The position numbers and the translations under genes are program-made. A model generated the notes under the pieces. That model was not told the origin of the DNA and ran no database searches. It was given only the letters and a program-made list of their open reading frames with translations. Source: Angiostrongylus vasorum (taxonomy: Eukaryota > Nematoda > Chromadorea > Rhabditida > Metastrongylidae). From it: 64,000 nucleotides of DNA. The stretch's first letter is position 1. Each line of letters starts with the position of its first letter. The DNA lies in NCBI GenBank assembly GCA_018806985.1, contig JADANN010000018.1, positions 2,078,501 through 2,142,500 on the forward strand, written 5' to 3'. This document shows positions 1 to 64,000 of the stretch, piece after piece.

Positions 1-200
1 AACTGGTCGCATGGTGGCAAATCTCGCTCTGATCCACAAGGGCGGCGACTACCTGTGGTGATAACGACCTGGGGCAGATTTTGGCCTAGCTGACCTGGGG
101 ACTCCAGGGAACCACGATTGCTAAACCAGCAAAACTCGGACAAAGCGAAGATTAAGCTGGGGCCCGCTCCTCAAGTGAATACGGGTCATCCGTGTGACTA
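1..200 (-). repeat. R4 dispersed repeat, partial copy
   Basis: This is the first of six copies of a moderately repeated family, named R4 here. Reading the minus strand, it has the shared landmarks: an inverted GCCCG/CGGGC-type stem near one end, then a segment ending in 'CCCCAGC..AATC', then a GC-rich middle. The copy is cut by the window edge. No protein frame is conserved between copies and no terminal inverted repeats are visible. The class is unknown; a non-autonomous element or an RNA-derived repeat are both possible. Confidence 0.65.
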
Positions 201-315
201 ATTAAGTCTTCATTATTGTAGTGAAATGCACAGCTAAGGCCATCTTTCTACAACCGGTTTTTGTTCTGTCGAGAGCTTTTCCGAGCTATTTTGCATCACC
301 TATATAGCCAAGCTC

Positions 316-755
316 GTGTGCGTCAACGCTTACATTTCCAAATACGTTTTTATCCCATTTAGACTATTACTCCTTGAATACTTCGAGTCTCGTCTACTAC
401 ATGCTTGCCATTTGACGCTAACTGTTGTGTATTCACTGAGTATGCTAGGTGAGATGTTCTACTTCGAGTCACTGAACTCATCCGTTCCAAATATCGCAAG
501 GATAGTTGTCCAAGGTAAATACACTTCGTTGCTTTAACACCCTTAGTTCTGAACTCTTGAGTAACATTTGCCCTTCGTTTTGCAGTCGTCACAGCAGTTG
601 GTTTGACGGTAGCGCAGCATCGGCTAGAAGTCTCCTGTACTGTGGAATCACAAGGAAAAAAACGACGACTCTTCGCAAAACACTACATGGAAAAGGATAT
701 TTTGGGCCCACCAGATAGTGATAACCCTGGGCAATATAGGAAAAAAGAAATATGA
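316..755 (+). CDS. 3' end of an unrecognised gene (two coding-like exons)
   Basis: An open frame with a hydrophobic first half runs to a donor after 514 (CAAG|GTAAAT). A second coding-like segment starts at 586 after a TTTTGCAG acceptor and ends at TGA 753-755. The phases match (one base left over, two bases accepted). The second exon is rich in codons starting with G and encodes a basic, hydrophilic tail (GKKRRLFAKHYMEKDIL...). The 5' part is not resolved. The hydrophobic segment near residues 10-40 could be membrane-spanning. I do not recognise the family. The frame may also be chance, because only two exons support it. Confidence 0.35.
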
Positions 756-1435
756 GACATTAACTAGTGAATTCAATAGTGATTACTGTTGTAGTTAGAC
801 GTACTTTCAATCGATTTTTATTATTGATAGAGTATGTATGCATAGATTTGACTCTACGCTTTCATCCCTCAACCCAAGCACTATACCAACGAACTTTAAC
901 CCAACCAATCTAAGATTTTTTGAGTTTTAACAGTTGGGACAGTTGAGAACAAGTTTAGTTCTTCCGTGGTGATCCTGCATAACCGACTAAACGTACTTAG
1001 CAGTGAGCATAGTCTTTCTCATTCCGAAACTTATACATCAAAGGATTGTGACGATGGAAAACGGATGTGGCTCTGGACCACTGATATGGGCAACGGACAA
1101 CTGGTCGCCTGAGGTTCGATTCCGGAAATTCTAAGCCTAAACCCAAGTACAGCCTTCTTGTATATGTTTTCCACTTGTATGTACAAATAGATTTGAAATG
1201 TTGATATTAGGGATTTTTTGTGTAGTATATGTACTCACGAAAATCTAGCATGTTGCTTTCAAGGTCGGGTAATTGTTGAATGTAAGGTGTAAATGAATGT
1301 ATACGATCTCCATAGAATGACAACTGAGCACCATCGCCTAAGACATGGTTATGTACGTTTGATTCCAACTATGCCGATCCACTACTTAGTTTATAACTCC
1401 AGTATCTGATAGAACTCCAACTTCAGACTCCCTCA
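756..1435. other. Interval without a supportable gene
   Basis: No exon with good splice sites and coding-like codons was found. A tRNA-like box B (GGTTCGATTCC) lies at about 1114-1124, but no cloverleaf can be drawn around it, so it may be the relic of a tRNA-derived SINE. Confidence 0.4.
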
Positions 1436-1439
1436 ACTT

Positions 1440-1868
1440 CATTGGGGAATCGGGTTCAAATAGAGCCTTGCAAAGACTGCTCGAAATTTCTAGGCATAAT
1501 GGCGTGCATGCTCCCAACGGATTACCGCCTCATCCTGGCTGGGAAGTGTTTCTGGGTGTCGGGCTGCGATGTACAGCGGGCGATTCATCCCCACAGCAAG
1601 GCCTCCCAGGTTGAGAATGAGTCCGGCGTTCCCATCGGGAAGCCCAGCTTAAAGTAAATCAATACTAGGATCCAGCACCACTGTGGTATCAAGCTAGTCG
1701 CGTGTTGGCAAGGCTTTGGTGGTGACGACCTTGGGGCAGACATTGGCTAGGCTGACCTCGCAACTCCAGAAAACCACGATAGCTAAACCAGCAAAACCCC
1801 GAAGAAGTGAAGATTATGCTGGGGCCCGCACAACCAATGAAAACGGGTGATCCAAGTGTCTAAGTAAG
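1440..1868 (-). repeat. R4 dispersed repeat, long copy
   Basis: This is the longest R4 copy, reading on the minus strand. It is colinear with the copies at 3395-3800 and 6075-6400 and has the same end hairpin (ACCCG...CGGGC). Its right edge falls at about 1868, directly beside a coding-like segment (1868-2013). It therefore either inserted next to an exon or cut away the exon's proper acceptor. Confidence 0.7.
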
Positions 1869-2047
1869 TCAAAAATGGCGTGGACACATCCCATGGATTT
1901 GATGCTGTTTATCCTGTCGAGTTTGTTTCTGTGGATCCGGCAGCAATGGCCATTTTGCTGGCAAGTCCGCAATCACGGGAGATGCCGACTGTTTGGCAGT
2001 GTAACGGCAGGTCATAACACTTAAGGAACAGCGGGGTCCGGTTTGCT
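1868..2047 (+). other. Coding-like segment in frame with the CCCH gene but ended by a TAA
   Basis: From about 1868 a frame with strongly coding-like codons (many GNN, e.g. the run DPAAMAILLASPQ) stays open to TAA at 2022-2024. It is in the same frame as the ATG at 2048, so the single TAA is all that separates it from exon 1 of the CCCH protein. No intron of plausible size fits between them. It may be a former N-terminal part broken by a nonsense change, a 5' exon whose acceptor was lost to the neighbouring R4 copy, or an assembly error. Confidence 0.4.
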
Positions 2048-4101
2048 ATGGCATTGAATTTGATTTCCTGCTATGAAAGCGACGTGGAAAGCTGTGGCTC
2101 TGACCAGGTCGGAAGCTGTGCTTCTCCCTCGAATGGGTCTGATCATGCACTGGAGGACGACTTTCTGAAGTGTTTGGGAACAGAGGTGACCACGGTATGT
2201 TCATGAAGACATTCATTCATTGGGACTCTCACCCGGTGTCCTTAATAATCTCACTATTCATATGCCCTTTAAGTATTGGCGTTTTAAAACCTTGGGATAA
2301 AGAGGATATCGGCTATGTTTTTAGACCAATAGCAAACATCGTTAACGTTGAATGGTTGAAGTGTTTCAGAAGGCTTCGTTTCTGTTCGGAAGCGACGAAG
2401 GAACTAGTAGTGACGACGATCAGGCAGATAAAACCAAAGACATTTCTACTCCTAAACCGACGTCAGGTTAGCCTCTACCAAAAACCTGTTTTCTAAATTG
2501 GAACCGATGTTTTGCTTTGTGATGTTGTCGAAAAAGGGCGCGTGTGGCGCAGTGGTCGGAGGCGTCCTGCAATACACTTGGGATCAATTCCCGCACCCCT
2601 GGCCCACCAAGCCTTTAATCCCTCCGGGGTTGGTAAATTGGTACCAGGCTTGTCTGGGAGGATAGCTGCTCTGGCTCGATACGTCGGTAGGCCACGACGA
2701 GTCATTGTAAAGACCATATATGCATTCAATAACCTCCAACGATGCAGTCGAATGCATGGCACATCCCTCAGAGATTGATCAACGCCGAGAGCTTCGTTTT
2801 AAATGTTGTCGAACGCCTCTAAATTAGTCACAGACGTAAACATCTGGAATTGCTCTATATTTTTTTGTCTGGTAGATTTAGGTATATCGCATCGTCTTCC
2901 AAGTGCCGGCTCTGTTCTAAAGGGAACGCCTTTGGTGAGAATATACCGTTTGTATTCGCCGTTATAGCCTGTTGTTCTTGATAACTTCACTGAGTAGTAC
3001 TCTATACTGAGTAGTAATCCGTAACGTAATCTGGTGTCTTACAGTTTCTGTTAGTCGCATCCATTGCAGAGTTCAAGCGTGTTTTCAAGTGAGCGTGAAC
3101 GGGAAAACCATGCACAAGTTCTCACATTAAGCCAACATGTGCCTTTAACTGAAAAGACTGGAACGAGGAAAAGGCCTTTATGTCGGTGAGGCTTTTTTCT
3201 GCTATCAATATCAGCCGCTTTTCTTCATTAACCTGTTCTTTTTTAAAAGCATGTGAAATTCGCATATTCGATGAAGATCACTAGATTTTTCCAAAACATC
3301 GATGACGTTGAGCACTTTAAAGATTTTTAAGTGTACTTTGATTGAGGAATTTTTATTTAAGTTGGTTTGTCCATGTTGCCATTTCTTTTCCCATAGATTT
3401 TGCTCACTTACTTACTTGTATGCTTGCATGGCCTATCATCACTGGTTGTGTGGCCCCAGCATAATTGCAGTTCTCCGAAAATTTGCTGATTTAGCCATTA
3501 TGGTTCGCTAGAGCCCCGAGATCAGCTTAGCTGAAGCCTTCGTCTTGTCATTATCACCCCAGGCAGTCGCGGCTGTTGTATATCAGTGCGAGATTTGCCA
3601 CCATGCAACTAGTTTAATACAAAGACGGTGGTGATTCCTGGTACTAGTATTGGTTTACTCTTAGCTGGATTCCCAGTTGCAAACGTCGGACTCAGCTTGG
3701 GAGGCCGTGCTGGGGAATGAATCCCTCGCCGTGCATCACATCACCCATGACCACCTCCCAGCCACGATGAGACAGTAGGCTGTTGTAAGGATTTTGGTTA
3801 CTATTTCCTTAAAAAACAGGAAGAAAGAGAATCACATTCGCAAAAAAGCTGAGCTATGCTAAACTTCAGTGTTGCTTTTTATGCTGAGGGGCCACACAAC
3901 CAGTGCTGATCGTGGGGAATTTATTTTCTGTTTTACTACTTATTCAGAGCCTTCACTCGTGGCAAATGCAGACGTGGTGATAGATGTCATTTTGAACATC
4001 CAGTCGTTTCCATCCTACCAAAAGACGCTGCTGTTATTGCCGGTGCACCAAGAATGTACGACGCCCACGATGTTTTTGCTAAGAAACCAAAAACTGCTTA
4101 G
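2048..4101 (+). CDS. CCCH-type zinc-finger protein (five exons, 188 aa)
   Basis: Predicted exons are 2048-2194, 2370-2466, 2882-2934, 3070-3185 and 3948-4101, with stop TAG at 4099-4101. All junctions are GT..AG and the phases are consistent (0, 1, 0, 2). Residues 1-95 are acidic and Ser-rich (ISCYESDVES, DEGTSSDDD) and look disordered. Residues 137-155 form a CCCH finger: C137-x7-C145-x5-C151-x3-H155. The first Cys is in exon 4 and the other ligands are in exon 5, so the finger exists only after correct splicing, which supports the model. CCCH fingers of this spacing usually bind RNA, so an RNA-related nuclear or cytoplasmic role is inferred. Intron 2 holds a SINE-1 copy and intron 4 holds an R4 copy. 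The start is the first ATG after an in-frame TAA; coding-like sequence upstream makes the true 5' end uncertain. Orthologue not identified. Confidence 0.75.
2536..2800 (+). repeat. SINE-1, tRNA-derived, near full length
   Basis: The head looks like a tRNA gene: box A TGGCGCAGTGG at about 2545 and box B GGATCAATTCC at 2581-2591, the spacing expected for an RNA polymerase III promoter. The body and the end 'GATTGATCAACGCCGAGAGC' plus a short T-run are shared with copies at 5228, 29562 and 62595. The head resembles tRNA-Arg (GTGGCGCA.TGG). It lies in intron 2 of the CCCH gene. Confidence 0.8.
3395..3800 (+). repeat. R4 dispersed repeat
   Basis: This is a plus-strand R4 copy inside intron 4 of the CCCH gene. 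It starts near a TTACTTACTTG stretch and contains the conserved 'TCACTGGTTGTGTGG' block of the end hairpin. It aligns along its whole length with the copies at 6075 and 1440. Confidence 0.7.
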
Positions 4102-4254
4102 ATTTAAAAAATGTTTAAGACGAAAACTGTTGTAATGTTTTGCGGAACAGAGAATTTGCCAGGTTGAGCGATTGCTGGCAAGTGAATGTAAGTATTGCAA
4201 CACTTATTAATAATACGTGTTATATAATAGGCAGATCAGAACAGTCAGACCACA

Positions 4255-4490
4255 CTTAGCACACTGGTTTGAGGTGATATATTACATGCACAAGGTCATT
4301 TGTTCGGTTCTACGTTCCGGGTTAAACCATCCCTCCGGAAGGTGATACCACAGTTATCCGGAAGAATGAAAGCCCGGAATTGATAAATCACCAGGCTCCG
4401 ACTAGTTGCATGGAGCAACTTTGCAGTCAATCACTTGGTGGTCCATAATGGAATCGAATGCATTGTGTGTCCCTAAGGATAAATCAAAGA
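4255..4490 (+). repeat. SINE-1, decayed copy (body and tail)
   Basis: The sequence follows the body and tail of SINE-1 (CCATCCCTCCGG..., then a GAATCGAATGCAT block close to the 3' end). The tRNA-like head is worn beyond recognition. Confidence 0.55.
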
Positions 4491-5225
4491 CGAAAATGTT
4501 GTTTGTTGTTTAGCTTTTGTAATAGGGCCGGCAATGAATTCTCTTTTTTTTCTACTAATAGGGGAACATTCTGCTTCATAGTATTATAGTTTGAATGTCG
4601 TCGTTTAGCGGTAGGGCCATTTAGGTTGTTGAGGTATTCTAGAAAAGCACTGTATATTGTACTAGAGCCCATCATCATCCCACTGAGCTAGAACTACGTC
4701 AAGAAGTTGAGACATGGCTCGTCTACGTTATTCACATAAATTTCAAGCCTTTTTCAAGATGTCTTTTAGAATAATGAGTTTCATGATTTCCAGAGAACAC
4801 CAAGTTATTGTTTTGTTCCTTGCGAACTGTACTTCACGAACAGACATTAGGTCACACTACCTAGCGCTCCTCCCCTTCTTGTTTTCTATTCGTTTTACAC
4901 TTTTAGAGCTTACAGAGACGCATCAGGAGTCTTGTGTGATATGTTCTCAATTGACATCCTAGGAATTGTTGTTGTGACTTCAGAGTCGGCATTTTAAGTT
5001 CTGCAATTAAGTGTTATTTTATATGGACGCAAAATATCCACTTGCTCCGACAACACTTGGTTTCTAATTCTTTTCTTTTTTCTTTTTTTTTTACGAAAGA
5101 TCAGAACTTGAATCTATGAAACTCCGTCTTTCTCTATAGGGAAGTTCGTTCATTGTTGTATTGTACATAAAAGGACATTTAGGTGGTTTCGAGTTGACGA
5201 CGGAAAACATTCGGTAGTAGGTCAG
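4490..5225. other. Interval without a supportable gene
   Basis: Short frames on both strands lack convincing splice sites. A T-rich run lies near 5070-5092. Nothing recognised. Confidence 0.4.
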
Positions 5226-5227
5226 TA

Positions 5228-5485
5228 AAGTGATGCGTGTAGAGCAGCGGATAGAGGTGCCTTGCAATACACATGGGTTTGATCCCGCACCGCAGACTTG
5301 CCAAGCCTTCCATCCTGCTGCGCTCGGCGAATTACTATGTTTGGGAGGATAGCAGCACTGACTCGATACATCAGCAGGCATTGTATTAGCCAGATGTGCA
5401 TTCATTCACCTCTAATGATGCGTAATGAAGTTGGATGCATGGTTGCATCTCTCAAGGATTGATCAACGCCGAGAGCTTTTTTTTA
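5228..5485 (+). repeat. SINE-1, tRNA-derived copy
   Basis: The box A-like GTGTAGAGCAGCGG (about 5237) and box B-like GGGTTTGATCCC (about 5275) are followed by the SINE-1 body and the shared end 'GATTGATCAACGCCGAGAGC' with a T-run. It differs from the copy at 2536 at many scattered positions, so it is an older insertion. Confidence 0.75.
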
Positions 5486-5674
5486 GATCAACAACTGTTG
5501 CAGAGTCTTCTAGACGTGCTCTCCTCAAACAGAAGTTAACACTTGAATAACCATGTACATTGTTAGCAATACGTACATGTGGTCAGAATGGACGGAGTGC
5601 ATTCATTTTCAATACATATAATCTCCTAATGTCTACTTTTCCTGCAAACAGTTTGTGTCGTTTTTCGTCTTCAG

Positions 5675-5793
5675 AATGCGGCCTGTTCAACGAAGACACT
5701 GTGGTAGGCGCAGCTAATGAAAATCCATGTTTAATACTTTACACGAAATCTTTTATTAGACGAGTTTATTCATTTGAACAAGGCTTTGGGTAA
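5675..5793 (+). CDS. Possible terminal exon, unrecognised
   Basis: After a TTTCGTCTTCAG acceptor, a frame rich in GNN codons (ECGLFNEDTVVGAANENPC...) runs to TAA. No upstream partner exon was found nearby, and the reading could be chance. Confidence 0.25.
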
Positions 5794-5799
5794 ACTTAC

Positions 5800-6070
5800 A
5801 GGAAATTCAGAATGACTACGCATGTAGAAATGTGTATTCATCCTGGTGTGAAGTGCATCCGTGAAAGGACCGCAAGTACTTCACTCGTTGCTATGAACTT
5901 TCGGTGATCTTGCGAACGTTGTACTCGAAAATATTTACGTTATAATCTAGACTTCTTCCGAATAACACCTCTACACACCAATGAAATAACCCGCGAACTT
6001 CAATCTACATTTCTGTTAGGGAGTTTAAAATGATAATAATTGCAATTCTGGAAAGTTTGATGGTTATAAT
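5800..6070. other. Interval without a supportable gene
   Basis: Nothing recognised between the possible exon and the next R4 copy. Confidence 0.4.
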
Positions 6071-6074
6071 CTTC

Positions 6075-6405
6075 TTGCTTACTTGATTCTTGAACGGCCC
6101 GTCCTCACTGGTTGTGTGGGCCCCAGCATAATCACCATTTTCGGAGATTTGTTGATCAGAGGGAGATTTCTCACCATGCGGATGAGATAGCAGGACAATG
6201 GTGGATCCTGGTATTGGTTTCTTTTTAGCTAGGCTTACTAATAGAAACGCCGGACTCCTTCTCAGCATGGGAGACCCCACCATGGAGATGAATGCCCCGC
6301 TGTACATCGCAACCCGACACCCAGGAACACCTCCTAGCCACAATGAGGCGGGAAACCTTTGGTAGGGATTTCTCCATGAGTGAGTGGTAATTCACTAATT
6401 CACCC
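6075..6405 (+). repeat. R4 dispersed repeat
   Basis: This copy has the clearest R4 end hairpin: GGCCCG, a loop of about 17 nt, then TGGGCC. It is followed by the shared middle and right end. It runs colinear with the copy at 3395. Confidence 0.7.
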
Positions 6406-6496
6406 ACATTCGATACATAGTCATACTACTGGTAATATTTATGCTTGTGGAATTCAGTTTTTTACTAATAAGTGATTGTTATTTCACTTTCAATAG

Positions 6497-7063
6497 CCGT
6501 AGTGATTCATAGTTGTCTTATTGAATCGTCGGATATAAAAAAAGAAAAAACGGTTAAGTCTACGCTAGGAAACTTGGCTTACAAAACTTTGTCAAAGGCT
6601 GAGAGCAGCGTGGTTAGACGGTGGGTGTGTTTCTTCATTGCACAGAGGATTTGTTTATGTTGCAAAAACGTGGAAATATACACGGAAGAGTTACAGGTTA
6701 TACGGACTGGTGTTAACTGTCGTAAAAAGTGGCAAGTGAATGCATAATTGCTTGTGAAAACCACCTTATGGACCGAGGGGCGCATAAGAAGAGGCGTGGA
6801 CATTTTCTATGTTGAACGGACAACGTGTTTTAAATCTTAGTACGCGCTCCTCGAGACGAAAAATGAGGGATAGCTGCCCGTTCAGAGGTGCTTCCGTCGT
6901 TGGAAATGGCGGAAAACTAGACGCATCTGCAATGCTTTGCAGTGATTTGAACGTATACGCTACCGGAACAATGGACGGCCGCAACTCTTGCGTTCTTCGG
7001 AAGTTAATGTGCAATTTCAACTTGTGTTTTCAAACGGACTTATTTCGGATTAAGCTTTGTTGA
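6497..7063 (+). CDS. Unrecognised gene fragment, two exons in phase
   Basis: Exon 6497-6620 follows a TTTCAATAG acceptor and ends CG|GTGGGT. Exon 6841-7063 follows AAATCTTAG and ends at TGA. Two bases left over are completed by one base, so the phases fit. Both exons have coding-like codons. The product tail is basic, then Gly/Ser/Asp-rich (ASVVGNGGKLDASAM, NVYATGTMDG) and ends Cys-rich. The ATGTMDG piece recalls one WD40 blade, but a single blade is not enough to name a family. The 5' end is unknown. Confidence 0.4.
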
Positions 7064-7269
7064 TCGAAATATAAACGAAAATCCCAAAAATCCAGGTAAA
7101 TAAACCGGAAGGAGGAATGTCTCGTAATCATGTGTGGTCTCACACAACATCTCGGGCTGATATTTTAACGTGGGAAGCAGCCTGTATCCATCTATGTGAA
7201 CTCTACGGTGTGTCTCCACGGGGAATTAGTCGAAGATAACAGAATAACGGTGAGTGTGTGAAGAAGCTT

Positions 7270-7480
7270 TTTTGATTCCAGTGCGATTAAAACCTTGTTC
7301 TGTTGGCTTTTCCATTGAGGTTACGAAGGTGTTTGGCTGAGTAGGTTGCAATTAACTTGACCTTTCAGTCTTTCAAGAAGGCGAAATCCGCGGAAACGTC
7401 GGCTACTGTTAACAAGTAGTATAATGTGGTATTAACCTCCTGTTTGGTCATCAATAAAACGTTGGATTACTATTAATCAA
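7270..7480 (+). mobile_element. Penelope-like element, solo 3' end
   Basis: The segment matches the 3' ends of the Penelope-like copies at 10276, 16110 and 17400: a GTTTGGCTGAGTAG block, then 'AAGAAGGCGAAA', then 'GAAACGTCGGCTACTG'. No reverse-transcriptase or GIY-YIG coding remains, so it is a very short 5'-truncated insertion. Confidence 0.6.
7366..7405 (+). ncRNA. Decayed hammerhead ribozyme motif
   Basis: This lies in the position of the hammerhead core within the Penelope-like 3' end. The GAAA box and the ACGUC that follows are intact and the stem II GCG/CGC can form, but the CUGANGA box has mutated. It is probably inactive. It is listed to document the series of copies. Confidence 0.4.
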
Positions 7481-7574
7481 TACCGAGGTTGGTAGAAAGT
7501 CGCTCTTAGGAATTACTACGAAATGAAGACCATTAGAGCTGCACATTTTTTCCAATGAAGAAAAAATTATTTAT

Positions 7575-8510
7575 GCTATTTGAATAAAGTTGTGGACTTC
7601 TGGAGACGTGGATTTGTTGAAGGCACTTTTGGTCTCGGCTTAGTTCCCGAAGCATTTCTCGTACAGAAAGTTGTTGACGTGGTTGAAGAAGTCATGGTCT
7701 GTAGGCAAGTTATTGATATGGAGGATGAGGCAGTTTCGTAACCAAGCTCGTTCAACTTTCGCAGCACCATTAATGTGAGGAACCGCGCGTTATCGTTGAG
7801 AAAAATGGTGTAACTCTCTTGACTAGGGAGGGGTGCAGTTGACGAAACTTCTGCTGTATTTCATCGTTGTCATCAGCATTTCATGCGAATTTAGGGAGCT
7901 ATAATAGATAAAATAAGCTGTAGACGGCCAAACTGTTATGACCTTTTGGTGCAGCTCCAGCTTTAAGAAGTGCTGTGGAATTTGATCGCGGTCCAACCAC
8001 TGAGCTGAACGTTTCCGGTTGTAATACAAGATCCATTTCTAGCTGCATGTGACATTAAAGTCAAGAAACATATTCTTTTGGTTATGGAGAAATGGCGCTA
8101 ACAATACCATAGAACGGCGATTTTTAAATTGTCATTCAATTCATGCGACATCCGTTAGTCGACATTCTTCGGTCTTCTAGCTACTATATGATCCAAAACA
8201 ATTGACAATCTTACACTGACTTCTGTAAGTTTTCGAACAGTTGTATATTTATTTGCTTCCACCAAAGTCTTCAACTCGTCGTTTTCAATGGCAGGAGGAC
8301 GTCAGCTAGCTCGATCCTCGTCAACATCGAATTCGTTGGGACAAAATCTTCGAAACCAACGTTGCACTGTATTTTCGTTAACACTCCTGAGCTCCAAACC
8401 TCGCTATTATTTCGTTTGAGCTGCGTGTGTCCTAGTTTGAATTCGTAGAAGTAGAGATGTCGAAATCGCTGTTTTGACATCCGGAATTCTCGGCAGCGAA
8501 AGTGCATAAA
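7575..8510 (-). pseudogene. mariner transposase relic
   Basis: Minus-strand frames, broken by several frameshifts, carry the order of mariner transposase segments. First comes an N-terminal helix-turn-helix part (LYFYEFKLGHT, then VNENTVQRWFRRF across two frames). The centre follows (WILYYNRKRSAQWLDRDQ). The C-terminal part contains LPHPPY and a 'NHVNNFLYEKCF' stretch. The catalytic acidic residues cannot be followed through the breaks. Terminal repeats were not located. The element is long dead. Confidence 0.8.
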
Positions 8511-8529
8511 TTGAGCTTTGAGACGGTAT

Positions 8530-9320
8530 AGTACTGATATATAGTAATGGTACAGTATTCAAAATAAGAAGAATTGGTAGGAAATATACAAGGAAAATGA
8601 GGCTACAAATCGGACATTAATTTCCGTCAGACATGGATTCATCACACCAGAGCAGAAGTAAGAAATCGCCTACTACTTTAAAGATAGAATTGATGGGAAG
8701 TCCTGGTACAGATCGCTATCCTATTGCCAATATGCATGAGCATGAGTAATAGTATATTTTCCAGACCACCTAAAAATTGAACCGCTAAGAAGCTCCTCTA
8801 AGAGTACCATGGTCTGTTAAATTGATAAGTCATTCAGGTTCCTTTTCTCAAGTTGTGTAAACACTTCGAAGACAGCTTGTATCTTAGAGACATCTCATGT
8901 TCTTGTGTAGAGTGATATAACACCGAACGATTCCATTACAGATGTGTTTGGACATGCATGACACCAACGAGTCAGGAATATTTAAGTATTTAGTAATGAC
9001 GACGGTATGAATTTAAGCAACAAAATGAGAACAACCTTTAGAAACCATATTATTCCATTGATATCCTCGTAATGTGCCTATTATTAAATGATGATGTTAG
9101 TCGGCCAAAGACTATCGCAGAAAAAGCAACTAATGTTTTTATACGCAATTACCGAACATGTTGGTAAGTTGAAATCAAGCTGAGAAATAACTGGTGATTC
9201 CAGAGCAAGTGAGTCTCCCGAATGATGACTATAGAGTGCTAGAAAAAGCATAACATCTTCATTCACCGTTTTCATTCAATGAGCAAACACGAGGGATATC
9301 AAAGGATTTATTTGCACACA
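8530..9320. other. Interval without a supportable gene
   Basis: This is the mariner flank and unassigned AT-rich sequence. No coding-like exons were seen. Confidence 0.4.
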
Positions 9321-9329
9321 GTAGTTGAC

Positions 9330-10125
9330 GTTTTGCTGGTTTCGCTTCTTCAAAGCCTGAAAGGGTTAAATTGGCACGCGATCTACACAGCCAAGCATTT
9401 TCATAGCCTTATGAGATGAAACTTAACACAAATTTGCATTCATATGGCAAACAGCTTCTTCTAGACACCCATCTTTTTATTCCTTATAAGTATTCCAGTT
9501 CACTGATGGAGAGCAGCCGCACAGAGGAACACAGCATGGGCGAGGAATGTGTCTGGCTCAGGTCAGAGAATCAGCTTGAGGTATGGCGTGGTCACGCGGG
9601 ATAACAGGACATATCTCCTTAAGGTTCATTTTTGGATTATTGGAATTAATCCAAAACGCATCAAGAGTTTTACCCATTGATCTTTTTGGATTCCTGTGCT
9701 AGAATAGTGATTTTTAGTTCAAAATCTTCTCCGTTTTGTTTTTTTGCGTCCTATGCGCGCCTAGTGGAGTAATTAATTTAACGTTAAGTTTACCGTTTTT
9801 TTTATACGGATGCAGAATGGTCTACCAAGTTCGCCAATGTATTCGTCCCCTCATGCTTTACAAGAGATCAGATTAACCCTTTCGAAACCATTCAATCGCC
9901 GTCTGTACCGTTAGGGCAAACCATACAATTTTTTCGTTGTACGAAGACGGTCCTACAAGCGGTTACAAGCCAGCTGGCGTCTTAGAGTGTCCGGTGGTAT
10001 TTTTTATCTATCAATGTTACCTTATTCTCTAGACCAGCCCTTCTTAAGCAACGTTTTATAGCTGCACCAATCTCGTTAGCAATAAAGGGCAGGATAAACG
10101 GGACTTTATTCTCGCTAGAATTATC
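9330..10125 (-). mobile_element. Penelope-like element, 3' part with GIY-YIG relic
   Basis: On the minus strand the fragment reads from 'PFILPFIANEIGAAIKRCL' (about 10110), through a Cys-containing linker, into a GIY-YIG nuclease start (LISCKACGDEYIGE...GRP at about 9850-9815). It ends in a decayed hammerhead-like segment near 9333-9365. The order (end of reverse transcriptase, Cys linker, GIY-YIG) is the one known for canonical Penelope-like retroelements. Frameshifts and stops make it non-functional. Confidence 0.75.
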
Positions 10126-10275
10126 GTTAATTCTGTTAGAATTAATCCTCGGCCATATTTTACTCTGTGAGGCTGCTCCCCACCAGTGAACTGGAACACT
10201 TACAAAGTATAAAAAAAGTGGGTGCTTATAAGAAGCTGTTTATTATGAGAATTCAAATTTATGTGTTAAGTCTTA

Positions 10276-10430
10276 TTTGCCAGGGTTACGAAGGCGTTTG
10301 GCTGAGTAGATCGCGTGTCAAATTGACTCTGAAGAAGGCGAAACCGCTGAAACATCATTTACTATGTGCTGATAAATTCTGTAATACCAACCTCATGTTT
10401 ACTTATTGAACGAAAACAAAGAATTATCAA
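10276..10430 (+). mobile_element. Penelope-like element, solo 3' end
   Basis: The GTTTGGCTGAGTAG block and the hammerhead-like segment are followed by the shared tail 'ACCAACCTCATGTTTACT'. It lies about 150 bp from the minus-strand copy ending at 10125 and in the opposite orientation. Confidence 0.6.
10323..10362 (+). ncRNA. Hammerhead ribozyme motif, core retained
   Basis: CTGAAGA (10329-10335), a stem II GGCG/CGCT with an AAAC loop, and GAAA (10349-10352) are all present. The next bases are ACAUC instead of the usual ACGUC, and stem I is weak. The catalytic boxes survive but folding would be poor. Confidence 0.5.
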
Positions 10431-10739
10431 TCAGTGCCGAGGTCAATGGAAAGTCAGCCTTGGGATCTGCTACATGAAGATAACACTTTTCTGTCCATCA
10501 AAGCCAGCTCATATGACCGCAATAACTTTAATGTCTTATGAATATCAAATATCGTATGAATCTGTGGCAAAAAAGCTGCGAAGATTAGTAACAGACAGTT
10601 GGCAGTATTTTCATGTACAAGCAATTTCCTATGAACAGTTTAAGTTTTTTCATGTTAGAAAGGTGAACCAAACCTGTACAATATAGGAAGCAACGATGAT
10701 AGTAGGAGTGGTCATGTGGCGTTACACTGCTGTGATGAT

Positions 10740-11030
10740 TAGCCCATGTGCCGTTTACCCGTCCGATATACACCGTGAGGAGCGTATGGGATCTGAGCCA
10801 AAAGTCACGCCAGTGCGCCAATGACTGGATGGAGCAGGGGTCCGCGAAGCGATGCTCCCCGAGTGGCGCGGGTGAGGGGAAAAGAACCAATGGGGTCTTG
10901 GTGCATCGTCGCGCTACGCGTGTATTCAGTATTCGGGGAATATTTTTTTGGAACGTAAGCCGCAGGGTTCAAGGCTCGTTCTCCCGCTGCGGCCCGCTGT
11001 GTAACCACATCCAGCCTTAAGTTGGCTTAA
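10740..11030. other. GC-rich island of unknown nature
   Basis: This block of about 290 bp is much richer in G+C and CpG than its surroundings. It carries a box B-like GGGTTCAAGGC at about 10966 and several short inverted GC stems. No coding frame is convincing. It could be a structured-RNA-derived repeat or the remains of another SINE family. Confidence 0.4.
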
Positions 11031-11263
11031 AACACTAGCGAATTATTAACAGAACAGGTATTCAGGACTATTTTCAAAGGATATATCGTTTGAAACCAAA
11101 CCATGAACGCGCACGTATTGTTGGCACCCAGTCCTTCTTAGAAATAATCAGTAATATTTTGATGACTTTGACTATATACGGTTGCAAGTATCCTCAATGG
11201 ATAACTGTCTTAAATGTAACTCAAAAGACCGACTTTCTATAAACCTAAGCATAAATAGTTGGT

Positions 11264-11487
11264 ATATTTATTTATATGGTCTTATAAACTGATCTTGTTG
11301 AGCCGATGCGAAGTTGGTATAGGTTTTCGTTGTCGTTGTTGTTAGTGTTGTTGGTCGATGGCTGACGTTTCGGCGATTTTGCCTTCCTCTGAGCCGTGCT
11401 GCAACGAGTGAGACGACAACGAAAACATATACCAACCTCGCATCAGCTCAACAAGATGAGTTTATAAGACCATATAAATAAATATAT
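11264..11487. mobile_element. Foldback element with a hammerhead-like loop
   Basis: Two arms of about 73 bp (11264-11336 and 11413-11487) are near-perfect inverted copies that differ at only a few positions. They enclose a 76-bp loop. The loop carries, on the minus strand, a hammerhead-like segment. The arm sequence '...CTCAACAAGATGAGTTTATAAGACC' is related to the tail that follows the ribozyme at 50251. No coding capacity. It is best seen as a non-autonomous element built from two inverted copies of a ribozyme-bearing 3' end. Confidence 0.75.
11360..11395 (-). ncRNA. Hammerhead-like motif inside the foldback loop
   Basis: On the minus strand the order is GGCT, CAGAGGA (normally CUGANGA), stem II GGC..GCC, GAAA, ACGUC, AGCC. 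Stem I GGCU/AGCC and the palindromic ACGU are intact. One essential U (position 4) is A, so it is likely inactive. Confidence 0.6.
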
Positions 11488-11639
11488 CTTAAATGTAGGC
11501 AAAGGGTTTCGAAGTGTGGTATTTCAGTATGAAAACGCAGCAACCGTGGCAATAGAGTTCTCCAAAAAGCAGTTTTTGAATTCCTAACTGTAGCGAAAAG
11601 TAATGTAAACCGACTTTCATTTATCCTCGGTGTAAAAGG

Positions 11640-11790
11640 TCAATGTGCCTTATTCCATTGTTAAGTCAACACGGATTCGTTACCGCACATTTATTCGAAC
11701 ATCGTTTCGACTCCCTCGTCCTCCTCAGGAATGCGTGGGAGCAACTTCATGCTAGCTTATCAGTGAAATAAGGTACATTGTAGAGAATAA
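11640..11790. mobile_element. Second foldback-like element with hammerhead core
   Basis: The left end (GTCAATGTGCCTTATTCC) and right end (GAAATAAGGTACATTG) are inverted relatives of each other. Between them lies a minus-strand hammerhead core. A relative of the same end sequence occurs near 48770 (AATAAAGCACATTGA), also next to a hammerhead-like segment. Confidence 0.5.
11690..11735 (-). ncRNA. Hammerhead ribozyme motif, both catalytic boxes intact
   Basis: On the minus strand: CTGAGGA (11728-11722), a short GAC/GUC stem II and GAAA (11708-11705). The stem III and stem I partners are less regular than in the copy at 50251, so activity is uncertain. Confidence 0.45.
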
Positions 11791-13115
11791 CTTTTTCTGG
11801 TACTGGCACATTGATGTCCATTCAGTAAGCCACTAAATTAGTGGAAATTCTGACAAAAGTCTTCAGTGGTGAAGTAAGCCACTGAAAGCAAAATGCATTG
11901 AAATCAACGCGTATCGTCCACTCCGTGATTTGGTGGGGATTGAGAACAACATGCGTCATTTTTTGTGAGGTAAAGTCACTTAATATGCAACATATGACAC
12001 TTAATTTTACGTGGCTTTCACGTAACACGACGCCTGCCTTCATGACGGCTTCGGAGTCTGCACAACTCGTCTGCCATTCGAAGATGCGGCATGTCACGAA
12101 CGGTCTTGATTTCCAGAAAATAGACGGTTTCTGTTGATGAGAAGAGAACACAAGTGCTGTGGTCACTAGAGTTATAAAGAATACTTCTATCTATCGCTCC
12201 AAGGACACACATGTTACTTTTTTATCACATGTTACTGTGATCCGCCAGCGAACAATATTGCTATCAACATTCGGAAGCTGGATTCGTAATTTGTTCTGTC
12301 TCGGTATATTCTTATGTAAACCTATCACATCTATACGGATTTCTTACAGCCACTGAGATTAATGTAACAATCAAATGTAAGCTCAAAACAAAACCTTAGA
12401 TTTGTAGCACGACGAAGCCGTGAAGTAGCTTTTTAAGAGTTGGAATGTAAACTCCTGTTTTAAAATATCTGATTCTAAGGGCAAACACAATGTAATATTT
12501 CTCGCCATGGGAAGCTTCTGGTTGGTTTTTTCGCGAAGGCTTGTTTTGCGAGTCGCTTTGGTCTCTCAATCTATACCGCTCATTACTTGGTAAAGTCGGT
12601 TGTTCTCATAAGCGGAGTCCGCTGAGAATAGAAACCCCTGTTGTAGGACCGGTTTGCAGCATGTGTTCTGCACAGGACTTCATTTCTCGAGAAGAGAAAA
12701 AATCAGCAAAGGACATTGGAGTCTCCTAACGTACGACTCATGCCGAGATCGATCATACTCTCACAAAGTGGATTCTGTATTGCCTTTCTCCGCGTATAGA
12801 TACTATTCAGCCAGAAGTTGGAAAAGAACTGCTGTCATCATTCAAGAAAAAACAAGACAAGTCGTGTGTGCTCTCCATAAAATCTTGTCGATCAACGTAA
12901 AACTTATACCCTCGTTTCAGCTTCTCAAACAAGAAGCTCAGACCGCATCTTCATTGCCACCAAGAAGTTACTCGAAAAGAGATTAAAATGAAGCTTGATC
13001 CATACTGCAAGACACCCAATACAGTTGATAATAAATGCTGCTGTAGAATAGCTTTGTGAGAGGGTTTACATCGGTGTAGGTAGAAAAAAGTTATCGAGGT
13101 GGGACTATCACCACA
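11790..13115. other. Interval without a supportable gene
   Basis: Overlapping frames on both strands lie around 11820-12170, and a plus-strand frame lies at 12654-12986. Neither has recognisable motifs or clear splice sites. The first might be a worn Tc1/mariner-type transposase, but I could not align it with confidence. Confidence 0.35.
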
Positions 13116-13119
13116 TTCC

Positions 13120-13701
13120 GTCATGATATGAACAGATAACAAAAAAGTTCTACGCCAAGCTTTTTTGTCCCACCATCCCCGTATCAGACTCCGAAATCGC
13201 CATTGGTGAAAAACTGTCAAGGATTCTACCTCTGAAGTCCCAGCTACTATAGAAACCATGAGAAAATGGGCAGCTGCAGGACCCGGAAATATCACCATTG
13301 ATTCATTTTGAAATATAGGTCGCTAATTGCAAGTAGTTTTTACAGTCCATCTAATATGCTGCCTTCAGAATGAGAGAAACCCAGACTAGTTGAGGATGTC
13401 GCGTAAAGTCATCTTGCCTAAGAAAGGTGACCGAAGGGATGTTCTTAGCTACCGGCTGAAATGCTTGCCAAGATTATTCTTTTGTGCATATTCGAGACCT
13501 CGGATGGGGCATAGTCAGATGAACAAGGAGGACTCCGACCAAGATTCTAACACATTGCCACATTTAAACCGTATCACGAGTCATAGAAGTCTGTCGGGAA
13601 CACCACCTACTCCTATTTGACTTTTTTTGCACTATAAAAAAGCCTTTGACAGCGGCGATACGAATGCAATCCATTGAGCGCTCGACCAAAGGGTGGACTC
13701 G

Positions 13702-13753
<52 letters not shown>

Positions 13754-13770
13754 TATATATATATATATAT

Positions 13771-13839
<69 letters not shown>

Positions 13840-14640
13840 ACTAGCTGACTGTTATTGAAACTGCAGCAAAAAGTGCAGCTTTTTCCTACGACCATTACCA
13901 TACCAAGAGGAAATAGGGTTCTAAAAGGCGACACAATATCGTCAAAGCTGTTTATTGCCGCACTACTGTGGATGATGAAGTCACTCTGCTGGGGCCGAAA
14001 GGCCATACGTATTGATGGAAAATTACTACTAAATCTTCTTCCGCCGACGCGACGGTTATCTTCTCAAGTACCAGCGAAACAGACAAGATACTAAAGAAAC
14101 TCCACAAAGCGGGTAAAAAGCTGCACTGCTCATAACTATGACGAAGACCCAGTTCGTGAAAAAAAACCCATAGTGTTAAGGAGAACAAAGCTAAGTGGAC
14201 GGTTCTCTGATAACAGACGCCACTTTGTTTGTGTATCCTGAACGCTCAATGAACATGGAGGAAAACATCGAGAAGGACCAAACTGCGCGCTCACCTTTTT
14301 CAACTCAGCAGTCCTTCCAGCAATCTTGCAGCATAAGCGTTGACTGATACCTCAGGCACATTAAGAACTCTCTTTATCACCCATAGGACACTTGGACAAT
14401 GCGTTCTGAACTTTATCCAGCACTTACCACGTCCAAGCGGTGCCCAGCTCCGATCTTTGAAACCTATCTCATCTTCGGGATCCAAGAGACTGTACAACCC
14501 TAGCGAAACACAGGTAGGCCGTCTGAGAAGATGGACAGATGACAGAAGAAAGATGAAGAGCAGTGCAGTGGAATCACAGAGAATGCAAGCTTCCTCTTGG
14601 AAGCTATCTCACACGATGGATGGACTTCTTCTTGGCTAAG
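13120..14640 (+). mobile_element. Old RTE-clade LINE fragment split by a (TA)n tract
   Basis: Broken frames follow an RTE reverse transcriptase in order: the linker (KKFYAKLFCPTIPVSDSEI), the N-terminal RT part (VILPKKGDRRDVLSYR), the start of the central domain (KKAFDS). Then come a (TA)n tract, the thumb-side part ([18 protein letters not shown]) and the C-terminal domain. Many stops and frameshifts. It belongs to a different subfamily from the LINEs at 36530 and 42640. Confidence 0.75.
13704..13836. repeat. (TA)n microsatellite
   Basis: About 130 bp of nearly pure TA is interrupted twice by TCATA. It sits inside the reverse-transcriptase region of the old RTE LINE and therefore grew after that insertion. 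Confidence 0.95.
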
Positions 14641-14649
14641 GCCAACCAT

Positions 14650-15690
14650 TTGCCTTCGCAGATGGAAACGATTTGGAATGCACTGGAGAAGACGTGTTCA
14701 TACGCAGAAGGGCGTGGCTATTGAAGAAGTCGAAGGGACATTCGTGGATCATTTTATCCTTTCTTGTTTTGAAAGCCGTGCTGATTTTGTCTGGGCGTTC
14801 GAGTGCGGTCATCGCAGTATTTTAACTATCGATGTCTCGGTGGAGGTTGCGAAAAAGACCTCTGCATCATTAACAATTACCACTGTTATTTCCTTGTTGG
14901 GATCTGGTTTTTCAACTTTCTGCCGAGTCTTGCAAGTTCGGTCGTGAGGAGGATTGCCTGCGACTTGCGCGAATCCACATTGGTCGATTGCCTTGGGTGT
15001 TCCTCTGTTCCTGGAGAAAGGCTTCGGTTGGTGACGTTGTCTGTCTTGAGTTTATGACCCTCAGGGATTTCATACTGGTAACGTGGAAATATTGAACGAG
15101 ATGGTTGCATTCTTCGTCGATGTCTTTCTTCTTCACAAACGTGGACTGATGATCAGATGCTGGAAAAGTGCGATGGTATGTTCACGTGTAAAATTGTGAG
15201 AACATTCACAGCAAGGAGGTTAGGCAAAACTTCCGATTTATGCAATGCTACCTATTTTGTTATGGAACTCTTCACTGGGAAAATTCCGACATCTAAGCTT
15301 GACAGTGAGGGTTTTGAAATTGTGAGTTCCTACGGATGGTAGTTCCCAGGACCGACTTTCTGCTGACCTCGGCATTGTTCAATAGTTTGAAGTTTTCCCG
15401 ATGGGTAGTCATGTGGTTGTTAATGCAATATTTATTTTACATTGACTTCGACGGATTTCTACTTCTTGAAGCGCTGGGAAGGTCACATTAATGCGAAGTC
15501 TACTTTGTTTTCGTTACTCTACCAGAATAAAAGTGTGAGAATCTAAGTTTTACTTGCACTTGGTGAATCGTCCACACCTATGATCACTCTGTGATCAACA
15601 AGAAAATTGTTAACAATGGTAAAAAAATAAAATGGTGCTTAAAATTTTCGATCCCTTTTTGATGTTTTAATCAACACCAAGTAATCGTGG
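14650..15690. other. Interval without a supportable gene
   Basis: Minus-strand frames at 14886-15136 are hydrophilic and partly overlapping. No motif was recognised. It may be the remains of a further retroelement between the RTE and Penelope-like copies. Confidence 0.35.
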
Positions 15691-15739
15691 CCCTATCTCA
15701 TTTGCTCTGTTTGTTTGGAATTCAATATTGAACAAGAAC

Positions 15740-16375
15740 ACCTAGATGGCAAACGAAAAGTAAAGGCAAGGTACGCCACTAGGGGCGCATGAGACACAAA
15801 AAGCATAGCGGAGACGATTTTGATGTAAAAGTCCCTATCTTCGCATGGGGTCCTAAAACACCAACGCGCAAACTTCTCGAGGCTTTTTGGATAAGTGCCA
15901 AAAAATCCTACAACGAATAGCAGGAGGAATGCCCCCGAGATCACGCTTGTTCTCACCCCCGTACCTTCGTACCGATCGTTGATATGTAGTGGTGCAGTCG
16001 TCAACCATATGCGACTCTGAGCGGCTGTTCTTCCTCGGTGGAAGACAGAGGAGAAAAGCGATGGGTTTTTCGAGAAGCCGTAGATTTTGTAATTATCGTT
16101 CAGATTTTCATCTTTCTGTTTGTGCTGTTGAAGTGTTTGACCTAGTAAGTTGCATATTAGTGTACCCTTCCAGGCTCCGAAGAAGGCGATTCTGGCAAAA
16201 CGTCAGCCACGGTTGTGTTGTATGTGTGTTATTGTATGGAAGTAAACGTATGCTGTTTAACAACCTCGCGATTGCTGAGAGAGAAAGCGGCGAATTCAAT
16301 ATTGAGTAATGCGTAGAGTATTTCCAACCCTGAAATCCTAACAGTTCCCACGATCGTCTTTCTATTAACCTCGGC
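15740..16375 (+). mobile_element. Penelope-like element, 3' part
   Basis: It begins within the GIY-YIG domain (the 'HLDGKRKVKARYATRGA' region), continues through the C-terminal tail, and ends with the hammerhead segment and the shared 3' sequence ending AACCTCGCGATTGCTGAG. It contains several stops. Confidence 0.65.
16172..16209 (+). ncRNA. Hammerhead-like motif, one core change
   Basis: Stem I GGCU (16173-16176)/AGCC (16205-16208) is intact, stem II is partial, and ACGUC is present. The core reads CCGAAGA (U4 to C) and GAAA reads AAAA, so activity is unlikely. Confidence 0.5.
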
Positions 16376-16575
16376 ATTGGAGTATGAATGCGTCGTTTTC
16401 TTCTTCAGCAATCGCGAGGTTGTTAGACAGCACACATTTGCTTACATAGAAAAAACACACAATACAATACAACCGTAGCTGTCGTTTGGCCAGTATCGCC
16501 TTCACCAGTGGCCTGGAAGGGTATACTGTTACGCAACTTACTATACCAAACGGTTCAATAACACATACAAAAGAT
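16376..16575 (-). mobile_element. Penelope-like element, inverted 3' end
   Basis: This minus-strand copy of the Penelope-like 3' end includes a decayed hammerhead segment (about 16480-16525). It directly abuts the plus-strand copy at 15740-16375 tail to tail, and the next plus-strand copy starts at about 16700. Confidence 0.6.
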
Positions 16576-16699
16576 GAAAATCGATATGGCAATCACATGA
16601 TCAACAGCTTCTCGCTCGTAGTTCGGCAAATAGCCATCTCCAATGCCTACGAAATAGTAGCCGCACGAAATAAGTTTAAAAAGAAGAGCGACGCGCCAA

Positions 16700-17585
16700 A
16701 ACGAAACACTTGGCCAAAAGAAAGTCCCGTTTATGCTGCCCTTTATTAGCGATGAAGTAAGCGTAGCTATAAAACGTTGCTTAAGAAGGGTAGGTCTAGA
16801 GGAATCTGTAGCGATAGTTGAAATACCACCGGCTACTCTACGTCGTCAGTTAGTTCGTAACCGCCCTGTATGACCGTCTATGTGAGACAACAAATTGCGT
16901 AATTTGCCCTTAAGGCAGGGACGGTGATTGCATGAGTTCAGGTACGATATACCTGATCTCTTATAGTACTTGCGGAGATGAATATATTGGCGAAACGGGC
17001 AGACCTTTATGTATCCGCATAAAAGACCATCTAGATGACAAACGAAAAGTAAGGCAGGGTGCGCTACTAGGTACGCATGGGATACAAAAAGCATAGCGGA
17101 GAGATTTTGATATAAAGGTCAATATCCACGCACAGGGAGACTAAAACACCAACGCATAAACTGCTTGAGGCTTTTTGGATAAATGCCCAGAACCTATATT
17201 GAATAGCAGGCAGGAATGCGCAGCGGTCACACACGACCTGGCCCCGTATCTTCGGATCAGTTTCTTATGTGGGGTGGTGCAGTCATCAAACATATACGAC
17301 TATAATCAGCTGTTCTAATCTTCCTCATTGGAAGTCACGTAAAAAGCGGCGAGTTCCTCGAGAAGCTGTTGATCTTATAATTGCCACAGAGATTTTCGTC
17401 TTGTTGTTTGTGTTGCTGAAGCGTTTAGCTTAGTAAATTACCTTCAGTATATATCTTCCAGGCTCTGAAGAAAGCGATACTGCCGGAACGTCAGCTACTG
17501 TTGTATTGTGTGTTTTTCAATGGAAGTGAACGTGTGCTCTCTAACAACGTCGCGAATGCTAAAGAAGAAAACAACGCATTCTGAA
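16700..17585 (+). mobile_element. Penelope-like element with GIY-YIG domain
   Basis: This is the best-preserved Penelope-like 3' portion in the window. The end of the RT region (EVSVAIKRCLRRVGL) is followed by a Cys-rich linker (CVICPLRQGRGDC). Next is the GIY-YIG domain, with TIYLI, EYIGETGR and a following I-K-H-type stretch at about 16950-17030. Then come a C-terminal tail and the 3' hammerhead segment. The C-x-x-C...GIY-YIG order matches canonical Penelope-like elements. Frameshifts are present. Confidence 0.8.
17461..17496 (+). ncRNA. Hammerhead-like motif, CUGAAGA intact
   Basis: CTGAAGA (17465-17471), a weak stem II, GGAA in place of GAAA, then ACGUC and AGCU, which pairs with GGCU before the core. 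The G12-A13 region has changed, so it is probably inactive. Confidence 0.5.
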
Positions 17586-17589
17586 ATCC

Positions 17590-19865
17590 TTGTGAATCAC
17601 CATCTCTTTAGTATTTTTTAAAATCTGGCCCAATAAATGGTTCCTGTGTTGGGCATCTAAGGAGAGTGGTCTGAGGGTCGTATTGGAGTTTCTAGCTTAC
17701 GTAAATATGTGCTTTTTGCTATAAAACACCTCTATCACATTTGCGTGACGACAGATCAATGGTATCCTCGGCGATCTGGAAATTCATATCAGATTGGTCT
17801 GGAAACTACTTCAGAGAGGATCGACTCGACCGGCATTCAACATTGATAAGTAAGAACAAAATCTTCAAGCAGCAGCCGTACACACAAGCGAATCCAAGGA
17901 CCTTCGTGGGCGATCTGTGTGATGAAACCAATTCCGTGCGTGTGCTAGGCTCTGCACAGTATATGATGTCATGTAAAACGAAATATTTATTCGGTCCGGT
18001 TTTAAATATTATACACGTATTAATGACCATACAGTGTATTGGCTTCTTCATGCTTAGGTGAGGCAAAACGTCCTGCCACTCAAGTAAAAAATTCCGCTTT
18101 GGCTCATTCCTTTGTTGAAGTTGTTTTAGGCGTTCAATAAACATTGAAAGTGTTTTTTAATAGTAGATATTTTTTCCAATTTCTACTTCTTATAATGTGT
18201 TCCGAGCAATAAAACCTCCATATGAACCTTCTCAAAGATTTTAGGCCTAGAACGCCCGCAGTACGGTGGAAAAACCAACAACGCCCTAAATAATATGCCA
18301 ACCATTAAAGTTAAGATATCTCCTTTTTTAAGAGTATTTAGAAGTATCTCCATTTTGGAAACAGATACCACCGTAGGAAAGCCCAACCCCACAACTGCGA
18401 CGACTAACTAGACACGTAGCCTATTTTTTCACAACATATTTCAAAATTTCTACCGAAGAGAAAACCCAATAGATATTCTTTCTTCTAAATTAAAAACTGC
18501 TCCTGTCACGAACTTGCCCGAGAACATCTCGACCGAGTTCCACAAAGCTGGAAGCCGTTAACTACGCACATTCCTCGCAACCAGTCTAACAATGCTCCTT
18601 CAAATGGAGAGAATTCTCACCATTAAGAGAATATTGTGATGCTAATAAAGAATACTGACCAAGGAAAGCTTCATCACTGCCAAATAATTCCAGTCCTACC
18701 TGCCTAAAAGGGCACGGATGGGTGACCCTACTTCATTCCTGCGCCGCTCCATTCCACTGGATTTGACTCGATGCTACGAATATGAAAACTCACATCGCAA
18801 GAAGAAACAACTTCTGTGGACACTCAACTCGAGTCATGACAGCTCTTACGAGAACGATTCCGCCAAAACATTAACCACAATGAAGTTTAATACTAATCTG
18901 TAAGCTTACAAATACAACGAACTTTTGATTATCAGTGCCAGGACTAAGTGAAGTTAGGTACTGCAACGCAACTGTTGCTTTTCCCAGAAAGCTTTGTCTA
19001 TTCATAGTCGGAATTACGAATTCAATCTTATTTTGTTAATAACAGATCCTAATAGAGCTGAACCGTTGTAACCCTTAGCAAGCGCACTTTTATTGTACTC
19101 AGATTCAAGCTGACCTAATCACAAAATTTCTCACGAACGTTTTTTGAATAAAACTATTCTGCTACAAAGTCGTCGCCAATCGTTGGTAACGGTTTTAATG
19201 CTGTCAGCACAATAACGAGGAACATTGAGCATGGTACTGTATCGAAGTCTCAAATGCAGAAATTTATTCTGATTTTTTACTTCCTATGTCATCTGGAAAT
19301 GCCTAAGTCCTCGATGTGCTTGTTATCCAGAAAACATGAACAAGCAATATATCTCCCAACCTTTTGAAAATCGAAAAGCGGAAGAAAGAGTTCGATGATT
19401 TAATCGTAAATGTGGGTAGAGCTTGGTGTGCAAAGTGCATTTGGTGGAGTTATGTATGATACGGTTAGAACTAGTGCTCGGTAGAATTGCGTTGTGTCCC
19501 ATGCTCTCACTTCCGACGTCCCCACGTCCATCCAAGATCGTGCCAATCAGGATTCTTCTTCACCAGTTGCATTGACCGTAAAATTCGTTTCGGAAGCTAA
19601 AAAACTATGTTAGCAACTTATGTCTTCACGTAAATGTTACCTATGTTACCATTGCCCTACTTCACGTGATCATGCTGAGCCGGCTGCGAAGCAACGTGCT
19701 CAAGGTGCAAGTTGAGAATGGATCTAAATGTAGACCTAAACCCAGTTCCGAGGTGACACCTCCAGTCAGCTAAAAAATTGGGTAGGGAAGAACGTGGTAC
19801 GTGGTTTAAAACTGCCTCCAACAAATAAGACTCGTGTTATCGCCGAAAAACCCTTTCAAGTAAAG
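17590..19865. other. Sparse interval; one unrecognised open frame
   Basis: A plus-strand frame at 17741-18061 (106 codons, hydrophilic then hydrophobic) has coding-like codons in its first half and a good internal donor (A|GTAAGA near 17847). No partner exon or motif was found. The rest shows nothing I can assign. Confidence 0.3.
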
Positions 19866-19869
19866 GACA

Positions 19870-19950
19870 ATAGCGCGTTCATTCCCCACCGCAGACACCT
19901 GCGGTCCGGAATTTTGCAATTATCTCAGCATGATAGAAGCTTTGATGAAT
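19870..19950 (+). repeat. SINE-2 fragment
   Basis: It contains 'CCACCGCAGACACCTGCGGTCC' and 'TTGCAATTATCTCAGCAT', the second half of SINE-2. The tRNA-like head is not preserved. Confidence 0.6.
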
Positions 19951-20030
19951 TTTTCTGGAAGCAGTTGATGACTAACGGGACTACATGTGATAAGATCAGT
20001 GGTACGTATACGTGATTTCGTCGAAAGCAG

Positions 20031-20166
20031 TCGAGGAAACTTACTAGTGGATTTCGTTTTCTCCATGCCCATTCGAGGTCCTCCCCATTCGGGTTTGGTC
20101 TCCCGTTTTAGTACTGGTGACATTGAATCTGAGAAAGATGTGCTACATTTGACTGCGTATCGATGA
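20031..20166 (+). CDS. Possible terminal exon, unrecognised
   Basis: After TCGTCGAAAGCAG, a frame with strongly coding-like codons (LLVDFVFSMPIRGPPHSG..., TGDIESEKDV) runs to TGA 20164-20166. No upstream exon was identified; the SINE-2 fragment just upstream may sit in its intron. Confidence 0.3.
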
Positions 20167-20169
20167 CCA

Positions 20170-22190
20170 ACCAAGGATATACACCGCTATTTTAGTCCCA
20201 TTTAATGCTAAATACGTTATATTAAACAAAAAAACCTGGAATGTAGACGGAATGTGCCAATATCAGGTGGACCATAATAAGAAGCACCAAAAATAGTGGG
20301 GGATTCTCTTTCATCTTATCTGGAAAGTAAAAATTTTCACTTTGTCACGAATGAACAAACGATCAGAGAAAAAGTACAGAACGTAAACGATAGGAATAAC
20401 GGGAAACAAAAAACGGCGATGAAATTGAATGGAGATGAAGAAAATATGCAGAAAAATCTTAGTCCTCGGACTAAAAAGCAACTTTATTATCAAAATTCAA
20501 TATAGACGTAAGTAGAATCACATCACGCCGTAGATTTTACGGCACATCGACTGCTTGCATTGGATCTGTTTTTCTTGGATTTGACGACGTTCAAATTCAC
20601 TGCACCGTCTCTCATTTTCTCCAAACCAAATATTTCTGCTTTCTATCTATTGGTCTTGTATTTTCGTCGCTACAATTTCCAACTTCTGCTTCTTTCTGTG
20701 TGGGCGGCATTATTATCGCATTAATAATAAAGGGCAAACCCTTTCGGCACTAATTAACCTCTGAGGGATGATCCGCGTAATGGATTCCATTCGTAGCGTC
20801 GTAGAGGTGAAAATGAGTACATATCTGATCTGCATAATGAGTTACAGTGGCTTTCCGACGTTCCAAGTCAGTGCTGTTATCCTTCCAGACAGTTGTGGTG
20901 TCAACTAGACGCGGAGTGACGGAAAGCATGGTGAGTTGGGGGGAGGGAATTGGACCAATGACCACGTGTGTATTGAATTTATTACTTTCTTTATTGGTAA
21001 TCCACCTTTAGCTGCTGCGCTACATTTGTCCATCTATTGGAAATGCTGCAGTAAAATAATAAAACTATTCGTTTTTACACTTGAATTGAGCTCATTCCAT
21101 TAGTGTTTAGTACTTTATCGATAATGGAATACCACAGATTTCACCGATTATGAGGCGTAAATAACCATAGAGTATCGTCGCACATAATAAACGGCTTTAA
21201 TGTGATGTGAACGGCAAAACACCGAGTTCGTTCTGTTGATTGTAGTTCATTAGGCGAGCTCACTTCTTTATGCCTAGCAACCTCATAACAACAACAACCA
21301 GAAAACGGAAGATGTTAATGTATCAGGATAAAATTGCACTGTAATCGCCTTAGGACACATTACTTTTCTTGCTGATTTACAAGTGGCAAGTTGGCTTAGA
21401 AGGCTGTGAGTAGTTTCTTGCCTTAATAATCTCTATAGGCTAATTTTGGTAAAGCAACAAATACGTCGAGGATTGACTCAGTGTGTGAGGAACACACCGA
21501 ATTCGAGCGCTACATTTTTTCTCCCACGTTATTCTAATATATCACATCGAAAAATGCTTTTCGTAACGCAGCTCAAGCTGCCGTTATTTATCGGTAATCA
21601 GAAAAAAGCTACATAGTAAACTGAACGCAGGCTCAGTGAACAGGACGCACGCAGTGAACGGAACGTTGTGGTGCATCTCTTTTCTTCAATTCTGTTAGTT
21701 CAAACGATTTCACTCTTCACAGCTGTAACAGCAACAGGCATTTTGTTGAATGGGCAATAATAACACAAAGACGTCACTTCCATTTATACCAAGCTCTTCT
21801 CCAATATAATGGCTACGTTGAAGGTGAATGCCATCCTTGTGGCTTGCAAAAAACAAGCCGTCATTCTATTATGCACTCTCCAGATTTCCACAATATGATT
21901 CGGCAAAGCCGGCAAGGAGAATGCAAGTCTAAACTTTGGTACCAAATGGTGGGAAATTCGGCCAATAAATTATCCTTCTGACGAAATGGAGCATTCATTC
22001 AACTGTTTGAGCTGACATCTAATATTCAATAACTGTGCTTGAACGTCTCCAACACTACTGATGTCTTCACTTTTGCTCACTGCCTCTAATCGTTTACCAT
22101 GACAGCATGGCAGGGCACGATGTGAAATGCGACTATTAGGAAAGTTGAGATATAAGGAACTCTGAATCTCAGCTGGACCTATAACCCACC
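20170..22190. other. Interval without a supportable gene
   Basis: An A-rich frame at 20296-20505 and a minus-strand frame at 20750-20965 were inspected. Neither has motifs or matched splice sites. No repeats were recognised. Confidence 0.35.
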
Positions 22191-22194
22191 ACTA

Positions 22195-22330
22195 CACTTA
22201 CCGAGGGGCACACATGTTAACCATCACACCAACTGCGGAATCGGAGCGTAGCTGAGGTTCCGAGTTTTCCTCATATCTCAGCATCGCTATAGTTGTATCC
22301 CACCACTGATGCCTTATTATAATAATTGTA
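22195..22330 (+). repeat. SINE-2, decayed copy
   Basis: It has the block 'CCGAGTTTTCCTCATATCTCAGCATCGCTATAGTTGTATCCCA', split here for length, which is the SINE-2 3' half. The head GAGGGGCACACATGTTAAC is a worn version of the tRNA-like start. Confidence 0.55.
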
Positions 22331-22334
22331 GAGA

Positions 22335-25300
22335 TGCTCGTTAATTTTCTACGTTTGTGGATAAGTGAATATTTAACAACCTGAATGCATTCTGCTTTTT
22401 TCTTCTGAGTCATAGATCACAGAGAGCTGAGTGTTAAAAGAAGAACCGCGCAGCTGAGGTGATGTACGTGAAATGGAACAGCTTCCCTTGCATTTTCTGG
22501 CATGTCGTGAGCGTTGCTGCTTCACTTCAACAATGTCCTTTTCGCTTCCTGTTACTGACTTTCTGGCTAAGATTGGAGATAATGGTGATTTACCAACCTA
22601 GATATACATGCATATGGAGAACGTGATGAATCAATAGATGTATGGATTCGTTCTCCGTGAACACTACCTGTGGGAGATTCAGCAGGTAGTCGATAGTTCT
22701 AGACGTACAGCCGAAATTAGAAGTCATCTGCAACGTCGTTTTTTTTTCTTAAATCTCGATATTTCACCATTAAAGCAAATCTTCAGGAATTATGAAAAAA
22801 ATGATTTCAACCTCATATCACCCATCCAAGAGAAATTTCTTATTGAAAGGAGTTACGGATAGAAATGTAAGCGTTTTACCTATATTATGCGAATAAACTT
22901 TATTTAAAAGTTCTCAAGAAAACAACAGAGAACGAAGTGATAGGTTGCTATTCAAGAGCATTGCAATCAAAAAATTTTAAGCAGAGGTTTAGAAGACATC
23001 TATTCGTAGGCACAAAACACTGTTAGACCAAAACTAATCAAACGATCAAATCTCACAAATTTTACTATCTAAGAAGTACCGTTGCAGTCAATTATGGAGT
23101 GGTACTACCTACAAAAGCATAAAAAGCACAGAAGCAGAAAAGCAAGGTGATCCGTCCTTCATGAAACCCATCTCCACCGAGTACAAGTTGCACGATGAGA
23201 CCTCAATCTCTGCGAAAAACTTCGGTGGCGAAGAACAGAGTAAATTCAATGTTCTCGTTTACATGATATCTCATTGTTACTTCAATGTAAAAGGAACAGC
23301 TGATAAATACTGTATGGGTAGCCATTTAGTCCAGAGGAACGAAAGGAATAGGGACAAATCGAATTTTATAAACTACATCCAGAAAGCTATATATTTCCAA
23401 ACGATCTTACTCTTCCCAACAACATCACTGGGTGGACACTACCATAACGAACAATTCCGAAAGATTCCAAGATTCCTGCAATATCATCACCTCAACAAAA
23501 AATCGAGGTCAAAATGACCACTAAGAGATATTTTTGTACGGAATCCTCAACTTCTTATTCCTAATGATATCTGCTTGATTCAAAGAAAAACCTGACAACC
23601 AGGACGAAATAAAATCAGTAATTTGATTATTTCCCTTCTCTTAACAATAATTTGATGGTCATTATGGCAAAATAAGTATTGATTGATTTCAATCATTCGT
23701 ATGAACGATCAATCTTCAATACTAGACCTACGGAGGCTGCCGAAAAATGACTGTTGTTCTGTTCATATGGAATAGAACTGCCGTTAGCGTTTTTCCCGCT
23801 TTATTTCCTATCGTGGATAAAGTAGAATAGGCAGCAGACTGGAACCAATAACAGGTACCTGTGAATGGGCCTCTTCAAAAAGCTTATCAAAGTGTTGTTG
23901 AGGGAACAGAAGAAACTATTGCTCACCAAGCACCTTAAAAAGTTCACATTTCTTTTGCCTGTGATTCTTTCTCTGAAATTTAGATATGAGCAAGCAGACA
24001 AAACAAAAAACGACAATGTAAAGAATCTAACGGGACAGCAAAGCAAATTAAAAGGTGGGTTATCAGATTTCGTTTGCAATCAGAGACTAATGTGACGTTG
24101 ATTTCGATGCTTTGCAAATGAAAACGTTGAAGCCCATGCTACTTCCATAAGCAAAAAGAACCTTGCAAGGCAACACAACCGAACGGGCGGAATAACCTCT
24201 CAGTACCAGTTAATGGTATCTCACTCAACTCCAAATGAAGAAAGATATGTTTGGAACAATCCTCTTACGCCTCCTATTTGTGAAAGAAACCATCACCTTT
24301 TCACAAGAAGTCGATGAAATTCATAAGAAATCGATGAAACTGGAATAACGCCTGATCCCAGTTGATGAACAAATGTTAGGGCTAAAAAAAGAAAGCTAAA
24401 ACACAGAAATACAACTACTTATTTCCTGAAACCGAATAAACAGAAAAAAAGTTTCACCAGTAAAAAAGTGGATTGTGGATAACCTGTACAACGGTGCCAT
24501 AATGACAGCATCCCGTGCCAGAAATGAAGCAGGATGGATGGCTCTTTGATCACGTAGAAAAAACATGGGGGCAGACATTGACCACAGTGAACGACTTGGA
24601 AGACCGTTTCTACAATAGGAGTGTGGTTCAACATCAAACTACCCAACGGACTACTCCATCAACAACTCGTATGCAGAGAAACTGTCGGCCCACATCATAA
24701 ACATGTTGATGAAAGTGTCACACCCACCACTCCCACCACACCCACAGATCGCTGCCGACTGCAGAAGCAAGGACATTCTGCAGCATAGAAACGATCTTTT
24801 TACTTTGGAACTTCCTATCTTCATATTTAGAAGCTCAATCATCTGCGTGGAAGCACAGATGAATCGTTCATGCAAAGAGTACGGACAAATGACAAACTTA
24901 ATTGCCTAAGATGCTGATATTCAAGCACAATAAGAGAATAAGCAGTAGTAGCAAGATTTTTAACACCAACTTTACTCAACTTCGGGAAGAAAAGTGAGTA
25001 CCTTGGCCTGGGCTGTTCACTATTCTGGCAATATTTTCAATTTTCCCCATTATATCTCGTTATGGATGCCTGACTGCAACCATTAAGATGATGATGGCAC
25101 TGCCCAAACGTTAAAGTTTTCCAATAAAGTTTTAGAACAACCTCGTGTAAGCTTGTTGATGAACCACATTATTGGTAATATTAGTAATACCAACAGGTAA
25201 TTAGTCTTCCTTTCCTGCAGCAAAAAACGATAGTTCGGACGATTCAGTGGAAAACACGGCCGAACTGTCACAGCTTGCAATGATAAGCTTGGTGCAAACG

Positions 25301-25440
25301 TAATTGCGGCTTCATACAGTGAAAAACAAATCACTCTAACTAGGTCCAGTCAAAACATTATCATTCAAAGTAGAAACAAATATGCACTGAGATGAAGGTT
25401 TCCTCATTCTGGGAAAAATAGAATTCTGAAGCTGTTAAGG
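22335..25440. other. Sparse interval; isolated open frames only
   Basis: Frames at 22638-22862 (+), 23161-23517 (+, 118 codons) and 23801-24095 (both strands) were examined. The 118-codon frame has fairly coding-like codons but no recognisable domain, and no splice partners were found. No repeats were recognised. Confidence 0.3.
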
Positions 25441-25449
25441 TGACGAACT

Positions 25450-25930
25450 ACTCAAAGGCATTTTGTGCAGCGATCCGCGCGTAAGCTACCTAATCCATCA
25501 CGGCATTCCTCCGATGCGAATTCGACTTCAAGAAGTGTTTGACTGCATCGCCTTTACCTGCAGCCTTTGCGCATAATGCTCTCGGATTTTGTATATAACT
25601 CATTTTTCATCGTATATCACGATTGAGAAATGGGTTGCTTTTTTGTAAAAGAAGCGAAGAGTACACTTGGAAGCAAAAAATTTCCCTGACTTTCAGCCGG
25701 TTCAAAGCACATCCGTTTGTTGAGCTTTTCTATATTCCTAATCTCCTTCGGACTCTGAACGACTGAATATTTGTAAAATGGTCGACATTTAGTTCCTTGG
25801 CAGCCTCTCGTGCTGTTGCAGGGAGATCGCTTTCAATGACTGCTCTCACTCGGTCGCTGTCATCCTCCGATCTTCGGCCAGTGAGTTCGTCTCCTTTTTA
25901 AAACCCTACCACTGCACTTTTTGACCGTTA
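25450..25930 (-). pseudogene. mariner-like transposase relic, second type
   Basis: On the minus strand, frames begin with DELTGRRSEDDSDRVRAVIE and ATAREAAKELNVDH, typical of the helix-turn-helix part of mariner transposases. A central block around 'NFFASKCTLRFFYKKATHFSIVIYDEK' follows, where the first catalytic Asp region would be, then a fragment near HFLKSNSHRR. It is shorter and more deleted than the relic at 7575 and belongs to another subfamily. Hookworms are known to carry mariner elements of this kind. Confidence 0.7.
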
Positions 25931-25934
25931 GCTT

Positions 25935-26780
25935 CATGCTAGCTGTAATGATCTGGCAGAACCCTGATCCAATGTCTCTTTTGAAAAATGAACATAAATG
26001 AATCCTAAAATAAGTGAGGAAAAAAAGAGAAAATTAGTGAGAACGGGGTTAACGGGGTTACTTTCCAGAATTCGTGAAGCGGTGTAGGGATTGTGAGAGC
26101 TTGGATCGTAAAGAACAAAAGAACAGAAAAGGATGACCAAACAAAGAAAAACATATATACTTTTACTTGAAACAATCACCAAAAGAGTAATACGGTAGTT
26201 CCCAGTTCTACAAATATAACTTGGAATCGCTTCTAATGTCGTCGTGAGAAAGCCCACTCTTTGTCCACTGCCCTATTCGATGTATTAGATGTAGTTCCCA
26301 AGAAAAAAAAGGAATTGACCACAATGCCATAAAGTTTCCATACTGCTGTTGTTTCGATTTCGAAACGATTAACAATTTTGGAGAAAATTTTTGTGATGGG
26401 AATGTTTCCCGAGTAGTGTTTTTTGGATGGTGATTATATATTTCTCACACACGCTTTAAAATATTAGGAGAAGTGATAAAAATCAGGAGAACGTCGTTTG
26501 ACGGAAAACGTTTATTTCTTGTTCCTTTCAAACTCTCCGATAATTCCCGACGTTGCTCAATGATGAGCATGACGCGTGGTCGACAACAAACCATCAGATC
26601 ACTTGATGAATTTGGTTAACAAAGAAAACACCAGCACTGTGGACAAACAGAAACCTCCCGAGTCGTTCGAGGAAGTCCGCTAACAACGGCGTACACATCG
26701 TATGCGCCTCAGCTGAAGAACGTACAGAGACGTCCGCCCATCATCGCAGACAGAAGACTACAACGTTCAGACTGACGAGC
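25935..26780. other. Interval without a supportable gene
   Basis: The plus strand upstream of the hairpin has short coding-like stretches (about 26680-26780), but with stops and no splice sites. Nothing recognised. Confidence 0.35.
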
Positions 26781-26833
26781 GCCGAACTTGTCGCTGAACC
26801 GTCTGACATCAATGGAAGAAGACGACGATGATG

Positions 26834-26881
<48 letters not shown>

Positions 26882-26899
26882 TATAGATGGACGATGATG

Positions 26900-26952
<53 letters not shown>

Positions 26953-27019
26953 TCATATAGATGTATACATCTCCATTACTTCTTCCATTGACGTCAGACG
27001 GTTCAGCGACAAATTCGGC
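26781..27019. repeat. Long hairpin: 40-bp inverted arms around (TA)n
   Basis: Arms 26781-26821 and 26980-27019 are inverted copies differing at two positions. Between them lie two (TA)n runs, each followed by TCATATAGATG, as if one unit 'GATGATGTATTATA(TA)nTCATATAGATG' had been duplicated. The whole would extrude as a cruciform or fold into an RNA hairpin. No coding sequence. It could be a foldback element or a product of palindrome-driven rearrangement. Confidence 0.85.
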
Positions 27020-27439
27020 ATATGGGGGCACCAGTACATATTGCTGCTTTGATCAGATTTCCCTCTCATTATTCTGTAGAAAAGATAATATTACTGCCGA
27101 GTATTGCATCTATATGGGCTATTGTTTTGCTTAATTTCGACTAAAGATAGTTTTAAACGTAGCATGACTGCTAAAATACTTATTTACGTAAAATTACGTA
27201 AAAGCTAATGTCACACTAACGGGGAGTACGGTAGCTAAAAAGACCCTCAAGCGACAAGTTAATTCTAGACGTTCTTTGTGCGACAGACGTTCTCTCTTTC
27301 TGTTTTGTCTCTAACTGAAGAATCTATAATATTGCATAACTACTTTACTTTCGTCCTCATTCTCATCTTCAATACGACAACTTCCCTTCAACACATGGCT
27401 GAGCGCGCGATTCCATGTCACGACCCCCTATTTGACGGT

Positions 27440-27645
27440 TTAGAGAGGATTCTCTACAGCATTTTTTGTATCCTGTAGATATAGTGTCAAACCTGGACCG
27501 ATACCAAGATTAAGACGAGAAAGGATGCTCTCCATACTAGGATAATTCACAGTAAATCTTCTTTTGGACAACATCATTTTGCGGAGAGAGGCTATTTCAG
27601 TGGAACCCAGTGTGTAGCGCAGACAGTTTGGGAAGTGAAGAGGCG
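27440..27645 (-). CDS. Coding-like exon, unrecognised
   Basis: After GGCATTTCAG on the minus strand, a 68-codon frame (PLHFPNCLRYTLGSTEIAS..., SRLNLGIGPG) ends at TAA. A donor-like G|GTTTGA lies near its end and might be used instead of the stop. No homology recognised. Confidence 0.35.
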
Positions 27646-27795
27646 CTGAAATGCCTCTGTTTGAACTCTGGGATTCAAAACTTACGGACACTTTCGCCTT
27701 TCGTATTTTACATTCATTTTACAACATACAGTTCACAGTTTGCAATATACGTATATGCAATGTGTATGTATATCCTATGTCATGTAAGCTAACAG

Positions 27796-27920
27796 GAATT
27801 GCTAATAACAATAACAATAGTGGCGGTAACCTCTCGTTATTCTCGTCTAAAATCAAAACCGACGAAGATGATTCACAGATGATTCTTAAAGGCCCGATAG
27901 CCGTCACAATTTCCATTTAA
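27796..27920 (+). CDS. Coding-like terminal exon, unrecognised
   Basis: After GTAAGCTAACAG, a frame with an Asn run and an acidic segment (ANNNNNSGGNLSLFSSKIK, TDEDDSQMILKG) runs to TAA. The style resembles the C-terminus of a nuclear protein. The minus strand is also open here, so the strand is not certain. Confidence 0.3.
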
Positions 27921-28094
27921 ACCTTATAAATCTTGCGTTGAGTAGACAGCCTCGTATAGAAGGTCGCACCATTCATATACACAATATAGTACGTATTGAA
28001 ATATTTTAAACTCATCTTAACTGGATTTAATTCCGATTTGTGCTCTGCAGATCAATCCCGCTGACGGGTGATTCCTTATAGAACCGAGAAAGGC

Positions 28095-28215
28095 AAAGCA
28101 AGATCCTTGGTTGGTGCAGTGAGCCCCGGAAAGGGTAATCGCTGGGTTCGAAGTGTACCCGAGCTTCCGAGTTCTGCTCATATTTTTGGCATCTTTCTGG
28201 CTTTATTTTAAATAA
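28095..28215 (+). repeat. SINE-2, tRNA-derived copy
   Basis: Box A TTGGTGCAGTGAG (about 28110) and box B GGGTTCGAAGTG (about 28147) are the clearest pol III boxes of the SINE-2 family in the window. They are followed by the shared 'GAGTTCTGCTCATATTTT' block. Confidence 0.7.
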
Positions 28216-28372
28216 CATCCCACTACAAAAAAATAGGCAATAAATAAGACTTAAAGCAAGCTAAAAAATAATGCTTTCCACAACGGTGGCATCTACTGCT
28301 AACCTTTGCATCACGTAAAACAGAATGTTTTCCATCGCACTACTATGTAATAGCCTTGAAACAACCTGCACA

Positions 28373-28581
28373 TCATCTCCAATTTTTCGACCTTTTGGTG
28401 CCGCTTTTTTCAACGAAATGCGAAGCTGACGATGTCGAAGCAGTCTCGCCTCCAGTATAGCGCAACCAGAAGTCTATTTCAAAGTCACTCAGCTTGGTTT
28501 TCGGCGCACACTTACTTTGTACACCTTCCACGCGTTCACCAGGCACGTTTGAGTTATCGAGAACATCCGCACGTTCCTCAT
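28373..28581 (-). CDS. Coding-like terminal exon, unrecognised
   Basis: From AAAG|AT a frame with strong GNN codon bias (EERADVLDNSNVPGERVEGV, then DFEIDFWLRYTGGETAS) runs 69 codons to TGA, ending in a Ser/Lys-rich tail. A second coding-like stretch lies upstream on the same strand at about 28720-28885 (EEWTACNATESKRYNGFEVG). How they join is not settled. Protein not recognised. Confidence 0.4.
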
Positions 28582-28999
28582 CTTTGGGTAAAAAATGGAT
28601 ATGTGTAAACCATCAACGAGCAGAAATATACACACGACTTGCAAATCTTTTTTGACAAATATGACAAATGACAGTATGCCGCTATGTGATCACCAAGAAA
28701 AAGTTTTTTGTCTGATTGTAGCTTTCAGTCACATCCGGGTTTGATGAGCTGAAGGATAGAGACGTGTTGTAAACTGTGGCTTGCATAATGATGTCTTTCT
28801 TGTTATTTTTCCAACTTCAAAACCGTTATACCGCTTCGATTCTGTTGCATTACAAGCTGTCCACTCTTCAGGTTCCAGTGGATAACTTCTTTAAGAAGTT
28901 CTTTTCCTTTTTTCGAACAGTTGCCAGAAAGATCCTCTCCTCTACAATTCCTCTGCCAAAGGAAGACCCATGTAGTTCCAGCTTCTAGCTTTTTGGTAC

Positions 29000-29125
29000 T
29001 TTAGTAGTAAACACAATAAGATAACCACAAGATTGTTGAAATATGAGCAAAACTCCAAACCTCATTTGGGCCTTGAACGCTCGCTTACCATTTCCGGGGC
29101 ACAAGAGCTATACACCACAACTACG
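29000..29125 (-). repeat. SINE-2, inverted copy
   Basis: The minus strand shows GTGGTGTATAGCTCTTGTGCCCC, a CGTTCAAGGCC box B, then GAGTTTTGCTCATATTTCAAC. A plus-strand half copy follows at about 29130-29215. Confidence 0.6.
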
Positions 29126-29282
29126 AATTGGAATCTCAGCTGAGTCTCCGAGTTTTGCTCGGACCTCAGTATACTTGTAGTTGTACTTCACATAGTACCC
29201 TGCTATGAAACAAAAGAAGACACAACAAGTAAAAGTTAATAGATTGTGATAAGCAGATAGTCTTGAAATAACAGTTTAATCA

Positions 29283-29520
29283 TTACTGACTTACTTGATA
29301 CTTGAACGGTCCGTCCTCACTGGTTGTGTGGGCCCCCAGAACAATCACCAGTCCTCGGAGATCTGCTGGTTAAGCCATTGTGGTTCCCTGGAATCCGGAG
29401 GCCAGCCTAGCCAAAGTCTGCCCCTGGTCGTCACCACGATAGACAGTCGCAGCTTTGTGGATCAGAGGGAGATTTGCCACCATGTGACTTTGCTACCAAG
29501 ACGGTGTTGGGTCCTGGTAT
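29283..29520 (+). repeat. R4 dispersed repeat
   Basis: This is a well-kept R4 copy starting TTACTTGATACTTGAACGG with its end hairpin. It stops at about 29520, shorter than the copies at 3395 and 6075. A SINE-1 lies 40 bp downstream. Confidence 0.7.
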
Positions 29521-29561
29521 TCAATCATTATATGTGTATAAATATGTCTACTCTACGAATG

Positions 29562-29836
29562 GGCTCGTGTGGCGCAGTGTTCTAAGGCACCTTGCAATAC
29601 ACATAGGGATCGTTTCCCGAGCCCTTGGCCTATCAAGGCTCCCATCCCTCCGCGGTCGTCAAAGTGGTAACAGACTTGTCTGGGAGGATAGCAGCACTAG
29701 CTCGACATATCAGTAATCTACTGCGGGTAATTGTAAAGGCCAGATATGCATTCAATCACGTCCGAACGATGCCTAATGAAGTCGAATGCATAGTGCGTCC
29801 CCATGGGATTGATCGACGCTGAGAGCTTCACCTTTT
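29562..29836 (+). repeat. SINE-1, tRNA-derived copy
   Basis: The head CTCGTGTGGCGCAGTG and box B region AGGGATCGTTTCCC are followed by the full body and the end 'GATTGATCGACGCTGAGAGC'. Full length. Confidence 0.75.
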
Positions 29837-29839
29837 ATA

Positions 29840-31300
29840 CTTGTTATAAACTCTATGTGCATATAGACGCAGAAACACATATATAAACAAATATAGAAAG
29901 TACTAATCGATTTCTTTAACGGTTTAGGGGTAGTATTGCTGTGCTGCGCTTTCATTATTACAGCATAGTTTATAACTTTCTATTAATAAGAAGACTTCTC
30001 TTTGGTCAAAGTCGAACAACGAAGAAGATTTGCGTTTGAGATCAACCGTTGTTGGTAAACAAAGACACAGCGTATCCAAAGTCGGAAATAATGCAAAAGA
30101 ATGAAAAAAGACAAATGTCGCTGCTTTAACGGCGAAAAGTTGAAGTCCTCAGTGGAGTGCAGCACTCGAGTTGTTCTAAGCTTCGGAATTGTAAACGATT
30201 CTAAGAGGACGTCATTGCAATCAACCTAATTGCTCATAAATGAAAGGGGAAGTCTAATTGCTCCATGCATTTAGTGCACATCTAACATACATGTTGTTCT
30301 ACTGACACAATACGATATAACGTGTTGTCAATTATCGATTTGCAAAAGAAACTATTGAGGATTCAAATTCGAATTTCTTACGCTTCTTAGGGAGAATAGA
30401 TGACGTGCGGAAATCTCCGTGCTTTGTTGGGTTTCCAAGGTAATCTGCTTTCATTCATTAGTAAGCGTTTATTTTGAAACTAGTAGGAAAGCACTAAAAG
30501 TACATTCGAACTTGAATTAATGAAGCGAAAAACTTGGAAGGAGAAAGAAGCGCATATAATGCCCCTCCCCTTGTTTAGCTGAAAGCGTAATTTAAAAAAT
30601 GATTTTCGTTTCCCCATGAGATTGAAATAATTGGCAATTGAGAATTGGAATGTTAAGAATGATTTTGACACGGTTATTTGCAACGGTGGCTCTGATAACA
30701 AAGTGGCTTAGAAGATTAATACCTCGTAGTTTAGAACAAGATCATCTGAACGACCCGCAACTCTATCAATTACTGAGCAGCCGCTCCGCAGGGTTACTTA
30801 TTAAGTTCGTCTAGCATGACGAGATATGACTAGTCACGTTGCAAGGTTAATATTCTGCCGTACTTTACGGTAAACACACGGTAACACTCCCAGATGCCTA
30901 TTTAGCCCACACTTAAGAGAACCTACATATATCAAATCAGTGATTTCATTCTCCTGGAAATATAGACAGTTTAGGAGAAGTCCAACCACTGCTCTGTACA
31001 TGCCCTGTTTAGTCGTAATGAGGTTACAAACTATTAGAAGCGAAATGCGGTATTTTTAGGGACGACAAAAAAGGACTTCCCGAGTTCGAGTCATCGAGTC
31101 AAAGCAATGAAGTTCTAGCGGTCTTAGTGATGGAGAGAATTCGCTTCAAATATCGAATCTCTCTTAACTTATCCGATTTTGTTTCACTCAGTGGTTAGAC
31201 CGTAAATGTTGCTCTATAAAATAAACTAAGAAATTTCATCAAAATTACGAGGACTTTTCAATCTGACAACTAGATATTTGCTAAGAAGTTCGCCGGTTGA
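29840..31300. other. Interval without a supportable gene
   Basis: AT-rich; nothing recognised. A partial SINE-1 head may lie near 30975-31000 on the minus strand. Confidence 0.35.
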
Positions 31301-31303
31301 AGG

Positions 31304-31509
31304 TTAACTTTCGTATTCAGCAAAGCCGGGTAATCTTGGCGTTCTCACGAAACAGATTTTTCCGACCATGATGACATCACGAGGAGAAGCGGAATAGAAG
31401 GAAGAACAACTGGAGCACACGTCAGTTTTTGTTCTAATTCCGCTTGTGATTTCTCTTGCGTTTTTTTGTTCCAGGTCGTCGGCAAGTTTATGGGAAACTA
31501 TTGTAAGGG
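31304..31509 (-). CDS. Coding-like exon, unrecognised
   Basis: The minus-strand frame shows coding-like codons (TIVSHKLADDLEQKNAREIT, SFYSASPRDVIMVGKICFV) to TAA. An acceptor-like GGAGTTCAG precedes it. No partner exon or family identified. Confidence 0.35.
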
Positions 31510-31947
31510 ACTGAACTCCGTTGTACAGATGCAGCCTCATTAACAACAATTATGAATGAAATGAACGGCTGCTGAATTTTTTTCGTTCGTTGTGCACCCA
31601 ATCCGCACGACTATGAGATGGGTGTGTGTTTAAGCCGGTTGGTCGTATAGATACAGTAGTCCGCAATTCGCTTCAGAGATGGTGTTGTGCACGTTCCACC
31701 AATGACGAAAAAGCCACACATTTGCGATACGGAAGTCTTCCACACTTCAAAAGTGTCCAATACGGGATTACATCATATGACTCTCATTGACTCATAACTG
31801 AGATTCGTTTTCGGTCCAAATATTACCTATCACGCCTAGTCCGCAAATATTTCGTTGTAAATCTATGAAATAATCAGAAATAAGATAGATTCTTCCCTGA
31901 AAAAATAAGGCGCTTTTACATTGGAACTATTTTACTTGAGTCCACAG

Positions 31948-32191
31948 CGACCGGCAACTACCTATCGTGAAAACTTTTGGACGCCTTAGTGAGTCTAGGC
32001 AGGAATTCCAGGAACAAACACGTTCTGCGAGCATCCGGCGACAAAGGGCGAAAAACGCTCAGGCGACAACTGAACCCAAACCAAAAATTAGAACACTTTC
32101 GTGGACGAAAAAAAGAAAGAGGACAAATCTAATGGAAGCACCATGGGAATCTCACGATACGTGGAGACGGCTGATACAGAAAATATTTTAA
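31948..32191 (+). CDS. Coding-like terminal exon, basic protein tail
   Basis: After TTGAGTCCACAG, an 81-codon frame rich in Arg, Lys, Gln and Thr (ESRQEFQEQTRSASIRRQRA..., LSWTKKRKRTNL) ends at TAA. KKRKR could act as a nuclear localisation signal. Upstream exons not found. Confidence 0.4.
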
Positions 32192-32199
32192 CAACTGGC

Positions 32200-33810
32200 C
32201 TAGTAGTTGCTTCTAATTCGAAAAACTGCTTTGCTACCTATACACCTGTGTGGTTTATTTCAAATTTCACCCTTAGCTAACCGTGTCTTCCACGTACGCA
32301 TAAGGTCAGCAGCTAGTGGCGAATTTATATCTGTGGTAATAAACCGACGATCGATGTAGGCTAGTAGATATTTACGCATGGAAAAAGCTTCATACTCTTC
32401 TATGTGGACCACGTCATGATATAAAATACAAGTGCGTTAACAATAAGTATAGGATGGAACGTTTTTTATAAAGAATAATTTTTTTTCGCACTCGTTCAGT
32501 ATGATAGGAAACGTCTAAATGTGATGCGAACATTGAGTAATGATAATAGCTACATACGAAGTCGAAAGGGGTTCAAAAGATAACCAAGAAAACCATTTCT
32601 TGGCGGATTTCATAGGCCATGGCACTCTATGAGCTAAGGATTGCTCAATGATGGGGGCATGATATTTTTTAAGTTAATTACGGCTAGCAGATGTTTATTA
32701 TGCTGAAAGCTTAACAAAGAGTAACGATGTTTGTCGCCCCTCATGAGGGTCAACTACCATTTATTAAAGTGTCCGCCAAATCCCTAAGATCACAGATTTA
32801 ATCTCAACAATTATTCGCGGTAAGGAGCACGTGGTTTTAGTGGCGATAAGGAGAGAACATTGATGGAAGCTCTAGATAATAAGACTACGTCTGTTCAGTA
32901 CACAGAGGTCCTTCATCAGCCGTACAGCGGCTTAGTAACTTAAATGCCTCTATTCTGTAACAACTCCTTATCAGTGAAATGAAGAGACTGATATGACAAG
33001 ATGATATCATCTCTCCAAAATTACTTATAGATAACCTTGGGAATGTTATAGTGGAAATGGAACAAGAAAACGTAGCAGTGGAAATCGAGTGTAGGTAATA
33101 GCACTAAGCATTCTTACCCAGGAAAATGAATGCTGACCGATTTTGGCAGTGCAGTGCAATGGAACTAGAGAAGACTACAGACTATGTTCATGGTTTCTGA
33201 TGCATAATCCACGCGCAAAGGAAGGACTCCCCATCACCTATGTCAAAATGTTCCATCTATGTGAGTGGAGAAATAACATATTAAACGACTAAGATCCACA
33301 GCTTAGTAGAAGGAAATGAGTAGCAAGAGACTTAGACCAGTACAGAAGGCTTGGTGAGAAGGACAAATGACGTCCATCTCCGACTATTTTCTTCGATTCT
33401 ATTTTTTCCTTCTGCTTTAAATTACACTTCGGAAATCTGGCATTCTTAATAATTAGGGACAAAAGACCAGGCAGTCTTACTGGACGTACTGACAAGGAAA
33501 TGCTGGCATTATTTCGTATCACACAAATGAGGGGAGGTGTGTGAAGTTCCCACGCACGTCAACGATCAACGTCAACGATAAGCGACGCTGCAGTATACAC
33601 AACAATGACAAAAAATCATGTGGCACACATAGGCGACGTCTATTAGCAAAAAGCGGTGGACTAGAGACGTCAGTCGCTATATGTTAACTACATTAAAGGT
33701 AGACCATCGACCAGCTCAAACTCAAATAAGGAAGGCCTTAGAACGAAAATATTACGCATTCACAACTTTAACTTTTATTTACTGCCTATTATTTTTTTTC
33801 ATGAGAGGAT
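32200..33810. other. Interval without a supportable gene
   Basis: A minus-strand frame at 33289-33522 was inspected and is ambiguous. Nothing else was seen. Confidence 0.35.
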
Positions 33811-33814
33811 GTTA

Positions 33815-33945
33815 TGTGAAATACAACCACAATGATGCTGAGATATGAGCAAAATTCGAAACCCCAGGTTAGCTTGGAATCCACGATTAGCCTTTTCGAG
33901 GCCTCACAAGTTATCCACTGCACCACCGAGGTCCTTCCTTTGCCT
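33815..33945 (-). repeat. SINE-2, inverted copy
   Basis: On the minus strand, CGGTGGTGCAGTGGATAAC (box A) is followed by GTGGATTCCAAGC, then TTTGCTCATATCTCAGCATC and TGTGGTTGTATTTCACA. A fragment of another copy follows at about 34110-34200 in the same orientation. Confidence 0.7.
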
Positions 33946-34586
33946 TTCTCTCAGCCACCTTTTTAGAAAGTTTTCGCCTTAACGATGCTACAAGCAATCA
34001 CCCGTCAGCGGGAATGATCCGGGTGGCACAAGTTGGCACTGAACCTGGTTAAGTTGAGACTTCAGTCGAAATCACAATATTTAGCTTCTAGTGACTGCCT
34101 AATATTTTTTCTATGGCAGGAAATTATGTGAAATACAACAATAACGATGCTGGCTTTATGAGCACTGCTCGGAAATCTAGGTGATTATCTTGCCCTCCCA
34201 TCCAATAAGCGCATAGCCCGCTAGTGAATTTTAGAACGTAACGAGGACAGCTAGAGGCTATGGTAGTCTTTTCTTGAGTGATTCAACGACTAAGTGAATA
34301 GATGATGCAGACGAAGTAATCAACTTTAAATAGCTCCTTCATCAATGTCATCTTCAAGAATACTCACACAACGGCGAAAAGGTGAATGGATTTGAACAGA
34401 AGTTTCATTGCTTCCTTTCAACTTAATCGACCGTTATGAGGAGGACTTGTGATGTAGGCCAGGTAAACAAGGCAAAATTTTGAGTTCACTTTCATGACAA
34501 GGCGTCCTGAAGAGTAAAACTTTCTGAGTACAAGCGTCGTAGAGCCTAACACAAAGCGTGCGTGTTTCCCCCTAGAAAATGCCTTA

Positions 34587-36268
34587 TTAGTGTGGTATTA
34601 AAATTAACGAGATTCCGAATTTACGTAATTGTGGGGGAGAATTTTTGCTCTTTCTCCAGATGTATTTTTTTTCATCTACTTCTCTTGTCTCGCTTACTCC
34701 CTTGATTGGCAGTAATGTGATTGCTCTTCGTGAAGTTGATATTTCAGTATCCAGTAACCGCTCCCAAGTCTCTTTAATTTCAGCTACAGTATTTAGCACG
34801 TATCCACCAGGTTAATATGAAACAGCTCCAAAAGTGTCTCCTCTACCACTGGCTTCATATTGCCCGATACGATGAAAATCGAAGTTTACTATGAACCTTT
34901 TCTGGTGGATAAACTGTTATCAGGAATCACCATAAGAGTTCTTATGGGCTAGCAAATTGGCAAGCTGAAGCGGATGGAAAAAAAACAAGTGAAATCAGTG
35001 CGCACGTTCTCGTTCTTCTCGGTCACAAACTGAACTTTCTGTTGCTGCAACAGGAATGATCTTTATCAGCAAATGGTGGACTGCATGATTTGTTAAACAA
35101 CCTACAAAAAGAATGGTTTGGCTGGAACCGACACACTTGAATTCATCGAATCGAGACGCAGCTGGCAAGCCAACTCGTCGTGTAAAGTTCTTTGTTGGAG
35201 AGCAAAAAAAATCAAATTTAAATTTAATTAAAATTAATTGGCTTTAAATTAATCTAAATTAATCAACTTTAAGTTGGTTTTAATTTAATTTGAACTTAAA
35301 GCTTAGAAGTAGGTGAAAGCTTCATAGTCTCATTTGCAAAATCTATAGAGAAAATGCCTTACAACTGGCATAATGATGCATATTCTTTACGAAAATGTTG
35401 AGTTTTCGTTGGGATCAAAAGCATGTGAGTTCGGTGGTACTTAAAATGCCCAGGAGCGAAGGCATGTTCAGTGCAACCGCCACTGCCAATTATGTAGGAT
35501 TGGTGCGACGTAGAGATTTGCTTAATGATAGGATATCGAAAGCATAATTCCAGTTCCACATCCCTAATTTCGAGTACGCCTATCTCATTTCATGGTAACT
35601 TTTCTTAAACAAATTAAAGGGAATGAAAATAAAGGCCATATATTCGCTGCTAAGACACAGGTTTAATTAATAAATCATGGTAAGTTCCAGGGATTCCTTA
35701 TGAATTCCCTTAAAAGTTTCTCCCAGGTTGTTCAGTAAGTTAATCTCCGAGGGTCTTTGAGTAATTGGGAACCGAGTAGGGCGATGTCTGATGGGCGTGG
35801 TAGGTGAATTAACCGTGTTTTTTCGAATTCCTAACAGGGACTTTCTTGCTGCAGTGATTCCGGTATTTTAAGAATTGTAGAATATGATTCCATCTGTCCA
35901 GTATGTTCAAGTCACAACCATCTTCTAATTTAAATATCGCTTCGGGTAATGTTCTGCACTTCATTGTCCTCCATCCATTGCACAGAACTGTCTTGGTAGT
36001 CGTACAAAATTGACTTTTGTTCTGACAAAACCGATTTTATTCCACAAGAGAGACAAAAGCAAATTTTCTGAACGATGATCTTCTCAATTTAACATCGATT
36101 CTTGTGGTACCTGGTCGTCAAGCGTTATTTTTTGATCTTAAAATTCAGGTGAGGCAATTCGAAACAACTCGTCCACGCCTAGTTCTTTCGCAAAAGTCTA
36201 AACTATCGTGTGTAGATCTGTTTTCTATGAACGTCTTCAAGTTGTCGTCATCAGTCGCAGCTCGTGAT
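34587..36268 (-). CDS. Unidentified multi-exon gene region
   Basis: Coding-like minus-strand segments with codon bias and splice sites: about 36268-36145 (TDDDNLKTFIENRSTHD), 35579-35363 (ELELCFRYPIIKQIS, IIGSGGCTEHAFAPGHFKYH; strong donor TT|GTAAGG), about 34888-34824 (NFDFHRIGQYEASGRGDTFG) and 34783-34587 (EIKETWERLLDTEIST, ending TAA). The phases of the last joins do not all fit, so an exon is missing or an edge is wrong. No domain recognised. The intron between 35363 and 34888 contains the AT-only palindromic tract. Confidence 0.4.
35213..35305. repeat. AT-only palindromic tract
   Basis: A stretch built almost entirely of TTTAA/AATTA words contains imperfect inverted copies (AATTTAATTAAAATTAATTGG against the reverse complement of the right half). 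It is likely to bend or melt easily. Confidence 0.6.
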
Positions 36269-36973
36269 CTTCAACCTTTTTCAAATTATTCCTATCACTA
36301 GATTTTTTAAAACCTAAGTGGCACTTTCCACCGTTAACGATTCTCTGCTTAAACGCAATGTTTATAATGCAGGTCATTTTCCAGTTTTACCTTTCACGTT
36401 CGTACAAAATATTGCGCCGATTTTGTTCAGCTCATCTTTGCCTCGGATTCCAATTCCGATGGCCTCAGCTTGATAGGAATCATTACAGAAGCAAAATCAT
36501 GGACGCTTCAACATAGAACAATATCTGCGCTTTGGGGACGCGCATAAACACTGTAGGCAACACCAGGTCAGGGCAGGATAAGATCTGAACACCTGAAGAA
36601 CTTTCCGTTAGTCCTTGTAAACACAATGGCTCGGCTCTTCACACGTTACCTATCTGAATCCAAGGTCCCTACCCAATGGATAACCAGGAAGACCGTGCTG
36701 TTGTTCGAGAAGGGTAACGTCGACGATATCGGCACCTGTCGCCCAATCTGCTTGCTGTCTGTACAAACTTTTCACTCGAGTGATCCCAAACAGGTGTGAA
36801 GGAACACTGGAACGAAGGACAGACATGCAAGCAAGCTGGGTTTCGAAAAAGAATTCAGTACGATGGACCACATCCATACGACAACAAGACTCATTGAAGT
36901 GTCGCGAGAGTACAAAAGACCGCTCTGTCTCACCTTCATGGATTTAAAGAAGGTATATTAACTAATCCCTGAA

Positions 36974-37098
36974 CAAGGACTCGCATGGTGTGGTGGTGAA
37001 CGCGTCAGCCTCCGGAAAATGTAATAGCGCGTTCGTTCTCCACCGCAGCCACCTGCGGTCCAGTTTTGCATATATAAATATCTCAGCATCACTGTGGT
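36974..37098 (+). repeat. SINE-2 with exact target-site duplication
   Basis: The copy is flanked by TAATCCCTGAA at 36963-36973 and 37099-37109, an 11-bp perfect direct repeat. This fixes the ends of SINE-2 at about 125 bp and shows that it moves like a retroposon. Box A CATGGTGTGGTGGTGAACG; the 3' end is CAGCATCACTGTGGT. It is nested in the insertion within the RTE LINE. Confidence 0.85.
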
Positions 37099-37109
37099 TA
37101 ATCCCTGAA

Positions 37110-37878
37110 TAGTTTCTATTTCCCATATTAGCGTACTCTTCTTATATTAACTGTTTACTTGTAATTATCCTACATCTATCCTTACACCTTCCGTAAATTG
37201 TCTCTTAGCGACCATCCCACGCACCTGCGTCATAGTTGGCCGGAAAGGGGGTTCTATAATTTCTTTCTATAGATCACTCATTTTTTGTCCGACAGTATGG
37301 GCCCTGAATGAGCAGCTGTCAGCCGCACGTTCTTTCCGGTATCTGCCCTTCCAAGCAATTTTTGTATAAGCCACTGTATCGCTGCCACAAGTACTTTCTG
37401 TACAAGTTATTGTACGCTCATCACGAACCTTCTGTGCAAGTGCAAGTAGCTCTGTCAGATTGCAATAGTTGAAGAAGTTTTAAAACTTCTCTCTGAGCAT
37501 TGTCTTGAGTTCCTTCACCCCATCCATTACAGGAATATGAGGAGCATTACTAGTCATCAAGCCAATGTGCAAACCTCAGTGTCCTGGTCTTCCAGTCAAA
37601 GTGTTCCAGTGTTTTGCCCAGCTTCGCTCAAGTGTTTCACTTATCCCTCCAATTCAGCTCGTGCCCGTTCGCTCAACTAATCATCGTTAGATTGTTTATA
37701 TTCCATTGTTGTTATTGCCATAAGCAATTATACCCCAAGCTTGAGACTGTTCTCTGTGCCTACATCAAAAAGTCCTGGGTGGAATACTCGTAGAGAGTCG
37801 AGCACTCTACTTCGAATTAATAATTACTCTATGCCGAAAAGTGAACCGTAGCCCTATGATCCACTGCGCCAACTAATA
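37110..37878. other. Unclassified insertion inside the RTE LINE
   Basis: Together with 36956-36973 this forms an insertion of about 0.8 kb that separates two halves of the RT gene which join cleanly without it. No terminal repeats or recognised proteins are visible. A minus-strand frame at about 37500-37400 (ELLALAQKVRDERTITC) is coding-like, so it may be a piece of a host gene or of another transposon. Confidence 0.5.
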
Positions 37879-39357
37879 CAGCAGGCTTTTGATTCAAATG
37901 ATATAGAAGCAGTGATGAAAGCCCTGTACAGCCAAGGAGTCTCTCATCATATAAAGATTTTTTTCGTCAACTGTATAAAAATTTCGCAACCAAGATATTA
38001 CCATTCTACAACGATATTAACATCGATGTCAGAAGAGGGGTTAGGCAAGACAACACCATCTCGCCAAAATTATTTACCACCACCCCCGAAAACGCCATGC
38101 ATGCATTGGAATTGGATAATATGGAAGTAAAAATCAATGGCTGGCAATTACACCACCTTCGCTTTGCTAATGACATCGTCCTTACAACACCAAACATTAG
38201 CCAAGCGGAACGAATGCTGACCGACTTTGATAAAATCCTGTGCAAAGAATGGTCTTCGATTAAATCTCACAAAAACGATGTTGATAAGGAGCGGATTGAC
38301 TAGTTTCACATGTCCAGTTCACGTTCAACGGAACGAATATCTCCGAATGCTCCAGTTACGTCCGCCTACCATGGAAAATCAACATGATGAACGACATAGC
38401 TCCAGAGTTAAGCAGAAGGAAACGAGCGGCTTGGGAAGCTTTGAAGAGCATCGAGGATGTAGTGAAGAGAACAAAGAACACCCGAGTCCGTGCCCACCTT
38501 TTCGACTCAACCGTACTTCCTGCCCTAACGTATGCATCAGAAACCTGGTCACTGCGTAAGCAGCATGAAAGATCACTCAGCGTTATTGAACGCGCAGTCG
38601 AAAGGACGATGCTGGGAGTATCCTGTTCTACATAAGTAAGGGAAGGGATCCAAAGCTCCGACCTGCGTCAACGATCAAAAATCAAAGATGTCGTTCTATA
38701 CGCCAAACAGTCGAAGATAAGGTGGGCAGGACACTTAATGCGTATGAATGACAACCGATGGACAAGAGCCGTTAGTGACTGGATTCTTCGGGATGTTAAA
38801 CGCACTGCAGGAAGACCACCGACTCGATGGTCGGAGTTCTTCACAAAAAGCCTAGAAAAAAGATATGATGCTCGACGAGTCCCTAGAACGAGCAGAACCC
38901 ACTGGGCTACTGTTGCACGCAACAGGGAAAAATGGAAGATTTACTGGCGCCCGCTCGAGTCACTCGACGACCAACGGGACTACAGGTGATACAGGTGACG
39001 GTAACTGTATGAGCAACAACCTGAGTTTATTATGACGACCAAGATTATTTATGATAAATCACGATTGTACTAGGTTCTTTCTCAACACAGGAATCTCCCA
39101 AGCGAGAGTAGTATATTGAAGGTCATAAACAGCGAAGGTTTCGCTTAAACGATGCCACTGTTGCTCTATAGAATTCTCCATGAGGTTGAATTATCAACTC
39201 TTTTAGACAAGATTTTTTCTTCTTTGGCTGGAGCTGCACGCACCGTAGTCACTAATCAACTTTCGTACAATCTTGGCAACCTGCATGCTGAAGAACTTGC
39301 CACCTGTTCATAAACGCCTTTCGACGCACCTTTAAATAAGAAATTGAGGTTACAGAT

Positions 39358-39860
39358 TATTCACTGCATTAGAAGAATCAATAAACAGCGCCATCCGCAG
39401 ATTTCGTTGCGATCACTTTTTGTTCTCGAACCTACGGCCTTCCGGACCTTTTTCAAGAATGAAGGGCATTCTTCTGAGTAGCGGTTAATTCGGAAGTCCG
39501 ACACGCTTCTCCTCAGTGGCGAAGTGTACGGCATAGCAGGATTACCACGTTTGAAGAACATGCTATAAGCGCCTAGCACCACATTGAATCGGCTTTCATG
39601 TTTGTAGAGACCAGTTTTATTGAAATTCGGTACGAATTGTCGGAATCCGATGTTGTTATATGCAATAAAAAAGTCGTAGGTTGGCTGGAGACGTCTGACG
39701 ATTTCGGTGTCTCCACAGCGCGATCGATCGGTGTCAATTATTCATTTCATAACCGAAGTTTCCAATGTTGCCATGTTCCTCGATGTGACCCCAATTCGAG
39801 ATACAAGGGCGAGTTGTGCTCCCTCATGCTCGCAGTATTCGACCCAATAACTCAATTTTC
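39358..39860. CDS. Ambiguous coding region (both strands open)
   Basis: The minus strand is open for 127 codons from 39740 to TGA at 39358 (DFFIAYNNIGFRQFVPNFNK, PLRRSVSDFRINRYSEECP). The plus strand is open from 39598 to 39860 in the complementary frame (ELSESDVVICNKKVVGW, CCHVPRCDPNSRYKGELC). Both have good codon statistics because RNY patterns read alike on both strands. The minus reading is longer; the plus reading would suit the plus-strand gene that follows. Neither protein is recognised. Confidence 0.4.
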
Positions 39861-40494
39861 TCCCCGTTTTCTACCATTTTTCTATTTAAATCTGAAATAT
39901 TTTTTTTCAAGCTCCTGATGAGGAATGTAGAACTTGATGCACAAAATTTGGTTCCGCATGCTCCTCATATTGACGTCTTTTTAGGCCTAATCGCCTTCGC
40001 TGGTCTTCTCATCTATTCATGGGAATCTACGATATTCCCTATAAGTGTGCACAATTAGTGCTCATTTACTTCACATGGATACCGTATCCCTCAGATGGTG
40101 CAATATTACGCGAGTGCTAGATTTCTTTTCGAAACCCTTCACATGTTATAACTTCAGATTCCACATGGCCGGTATGACAGTAGTTGCAGACTCCTCAAAA
40201 AGGTATCAACGAGTAATGAAATCCTTCATCATCTGACCTAAATACTTTATTTCTGCGCAAAACGAAGAATAAAAAAAGAATTCAAAAAAAGGATAGATTA
40301 CTTACATCTTGTATTTAATACATCTGGAAACTCGATTTATAATTGTTAAGTGCTTAGAGACCGAGTGAGTGTATTTCCACTAACATATGCGTCGACGGAA
40401 AAATCCGTCTGAGTGAATATTCAACAATTTTCTTTGCACCTGTTTATATTCCCGCACAAAGGTTTTTGTTCTGATTTTTGTAACTGATCAATAG

Positions 40495-41368
40495 ATCCAA
40501 TGCAAATCACTGTACTGGACATCGGATCTGGAAACTTATTCGGTGTACTGAATGGTTCGCAAAAAGCTGCGTTATCTGGATGCGATCATGTTGCGGTCGA
40601 AGGAATGTTGCTGGTGAGGAAAACAGCAGACGACGGGACTGTTCCGGTTCAGATCTCATGGATGTCTCTGCCTTTGTTCAACACCGTACCCACCTGCCCG
40701 CAGATAACCTCCGTTTCCAACTTTGAAGAGAACTACCTCAGCTCATAGTGGATATCACCCGAAAAAAAAGCCCCTTGAAATGCGCAGATCTTTGTAGTCG
40801 ATATGGGTCTTCTTTTACTCTATCTAGTTGCAATTTTGACTTTGTGTAGCCCATAAAACATAGTTTTTCCAAGGAAACTCGTACTTGGAGCAATGAAGAG
40901 ACTGAACAACCAGGAATTAATCCTGAAAGGCACTGCAATGTTCCGCGTTGTATGGAGAATATTTGTTGCTGCAGAGCTGGCGTTCAAGATTTTAAAAATC
41001 TTGAAGGGGTCTTTCGGTTTCCCAAAAATTTGAGGGATCCCAAATAGCACTTAAACTGAAAAAACAACACTTTACGAAAGCTAAGCACGGGCGTAGGACA
41101 ACAGAGTGGATCTTTCCTAGAGGTCTGTTAAGTTTTCGTCTCCTCCGGCAGTTTGGTTATTGAGAATTTATCAGCAGCTGTCGAAAAAACACCATTCCAT
41201 CATGTGCCCAGTGTAGAAATTTGAATTCCGACCTATAATTAATTTCTTCCAGTCACTATGATGCTCCATTTTTATCTTATAGAATGGATAATTACAAAAT
41301 ATACCAGCGTGTTGCTCAGCTGTGGTGTGAAAACGACTACCAAATGCTGAGCGTTGCACTTCGGACAG
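40495..41368 (+). CDS. Unrecognised plus-strand gene(s), several coding-like exons
   Basis: 40495-40748 (after GATCAATAG) encodes an 83-residue frame with strong GNN bias (ITVLDIGSGNLFGVLNG, DHVAVEGMLLVRKTADDG), with an internal donor CTG|GTGAGG. 40850-41047 (after TTTGTGTAG) encodes a Cys-containing piece (HCNVPRCMENICCCRAG, then GVFRFPKNLRDPK), faintly like the start of a THAP finger. 41152-41224 (after CTCCTCCGGCAG) encodes VIENLSAAVEKTPFHHVP to TGA. 41283-41368 (after ATCTTATAG) is open too. How many genes these form is not settled. Confidence 0.4.
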
Positions 41369-42235
41369 GTGTTTATTTTTCACACATAATCCGAAATGTT
41401 TTGAACGTAAGGGCTAATAGATATAAGAGTAAAAAATGTCATGTAGTAAACGCAAAGCAGTGGCCGTACTAGCAAAATAGGTGGAAAATTCGGACTAGAG
41501 AGAGATAAGCACAACATGACGGTCCCAGTCACCCAATTTGCAGCGCGCAATGACGACTGTGAGCTGGAATCCACTCATATCGCCTGCACCGAAAAAAGGA
41601 ATACGGATCTAAGCTTACATCACAAGTTGTTAAGCGGCTTTGCTAAAAGTAAACTATACTAGAACATCACAATAAGCCCACCACAATTTTTATCTCATAA
41701 AAAACACCGATAATGATAGACCATCACACCGAATAAGCAGTAAGTCACAATAACAATAGAAATGGAGCGTTTAGAAAAAAGGGAAAGAATACAAAAAAAG
41801 CTCTAAATTCCACAATTTCACAAGTACGGAGAAAACATAGACCCATTACCCTTAAGAACAGACAATAACAATTTTTAAGCAGAACAGTAGAGCTCCAGGA
41901 GCCAAAATCGTAAACAATTAACAGCAAGTGATAAATAATCGGAACGGAAACTTAATCGTTTCGTGACCTCTTATTTTATTTGAATTCGGTAGTCATCGTA
42001 GTTATACTGGCATGACGAATACTGCACTGTTGCACTGAACTGCACTACAGCGAATGTATTGTACTGCACAAATGGAAAACTAGAAAACCACACGATGCCA
42101 AATTCACTCATAATGGTTGGTTGACTCACTCATTGAAGCACCGCAACCGAGTGGAGCTGTACGAGTTGCACGTAGAGAATTAAAAACATTTGATAGTTCA
42201 TACTTTGTAAAGGAAATAGTTGTACAACCAGGTTT

Positions 42236-42241
42236 TTTATT
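42236..42241 (-). terminator. Poly(A) signal AATAAA of the tRNA ligase gene
   Basis: AATAAA on the minus strand, about 100 nt after the stop codon of the tryptophan--tRNA ligase gene: a normal distance for a short nematode 3' UTR. Confidence 0.6.
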
Positions 42242-42341
42242 CAGAACATGTAATACCAGTCCTCGAAAAGTTACCTATAGTTCACATCCATAATTGTACT
42301 TAATATGTTAGAAGTTGGACAAATGCGTCTTCACCAGTCGT

Positions 42342-45300
42342 TTAAAACTTGTATTTCAGTGGTCGAATCCTAAGGAACTCTTCCAGCATCTCATCCGTGA
42401 CCTTCTGTCGCCGCTCTTTCATTTCCACAACCACCTTCGTAATTTCATCAATAGCAATCTTTTTCAGTTCCCCTGTCAACATCGCACCGGCTGTGTATTG
42501 CTGGAATGTAGGAACGTAAACATCGTATTGTTACAAGATTGACTGCTCATCTTTCCAATCATTCAATATTGTGTGCAAATCCATATTTTATTTATTTTCC
42601 TATCGTATAGTGTCCATGGATCTCCCTCATATGAAGGATCTCGAGCCGGTTGGTCCCGAGGCTATGTGGCGCGTCCCCAGATGGCGGATAAGGGGTTAAT
42701 CGCGGACCAAAAGCGACCTTTGCTTTCCTGAGACGCAGGTGGATCCAGAGGATGGACTCCCTGTTTCTGCTGCGCCGATTTGGCACATACTTTCTGCATT
42801 TACGGGGCGTATTCATGCACGCGTGTGTGGGTGCGTTCTGGTTTATGCAGATTGTATTCTACGAGTCAATTCGGCCAAAAGCCTGCAATCACGTGACAGG
42901 GAAGTATATTGGAGGCGGTTAGGAGTCGCTTCCAACAAATAAGCTCCATGTCCACTCTGGTAGAGCCTGGCAACCTACCCGTGAGTATACCCAGCCCCCC
43001 ACGTTCAGAACCCAGCAAGCTACACATGGGTATCAAAATGCTAAACACAGTTAAAAAAAAACGGGCCTCATTCCGGTGACCCCGAAAGCGCCCCCCAATT
43101 TCGCAGGGTTGGGTAGGACGAGTACGGAGAGGCTGCTAAAATCTCAGGGGGTAATGCAGGCTGCCTGGATTACAAAGAACTATGGTGACGATCTGCACAT
43201 AGAATGCACGTGAGCTTGCATCCGAGTCCTCGATAGAAGACTTGCTCATGAGAGCAAGAAGGATAAGACACGACGTCATCGGCCTGGCCGAGACGAGACG
43301 ACGTCACCCATTCAACGCCGTCTATGACACCGGAGAAGAACAGTTCCTCGGAACATGCGACAGTAGAGGGAGCCGGGGGGCGTCGGCGTTCTCGTCAACA
43401 CGAGTTTGTCCATGAACATCGATTCATTCGAACAGCTTGCAACCCGAATCGGACGTTTATGATTAAAAAGAAGTGGATCTATACCGGATTTGACAATCTT
43501 CGTCGCTTACGCGCCGACCTCAAACTATAACGAAGAAGAAGTCGAAGCGTTCTACATGGACTTGAAGAAATTCTACAGAGAAGACCATACATTCTTCCAC
43601 GTCATCATTGGAGATTTCAACGCCAAGACTGGACCAAGAAGAACGTCTGAAGAACGTCACGCTGGGAACCACGGATTGGAATGGAACGAACAGAGTGAGC
43701 GGCTATCTGATTTAATCATGGCGACCAAAACCATCCATGGTAACTCGCAATTCCAGAAGCCCCACCCTCAACGCTGGACGTGGGAGTCTCCCAATGGAGA
43801 GTACAATAACGAGATAGACTACATCATTGTAAATAGAAGGTTCTGCCTAACTGATGTCGCTGTTGTCCCAAAATTCTACATGGGATCAGACCACCGTCTC
43901 CTTCGTGCAAGATTCTATTTCTCGCGGAAAGGAGAAAAAGCCGATAAATTAAAAACCGAAGTCCCAGAACCACCGTAAACTGACACTTGTTCAATTCATT
44001 AGTCGGCTGTTGGGAAGATGCCGTTGTCGATGACATCAGCGAAGAATACGATCTGCTCATTCAACATCTTCACCTTAGCACTACGAAAGTTGAGAGCTCG
44101 AAACTCACCAAGAGACGTACGCCAGCGTGGAATCGCACGAGCTGCAGGCAACCGCGAACTAACGTCCGAGCTTGCAAAACCTATGCAGACAGGCGATAAA
44201 AGAAGATCTTAAAGAGAGAAGAGCAGCAGCAATGGTCGAAGCTGCAGAGGCTGGGAAAAACATTTGCAGAGCATACCGAAGCTTCGCCAATTACAGGACC
44301 AAGACGATTGCACTCCGACCCCCAGACGGAACAGTTGCAGCGCCCAGAAAGGCAATGGAGAAAGTCATCCACGAATACTACTCAGTTCTCTTCGATAGCC
44401 ACGTCCACCTTCCGTCATAAGAAATAAAGGAGGATGGATATGTTGTGTCACCGGTTCTAGCTTCCGAAATCCGACATGCCATTTCGTCGATGAAAAAATC
44501 GAGCAGCACCAGGTCCGGACAGGGAAAAGATCAGAACACCTGAAAAAACCTTCCGCAAGTCCTCGTAAACACACTGGCTCAGCTCTTCTCACGTTATCTG
44601 TCTGAATGCAAGATCCCTATTCAGTGGAAAGCCAGCAAGACCGTGTTATTGTTCAAGAAGGGTGATCTACAGGATATCGGCAACTATCGTCCAATCTGCT
44701 TACTGTCTGTCGTCTACAAGCTTTTCACTCGAGTCATCCTAAACAGGATTGGCAGAGCACTGAACGAAGGACAGCCATTTGAGCAAGCATGGTTTCGAAA
44801 AGGATTTAGTACGATGGATCACATCCACCCGATAACAAGGCTCATTGAAGTATCGCCAAAGTACAGTAGACCGCTCTGTATCACTGTCATCGATTTACAG
44901 AAGGCCTTTGATTCAACTGAGATAGAAGCAGTCATGGGAGCCCTTGATAGTCAAGGAGTCCCTACCCAGTACATAAGGATTCTTCGTGAGCTTTACAAAA
45001 ATTTCACAACCAAGATACCACCATTCCACAACGATATCAACATTGACGTCAAAAGAGGAGTTAGGCAAGGCGATACCATCTCGCCCAAATTATTTACCGT
45101 CACCCTCCAGAACGTCATACGAACACTGGAATGAGATAATATGGGGAGTGAAAATCGATGGTCGGCAGTTACATCATCTTCGCTTTGCTGATGACATCGT
45201 CTTTATAACAGCAAACATTAGCCAAGCGGAACGTATGCTGGCCGACTTTGATAAATCCTGTGCAAAGATTGGTCTTCAAGTAAGTCTCACAAAAACGATG

Positions 45301-48300
45301 TTCATGAAGACCGGATTGGTTTCGTATGCCCCATTCACGCTCAACGGAACGAATATCTCCGAATGCTCAAGTAATGTCTATCCAAGTCGAGAAATCAATT
45401 TGATGAACGACTTAGCTCCAGAGCTGAGCAGATGGAAACGAGTGGCTTGGGGAGCTTTCAAGAGTATCGAGGATGTAGCGAACAGAACAAAGAACATTCG
45501 ACTCCATGCCCACCTTTTCGACTCAACGGTACTTCCTGCCTTAACGTATGCGTCAGAAACCTGGTCGCTGCGTAAGCAGGATGAAAGGTCACTCAGCGTT
45601 ATTGAACGCGCAGTCGAAAGGACGATGCTAGGATTATCCGGTTTCACACAACGAAGGGATGGGATCCGAAGCTCCGACCTGCGTCAACAATCAAAAATGA
45701 AAGATGCCGTTCTGTACGCCAAACAGTCTACGATAAGGTGGGCCGGACACGTAATGCGTATGAATGAAGACCACGGACCCGATGGTCAGAGTTTTTTCAT
45801 GAAGCGCCTAGAAGAAAGAAATGATGCTCGACGAATCCCTAGAGCGAGCAGTACCCACTGGGCTACTCTTGCACGCGACAGGGAAAAATGGATGATTTAC
45901 TGGCGCCCGCTCGAGTCACTCAATGATCAGCGGGACTACAGGTGATACAGGTGATCGTGTAGTGTGGGCCAGCTAAGTGTACAGCTAAAGTGTTCAGAAG
46001 CGTTCCAATTTACCAATAAATTTAATTTTCCATTGTTAGCACTAGTCCTAGATTCCATATTTCAATCAATAAGACAATTTGCCTGCTGGAATGAATGCAA
46101 AAGAAGAATCACTTCTAAAAGCATCATGGTGTGGTCTTCAAATGTTGAGAATCCTTGCATGTGTCCAAAAATTAGCTACCAAATTAATCTCGGCATTGGT
46201 TAATATGTTCTGGAGTCAATAATAGATTGTTAATGGTGTACCGCCTTACTATGGTTGGTGAGTTGGCCGTTGGTGGAGTGGGGGGATCGAACGGCAATGC
46301 AAGCGGTGGGTCGTCTTCTAGCAGAGTTTTCCAAGCCCAGGAAGTGCTTGATGTGTTTATCAGAAAGCCAAGAGAAGGTCAAACCAATGATAAGAATCGC
46401 CGTCTTCTTGGCAGTAACTTAGCCGTTAGCAGTATAGAGTTATTCTTTAAGTTATTTTAATTCAAAACGAGTGCTAAATCCGTGGCAACTCACTTTATCA
46501 ACAACGCATTTGATACGAACGTACAGCGCAGTTTCAGTGTTTTATAAGGGAGACTAGCGTTTTTTAAGATAGGTACCGTATTGGTCGGTGATCATAAGTT
46601 GATAGCGATCAACTGAGAGCAATCACTGAACGGGATCTTTTTACAGCTACACCGAGAACCTGCCGAAAAAACTCGATGTCGACCACTCTACAGTGGTTAC
46701 GTCTTTGACGTAAACCACAAACGTGAAAAAAGCTCGATAAGGGGGATGAGTTATGAGCTGACTGAAACTCAAAAAAGTTATCATTTTAAAGTCTGCTCTT
46801 CGCTTTTTTTTATGCAACAAAAACTACTGATTTCTCGATAGCGTTGTGATGTGCGATAAAAAATGGATTCAATACCACAATGGAAAGTGCACAGAGGCTA
46901 CACTGAGATGAATATGCTAAATATTGCCCAAAGTCCAGTTTAGATAAGAAGGCTATGCTTACTCTTTAATGGCTTGTCTATGGAAGTGCTCAATGGGAAA
47001 AAAAAATCCTATCCTTTCGTACGACAACAATCGACAACACGTTAAATAAATAAAGGTGCAAAAGTTGAACAAGCCTTATCAACTCTTGATTACCCACCAC
47101 ACTCGACAGACACCTCGTCAACCGACATTTTTTCAAGCACCCCGGTAATTATTTCTAAGGAAAATTCTTCACAACAAAAAAAAAGCTCCTTTTTGAAGAA
47201 CATGTCAATTCCAGACGTTCATAATTGTATTCATAATTCTGGGGGGAAAAAATGAAAAATAAATTTCGACTTATAATAGACTACGTTGTACACATCCCTC
47301 GTTTCCGTCACCACTTCTTAAGGAACAAAGCAGAAACCACATGGGTGAGTAATGTATCTTATGGCCTAGAAATTAACCTGGGACATGAGGGTATAGCACG
47401 AAGCGACTACTCTCGGAAAGGACAATAGAGCGATTCGTTTACGCTCACCATAGGCACCTGCGGTCCAGGAGTTTTGCAAATATCTCAGCATCACTAAAGT
47501 TATATTTCGCAACGCATAACCTGCCGCTAAAAGAAAACAAAAGAGTAGGCAGTAAATAATAAGTCAAAATTCTAACCAATATATTTCAGTTGAACATGTT
47601 CAATCTAAAGGAGCTGTTCCCTCCTAGTTCACAGTTAAGTTTTCTTCCTTTTATCAGGGGAAGTGGGCGAACGATGGGTGTTCTACTATCCCTTCAAAAC
47701 ACACGCTCTGAACTATTCATTGAGAACATGAAAACGCTTCGGCGAGTGAGATCCATTTTAACACGATCATTCCCAAGCTTCTAGGGAGATGGATTGCTTC
47801 AGAATTTTTTTGACCTGGTACTTCTGATGAAAATAGAATAACGCTCTCAAAACGATACATAAAACATACTTGTCGAATCTCTTCTAGGCGTTCATCACTA
47901 TCGAGAAAATAACGAAGAAACTGATAACTGATGTCTACATCACAATTTCCTCCATGTAAGCGATGCTCTTCAATTGAAGCCTGACCACCAGAAAATGCAT
48001 ATTTGTTGATCTAAAAAGACTTTTTCACACACTCACCAATAATTTCGCTCATGGAGCATTAACGACTACAATAATTAGCCATTGTGTAATGAAATTCACT
48101 TATAGAATGGACCATAATTTTCTTAACAATTTTAAGAAGTAAGAAGTGAGCCGAACCTTGTTTTTAATCTGCTTCGGGGTATCAGAAAGATAAATACATG
48201 TCGTTGAATCGCTGGCCGCCATTTTTGTTTGTGCCCCCTAAAGTAGTGGAGCACTAAGAGTCAGGGACCAAGAGCAAAACATATAAACATTCCTTGAAAT

Positions 48301-51300
48301 GAAATTCACCTGTAAGGCCGGAATGAATGATGAATAGATTAAGCAAGGCTTCGGAAATTTAAGACGTGGTGCTACGTCTCGAGTCATACGAAAGTATGGA
48401 TCCTAAAGAATTTAAATCTACCACAGTGATGGTGAGATAACTGCAAAACTCTGGACTGCAGATCTCTGCGGCGAGAATCGAAGATGCTATTACCCTTTCC
48501 AGGAGCTAACGCGTTCACCACCACACCATGCGAGTCTTTAGTTTCGCTTTTTCTTTCAGTTAGTTTCTATCTACCTATTTAAATCTACATTACCCGAAGA
48601 TGTTCTTCTCACTTGTTAAAGAAGGTGGCTAATTTAAGATGTCAACAATTCTGCGACAACATTTGAAGAATGAATAGCAATTAACAATACATAATGAATA
48701 CGAAGCTCTCAGAAAGACGAAGACGTTGAAATGCTAGCCGAATAGATTCTTGGCAAGCACTTTGTGTTGGCTTGTCAATAAAATAAAGCACATTGATTAT
48801 TCGTACCGAGGTTAAATGAAAGCCAGTTTACAACAGTACACTTGAATAACCTTGTATCTCATCAGTTAGCGCAGTACAAGTAATGTACTGAATGCAATAG
48901 ACAAAATCTATGACGTACTTGATCAACAGCACATGGAATGAGACAGGGTATGTCCGCCTTGTTTCCAAAAATATGAGGAAACGATGACGAAAAGCAGGGT
49001 GCTGCTTCAATTGCTGGGAATGCAGCCTAAAACGAATAGTAATAAATATGGAATAATCATGGAGGAAAACTAGACTTTGCATAACACGAGAAAAGCACTA
49101 AGACCGTAACGAACACGGGAGCAGTCGCATTTAACAGTACTTTTATTGGAAAACCTTACAAAAAAAATGAACTTTTTTAGCAGAGACCTCCATAAAAATC
49201 CAGCTATCAATGACAGTTTTAAAAAATAAAAAATAACCCTGGAAATTAAATACACATCTGAAGCTTACCTTCCCCATACTGTCGTCAGATGTAAATCCGA
49301 ATATTGCTCTCGCTTGATTTCCCGTCACGAGTTTCCAAATTTTACAAATATTTTCGTAGAATGGAGGACTGTAAGTAAAACAATACAACGTACTAAAACA
49401 CATCGTAAATTTAGCCACACTATACAATGAAGAGAAAAAATTTTAAATGTAATTAATTACTTGACTAGACTAGAGGGCGCGCAACGCAGTGATAGTCATG
49501 CTGTTCATCACGAGCACAATGCCGATTCGTCGTCGCCCTGGAGCAACTAAGCTTCTCATCCTTCTGGGATCGGAAAGTTGGTATCAGAATTGTCTCGGTC
49601 CACCCTACTCCATGAATCCATAGAGGAACGCTCTAGCACAGCTACGCCGGAGCTCGAGCGAAAAGATCAGCATTCAACGATTCAAAGACCCTCGTGGATG
49701 ATGGATGCGACAGTGCTGCGATCCGCACAGATGTAACGATGGGTCATGTGAAAAACAAAAAAACTACTTAACTCTGATTGAGTTATGCACTGGAACATCA
49801 ACAGTTAGTACTTTTATTTTTCTCGTCGAAGCCTAGCAGAAGCGTATTGATGGATGCAAAGAGTTCATTCCTCTAGCACTGTTTGAGAGGTACACTTTTA
49901 TTTCCATTTCTAAAACATTTAAAAGTGAAAGCCAAGAAACCTAGTCAGATGAGAGGGACCCTTCCCTTGATCCACAGGGACAAACAACAACAAAGTAGAA
50001 ATCAAGAATGAAAACTCGAAGATCCAAATGAAGAAAACAGATAAATCAACTATTAATAAACGTAGTTTAAGACACTGAAGACTGAGAGCTCACTTCTACC
50101 ACACCAAGCGATAGGACAACCGATAAAAGGCGAACAAACCATAGGATAATTTTGAATTTTTTTTCTACTCGCTATGTGTTATCTATCAAAATACCGACTG
50201 CTGAGGGGTGGATTATCCATTGAAAAAAAAGAATATTAATAGACAAGGATCTTCGGCTCTGATGAAGACGAAGCCGTCGAAACGTTAGCCGAATAAACAT
50301 CTCTACCAATCTCGTGTAAGCTCAACAATATAAACACATGTTGATTAAACCACAGGATAATTAGAAAGGCCCGCTTTCCATTAGCTACAACTTCAGTCAA
50401 CTTAGCGTAAGGAATCTCCTATTTGAACTGACGCAAACCTCTGTGTTCACAATCTCTTGTCATCCCATCCTAGGGCAGCCGTGTTAGTGCGTTCCCATGT
50501 GGACTGGAGGAAGCGATTTTCATCACACAGCCGCCGGGATTGCGGATTGAACAGTGATATGACTGCAGACGAGTCCGGCACCAATTTCTACATTCCCGAG
50601 GTAGTACGACTAACCATGCACGTGGTCTAACCGCCATCTTGAGCGTGTTGAACGGCATTGATACCACTAAGCTATCTACGTCGCTTCTTAACCTTTTCGC
50701 GATGCCATCCATTTTTGCGTGGTGGGCCAGGTGGACTGCGTGTCATCAGAGCGCATTTGAGATGCGCATTGAAATCAAAATATACGGTCGGAAACTTATA
50801 GCAGTGTATATGTTGGAAACAATGAGCATGCTCGTGGAAGGGTAAAGATATATAGAACGTTAAATAAGCCAGATCAATGCAGTTTGTGCACAACGTAGCA
50901 TAGAATGCTTCAAATCGGACATCCATTAAGCTAGAATACTCTCTTCTGACGCAAACTGTCATGATATTTTAAAGGCCGCAAAGAAGAGGTCATAACTGTT
51001 ACTTGCTTTTCAACAAATTACAGCCGATGAAGGCGTAGTGGATGTTTTCGATGGTCAGTTGAAGGAAGACATCAGCTACAAGTCCTTCCATAAGCCACTT
51101 GTAAATGTCCTTCAATACAGTGCCGAATAAGCCCGTTATTCAATAATTAGGAAGTTCGGAATGCATCTCTACCACCATCAGGGAGACAATGGAACAGCGA
51201 AAAGCAGGCCAGATCGATGAAAATTAAAAGTGGATCAAAAAAAGAACTGTCAAAGAACTGCTGTTGGCCTTTTTTATAAACATAAAGTCCCATGTTTAGT

Positions 51301-53798
51301 CTACCTGAACAAAGACAAGCTTCTCCCCACTTCTCGTTATACGGTGTGAATAATGAAGAAAGTTTTTCAACTTTCTACAATCGTTATGACAACACATCCG
51401 CAAAAAGTAAAAGATTTCAGATCAGTGAAGGACGCCGCTCGGAGTTACCTGTTCAGGAACAACGATCGAAAGGATTTCAATAGTTACTTTTCGCAGAGGA
51501 CGAATAAGTGAAATACCATACCTAGAGTAACAAAAGTTCATCAGGAGTACCACATTGTCTAATCCATGAAAAACCGTTCAAGAGCTACTAGAAATTGTCG
51601 ACGATGGATTGAGTAGTATCTTTACTAAGACTAGCCTTTCCATCAACTCATCCTCGAATGACGTGTCTGACGGCGCGACACCATGCCGTCAAGGCTTTTC
51701 ACCCGCGTAATGCAATGTCACGCAGTTTGATTAGTAAGAGAAGAACATTCCTAATGATAGAAAATTCAAATAAACCTTCACCTTCTCAATGATATGATCA
51801 CACTTTTGAGTACTACTGATGCAGATACCATGCTGCAGGATATCCGTGCAGAGAAAAGGATAGCATTGATCGGAAGAATACCCCCGTTCAAGGAATAATC
51901 ATGATACGATGCAATCCAAGTCCAAATTCAACTATTTTTTTAGTTACAAAGACTACCTCGAACGTGTACCTTGAGCACCCGACGAACATGGAAAATAGCT
52001 TGAGGAGTAACTGTACAACAGAATAAGAGCACAGCCGTGTGCAGGCCCTTCAAAAAGCCACAGATCAAGCAACGGATCTAAAACTCCGTTGGATCATCTC
52101 CTCAACTAGACTAAGAACATTACAAACCATCCACATAGTGAATAAACGACGTATTTTGAAATATCATAAGCAAATACATCAAACGAAATATATTCGGTAA
52201 CGACCCTCAAAAATTTCTTTAAGTCCAAGAGAATCTGCGACGAAAACGAAGCAAATAGACCGGTGATGTGATGAGGGAGAAGTAATGACAAGTTGGTCGA
52301 AAAGTGCAGTAAATTGGATTTCAGAAGGAAACAAGCATCCCCTATAGCGACCCCTATCTACATGATCGGCATAAGTGCTTCAGGCCGATGAGTATCAGAT
52401 GTACATACAGCTGGAAATGATTTATGGATCATCGGTAACCCATCCAAGTACTGAAGTGGAACGCTCAAACTTACCACATATAGTCGAAATCGTTGAACAT
52501 AAACGTTTTTTCAGGGTCGAAACCGACTGCTATTATATCCTTCATGTTATCACGAGCCATGTTCTTAACTTCAGTTACCGTGATATCCTTCCATAAAAAC
52601 TTTTCATCATCCGTTATCTGAAAAAACAACACCCCATGCAGATCAAAAACACCATCAGTTTTTTAAAACTAAGAAAATCCGAACAGATTGTAAAACTATT
52701 CAGGTGGAGACAACCTCATGAACTTTGAATGGTGTAAAATATTTATGTCTTGTCCATTTACACAACGATTGTTTTGCTACTTAACAAAACTTATCTATGG
52801 AGTCCCAAAAAAAACCCTGCAACCCTTCGTACATATTTCTTTCCCCATAAATGTTGGATGTGATGCACACTTTATAAAATCTAAGAATGCAATCTCGTCA
52901 CTTTTAATTTACACTAATTAACACTGCTGCGAGAAAAGCGAAAAGAAGGATTCGCATGGTGTGACGGCGAACCCGTTAGCCTCCGGAAAGGGTAATAGGG
53001 TGTTCGGTCTCCACCGCAGACACCAGCGGTCCGGAGTTTTGCAAATATCTCAGCATCATTGTGGTTCTAAGAATACAGTTTGCAAAAACAACAACCTGAA
53101 TAATAAGTGGCACATCGAAAACATCCTGTAACCACTTCGTGAAAATAAATGGAACAAGATGCCCAAGATGGAGACTTCCCGAAGATGGTCCGCGACCGGT
53201 ATATAAGAAAAATGGTTTCCCTTGTTCTTTACGATCCAAAATCACATTAAAATCTCTGAAACGAGGTAATATTGCTCTTTAGAACTCTAACTACAAATTT
53301 AGTAGGCAATTATGATGTGAACGGCCAAGAAGCACTAACATATGAACTGTGATCTGTCAAAAGTAGTCTTTTAAACTGACCTATGGGCGAAAAACAAGCC
53401 TCGACGAAGCATTGGGTGAGGTTCCTGACCTGTGACCTTTCTGAAGCGCTCAACCAGATCTGACTCTAGTTTGTGACAACCGAACTTGGCTAAAATGAAT
53501 TTCTATACCAACAAATGTTCCCGTCCACTTCAACCCGTCATAGGCAATCATTCAGCAGTTTGTTTGATACAATACACCACTCGATTCAACTCCTAGGCTG
53601 TAAATTAATGTCGCACCTATTAGCTTATCGTAATCGACGCCAGCTGCACTTGATGCAGACACATCCCAAGGTGTTACCAGGTCCTCATTTTCGTCCTCCT
53701 TCTAGAACCAGAACTAGATCAGTGAGAAAACGACGTAGGGTGAAGGAAATAAAAAGCAGACGTACATGATCACCGTTCGTGAGCTTTGTTTCCAACAT
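42342..53798 (-). CDS. wars-1: Cytosolic tryptophan--tRNA ligase (11 exons, 403 aa)
   Basis: The enzyme charges tRNA-Trp with tryptophan in the cytosol. Exons on the minus strand: 53798-53766, 53701-53617, 53489-53381, 53255-53096, 52617-52475, 49368-49269, 49026-48919, 48402-48310, 48237-48157, 48010-47870, 42500-42342. All are GT..AG, all phases fit, and the sum is 404 codons including TAA. Key features: '[20 protein letters not shown]' at about 89-108 with the class I HLGH signature at 105-108; [11 protein letters not shown] at 130-140; [20 protein letters not shown] at about 240-259; and the second signature KMAAS at 282-286, usually KMSAS. There is no N-terminal WHEP domain; the protein starts [20 protein letters not shown] acceptor (exon from 53826) lies 28 nt before the ATG and could take a spliced leader. 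The last intron (5.4 kb) and intron 5 (3.1 kb) are full of transposons. Confidence 0.95.
42640..45957 (+). mobile_element. Nearly full-length RTE-clade LINE
   Basis: The element is about 3.3 kb, antisense within the last intron of the tRNA ligase gene. A GC-rich 5' region (42640-43200) is followed by an apurinic-type endonuclease ([11 protein letters not shown] at about 43605, then [24 protein letters not shown]). Next is the reverse transcriptase: [48 protein letters not shown] at about 45182. The C-terminal domain ([24 protein letters not shown]) ends at 45945. The 3' tail GGTGATACAGGTGAT is the short repeat typical of RTE elements. One-base shifts (one near 45130 just before FADD) and a few stops disable it, but it is clearly younger than the copies at 13120 and 51780. 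Confidence 0.9.
45960..47385. other. Intron sequence; one Gly/Ser-rich open frame
   Basis: This lies within the last intron of the tRNA ligase gene. A plus-strand frame at 46248-46460 ([20 protein letters not shown], then [13 protein letters not shown]) looks coding-like but has no motif or splice partners. Confidence 0.3.
47388..47515 (+). repeat. SINE-2, tRNA-derived copy
   Basis: It contains CTCACCATAGGCACCTGCGG, then TTTGCAAATATCTCAGCATC. The box A region is worn. It lies in the last intron of the tRNA ligase gene. Confidence 0.6.
48425..48545 (-). repeat. SINE-2, inverted copy
   Basis: On the minus strand: CGCATGGTGTGGTGGTGAAC, GCGTTAGCTCCTGG, then CAGTTATCTCACCATCACTG. It sits in the short intron between the exons at 49026-48919 and 48402-48310. 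Confidence 0.7.
48695..48790 (+). mobile_element. Hammerhead-bearing element fragment
   Basis: GAAGCTCTCAGAAAGACGAAG, then GACGTTGAAATGCTAGCCG, resembles the 50251 ribozyme with several core changes. The downstream AATAAAGCACATTGA matches the ends of the foldback element at 11640-11790. Confidence 0.45.
49475..49745 (+). repeat. SINE-1, decayed copy
   Basis: GGCGCGCAACGCAGTGATAG is a worn box A head. The body with TTCTGGGATCGG and TGGTATCAGAATTGTCTCGG follows SINE-1. Confidence 0.5.
50251..50292 (+). ncRNA. Hammerhead ribozyme, minimal type, all key elements intact
   Basis: Order along the strand: stem I 5' side TTCGGCT (50251-50257); core CTGATGA (50258-50264); one unpaired A; stem II GACG (50266-50269), loop AAGC, CGTC (50274-50277); GAAA (50278-50281); GUU cleavage triplet (50283-50285); stem I 3' side AGCCGAA (50286-50292). 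Stem I is a perfect 7-bp helix. The bases ACGU (50281-50284) are self-complementary, so stem III can form only weakly within one molecule but well between two. This is the minimal, possibly dimeric design reported for hammerheads of Penelope-like elements. The flanking tail matches the arms of the foldback at 11264. Confidence 0.85.
50465..50645 (+). repeat. SINE-3, tRNA-like copy
   Basis: GGGCAGCCGTGTTAGTGCG is followed by GATTGCGGATTGAAC and GACGAGTCCGGC. It is related to the copy at 54950. Third tRNA-like family, in intron 5 of the tRNA ligase gene. Confidence 0.5.
51780..52095 (+). mobile_element. Decayed RTE-clade LINE fragment
   Basis: Frames recall the region after the RT active site: [27 protein letters not shown]-like, then [17 protein letters not shown]. 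The subfamily is the one at 13120 rather than 42640. Only about 300 bp is recognisable; sequence from 51280 may also belong to it. Confidence 0.5.
52950..53072 (+). repeat. SINE-2, tRNA-derived copy
   Basis: TTCGCATGGTGTGACGGCG (box A region), then CCTCCGGAAAGGGTAATAGG and CACCGCAGACACCAGCGG, ending TTTGCAAATATCTCAGCATC. It inserted only 25 bp from the donor of exon 53255-53096 of the tRNA ligase gene. Confidence 0.75.
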
Positions 53799-53829
53799 CT
53801 CGGTGGCCTCTAATTCCGCAGACAGTCTA

Positions 53830-54945
53830 TAAAAAACCTAACAAATAAATAGAATAAAAAAAGGAACCTGAAAACTTGGTTATATATGGTTTTAGCCACA
53901 AATAGTCGTGCATCTCTGGTTACAAATAATACGTATATGGGAAGCATAGAATTAAACTATTTCTCAAAAATTGACAGAACAAACAAAATTTTGAAAGGAT
54001 GCACATCTGAAAAAAGAACTAAAAGATGGAAAGATTCCAAGCAAAACTCTTCGCATCTACAAAGCCTTCCATACTCACACCCATTAATTTTTAGCACATT
54101 ATTTATCATACGCTTCAATTTAACTTAAATTTTAAATTTAAAACGATCACCCTGAAGCTCTAGTCGTGAACACTGACTAACAAATTACTTATCACTCAAA
54201 TCTACACAACGATTCATTAACTACCACTAGGTTAAAAACCGTCAGTCTTAGTTCCAAGACGCATTCAGCCCTCAAATTAAATGGCTTATAGAGAGACCTA
54301 AATCTAAGCGCGCTTCGCTCAGTACAGCTTCTACTATATCTTCTTATGCCTCAAATGTCGCAATGATAAGAAAACGAGAACACTGGTACCACCAACAACA
54401 ACGGTAAGTTGACTGAAAAAGACTAAAACCTAAATCCCATCAATAAAAAGAGTGGACTCATGTCAGCTCATTATTTTCAATCATCTCCAGCAATTAGTCC
54501 ACCTTTTGGATAGTTAGAAAAGTTATTTCCAAAAAGTACACATTAACAAATATTATCGAAAATTCAGTTCCAAAAACAGAAAATAAACACTCCGCTGAAG
54601 ACATGTAGCGAGTTTATAGCAAATCACATGCCACATTCACCTCTATGCAATGCAGCGCAATCTACCAGCACTCTCCTCCAGTCAATGTGGGAACCCCTCA
54701 CCATGGCTATCTCCAAGATTGCAAAAAGAATCCATTCGAAGAGCCATTCTAGGACATTCATAAAGAAGAAGAAATCCTCAAACAGAAGTCAAAAAGAACA
54801 TGCGAAATGTTCCAAGACCACTGGGTACAATGAATTGCAGGAAAACGAATCTGTATAAAAAGTGCTGACATCCGCACAACATCACAACAGATGTGATGAC
54901 GAGCACGTAAAATTGACAAATAAATATGAATGTTGTTGAATACCT
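53830..54945. other. Upstream region of the tRNA ligase gene, no gene seen
   Basis: This AT-rich interval would hold the promoter or an upstream exon of the tRNA ligase gene. Plus-strand frames at 53886 and 54628 are AT- or Lys/Ser-rich and unconvincing. No clear TATA or initiator can be assigned. Confidence 0.35.
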
Positions 54946-54949
54946 GTTG

Positions 54950-55160
54950 GGTATTATCTCCCCGCTGTCCTGGAATAGCCGGGTAAGAGCGTCCCTACGT
55001 GGATTCGACAGAATGGGTTGGGAAGAGACAGGTCTGACAGTAATTTTCCTATCCCGCATAAATGATAACCCGACAGCCGCATGGGGTCGGACCAGCATCA
55101 TGCTCGAAATGAACGACTTACGACTGCGCTACCCCCTTCCACCCCTGCCTGACCACGGAC
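54950..55160 (+). repeat. SINE-3, tRNA-like copy
   Basis: ATAGCCGGGTAAGAGCGTC resembles box A and GTGGATTCGACAG resembles box B. The rest, GC-rich with CGACAGCCGCATGGGGTCGG, matches the copy at 50465. Confidence 0.55.
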
Positions 55161-55169
55161 TACATCAAA

Positions 55170-57475
55170 TTTTAAGTAACTATAATGTGCGGTTTTCATC
55201 AAATTTTAAACGGCAATTTTTAAGGCTCTAAAAAACAGAGTTTCCTGAGAAACGGCCATGCACTTTTTCTATAGTACCTTAAATCACAAACCTAACAGAT
55301 GATGTCCTTACTACCTATCGAGAACCACATCGGGCAACTATTCGCACCTACATCACACCTACAAGCGCGAAGGGCAACATTGATAAGCTGTTGACAGATG
55401 TTAAAGGTCAGCAATGATTGGCAGGAAACACTGTGGCAAGAATCTGTTGCACGAGTCTTCCGTTTTTACCATACCCACATACCTATTTCTTCGGCGTCCA
55501 TAATTTGGAATTATTACAATTTTGAAGAATGAGATGAAAACGTTCTAATGTTTCAGAGAATTTAACACACTACATGACCTCTATAGGAGTTATACTCACT
55601 TACTTAGATGCTTGGACGGCCCGTCTTCACTTGTTGTGCGGGCCCTGGCATAATTTCCATGATTTCGGAGTTTTGCACTAGTCATTGAAGTTCTTTTGCT
55701 TTACCATGATGAAATTGTGACCTTCTCAATCCCATAAAACTGTCTTTCCCAGCTTTAATCAATTCATGCTAGTATTTTGAAAACGAAAAAAAAACGGTAA
55801 GAAGGAGGAAGTCCGTGTGAGAAAGCATAGTTCTGATCACCAATGCATCTTCCGTATTTGCGGCTACTAGATTTACGTGGGAAAATCTGAAATTTAAGTT
55901 TAGATTTCCAATTTATTGAGGGTTTTAATTCCAAACAAATCCAAAACAAGCATAAGAGCGTGAAAACGTTCGGCATTTTCCTAGTAGTCTTTCATCCTAG
56001 TAAATGCGCCATGCCCTCGACATCATCAGCCACAGTTAATCCATCCCAGCCCTGTATGGACACCATAGTGTCCACAGCGATATGGACAAAACCATAGTTT
56101 GGACAATATAATGTCCACACTCGTTTAGTGAGTTCCAGGTTCTTTTTCTGAGCTCTCTATACACACTTGATAGATAATCGAAAGCAGTTCAAAACAACAA
56201 GGGCGAGTCCAGAAAAACCGCACCCGACACTCAATGATTCCCAAAAAACCTTTCGTTTCGAAAAAGTCATTAACAGGCAATTTGACTAACAATCTACTGT
56301 TACTCTATACCGAAATAGACTCAACACAAACTGCAAGACATTTCCAAAAGCCGAAAGGAATTTATCTGCCATAAGGACCACAGTAATACATAGTAAATAG
56401 TGCCACAGATATCATTCACACTCATAGAACGATACATTAAATTCTCTTCTACAATACTATTATGCTCAAAATCCCACGAATCCTCTATTTATGAAAAGAT
56501 TTCTTATTGTCAAAAAACCAGACAGTCCGCAGCCGATGAAAAAATTGCTCGTATTCAATTGGGTCAACCACGAAATATGGTAGCGTGGCGGAATGGATTA
56601 AATGTGATTGTGATCTAGCCTATACAATAACTGTCGGAGGCCTATCGATGTATCAGGTCACAGCTATTACCTTCCCAGACAAGCATGGCACCAAATTTCC
56701 GGGAAGGATGAAAGTCTAGATGGACATGGAGCAATGAGTCGAACCTATGATCAAGTGTGTATTTCAGGAATAATCTAACCACTGCGCTCTACATGCCAAT
56801 TATTAAAAGCGGATTTCACAAATATCAAATATAGTTGTAAAGCGATGGGGTAAAGTCATTTTCTTCTATAAGCCCATGATGTTTCAATTCCACTATTCTA
56901 ATAATGGCAAAATCATCTTGCTTTCGAAAAAACGGCTCCGCTGCGCACGGGTTGAGACTACAAAGTTCTCGAGCAAAAATAGAAACTTGAAGAGTCCTTC
57001 GGAGCAAAAGTGCGCACACACCGTTTCTGACATCAGAAACGTTCGGCATAAGAAATCGCCTCACGGCGCACTCGAATTCAATGATAACCCTTGAAAATAA
57101 AGGGCCCTTAGTAACGTGCCTGTAGGACCCACAGGTTGCCAAAGAAGCCAACGGCGAACATCGTAGGAACCAGACGGTGTTGAGGCCTGGCTGAGGACAG
57201 AAGGGCGGAGATTGAGAAATTGCTATCTTTGCAGAAAAATACTGCTTCCGAACGCCATCTTAGGTGCAATACGTCATTTCATCTTCAACTAATCTTGACA
57301 AGTTCAGGTAAACTTGTACAAAAACTTAGTACACCTACTTCAATTTAATAGGCATATTACTGATTCTTTGACTCTACTCGTAGTACTTCTGATGTTTTAT
57401 TCTTGTCAATGGTAAATGTTGCAAGCGGACGAATAGCTTATCTATTTTTTCAAAAATGGCATTCCATATATTCCA
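55170..57475. other. Interval with an R4 end and an ambiguous open region
   Basis: An R4 end (GGCCCG...GCGGGCC hairpin) lies at 55598-55690. At 56830-57290 all three minus-strand frames stay open for long stretches, one encoding MFAVGFFGNLWVLQ, which recalls the first helix of a rhodopsin-type receptor. No matched exons follow, so no gene is called. Confidence 0.35.
56630..56800 (-). repeat. SINE-1, inverted partial copy
   Basis: On the minus strand: TGTAGAGCGCAGTGGTTAG (box A) and TAGGTTCGACTC (box B), then body sequence up to CTTGTCTGGGAAGG. The 3' end is missing. Confidence 0.65.
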
Positions 57476-57483
57476 CAGTCAAC

Positions 57484-60400
57484 ATGGAAAGCGGTCACTA
57501 CACATATCCAGCTGGTGCAATCTTCGACGAACTATCTTGGATGCCTATGCCACCAACCTATTATGCCTACCCAATGTCAGCAAGTGGACAAACTGGGTTA
57601 GTTAGTCTACACAACTAGAAGCACTTAACTGATATTCCGATTGGCAAGTTAAGAAAATAGGAAGAATTTTAGATATCCAGTGGCTATGCAACACGCATTA
57701 CCGTATCCTAGCATGGCGAACTGGTGTAGTTATAACGCAAATGGTGGGTGCAGTAACCATAAACCGTATGTCTAGACGCAAATTCTTCCTTCTTCAAGAA
57801 CAAGCTTACAGAAAAACACCCTAGAACTATTGCACTAATTTTATGCAGTAATGGTCAATTGGAAAACTAGATGTCTTTACTGAACGTATTATTTCCAATC
57901 CTGGTAGGACAGTATGTGACAGTGTCATATAAGATCATGATATCCAGATATGCCACCCTCGACGAAGTACAAGAAAAAACGGAATTTGTTTACGAAGCTA
58001 CAGCTCAGTATGCTGCAGAGAAGGTATGCAGACTTAACAGTTTATGCCAACGCTATACCAATCTAAACATCCAAAATTTCTTCTAATAAAGAAGTCCTGT
58101 TAATGGAGAAAGTGAACTAACACACATATGGCAGATTCGCTGAGAAGGAGCACATAAGACAACCTGAGCGGGACAACTTCGCCCAAATGATTGGCCTTAC
58201 TGGAGAACAAGTGACGTGGATTTGATTTTCAGTTCCTTTGATTTCACTTAAAAAATTAGGTTGCTTTTACAAATTATATCAATCAAATCATTCGCTGTTT
58301 TCTTTATGAGCAAACATGAGACTGTTACTTTATTCCATATTCAGAAAAAAAGCTGATGTTCCTGAAGATTTCGCCCTCTCCAAGGCCTGAAAAGATCAAA
58401 TTGACTGCAATCTAGTCAGCCTAACACCTCCAGAACCAAAAAAGAAAAATCACGAAACGAAACTTTAAACAGCGTTGAAAACAAAGCAGCTTCTTTGAAC
58501 GTTCACCGCTTTTATGATTCTTCCACTGAAATTTCAAGTGGAGTTCAACCTTACAACGCTCACTTGGATGAGTAATGTGCCTCTTTAATATTAAAATATC
58601 GGTCTCGAATACTACGTGAGTTTACGTGTGATAACGAGACATACATTCCTGTGGTTCATTTTTTTGACTCTTGAAATTTACCCAGAATGTTGTTTTCTAC
58701 ATAGAATTCGAGTTTTGCGCGCTCTTTCAGATTTGAGTATGAGAGTGGTAACTTCTACTTCAAAATCTTCTCCGTTATATCTCTGTGTCTCATACGCTCC
58801 AAGATAGTATTTGGCTTAACTTTAAGTTTGCCGACTAGTTGTTCTTTAACACGAATGCACAGCTGTCTATCCGTTTTGCCAGTGTAATCATCCCCGCACG
58901 ATTTACAACAGATTGGGTACACCGTACACGAAATAATGCAATCACCGTCTCTCCATTGCTAGGGCATACTATGCAATTCCGCGTTGTACACGGAAGACAG
59001 TACATGCGGTTACAATGATTATCAATCATTGTTACCGAATTCTCTCTAGCGGACATTTTTAAGTAACGTTTTACAGCCGCACTTATTTCATTGCAAACAA
59101 ATTGCAAGACAAACGGGACTTTATTCAAGCTGTTTCGAACAGTGGGTACACAGAAAAACAGCAGAGAAAAAACCCCTGAAATTGACGAGGCGAATAGCGA
59201 TTCCAGTGGCTACGAAACTCGAGATGGCTGTATAGGAAAAACCACTCCTAAAAACCATAATTTTGGCGAGAATAAAGTCCCTTTTATCTTACCCTTTCTT
59301 TCCAATGAAATAGGTGTAGCTATAAAACGTTGCTTATAAGGCCCGCTAAAGAGAATTCGGTGAAAGTGATTGGAATACCCCCGAACACTCATATGCAAGC
59401 TAGTTCGTAACTTCCTGCACGACTCTCTATGTACAAAGTAAAATTGCACAATATGCCCTAACTAATGGTGACGGTGATTGCAGGAGTCAGGGTATGGTTA
59501 ATCTGATCTCTTGTAAACATTGCCGGGTCGAATAGACTGGCAAAAAGATATGCCACTGCAAGTCCCTATGAAAGAATACATAATCGGTAAACTTAAACTA
59601 AGTACTTCACTTGGCGCGCACAGGACACCGAGACATAAAGAATATGGAAGAGAGAGAAGGGGCTGAGTGTACGAGAAAGCTTTTTTTTCAATGCGACTGG
59701 AATCTAGGTTTCATGTTGTTCCTCTATGGAGGTATTTAGACGAGTGGATCGCAGTTAACTTGATCTTTCCATGATCTAAAGAAGGCCAAATCCGCAAAAC
59801 CGTCGGCTCTTTCGTGAATACAGAATGAACTAAAACCTCGTGTTTACTCATCGGGAAAACAGTGAATTATATTACATTATTGATTTATGCCCAGGTTAAC
59901 ATAAAGTCGGCCTTAGAAATTAAATAAATGTAATCTAATAGAGATAGCTAGGTATCCCTTATGTCAGACGTCTAACGTGGTTCATCAACCATCAAAATCA
60001 ATAAGACACGATTAGACCATAAGACAGAATCGGATTTATTTGCTATATTCACGGTCTTTAAGCACTACATCACTATAAATGCTTCAAAAGTGCAAGCTAA
60101 TAGTTGACATTTCGTGTTATTCACAAAGTTCTCACTACCAGATTTCGTTATCTACACACAAACTGAAAGAAAAACAAAAAAATCCTCGTGAGAAAATAGC
60201 AGTGTTCAGGTAAAAATCTGGTTTCAAAATCAACGATATAAGCGAAAACATCGAGAAAGCAGCGTACAAGGACACACCACTGTTACCAGTTCTTCAGGAG
60301 CTAATACCAGCGTCTCTTCCGTGTCTTCATCTTCGCCAACCAACTCACCTGATTCTGCCAACTCCAAACACAATGGGTGAGATTATGACATAAGCGCTCC

Positions 60401-61448
60401 ATTAGTCCTGTTCCTTGTGGATCCAAACTCCGTGGAAAAAAATACGCCATTCTCGAATACGAACTCTTTAAAAATACCTGTACTTTATAGAAATATTTTC
60501 TAGCATCACAGAACCCACAGTTGTGCGACAAGGAAGTGCCGTCCATCTGGGAAACGAGGTAGCTTTCCAGCACAGTAATTACGCGAAGCTATACTGGGAA
60601 TCACAGGTTACTCTTCACTAATCTATCTTCATTCGCCTTTTCGTACTACGGATGTTTGCCTCTTTCTTATACGACAATGAATTTATGGAAGCAAATGGTG
60701 CCCTTATGATGTTGTTCGCGACAATCCGCATTAACTTCGTTGCGTGCAGACCTAATCGGAAGTAATTTAGTCTTCTTTAAACAAACAGAAGTCGATAGAT
60801 CTTTGTGAACAAGGTATTGACGTTAAATCTCCTTTTTGCCCTCTCACAAATCTCGTATTTTGAGCACAGAAGTTACTGTATGAGCGGGATTTTACTAAGC
60901 GCGACGCAATGATGTCAGCAAATGCCTTGTTGACCATCGCTGTGACTGTTACGCTTCGCTCGAAAATCTTAAAAAATACAAAATTTTCAAAGAACGTTTA
61001 ATATCGAACATTCTTCTAGTTAAAATATTCCTTTGGAGTAATAGTGCTTTAGAAGGATTACATGTACTTTAAGAGAAATGGGCAAAGTCTTTTCTATCAG
61101 CTTTCATCTTCGAAACTCCTCTAATATTCCAATTATCGAAGAACCACTGGCTAAGCCAAGAAAGCTGCGCTAAATCAAATGTACTGAAGTACATTAACAT
61201 CATAAAGTGCAAATTTCAACTTCAATAAATTCCTTGTGCTGACTCCGTTACAGTTCGTAAGGCGAGTGCTTACTTTAAATGCCTGATATTAAGCCTGTTT
61301 TTGTATAACAAACACGCAACATCAACGTTCTGTATCGCAATTTCAGGCCACCTATTACCCTTGCCCTAATTTTGCACAGGAGTACATTCCAGATGCTCAA
61401 GGAAAGCTCTCTCTACCAATTTGTACGGAAGACGACTTAGAATTATAG
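57484..61448 (+). CDS. Homeobox transcription factor, NK-2-class signature (7 exons, 235 aa)
   Basis: Exons: 57484-57596, 57673-57743, 57948-58023, 58135-58210, 60210-60376, 60504-60606, 61347-61448 (stop TAG). All phases fit. The homeodomain covers about residues 69-128 and includes KKKRNLFTKLQ, LQRRFAEKEHIRQPERDNFA, IGLTGEQ and VKIWFQNQRYKRKH. Counting from residue 69 puts F8, L16, F20, W48, F49, N51 and R53 exactly where homeodomains need them, which confirms three of the joins. Tyr54 (QRYK) is the mark of the NK-2 class. The N-terminal 60 residues are Tyr/Pro/Met-rich; the C-terminal half is Ser/Thr-rich, then acidic (ICTEDDLEL). It would bind DNA and act in the nucleus. The donor of exon 2 (G|GTGGGT) was chosen by phase; a nearby CC|GTATGT would break the frame. 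Helix 1 is divergent, so the orthologue is not named. Confidence 0.9.
58345..59130 (-). mobile_element. Penelope-like element, inverted member of a head-to-head pair
   Basis: The minus strand reads NKVPFVLQFVCNEISAAVKR, then a Cys-containing linker (CLPCTTRNCIVCPSNGE) into a worn GIY-YIG region. It ends near 58370-58400 with a decayed hammerhead segment (GGCCTTGGAGAGGGCGAAA). It lies in intron 4 of the homeobox gene. Confidence 0.7.
59255..59905 (+). mobile_element. Penelope-like element, plus member of a head-to-head pair
   Basis: It begins NKVPFILPFLSNEIGVAIKR (59270), mirroring the start of the minus copy about 140 bp away. The linker, a degenerate GIY-YIG region and a 3' hammerhead-like segment at about 59763-59812 follow (core lost). 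It lies in intron 4 of the homeobox gene. Confidence 0.7.
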
Positions 61449-61449
61449 A

Positions 61450-62075
61450 CACATCCGCATTTTACTGTAACGATAACACGGTCGTAATCTCAATGTTACT
61501 GCATGGTATGTGAATTATCTGTATAAAAACCAGCAGCTCTTCATTAATATGTGGAAATCGAAATCACAACCAAGGTAACATACTTCTCGTCCATCTTTGT
61601 AGGTAAATGAACTCAGTGATCCAAATACCTTCACCGAACTTCTTGTAAATAGAAATTACAGCAACCTAATGCAAAAGCACTTCGGGATCGCTCCAAGGCC
61701 TTCCTAAGTACCTTGCCTGAAATGGAATTTTAGTACTTAAGTTTTCAATTGGAATAACTGCTAACGGAATCCACTAAGCGAACAAGAGAAACGAGATCAA
61801 TAAAACCAGTTGTAAGTGAAACAGCGAGGATTCGCACAACAATATCTGGGAATATGTGTAGGTAATAACTTTACTTCCTTAAAAAGAAGTTATCACGGTG
61901 ATATTGACGGATCGATCTAATATGAGAGGAACCATGAGGAAAGTCCAAAAATGGGAAACTGAGACTGCAACCACTACCTCCAACTCTACAAAATTTCAAT
62001 GGGACATGGAACACTAACTATTTATACGAAGTAACAAAGGCTACTCCAGAGATAAAAGAGATCAACGACTCGTTT
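61450..62075. other. 3' flank of the homeobox gene, no gene seen
   Basis: An AATAAA lies at about 61799, about 350 nt after the stop, and could be the poly(A) signal of the homeobox gene. Nothing else assigned. The next gene is on the opposite strand, so the two converge. Confidence 0.4.
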
Positions 62076-62080
62076 CAACT

Positions 62081-63520
62081 TCAATACTTCGGTACTTCTT
62101 CCAGCCTTTCGAAGTCCATGCTCTCAAACACAATATCCGATTCTTGCTCTTGATCCTTTCTGATTTCCGCTTTGTTATCTTCTGCTTCCCGTAGAGCGCT
62201 TGGAACTTCAGGTTCCGACTCAGCCGGTGGAGCCAACTTCTAAAAAGACATTTGTACCATAGAGACTTTACAATATAAAACAATAAGCAATACAACACAG
62301 ATGACGCAAATTTTCATGGTGTCTGCACGATTTCAACTAACCTTCGTTTGAAGAAGACGCATAAAAGTTCATTCCAGTAATAATTGCAGAATAACTCAAT
62401 CAGTCAGGTCAAAATGAAGAAGCATCATATAAAGGACCATTTTCCACACTCAAGCATGCGAATCAAAATCACAGTAACTGTTCCAGCAGACTTAACGCTC
62501 ATCAGGAGTGTCCAAAATTTAAACACGTTCCAGTGAACTCACAAGAACTTTTAACTAGCATATAGGCGAGTAAAAAGGGTAAAAGATAAAGCTCTAGGCG
62601 TTCATCACTCCCAGAGGGATGCGCCATGCATTCCACTTAATTAACATCGCTTGAAGGTGACTGAATACACATTTGGCCTCTACAACGACTCGTGGTGGCT
62701 CACTGATGTATCAAGCCAGTGCTATTATTCTCCCAGACAGGTTTGGTAGCAATTTGCCGAACTCGGAGCGATTGAAAGCTCCGTTGGCCAGGGGCGCGGG
62801 GGTCGATCCCATACGTGTAGCAGGGGACTTCCGACCACTGCGCCACACACGTCCTTAGGCCCTTTTATAGGTACATAAGCGAGTAGTATTTTTTAATTTT
62901 TGTGGCGGCTGCATGGGACTGTATTTTCGCCGCGTGCGTTGTGCACTGGAAAATTAATCCAAAAAGGATTCCTCGTCAAATATTTAGTGTAGAGAATGGC
63001 TTTCCATGAGTCATGCTTGCCACAGCATATCTTAGTTAATCTACGAATTGAACATCACAAGTACAGCAAACAAACTCATCGCGAAAAACAAAGAGTCGGA
63101 AAATGTGCATCTAAATCAATGCGTTCAGATACTTATGCGGTAGACATCTACGTTAGAGATATATCAAGGCAACGAACTTGTATCTCACGACGGTAGTGTT
63201 CCATCGCCTGCTCGTAGCTCGCTCGCATCGATTCCATATTACTCATGTAGAAGTCGTGTACGAACGTTGACATGTGGATCGTATTTTCGATGGATATCGG
63301 CTCACCATCACTACGTTCACCACACTAGGTATGAAAACAATAGATACAAACACTGATCACCTATATTTTATAGATGTCTTTGTTAATTGCCTTTTTTATT
63401 TTTAATTAACATTTAACAATGACGTTCAATTTACGTCGAAAGACAATTTTATTTTCCACCTCACATGATGGAAAATATAGGTGATTCGGACAACATGTTT
63501 TGTCCTCCCCCGCACCTCCT
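62081..63520 (-). CDS. Unrecognised gene, three 3' exons
   Basis: Minus-strand exons 63520-63460, 63324-63178 and 62239-62081 (stop TGA) join in phase 0 with good acceptors (TTTTTCGCAG, CATACCTAG, CTTTTTAG). The product has a Cys-containing start (CCPNHLYFPSCECGERSDGE), a helical middle (DFYMSNMESMRASYEQAMEH), then a long Glu/Lys-rich tail ending RLEEVPKY. The tail may form a coiled coil. The 5' end is not found. The last exon could instead be spliced to a short exon at 62317-62282 that encodes a signal-peptide-like start (MKICVICVVLLI), giving a 64-residue secreted acidic peptide. The long intron contains a SINE-1. Confidence 0.55.
62595..62862 (-). repeat. SINE-1, inverted copy
   Basis: On the minus strand the copy begins ACGTGTGTGGCGCAGTGG (box A) and runs through the body to the end. 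It lies in the intron between exons 63324-63178 and 62239-62081. Confidence 0.75.
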
Positions 63521-63796
63521 CTGCGAAAAATATAATAATAGTAAGAATAATCGTGATAATAATAAAAAATAGTAAGCAACCCCATGATTACGCATTTTTC
63601 GCATCACAATCCCTTTTTCCATGTATGTTGTCGCTCATTTCCACAACTTTTTATGTGTTTTTATTTCACTGTTTGGTTCTTAAGTTCAGCGTATCCTGCA
63701 TGTTCTGCAATGAATCTTCCCATATTTATGGGACATATCCAACCCTTATTTGTGATGAAAAGATCCAATGACTTAATACCCTAACAATCTTTTCAG

Positions 63797-63957
63797 AAGA
63801 AAATGTTCACGTCCTTCTTGAGACCGCAAGATACAGAAAGTTCCAAGCCGTTGTCCTAAAAGAGACAACGAACAGAAAGTCGCAAAATGCTAATCAGATG
63901 GCGGGACCCCAGTTAACCGTAGAGAAAAAAAATCTGCCAAAAGTGTTGACGGCGTAG
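63797..63957 (+). CDS. Coding-like terminal exon, unrecognised
   Basis: After AATCTTTTCAG (a strong nematode acceptor) a 53-codon frame with good codon bias (ENVHVLLETARYRKFQAVVL, TVEKKNLPKVLTA) ends at TAG. A further coding-like stretch lies upstream after AAGTTCAG at 63690 (SAMNLPIFMGHIQPLF), but the phases do not fit directly. Family not recognised. Confidence 0.4.
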
Positions 63958-64000
63958 ACATTCTCGCAAACGCATCTGTTATCCACCATATAGTCTCTAA

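Follow-up and report, generated by a model that had tools for sequence, protein, structure and literature searches.

We found that a hammerhead ribozyme motif of the nematode Angiostrongylus vasorum is one copy of a mobile repeat, which probably is a short non-autonomous, retrozyme-sized retroelement (referred to as WF) that uses the Penelope-like element (PLE) machinery of its genome. The motif was predicted in a 64,000-nucleotide stretch of contig JADANN010000018.1, which is referred to here as the window.

The hammerhead motif and its insert

The original prediction described a complete minimal hammerhead of the PLE kind, and each part that it named (a 7-bp stem I, CTGATGA, a 4-bp stem II, GAAA, ACGT and a GTT cleavage site) is present, at coordinates that shift by no more than 1-2 bases (Table 1). 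The motif contains a CUGANGA and GAAA core as well as an NUH cleavage triplet, and departs from this layout at a single site, the unpaired A 50266, which the earlier list of parts had overlooked. That account also recognized the ribozyme parts but missed that they belong to a repeat insert, and as an interpretation it is partly supported overall.

Table 1. Coordinates of the hammerhead parts, the WF insert and the host intron in the window
Feature	Position	Strand	Basis or remark
Minimal hammerhead, all parts in order	50252-50293	+	sequence inspection
Stem I, 5' strand TTCGGCT	50252-50258	+	pairs with AGCCGAA, 7 bp
Core CTGATGA	50259-50265	+	pattern match
Extra A, unpaired, that separates the core from stem II	50266	+	A in 48/48 WF copies counted
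Stem II, GACG (50267-50270) / CGTC (50275-50278), loop AAGC	50267-50278	+	
GAAA (50279-50282) overlapping self-complementary ACGT (50282-50285)	50279-50285	+	possible dimer stem III
Predicted cleavage site, T 50286 / A 50287	50286/50287	+	position inferred from motif layout
Stem I, 3' strand AGCCGAA	50287-50293	+	7 bp with TTCGGCT
Shortened WF copy, 195 bp	50152-50346	+	direct repeats on either side; aligned to sister copies
Left 16-bp direct repeat AAACCATAGGATAATT	50136-50151	.	read as target-site duplication
Right 16-bp direct repeat AAACCACAGGATAATT	50347-50362	.	1 mismatch
Tail stem-loop TCAACA-ATATAAACACA-TGTTGA	50322-50344	+	
Approximate intron of the tryptophan--tRNA ligase gene that holds the insert	49370-52476	-	estimated from protein matches

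The insert that carries the motif is bounded by AAACCAYAGGATAATT repeats of 16 bp with one mismatch, and its limits were set from the positions of these repeats. Its 5' part, which automatic alignment puts in the wrong place, resembles the CGCTATGTG...ACCGACTGCTG...TTGAAAAA stretches of the longer WF unit, and 14 nt after the TTGAAAAA-like stretch comes GACAAGGATC, followed by the hammerhead. As the corresponding gap in the sister copy L012 is 158 nt, ~144 nt are missing from the window copy, TATAAAAG included. Matches to tryptophan--tRNA ligase (TrpRS) exons were found on the minus strand near 53.2, 52.6-52.5, 49.4-49.3 and 48.0-47.9 kb, bearing out the prediction that the motif lies in a tRNA ligase intron and antisense to the host gene. 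The first of the two exon matches that flank the motif ends at residue 160 of 1ulh and the second resumes a few residues later (the latter alignment is weak and starts at residue 151); because the two are neighbours in the protein, the motif is placed inside a single intron of ~3.1 kb. The window copy looks like an ordinary intron insertion of a shortened element with an intact hammerhead.

A loose core pattern has one match in the window and is also matched in 21 of 100 shuffles, which is not significant; a strict pattern, comprising the core, ACGT, a stem I no shorter than 4 bp and a stem II no shorter than 3 bp, likewise has one match, as compared to none in 300 dinucleotide shuffles. When the genome of the window (280 Mb, 468 contigs) was searched for the core followed by the extra A, a GNCG/CGNC stem II and GAAACGTH, 4,034 matches were obtained, which are copies of a few families and not independent origins, as compared to 11 for the same pattern lacking the extra A and 0 for the reversed pattern. 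The strict-pattern shuffles and the genome counts rule out a chance match. The free pair of stem II is G-C in 70, A-T in 18, G-T in six and unpaired in six of the first 100 places listed, and a 141-nt query around the motif has at least 43 matches in the same genome (40 scored of 2042 first-look candidates).

The original prediction proposed a covariance-model search as its check, with a missing match counting against it, and taken literally this is the outcome. Rfam identifies no hammerhead in the whole window at the gathering score, none at 50001-50600 even up to an E value of 10 and none in one PLE copy, and a WF sister copy scores only 15.6 bits (E 0.56) against the Hammerhead_3 model, whose gathering score is 48.5. 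This failure appears to lie with the models, which are geared to hammerheads that have a closed stem III and lack the extra A. A model built from an alignment of 66 distinct rows from 89 copies, including degenerate ones, recovers 10 places in the window at E <0.001, four of which had gone into building it. In this alignment, 78.6% of the cells in the stems are paired, as compared to 43.0% for the best slid version. Three pairs show many two-sided changes between WF and the PLEs of the genome (T-A/C-G and C-G/A-T in stem I, and A-T/G-C in stem II), while the core and the cleavage site are unchanged between the two families. The stems do vary in ways that preserve pairing, although this variation amounts essentially to a single difference between the WF and PLE families. 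Of five covariation measures, two are not above shuffles (the numbers of pairs with two-sided changes and of further pair types are reached by 373 and 465 of 500 shuffles, respectively), and the relatedness of the copies inflates the other measures.

Within WF, the core is about as variable as its surroundings, with 2.4 changes per core column as compared to 2.5 in other columns (48 of 50 copies, two having been dropped). The whole core is intact in 32, ACGT in 35 and the extra A in all of the 48 copies, and no extra conservation of, or selection on, the core of individual copies was seen among them, so no host role is indicated. WF copies seem to decay freely after insertion, in which case any selection acts on the source elements.

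As the original prediction had anticipated, stem III is too short by itself: because ACGU has no loop, it cannot close in a monomer and could do so only in a dimer, in which it would have 4 bp. The energy model does not favour the dimer (-28.1 as compared to -15.0 per monomer), and in the most stable monomer fold (-15.8) some of the hammerhead core is paired. The folding z values of three natural WF units are -2.99, -1.55 and -3.08. An A at this place is also known from the plus hammerhead of Chrysanthemum chlorotic mottle viroid (CChMVd), in which it moderately lowers the rate in trans; C or G instead of it does great harm, and U increases the rate (PMC3705267). Judged from its sequence, self-cleavage of the WF hammerhead is plausible. 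A rather unlikely reading, in our view, is that the hammerhead-like structure has been kept purely for the PLE protein to land on or initiate from, and cuts no RNA. Such a role would agree with the stem III that is unable to close in a monomer, with the missing Rfam match, with the slowing of the viroid ribozyme by its extra A (PMC3705267), and with findings on an anole PLE, whose hammerhead cut only with protein present and could be changed catalytically without effect on insertion in vitro (PMC11167929). It is opposed by the constancy of the core and cleavage site across the two families, in contrast to their altered stems. PLE hammerheads of a related type that act as dimers are also said to cut, as reported by Lunse et al. 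2017 according to its title.

The WF repeat family

The longer relatives of the window insert are ~375-bp non-coding units that occur solo, in tandem or head to head. Tandem hammerheads are spaced 372-378 bp apart in L012, L022 and L067, with no coding between these units. Among 27 loci (L002-L028), which are the best matches of a hammerhead-region search and not a random sample, 15 have no partner within 1.2 kb, nine are head-to-head, three are tandem and none is tail-to-tail; WF thus includes, in 3 of the 27 loci, non-coding tandem units bounded by hammerheads within the ~150-450 bp range of retrozymes. Since L004 and L028 have one junction in common, at most eight of the head-to-head pairs are independent. 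The inverted pairs had suggested a DNA transposon with terminal inverted repeats, a candidate that was rejected in view of the solo and tandem copies and of pairs whose two arms start at different points of the unit. Of 12 long copies inspected, 11 show the surrounding pattern, and nine of these contain TATAAAAG. Four WF copies, in L002, L014, L020 and L025, start at or a few bases from TATAAAAG, 126-130 nt upstream of the hammerhead, which could be fortuitous or could mark a place where reverse transcription stops or a start related to a promoter.

The 3' ends of WF copies fall into two classes: 34 of 50 are early (tail positions 50-75), 16 are late (position 95 or beyond) and none lies between. 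Three of the 16 late ends are first units of tandems that continue onward, and the late position is approximate, as the compared strings themselves stop there. The early ends map to the loop of the tail stem-loop, to its 3' arm or to the 9 nt that follow. At the other end, 7 of 48 compared copies start 288-314 nt upstream of the hammerhead, close to the tail loop, although this is suggestive only because six of the seven come from 10 loci chosen by an internal region. Direct repeats with a score of at least 9 flank only 8 of 21 solo copies, as compared to 43 of 420 mismatched flank pairs, one of the eight (L059) being the element's own end sequence; at a score of at least 11 the counts are 3 of 21, window included, and 1 of 420. 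Excluded from this duplication test were 16 loci that hold pairs or tandems, as well as a degenerate copy in L024.

Penelope-like elements and the mobility of WF

A GIY-YIG-like frame in one locus of the WF search led to an abundant PLE family in the same genome (150 scored of 14778 first-look candidates). Pfam matches to RVT_1 (at the cut-off) and GIY-YIG were obtained in the longer frames of two PLE copies, and none in the GIY-YIG-like frame seen first (L026). Among the matches listed for the PLE protein, the named relatives are strongylid nematodes, and the best partial matches are in Angiostrongylus, with identities of 72-85% and a query coverage of 14-42%. In 28 of 30 PLE loci, a hammerhead-like pattern follows 266-322 nt downstream of the GIY-YIG match and on its strand, the typical form being CAGGCT CTGAGGA A GGCG..CGCC GAAA CGTC AGCTTG; BLAST revealed one more hammerhead, with one core change (L036), bringing the count to 29 of 30. 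The remaining locus (L030) has no hammerhead downstream of GIY-YIG and only one upstream, on the opposite strand.

The tails that follow the hammerheads of WF and PLEs are homologous, as their local alignment score is 57, compared to 40 for the best of 2000 shuffles. WF therefore has the PLE order of a hammerhead followed by a tail with two classes of end, which in the PLEs are less cleanly split (9 of 27 ends early, 14 late and four between). What WF units lack is any reverse transcriptase and GIY-YIG frame, which the PLEs of the genome do have, and the similarity of one PLE upstream piece to the WF unit outside the hammerhead and tail is not significant. In none of the 68 loci read, nor in the window, does a PLE frame adjoin a WF unit.

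PLE sequences also occur in the window itself. The statement that the motif stands without recognizable Penelope coding sequence holds for its immediate surroundings, but remnants are present elsewhere in the window, at 7-17 kb and 58-60 kb. The alignment-built model places hammerhead-like relics (E <0.001) at 7364, 9317, 10327, 11360, 16169, 17457, 48705, 58346 and 59768, several of which adjoin PLE coding remnants. At 58297-59872, two PLE remnants are arranged head to head, with GIY-YIG-like sequence on both strands and hammerhead relics at both outer ends. In another locus, L010, a head-to-head WF pair is located inside the 3' region of a PLE (2174-4336), whose own hammerhead comes after it, at 4291-4336.

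Alternatively, the ~375-bp unit could be the pseudo-LTR, or its solo remnant, of an unsampled autonomous PLE subfamily, a reading that we regard as possible at a low probability. PLEs are known in tandem with hammerhead-bearing pseudo-LTRs (PMC11167929), and the candidate loci that were read are a small part of the total. It is difficult to reconcile with tandem units that are 372-378 bp apart and have no coding between them, and with PLE frames that carry a different hammerhead and no unit-like sequence in the loci read.

We favour WF as a non-autonomous element that probably depends on PLEs, and infer from these sequence features how the PLE machinery might move it. Points against this reading are the lack of PLE frames joined to WF units in the loci read, the less clean split of the PLE ends, the low number of flanking duplications, the two covariation measures that do not exceed shuffles, the energies that do not favour a dimer and the missing Rfam match. 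A WF transcript, with its hammerhead and 3' tail, would be bound by a PLE protein (reverse transcriptase and GIY-YIG nuclease), which would cut DNA and start copying either within the stem-loop of the tail or at a second, more distal site. In the anole, the PLE protein is able in vitro to cut and extend each of the two DNA strands; copying begins within an AC-rich stem-loop, and genomic copies of that element may or may not have a short tail (PMC11167929). By analogy, the head-to-head pairs, two end classes and tail stem-loop of WF would be the expected outcome of such a mechanism: the proposed cutting and copying start would account for the two 3'-end classes, the frequent 5' truncation and the target-site duplications, and the proposed extension of both cut strands for the head-to-head pairs. 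The hammerhead would release ~375-nt monomers from multi-unit transcripts, probably acting as dimers via ACGU, and ligation of the monomers into circles would be a further step. Tentatively, this sequence-based proposal can be extended to a ~375-nt WF RNA that is freed by dimeric bulged-A hammerheads, circularised and then copied by the PLE protein for roughly one turn, beginning at the tail loop, although we consider this full scheme doubtful. Copying about once round a circle would explain single-unit copies that start and end near the same loop.

Broken RTE-type LINE frames with Exo_endo_phos and RVT_1 matches are present in the window at 37852-38989 and 43463-45945. They raise the alternative that WF is a retrozyme-like element moved by LINEs such as those of the RTE type in this genome, with its PLE likeness inherited and unused. 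Duplications of 9-16 bp would also be compatible with LINE insertion, but this reading has a small probability, as the two 3'-end classes and the common tail fit PLEs, and the listed junctions, inspected by eye, have no common 3' run typical of LINE tails. Retention of the ribozyme for host use in the TrpRS intron is highly improbable: the core is intact in the window copy and its locus has the only 7-bp stem I among 43 strict matches in the fetched loci, but it is one of thousands of copies, shortened and antisense, in a family whose core columns are as variable as the others. The window copy would instead be a single shortened insert of the PLE-dependent element, antisense in the intron, with its hammerhead intact and no sign of host use.

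Relation to known systems

Minimal PLE hammerheads and animal retrozymes are both already known, and minimal type I hammerheads of PLEs were reportedly described by Cervera and de la Pena 2014 and by Lunse et al. 2017. In the literature searched, we found no retrozyme-sized unit with a PLE-type hammerhead and a PLE tail, none in nematodes and no genome-wide extra A, a negative that is weak because both of those reports fall outside its scope. WF is classed as neither retrozyme nor PLE, since it lacks the canonical hammerhead of the former and the frame of the latter; from its sequence, it would work like a retrozyme that is moved by PLEs. Because WF and PLEs share a hammerhead and tail, the questions of what moves retrozymes and what PLE hammerheads do become testable together, and the WF family could thus help to test what moves ribozyme elements. 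PLEs are described as strong candidates for, and not demonstrated movers of, animal retrozymes (PMC7229834), and the in vivo activity and role of PLE hammerheads are termed a mystery (PMC7761336). If true, the circle model would identify the autonomous element behind the mobility of animal retrozymes, and the bulged-A minimal hammerhead would be a natural variant that works and is present in thousands of copies.

The WF hammerhead resembles the minimal type I hammerheads of PLEs, as described in PMC7761336, PMC6155905 and PMC10085705, in its core, its stems I and II, the lack of a proper helix III, its possible action as a dimer and its many copies alongside PLEs. It differs from them in being located in a ~375-bp non-coding unit. 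Its extra A is nearly universal for the stem II type that was searched (4,034 as compared to 11, counted in this genome alone).

Like animal (non-LTR) retrozymes, as described in PMC7229834, WF consists of short non-coding units of a few hundred bp with tandem copies, a hammerhead and duplications of more than 4 bp, in a genome that also contains PLEs. Unlike these retrozymes, whose hammerhead is a canonical type I ribozyme with a closed helix III and loop contacts, WF carries a minimal hammerhead of the PLE type in which ACGT has no loop. Most WF loci are solo or head-to-head. Its TATAAAAG is a further difference, retrozymes being described in a review as seemingly promoterless (PMC7761336).

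The Poseidon/Penelope PLE of Anolis (PAc) is similar to WF in having a hammerhead beside an AC-rich stem-loop and an optional tail that yields two end classes, and its in vitro cutting and extension of both DNA strands is comparable to the head-to-head pairs of WF (PMC11167929). However, WF has no protein, and this mechanism was shown for the anole protein and not for that of this worm (PMC11167929). The plus hammerhead of CChMVd shares with WF the unpaired A, there located between A9 and stem II; it is a viroid ribozyme with loop-loop contacts, and we claim no kinship (PMC3705267). With its nearly universal extra A, WF also supplies natural examples, in large number, of a core variant for which the literature searched offers only this viroid as another case (PMC3705267).
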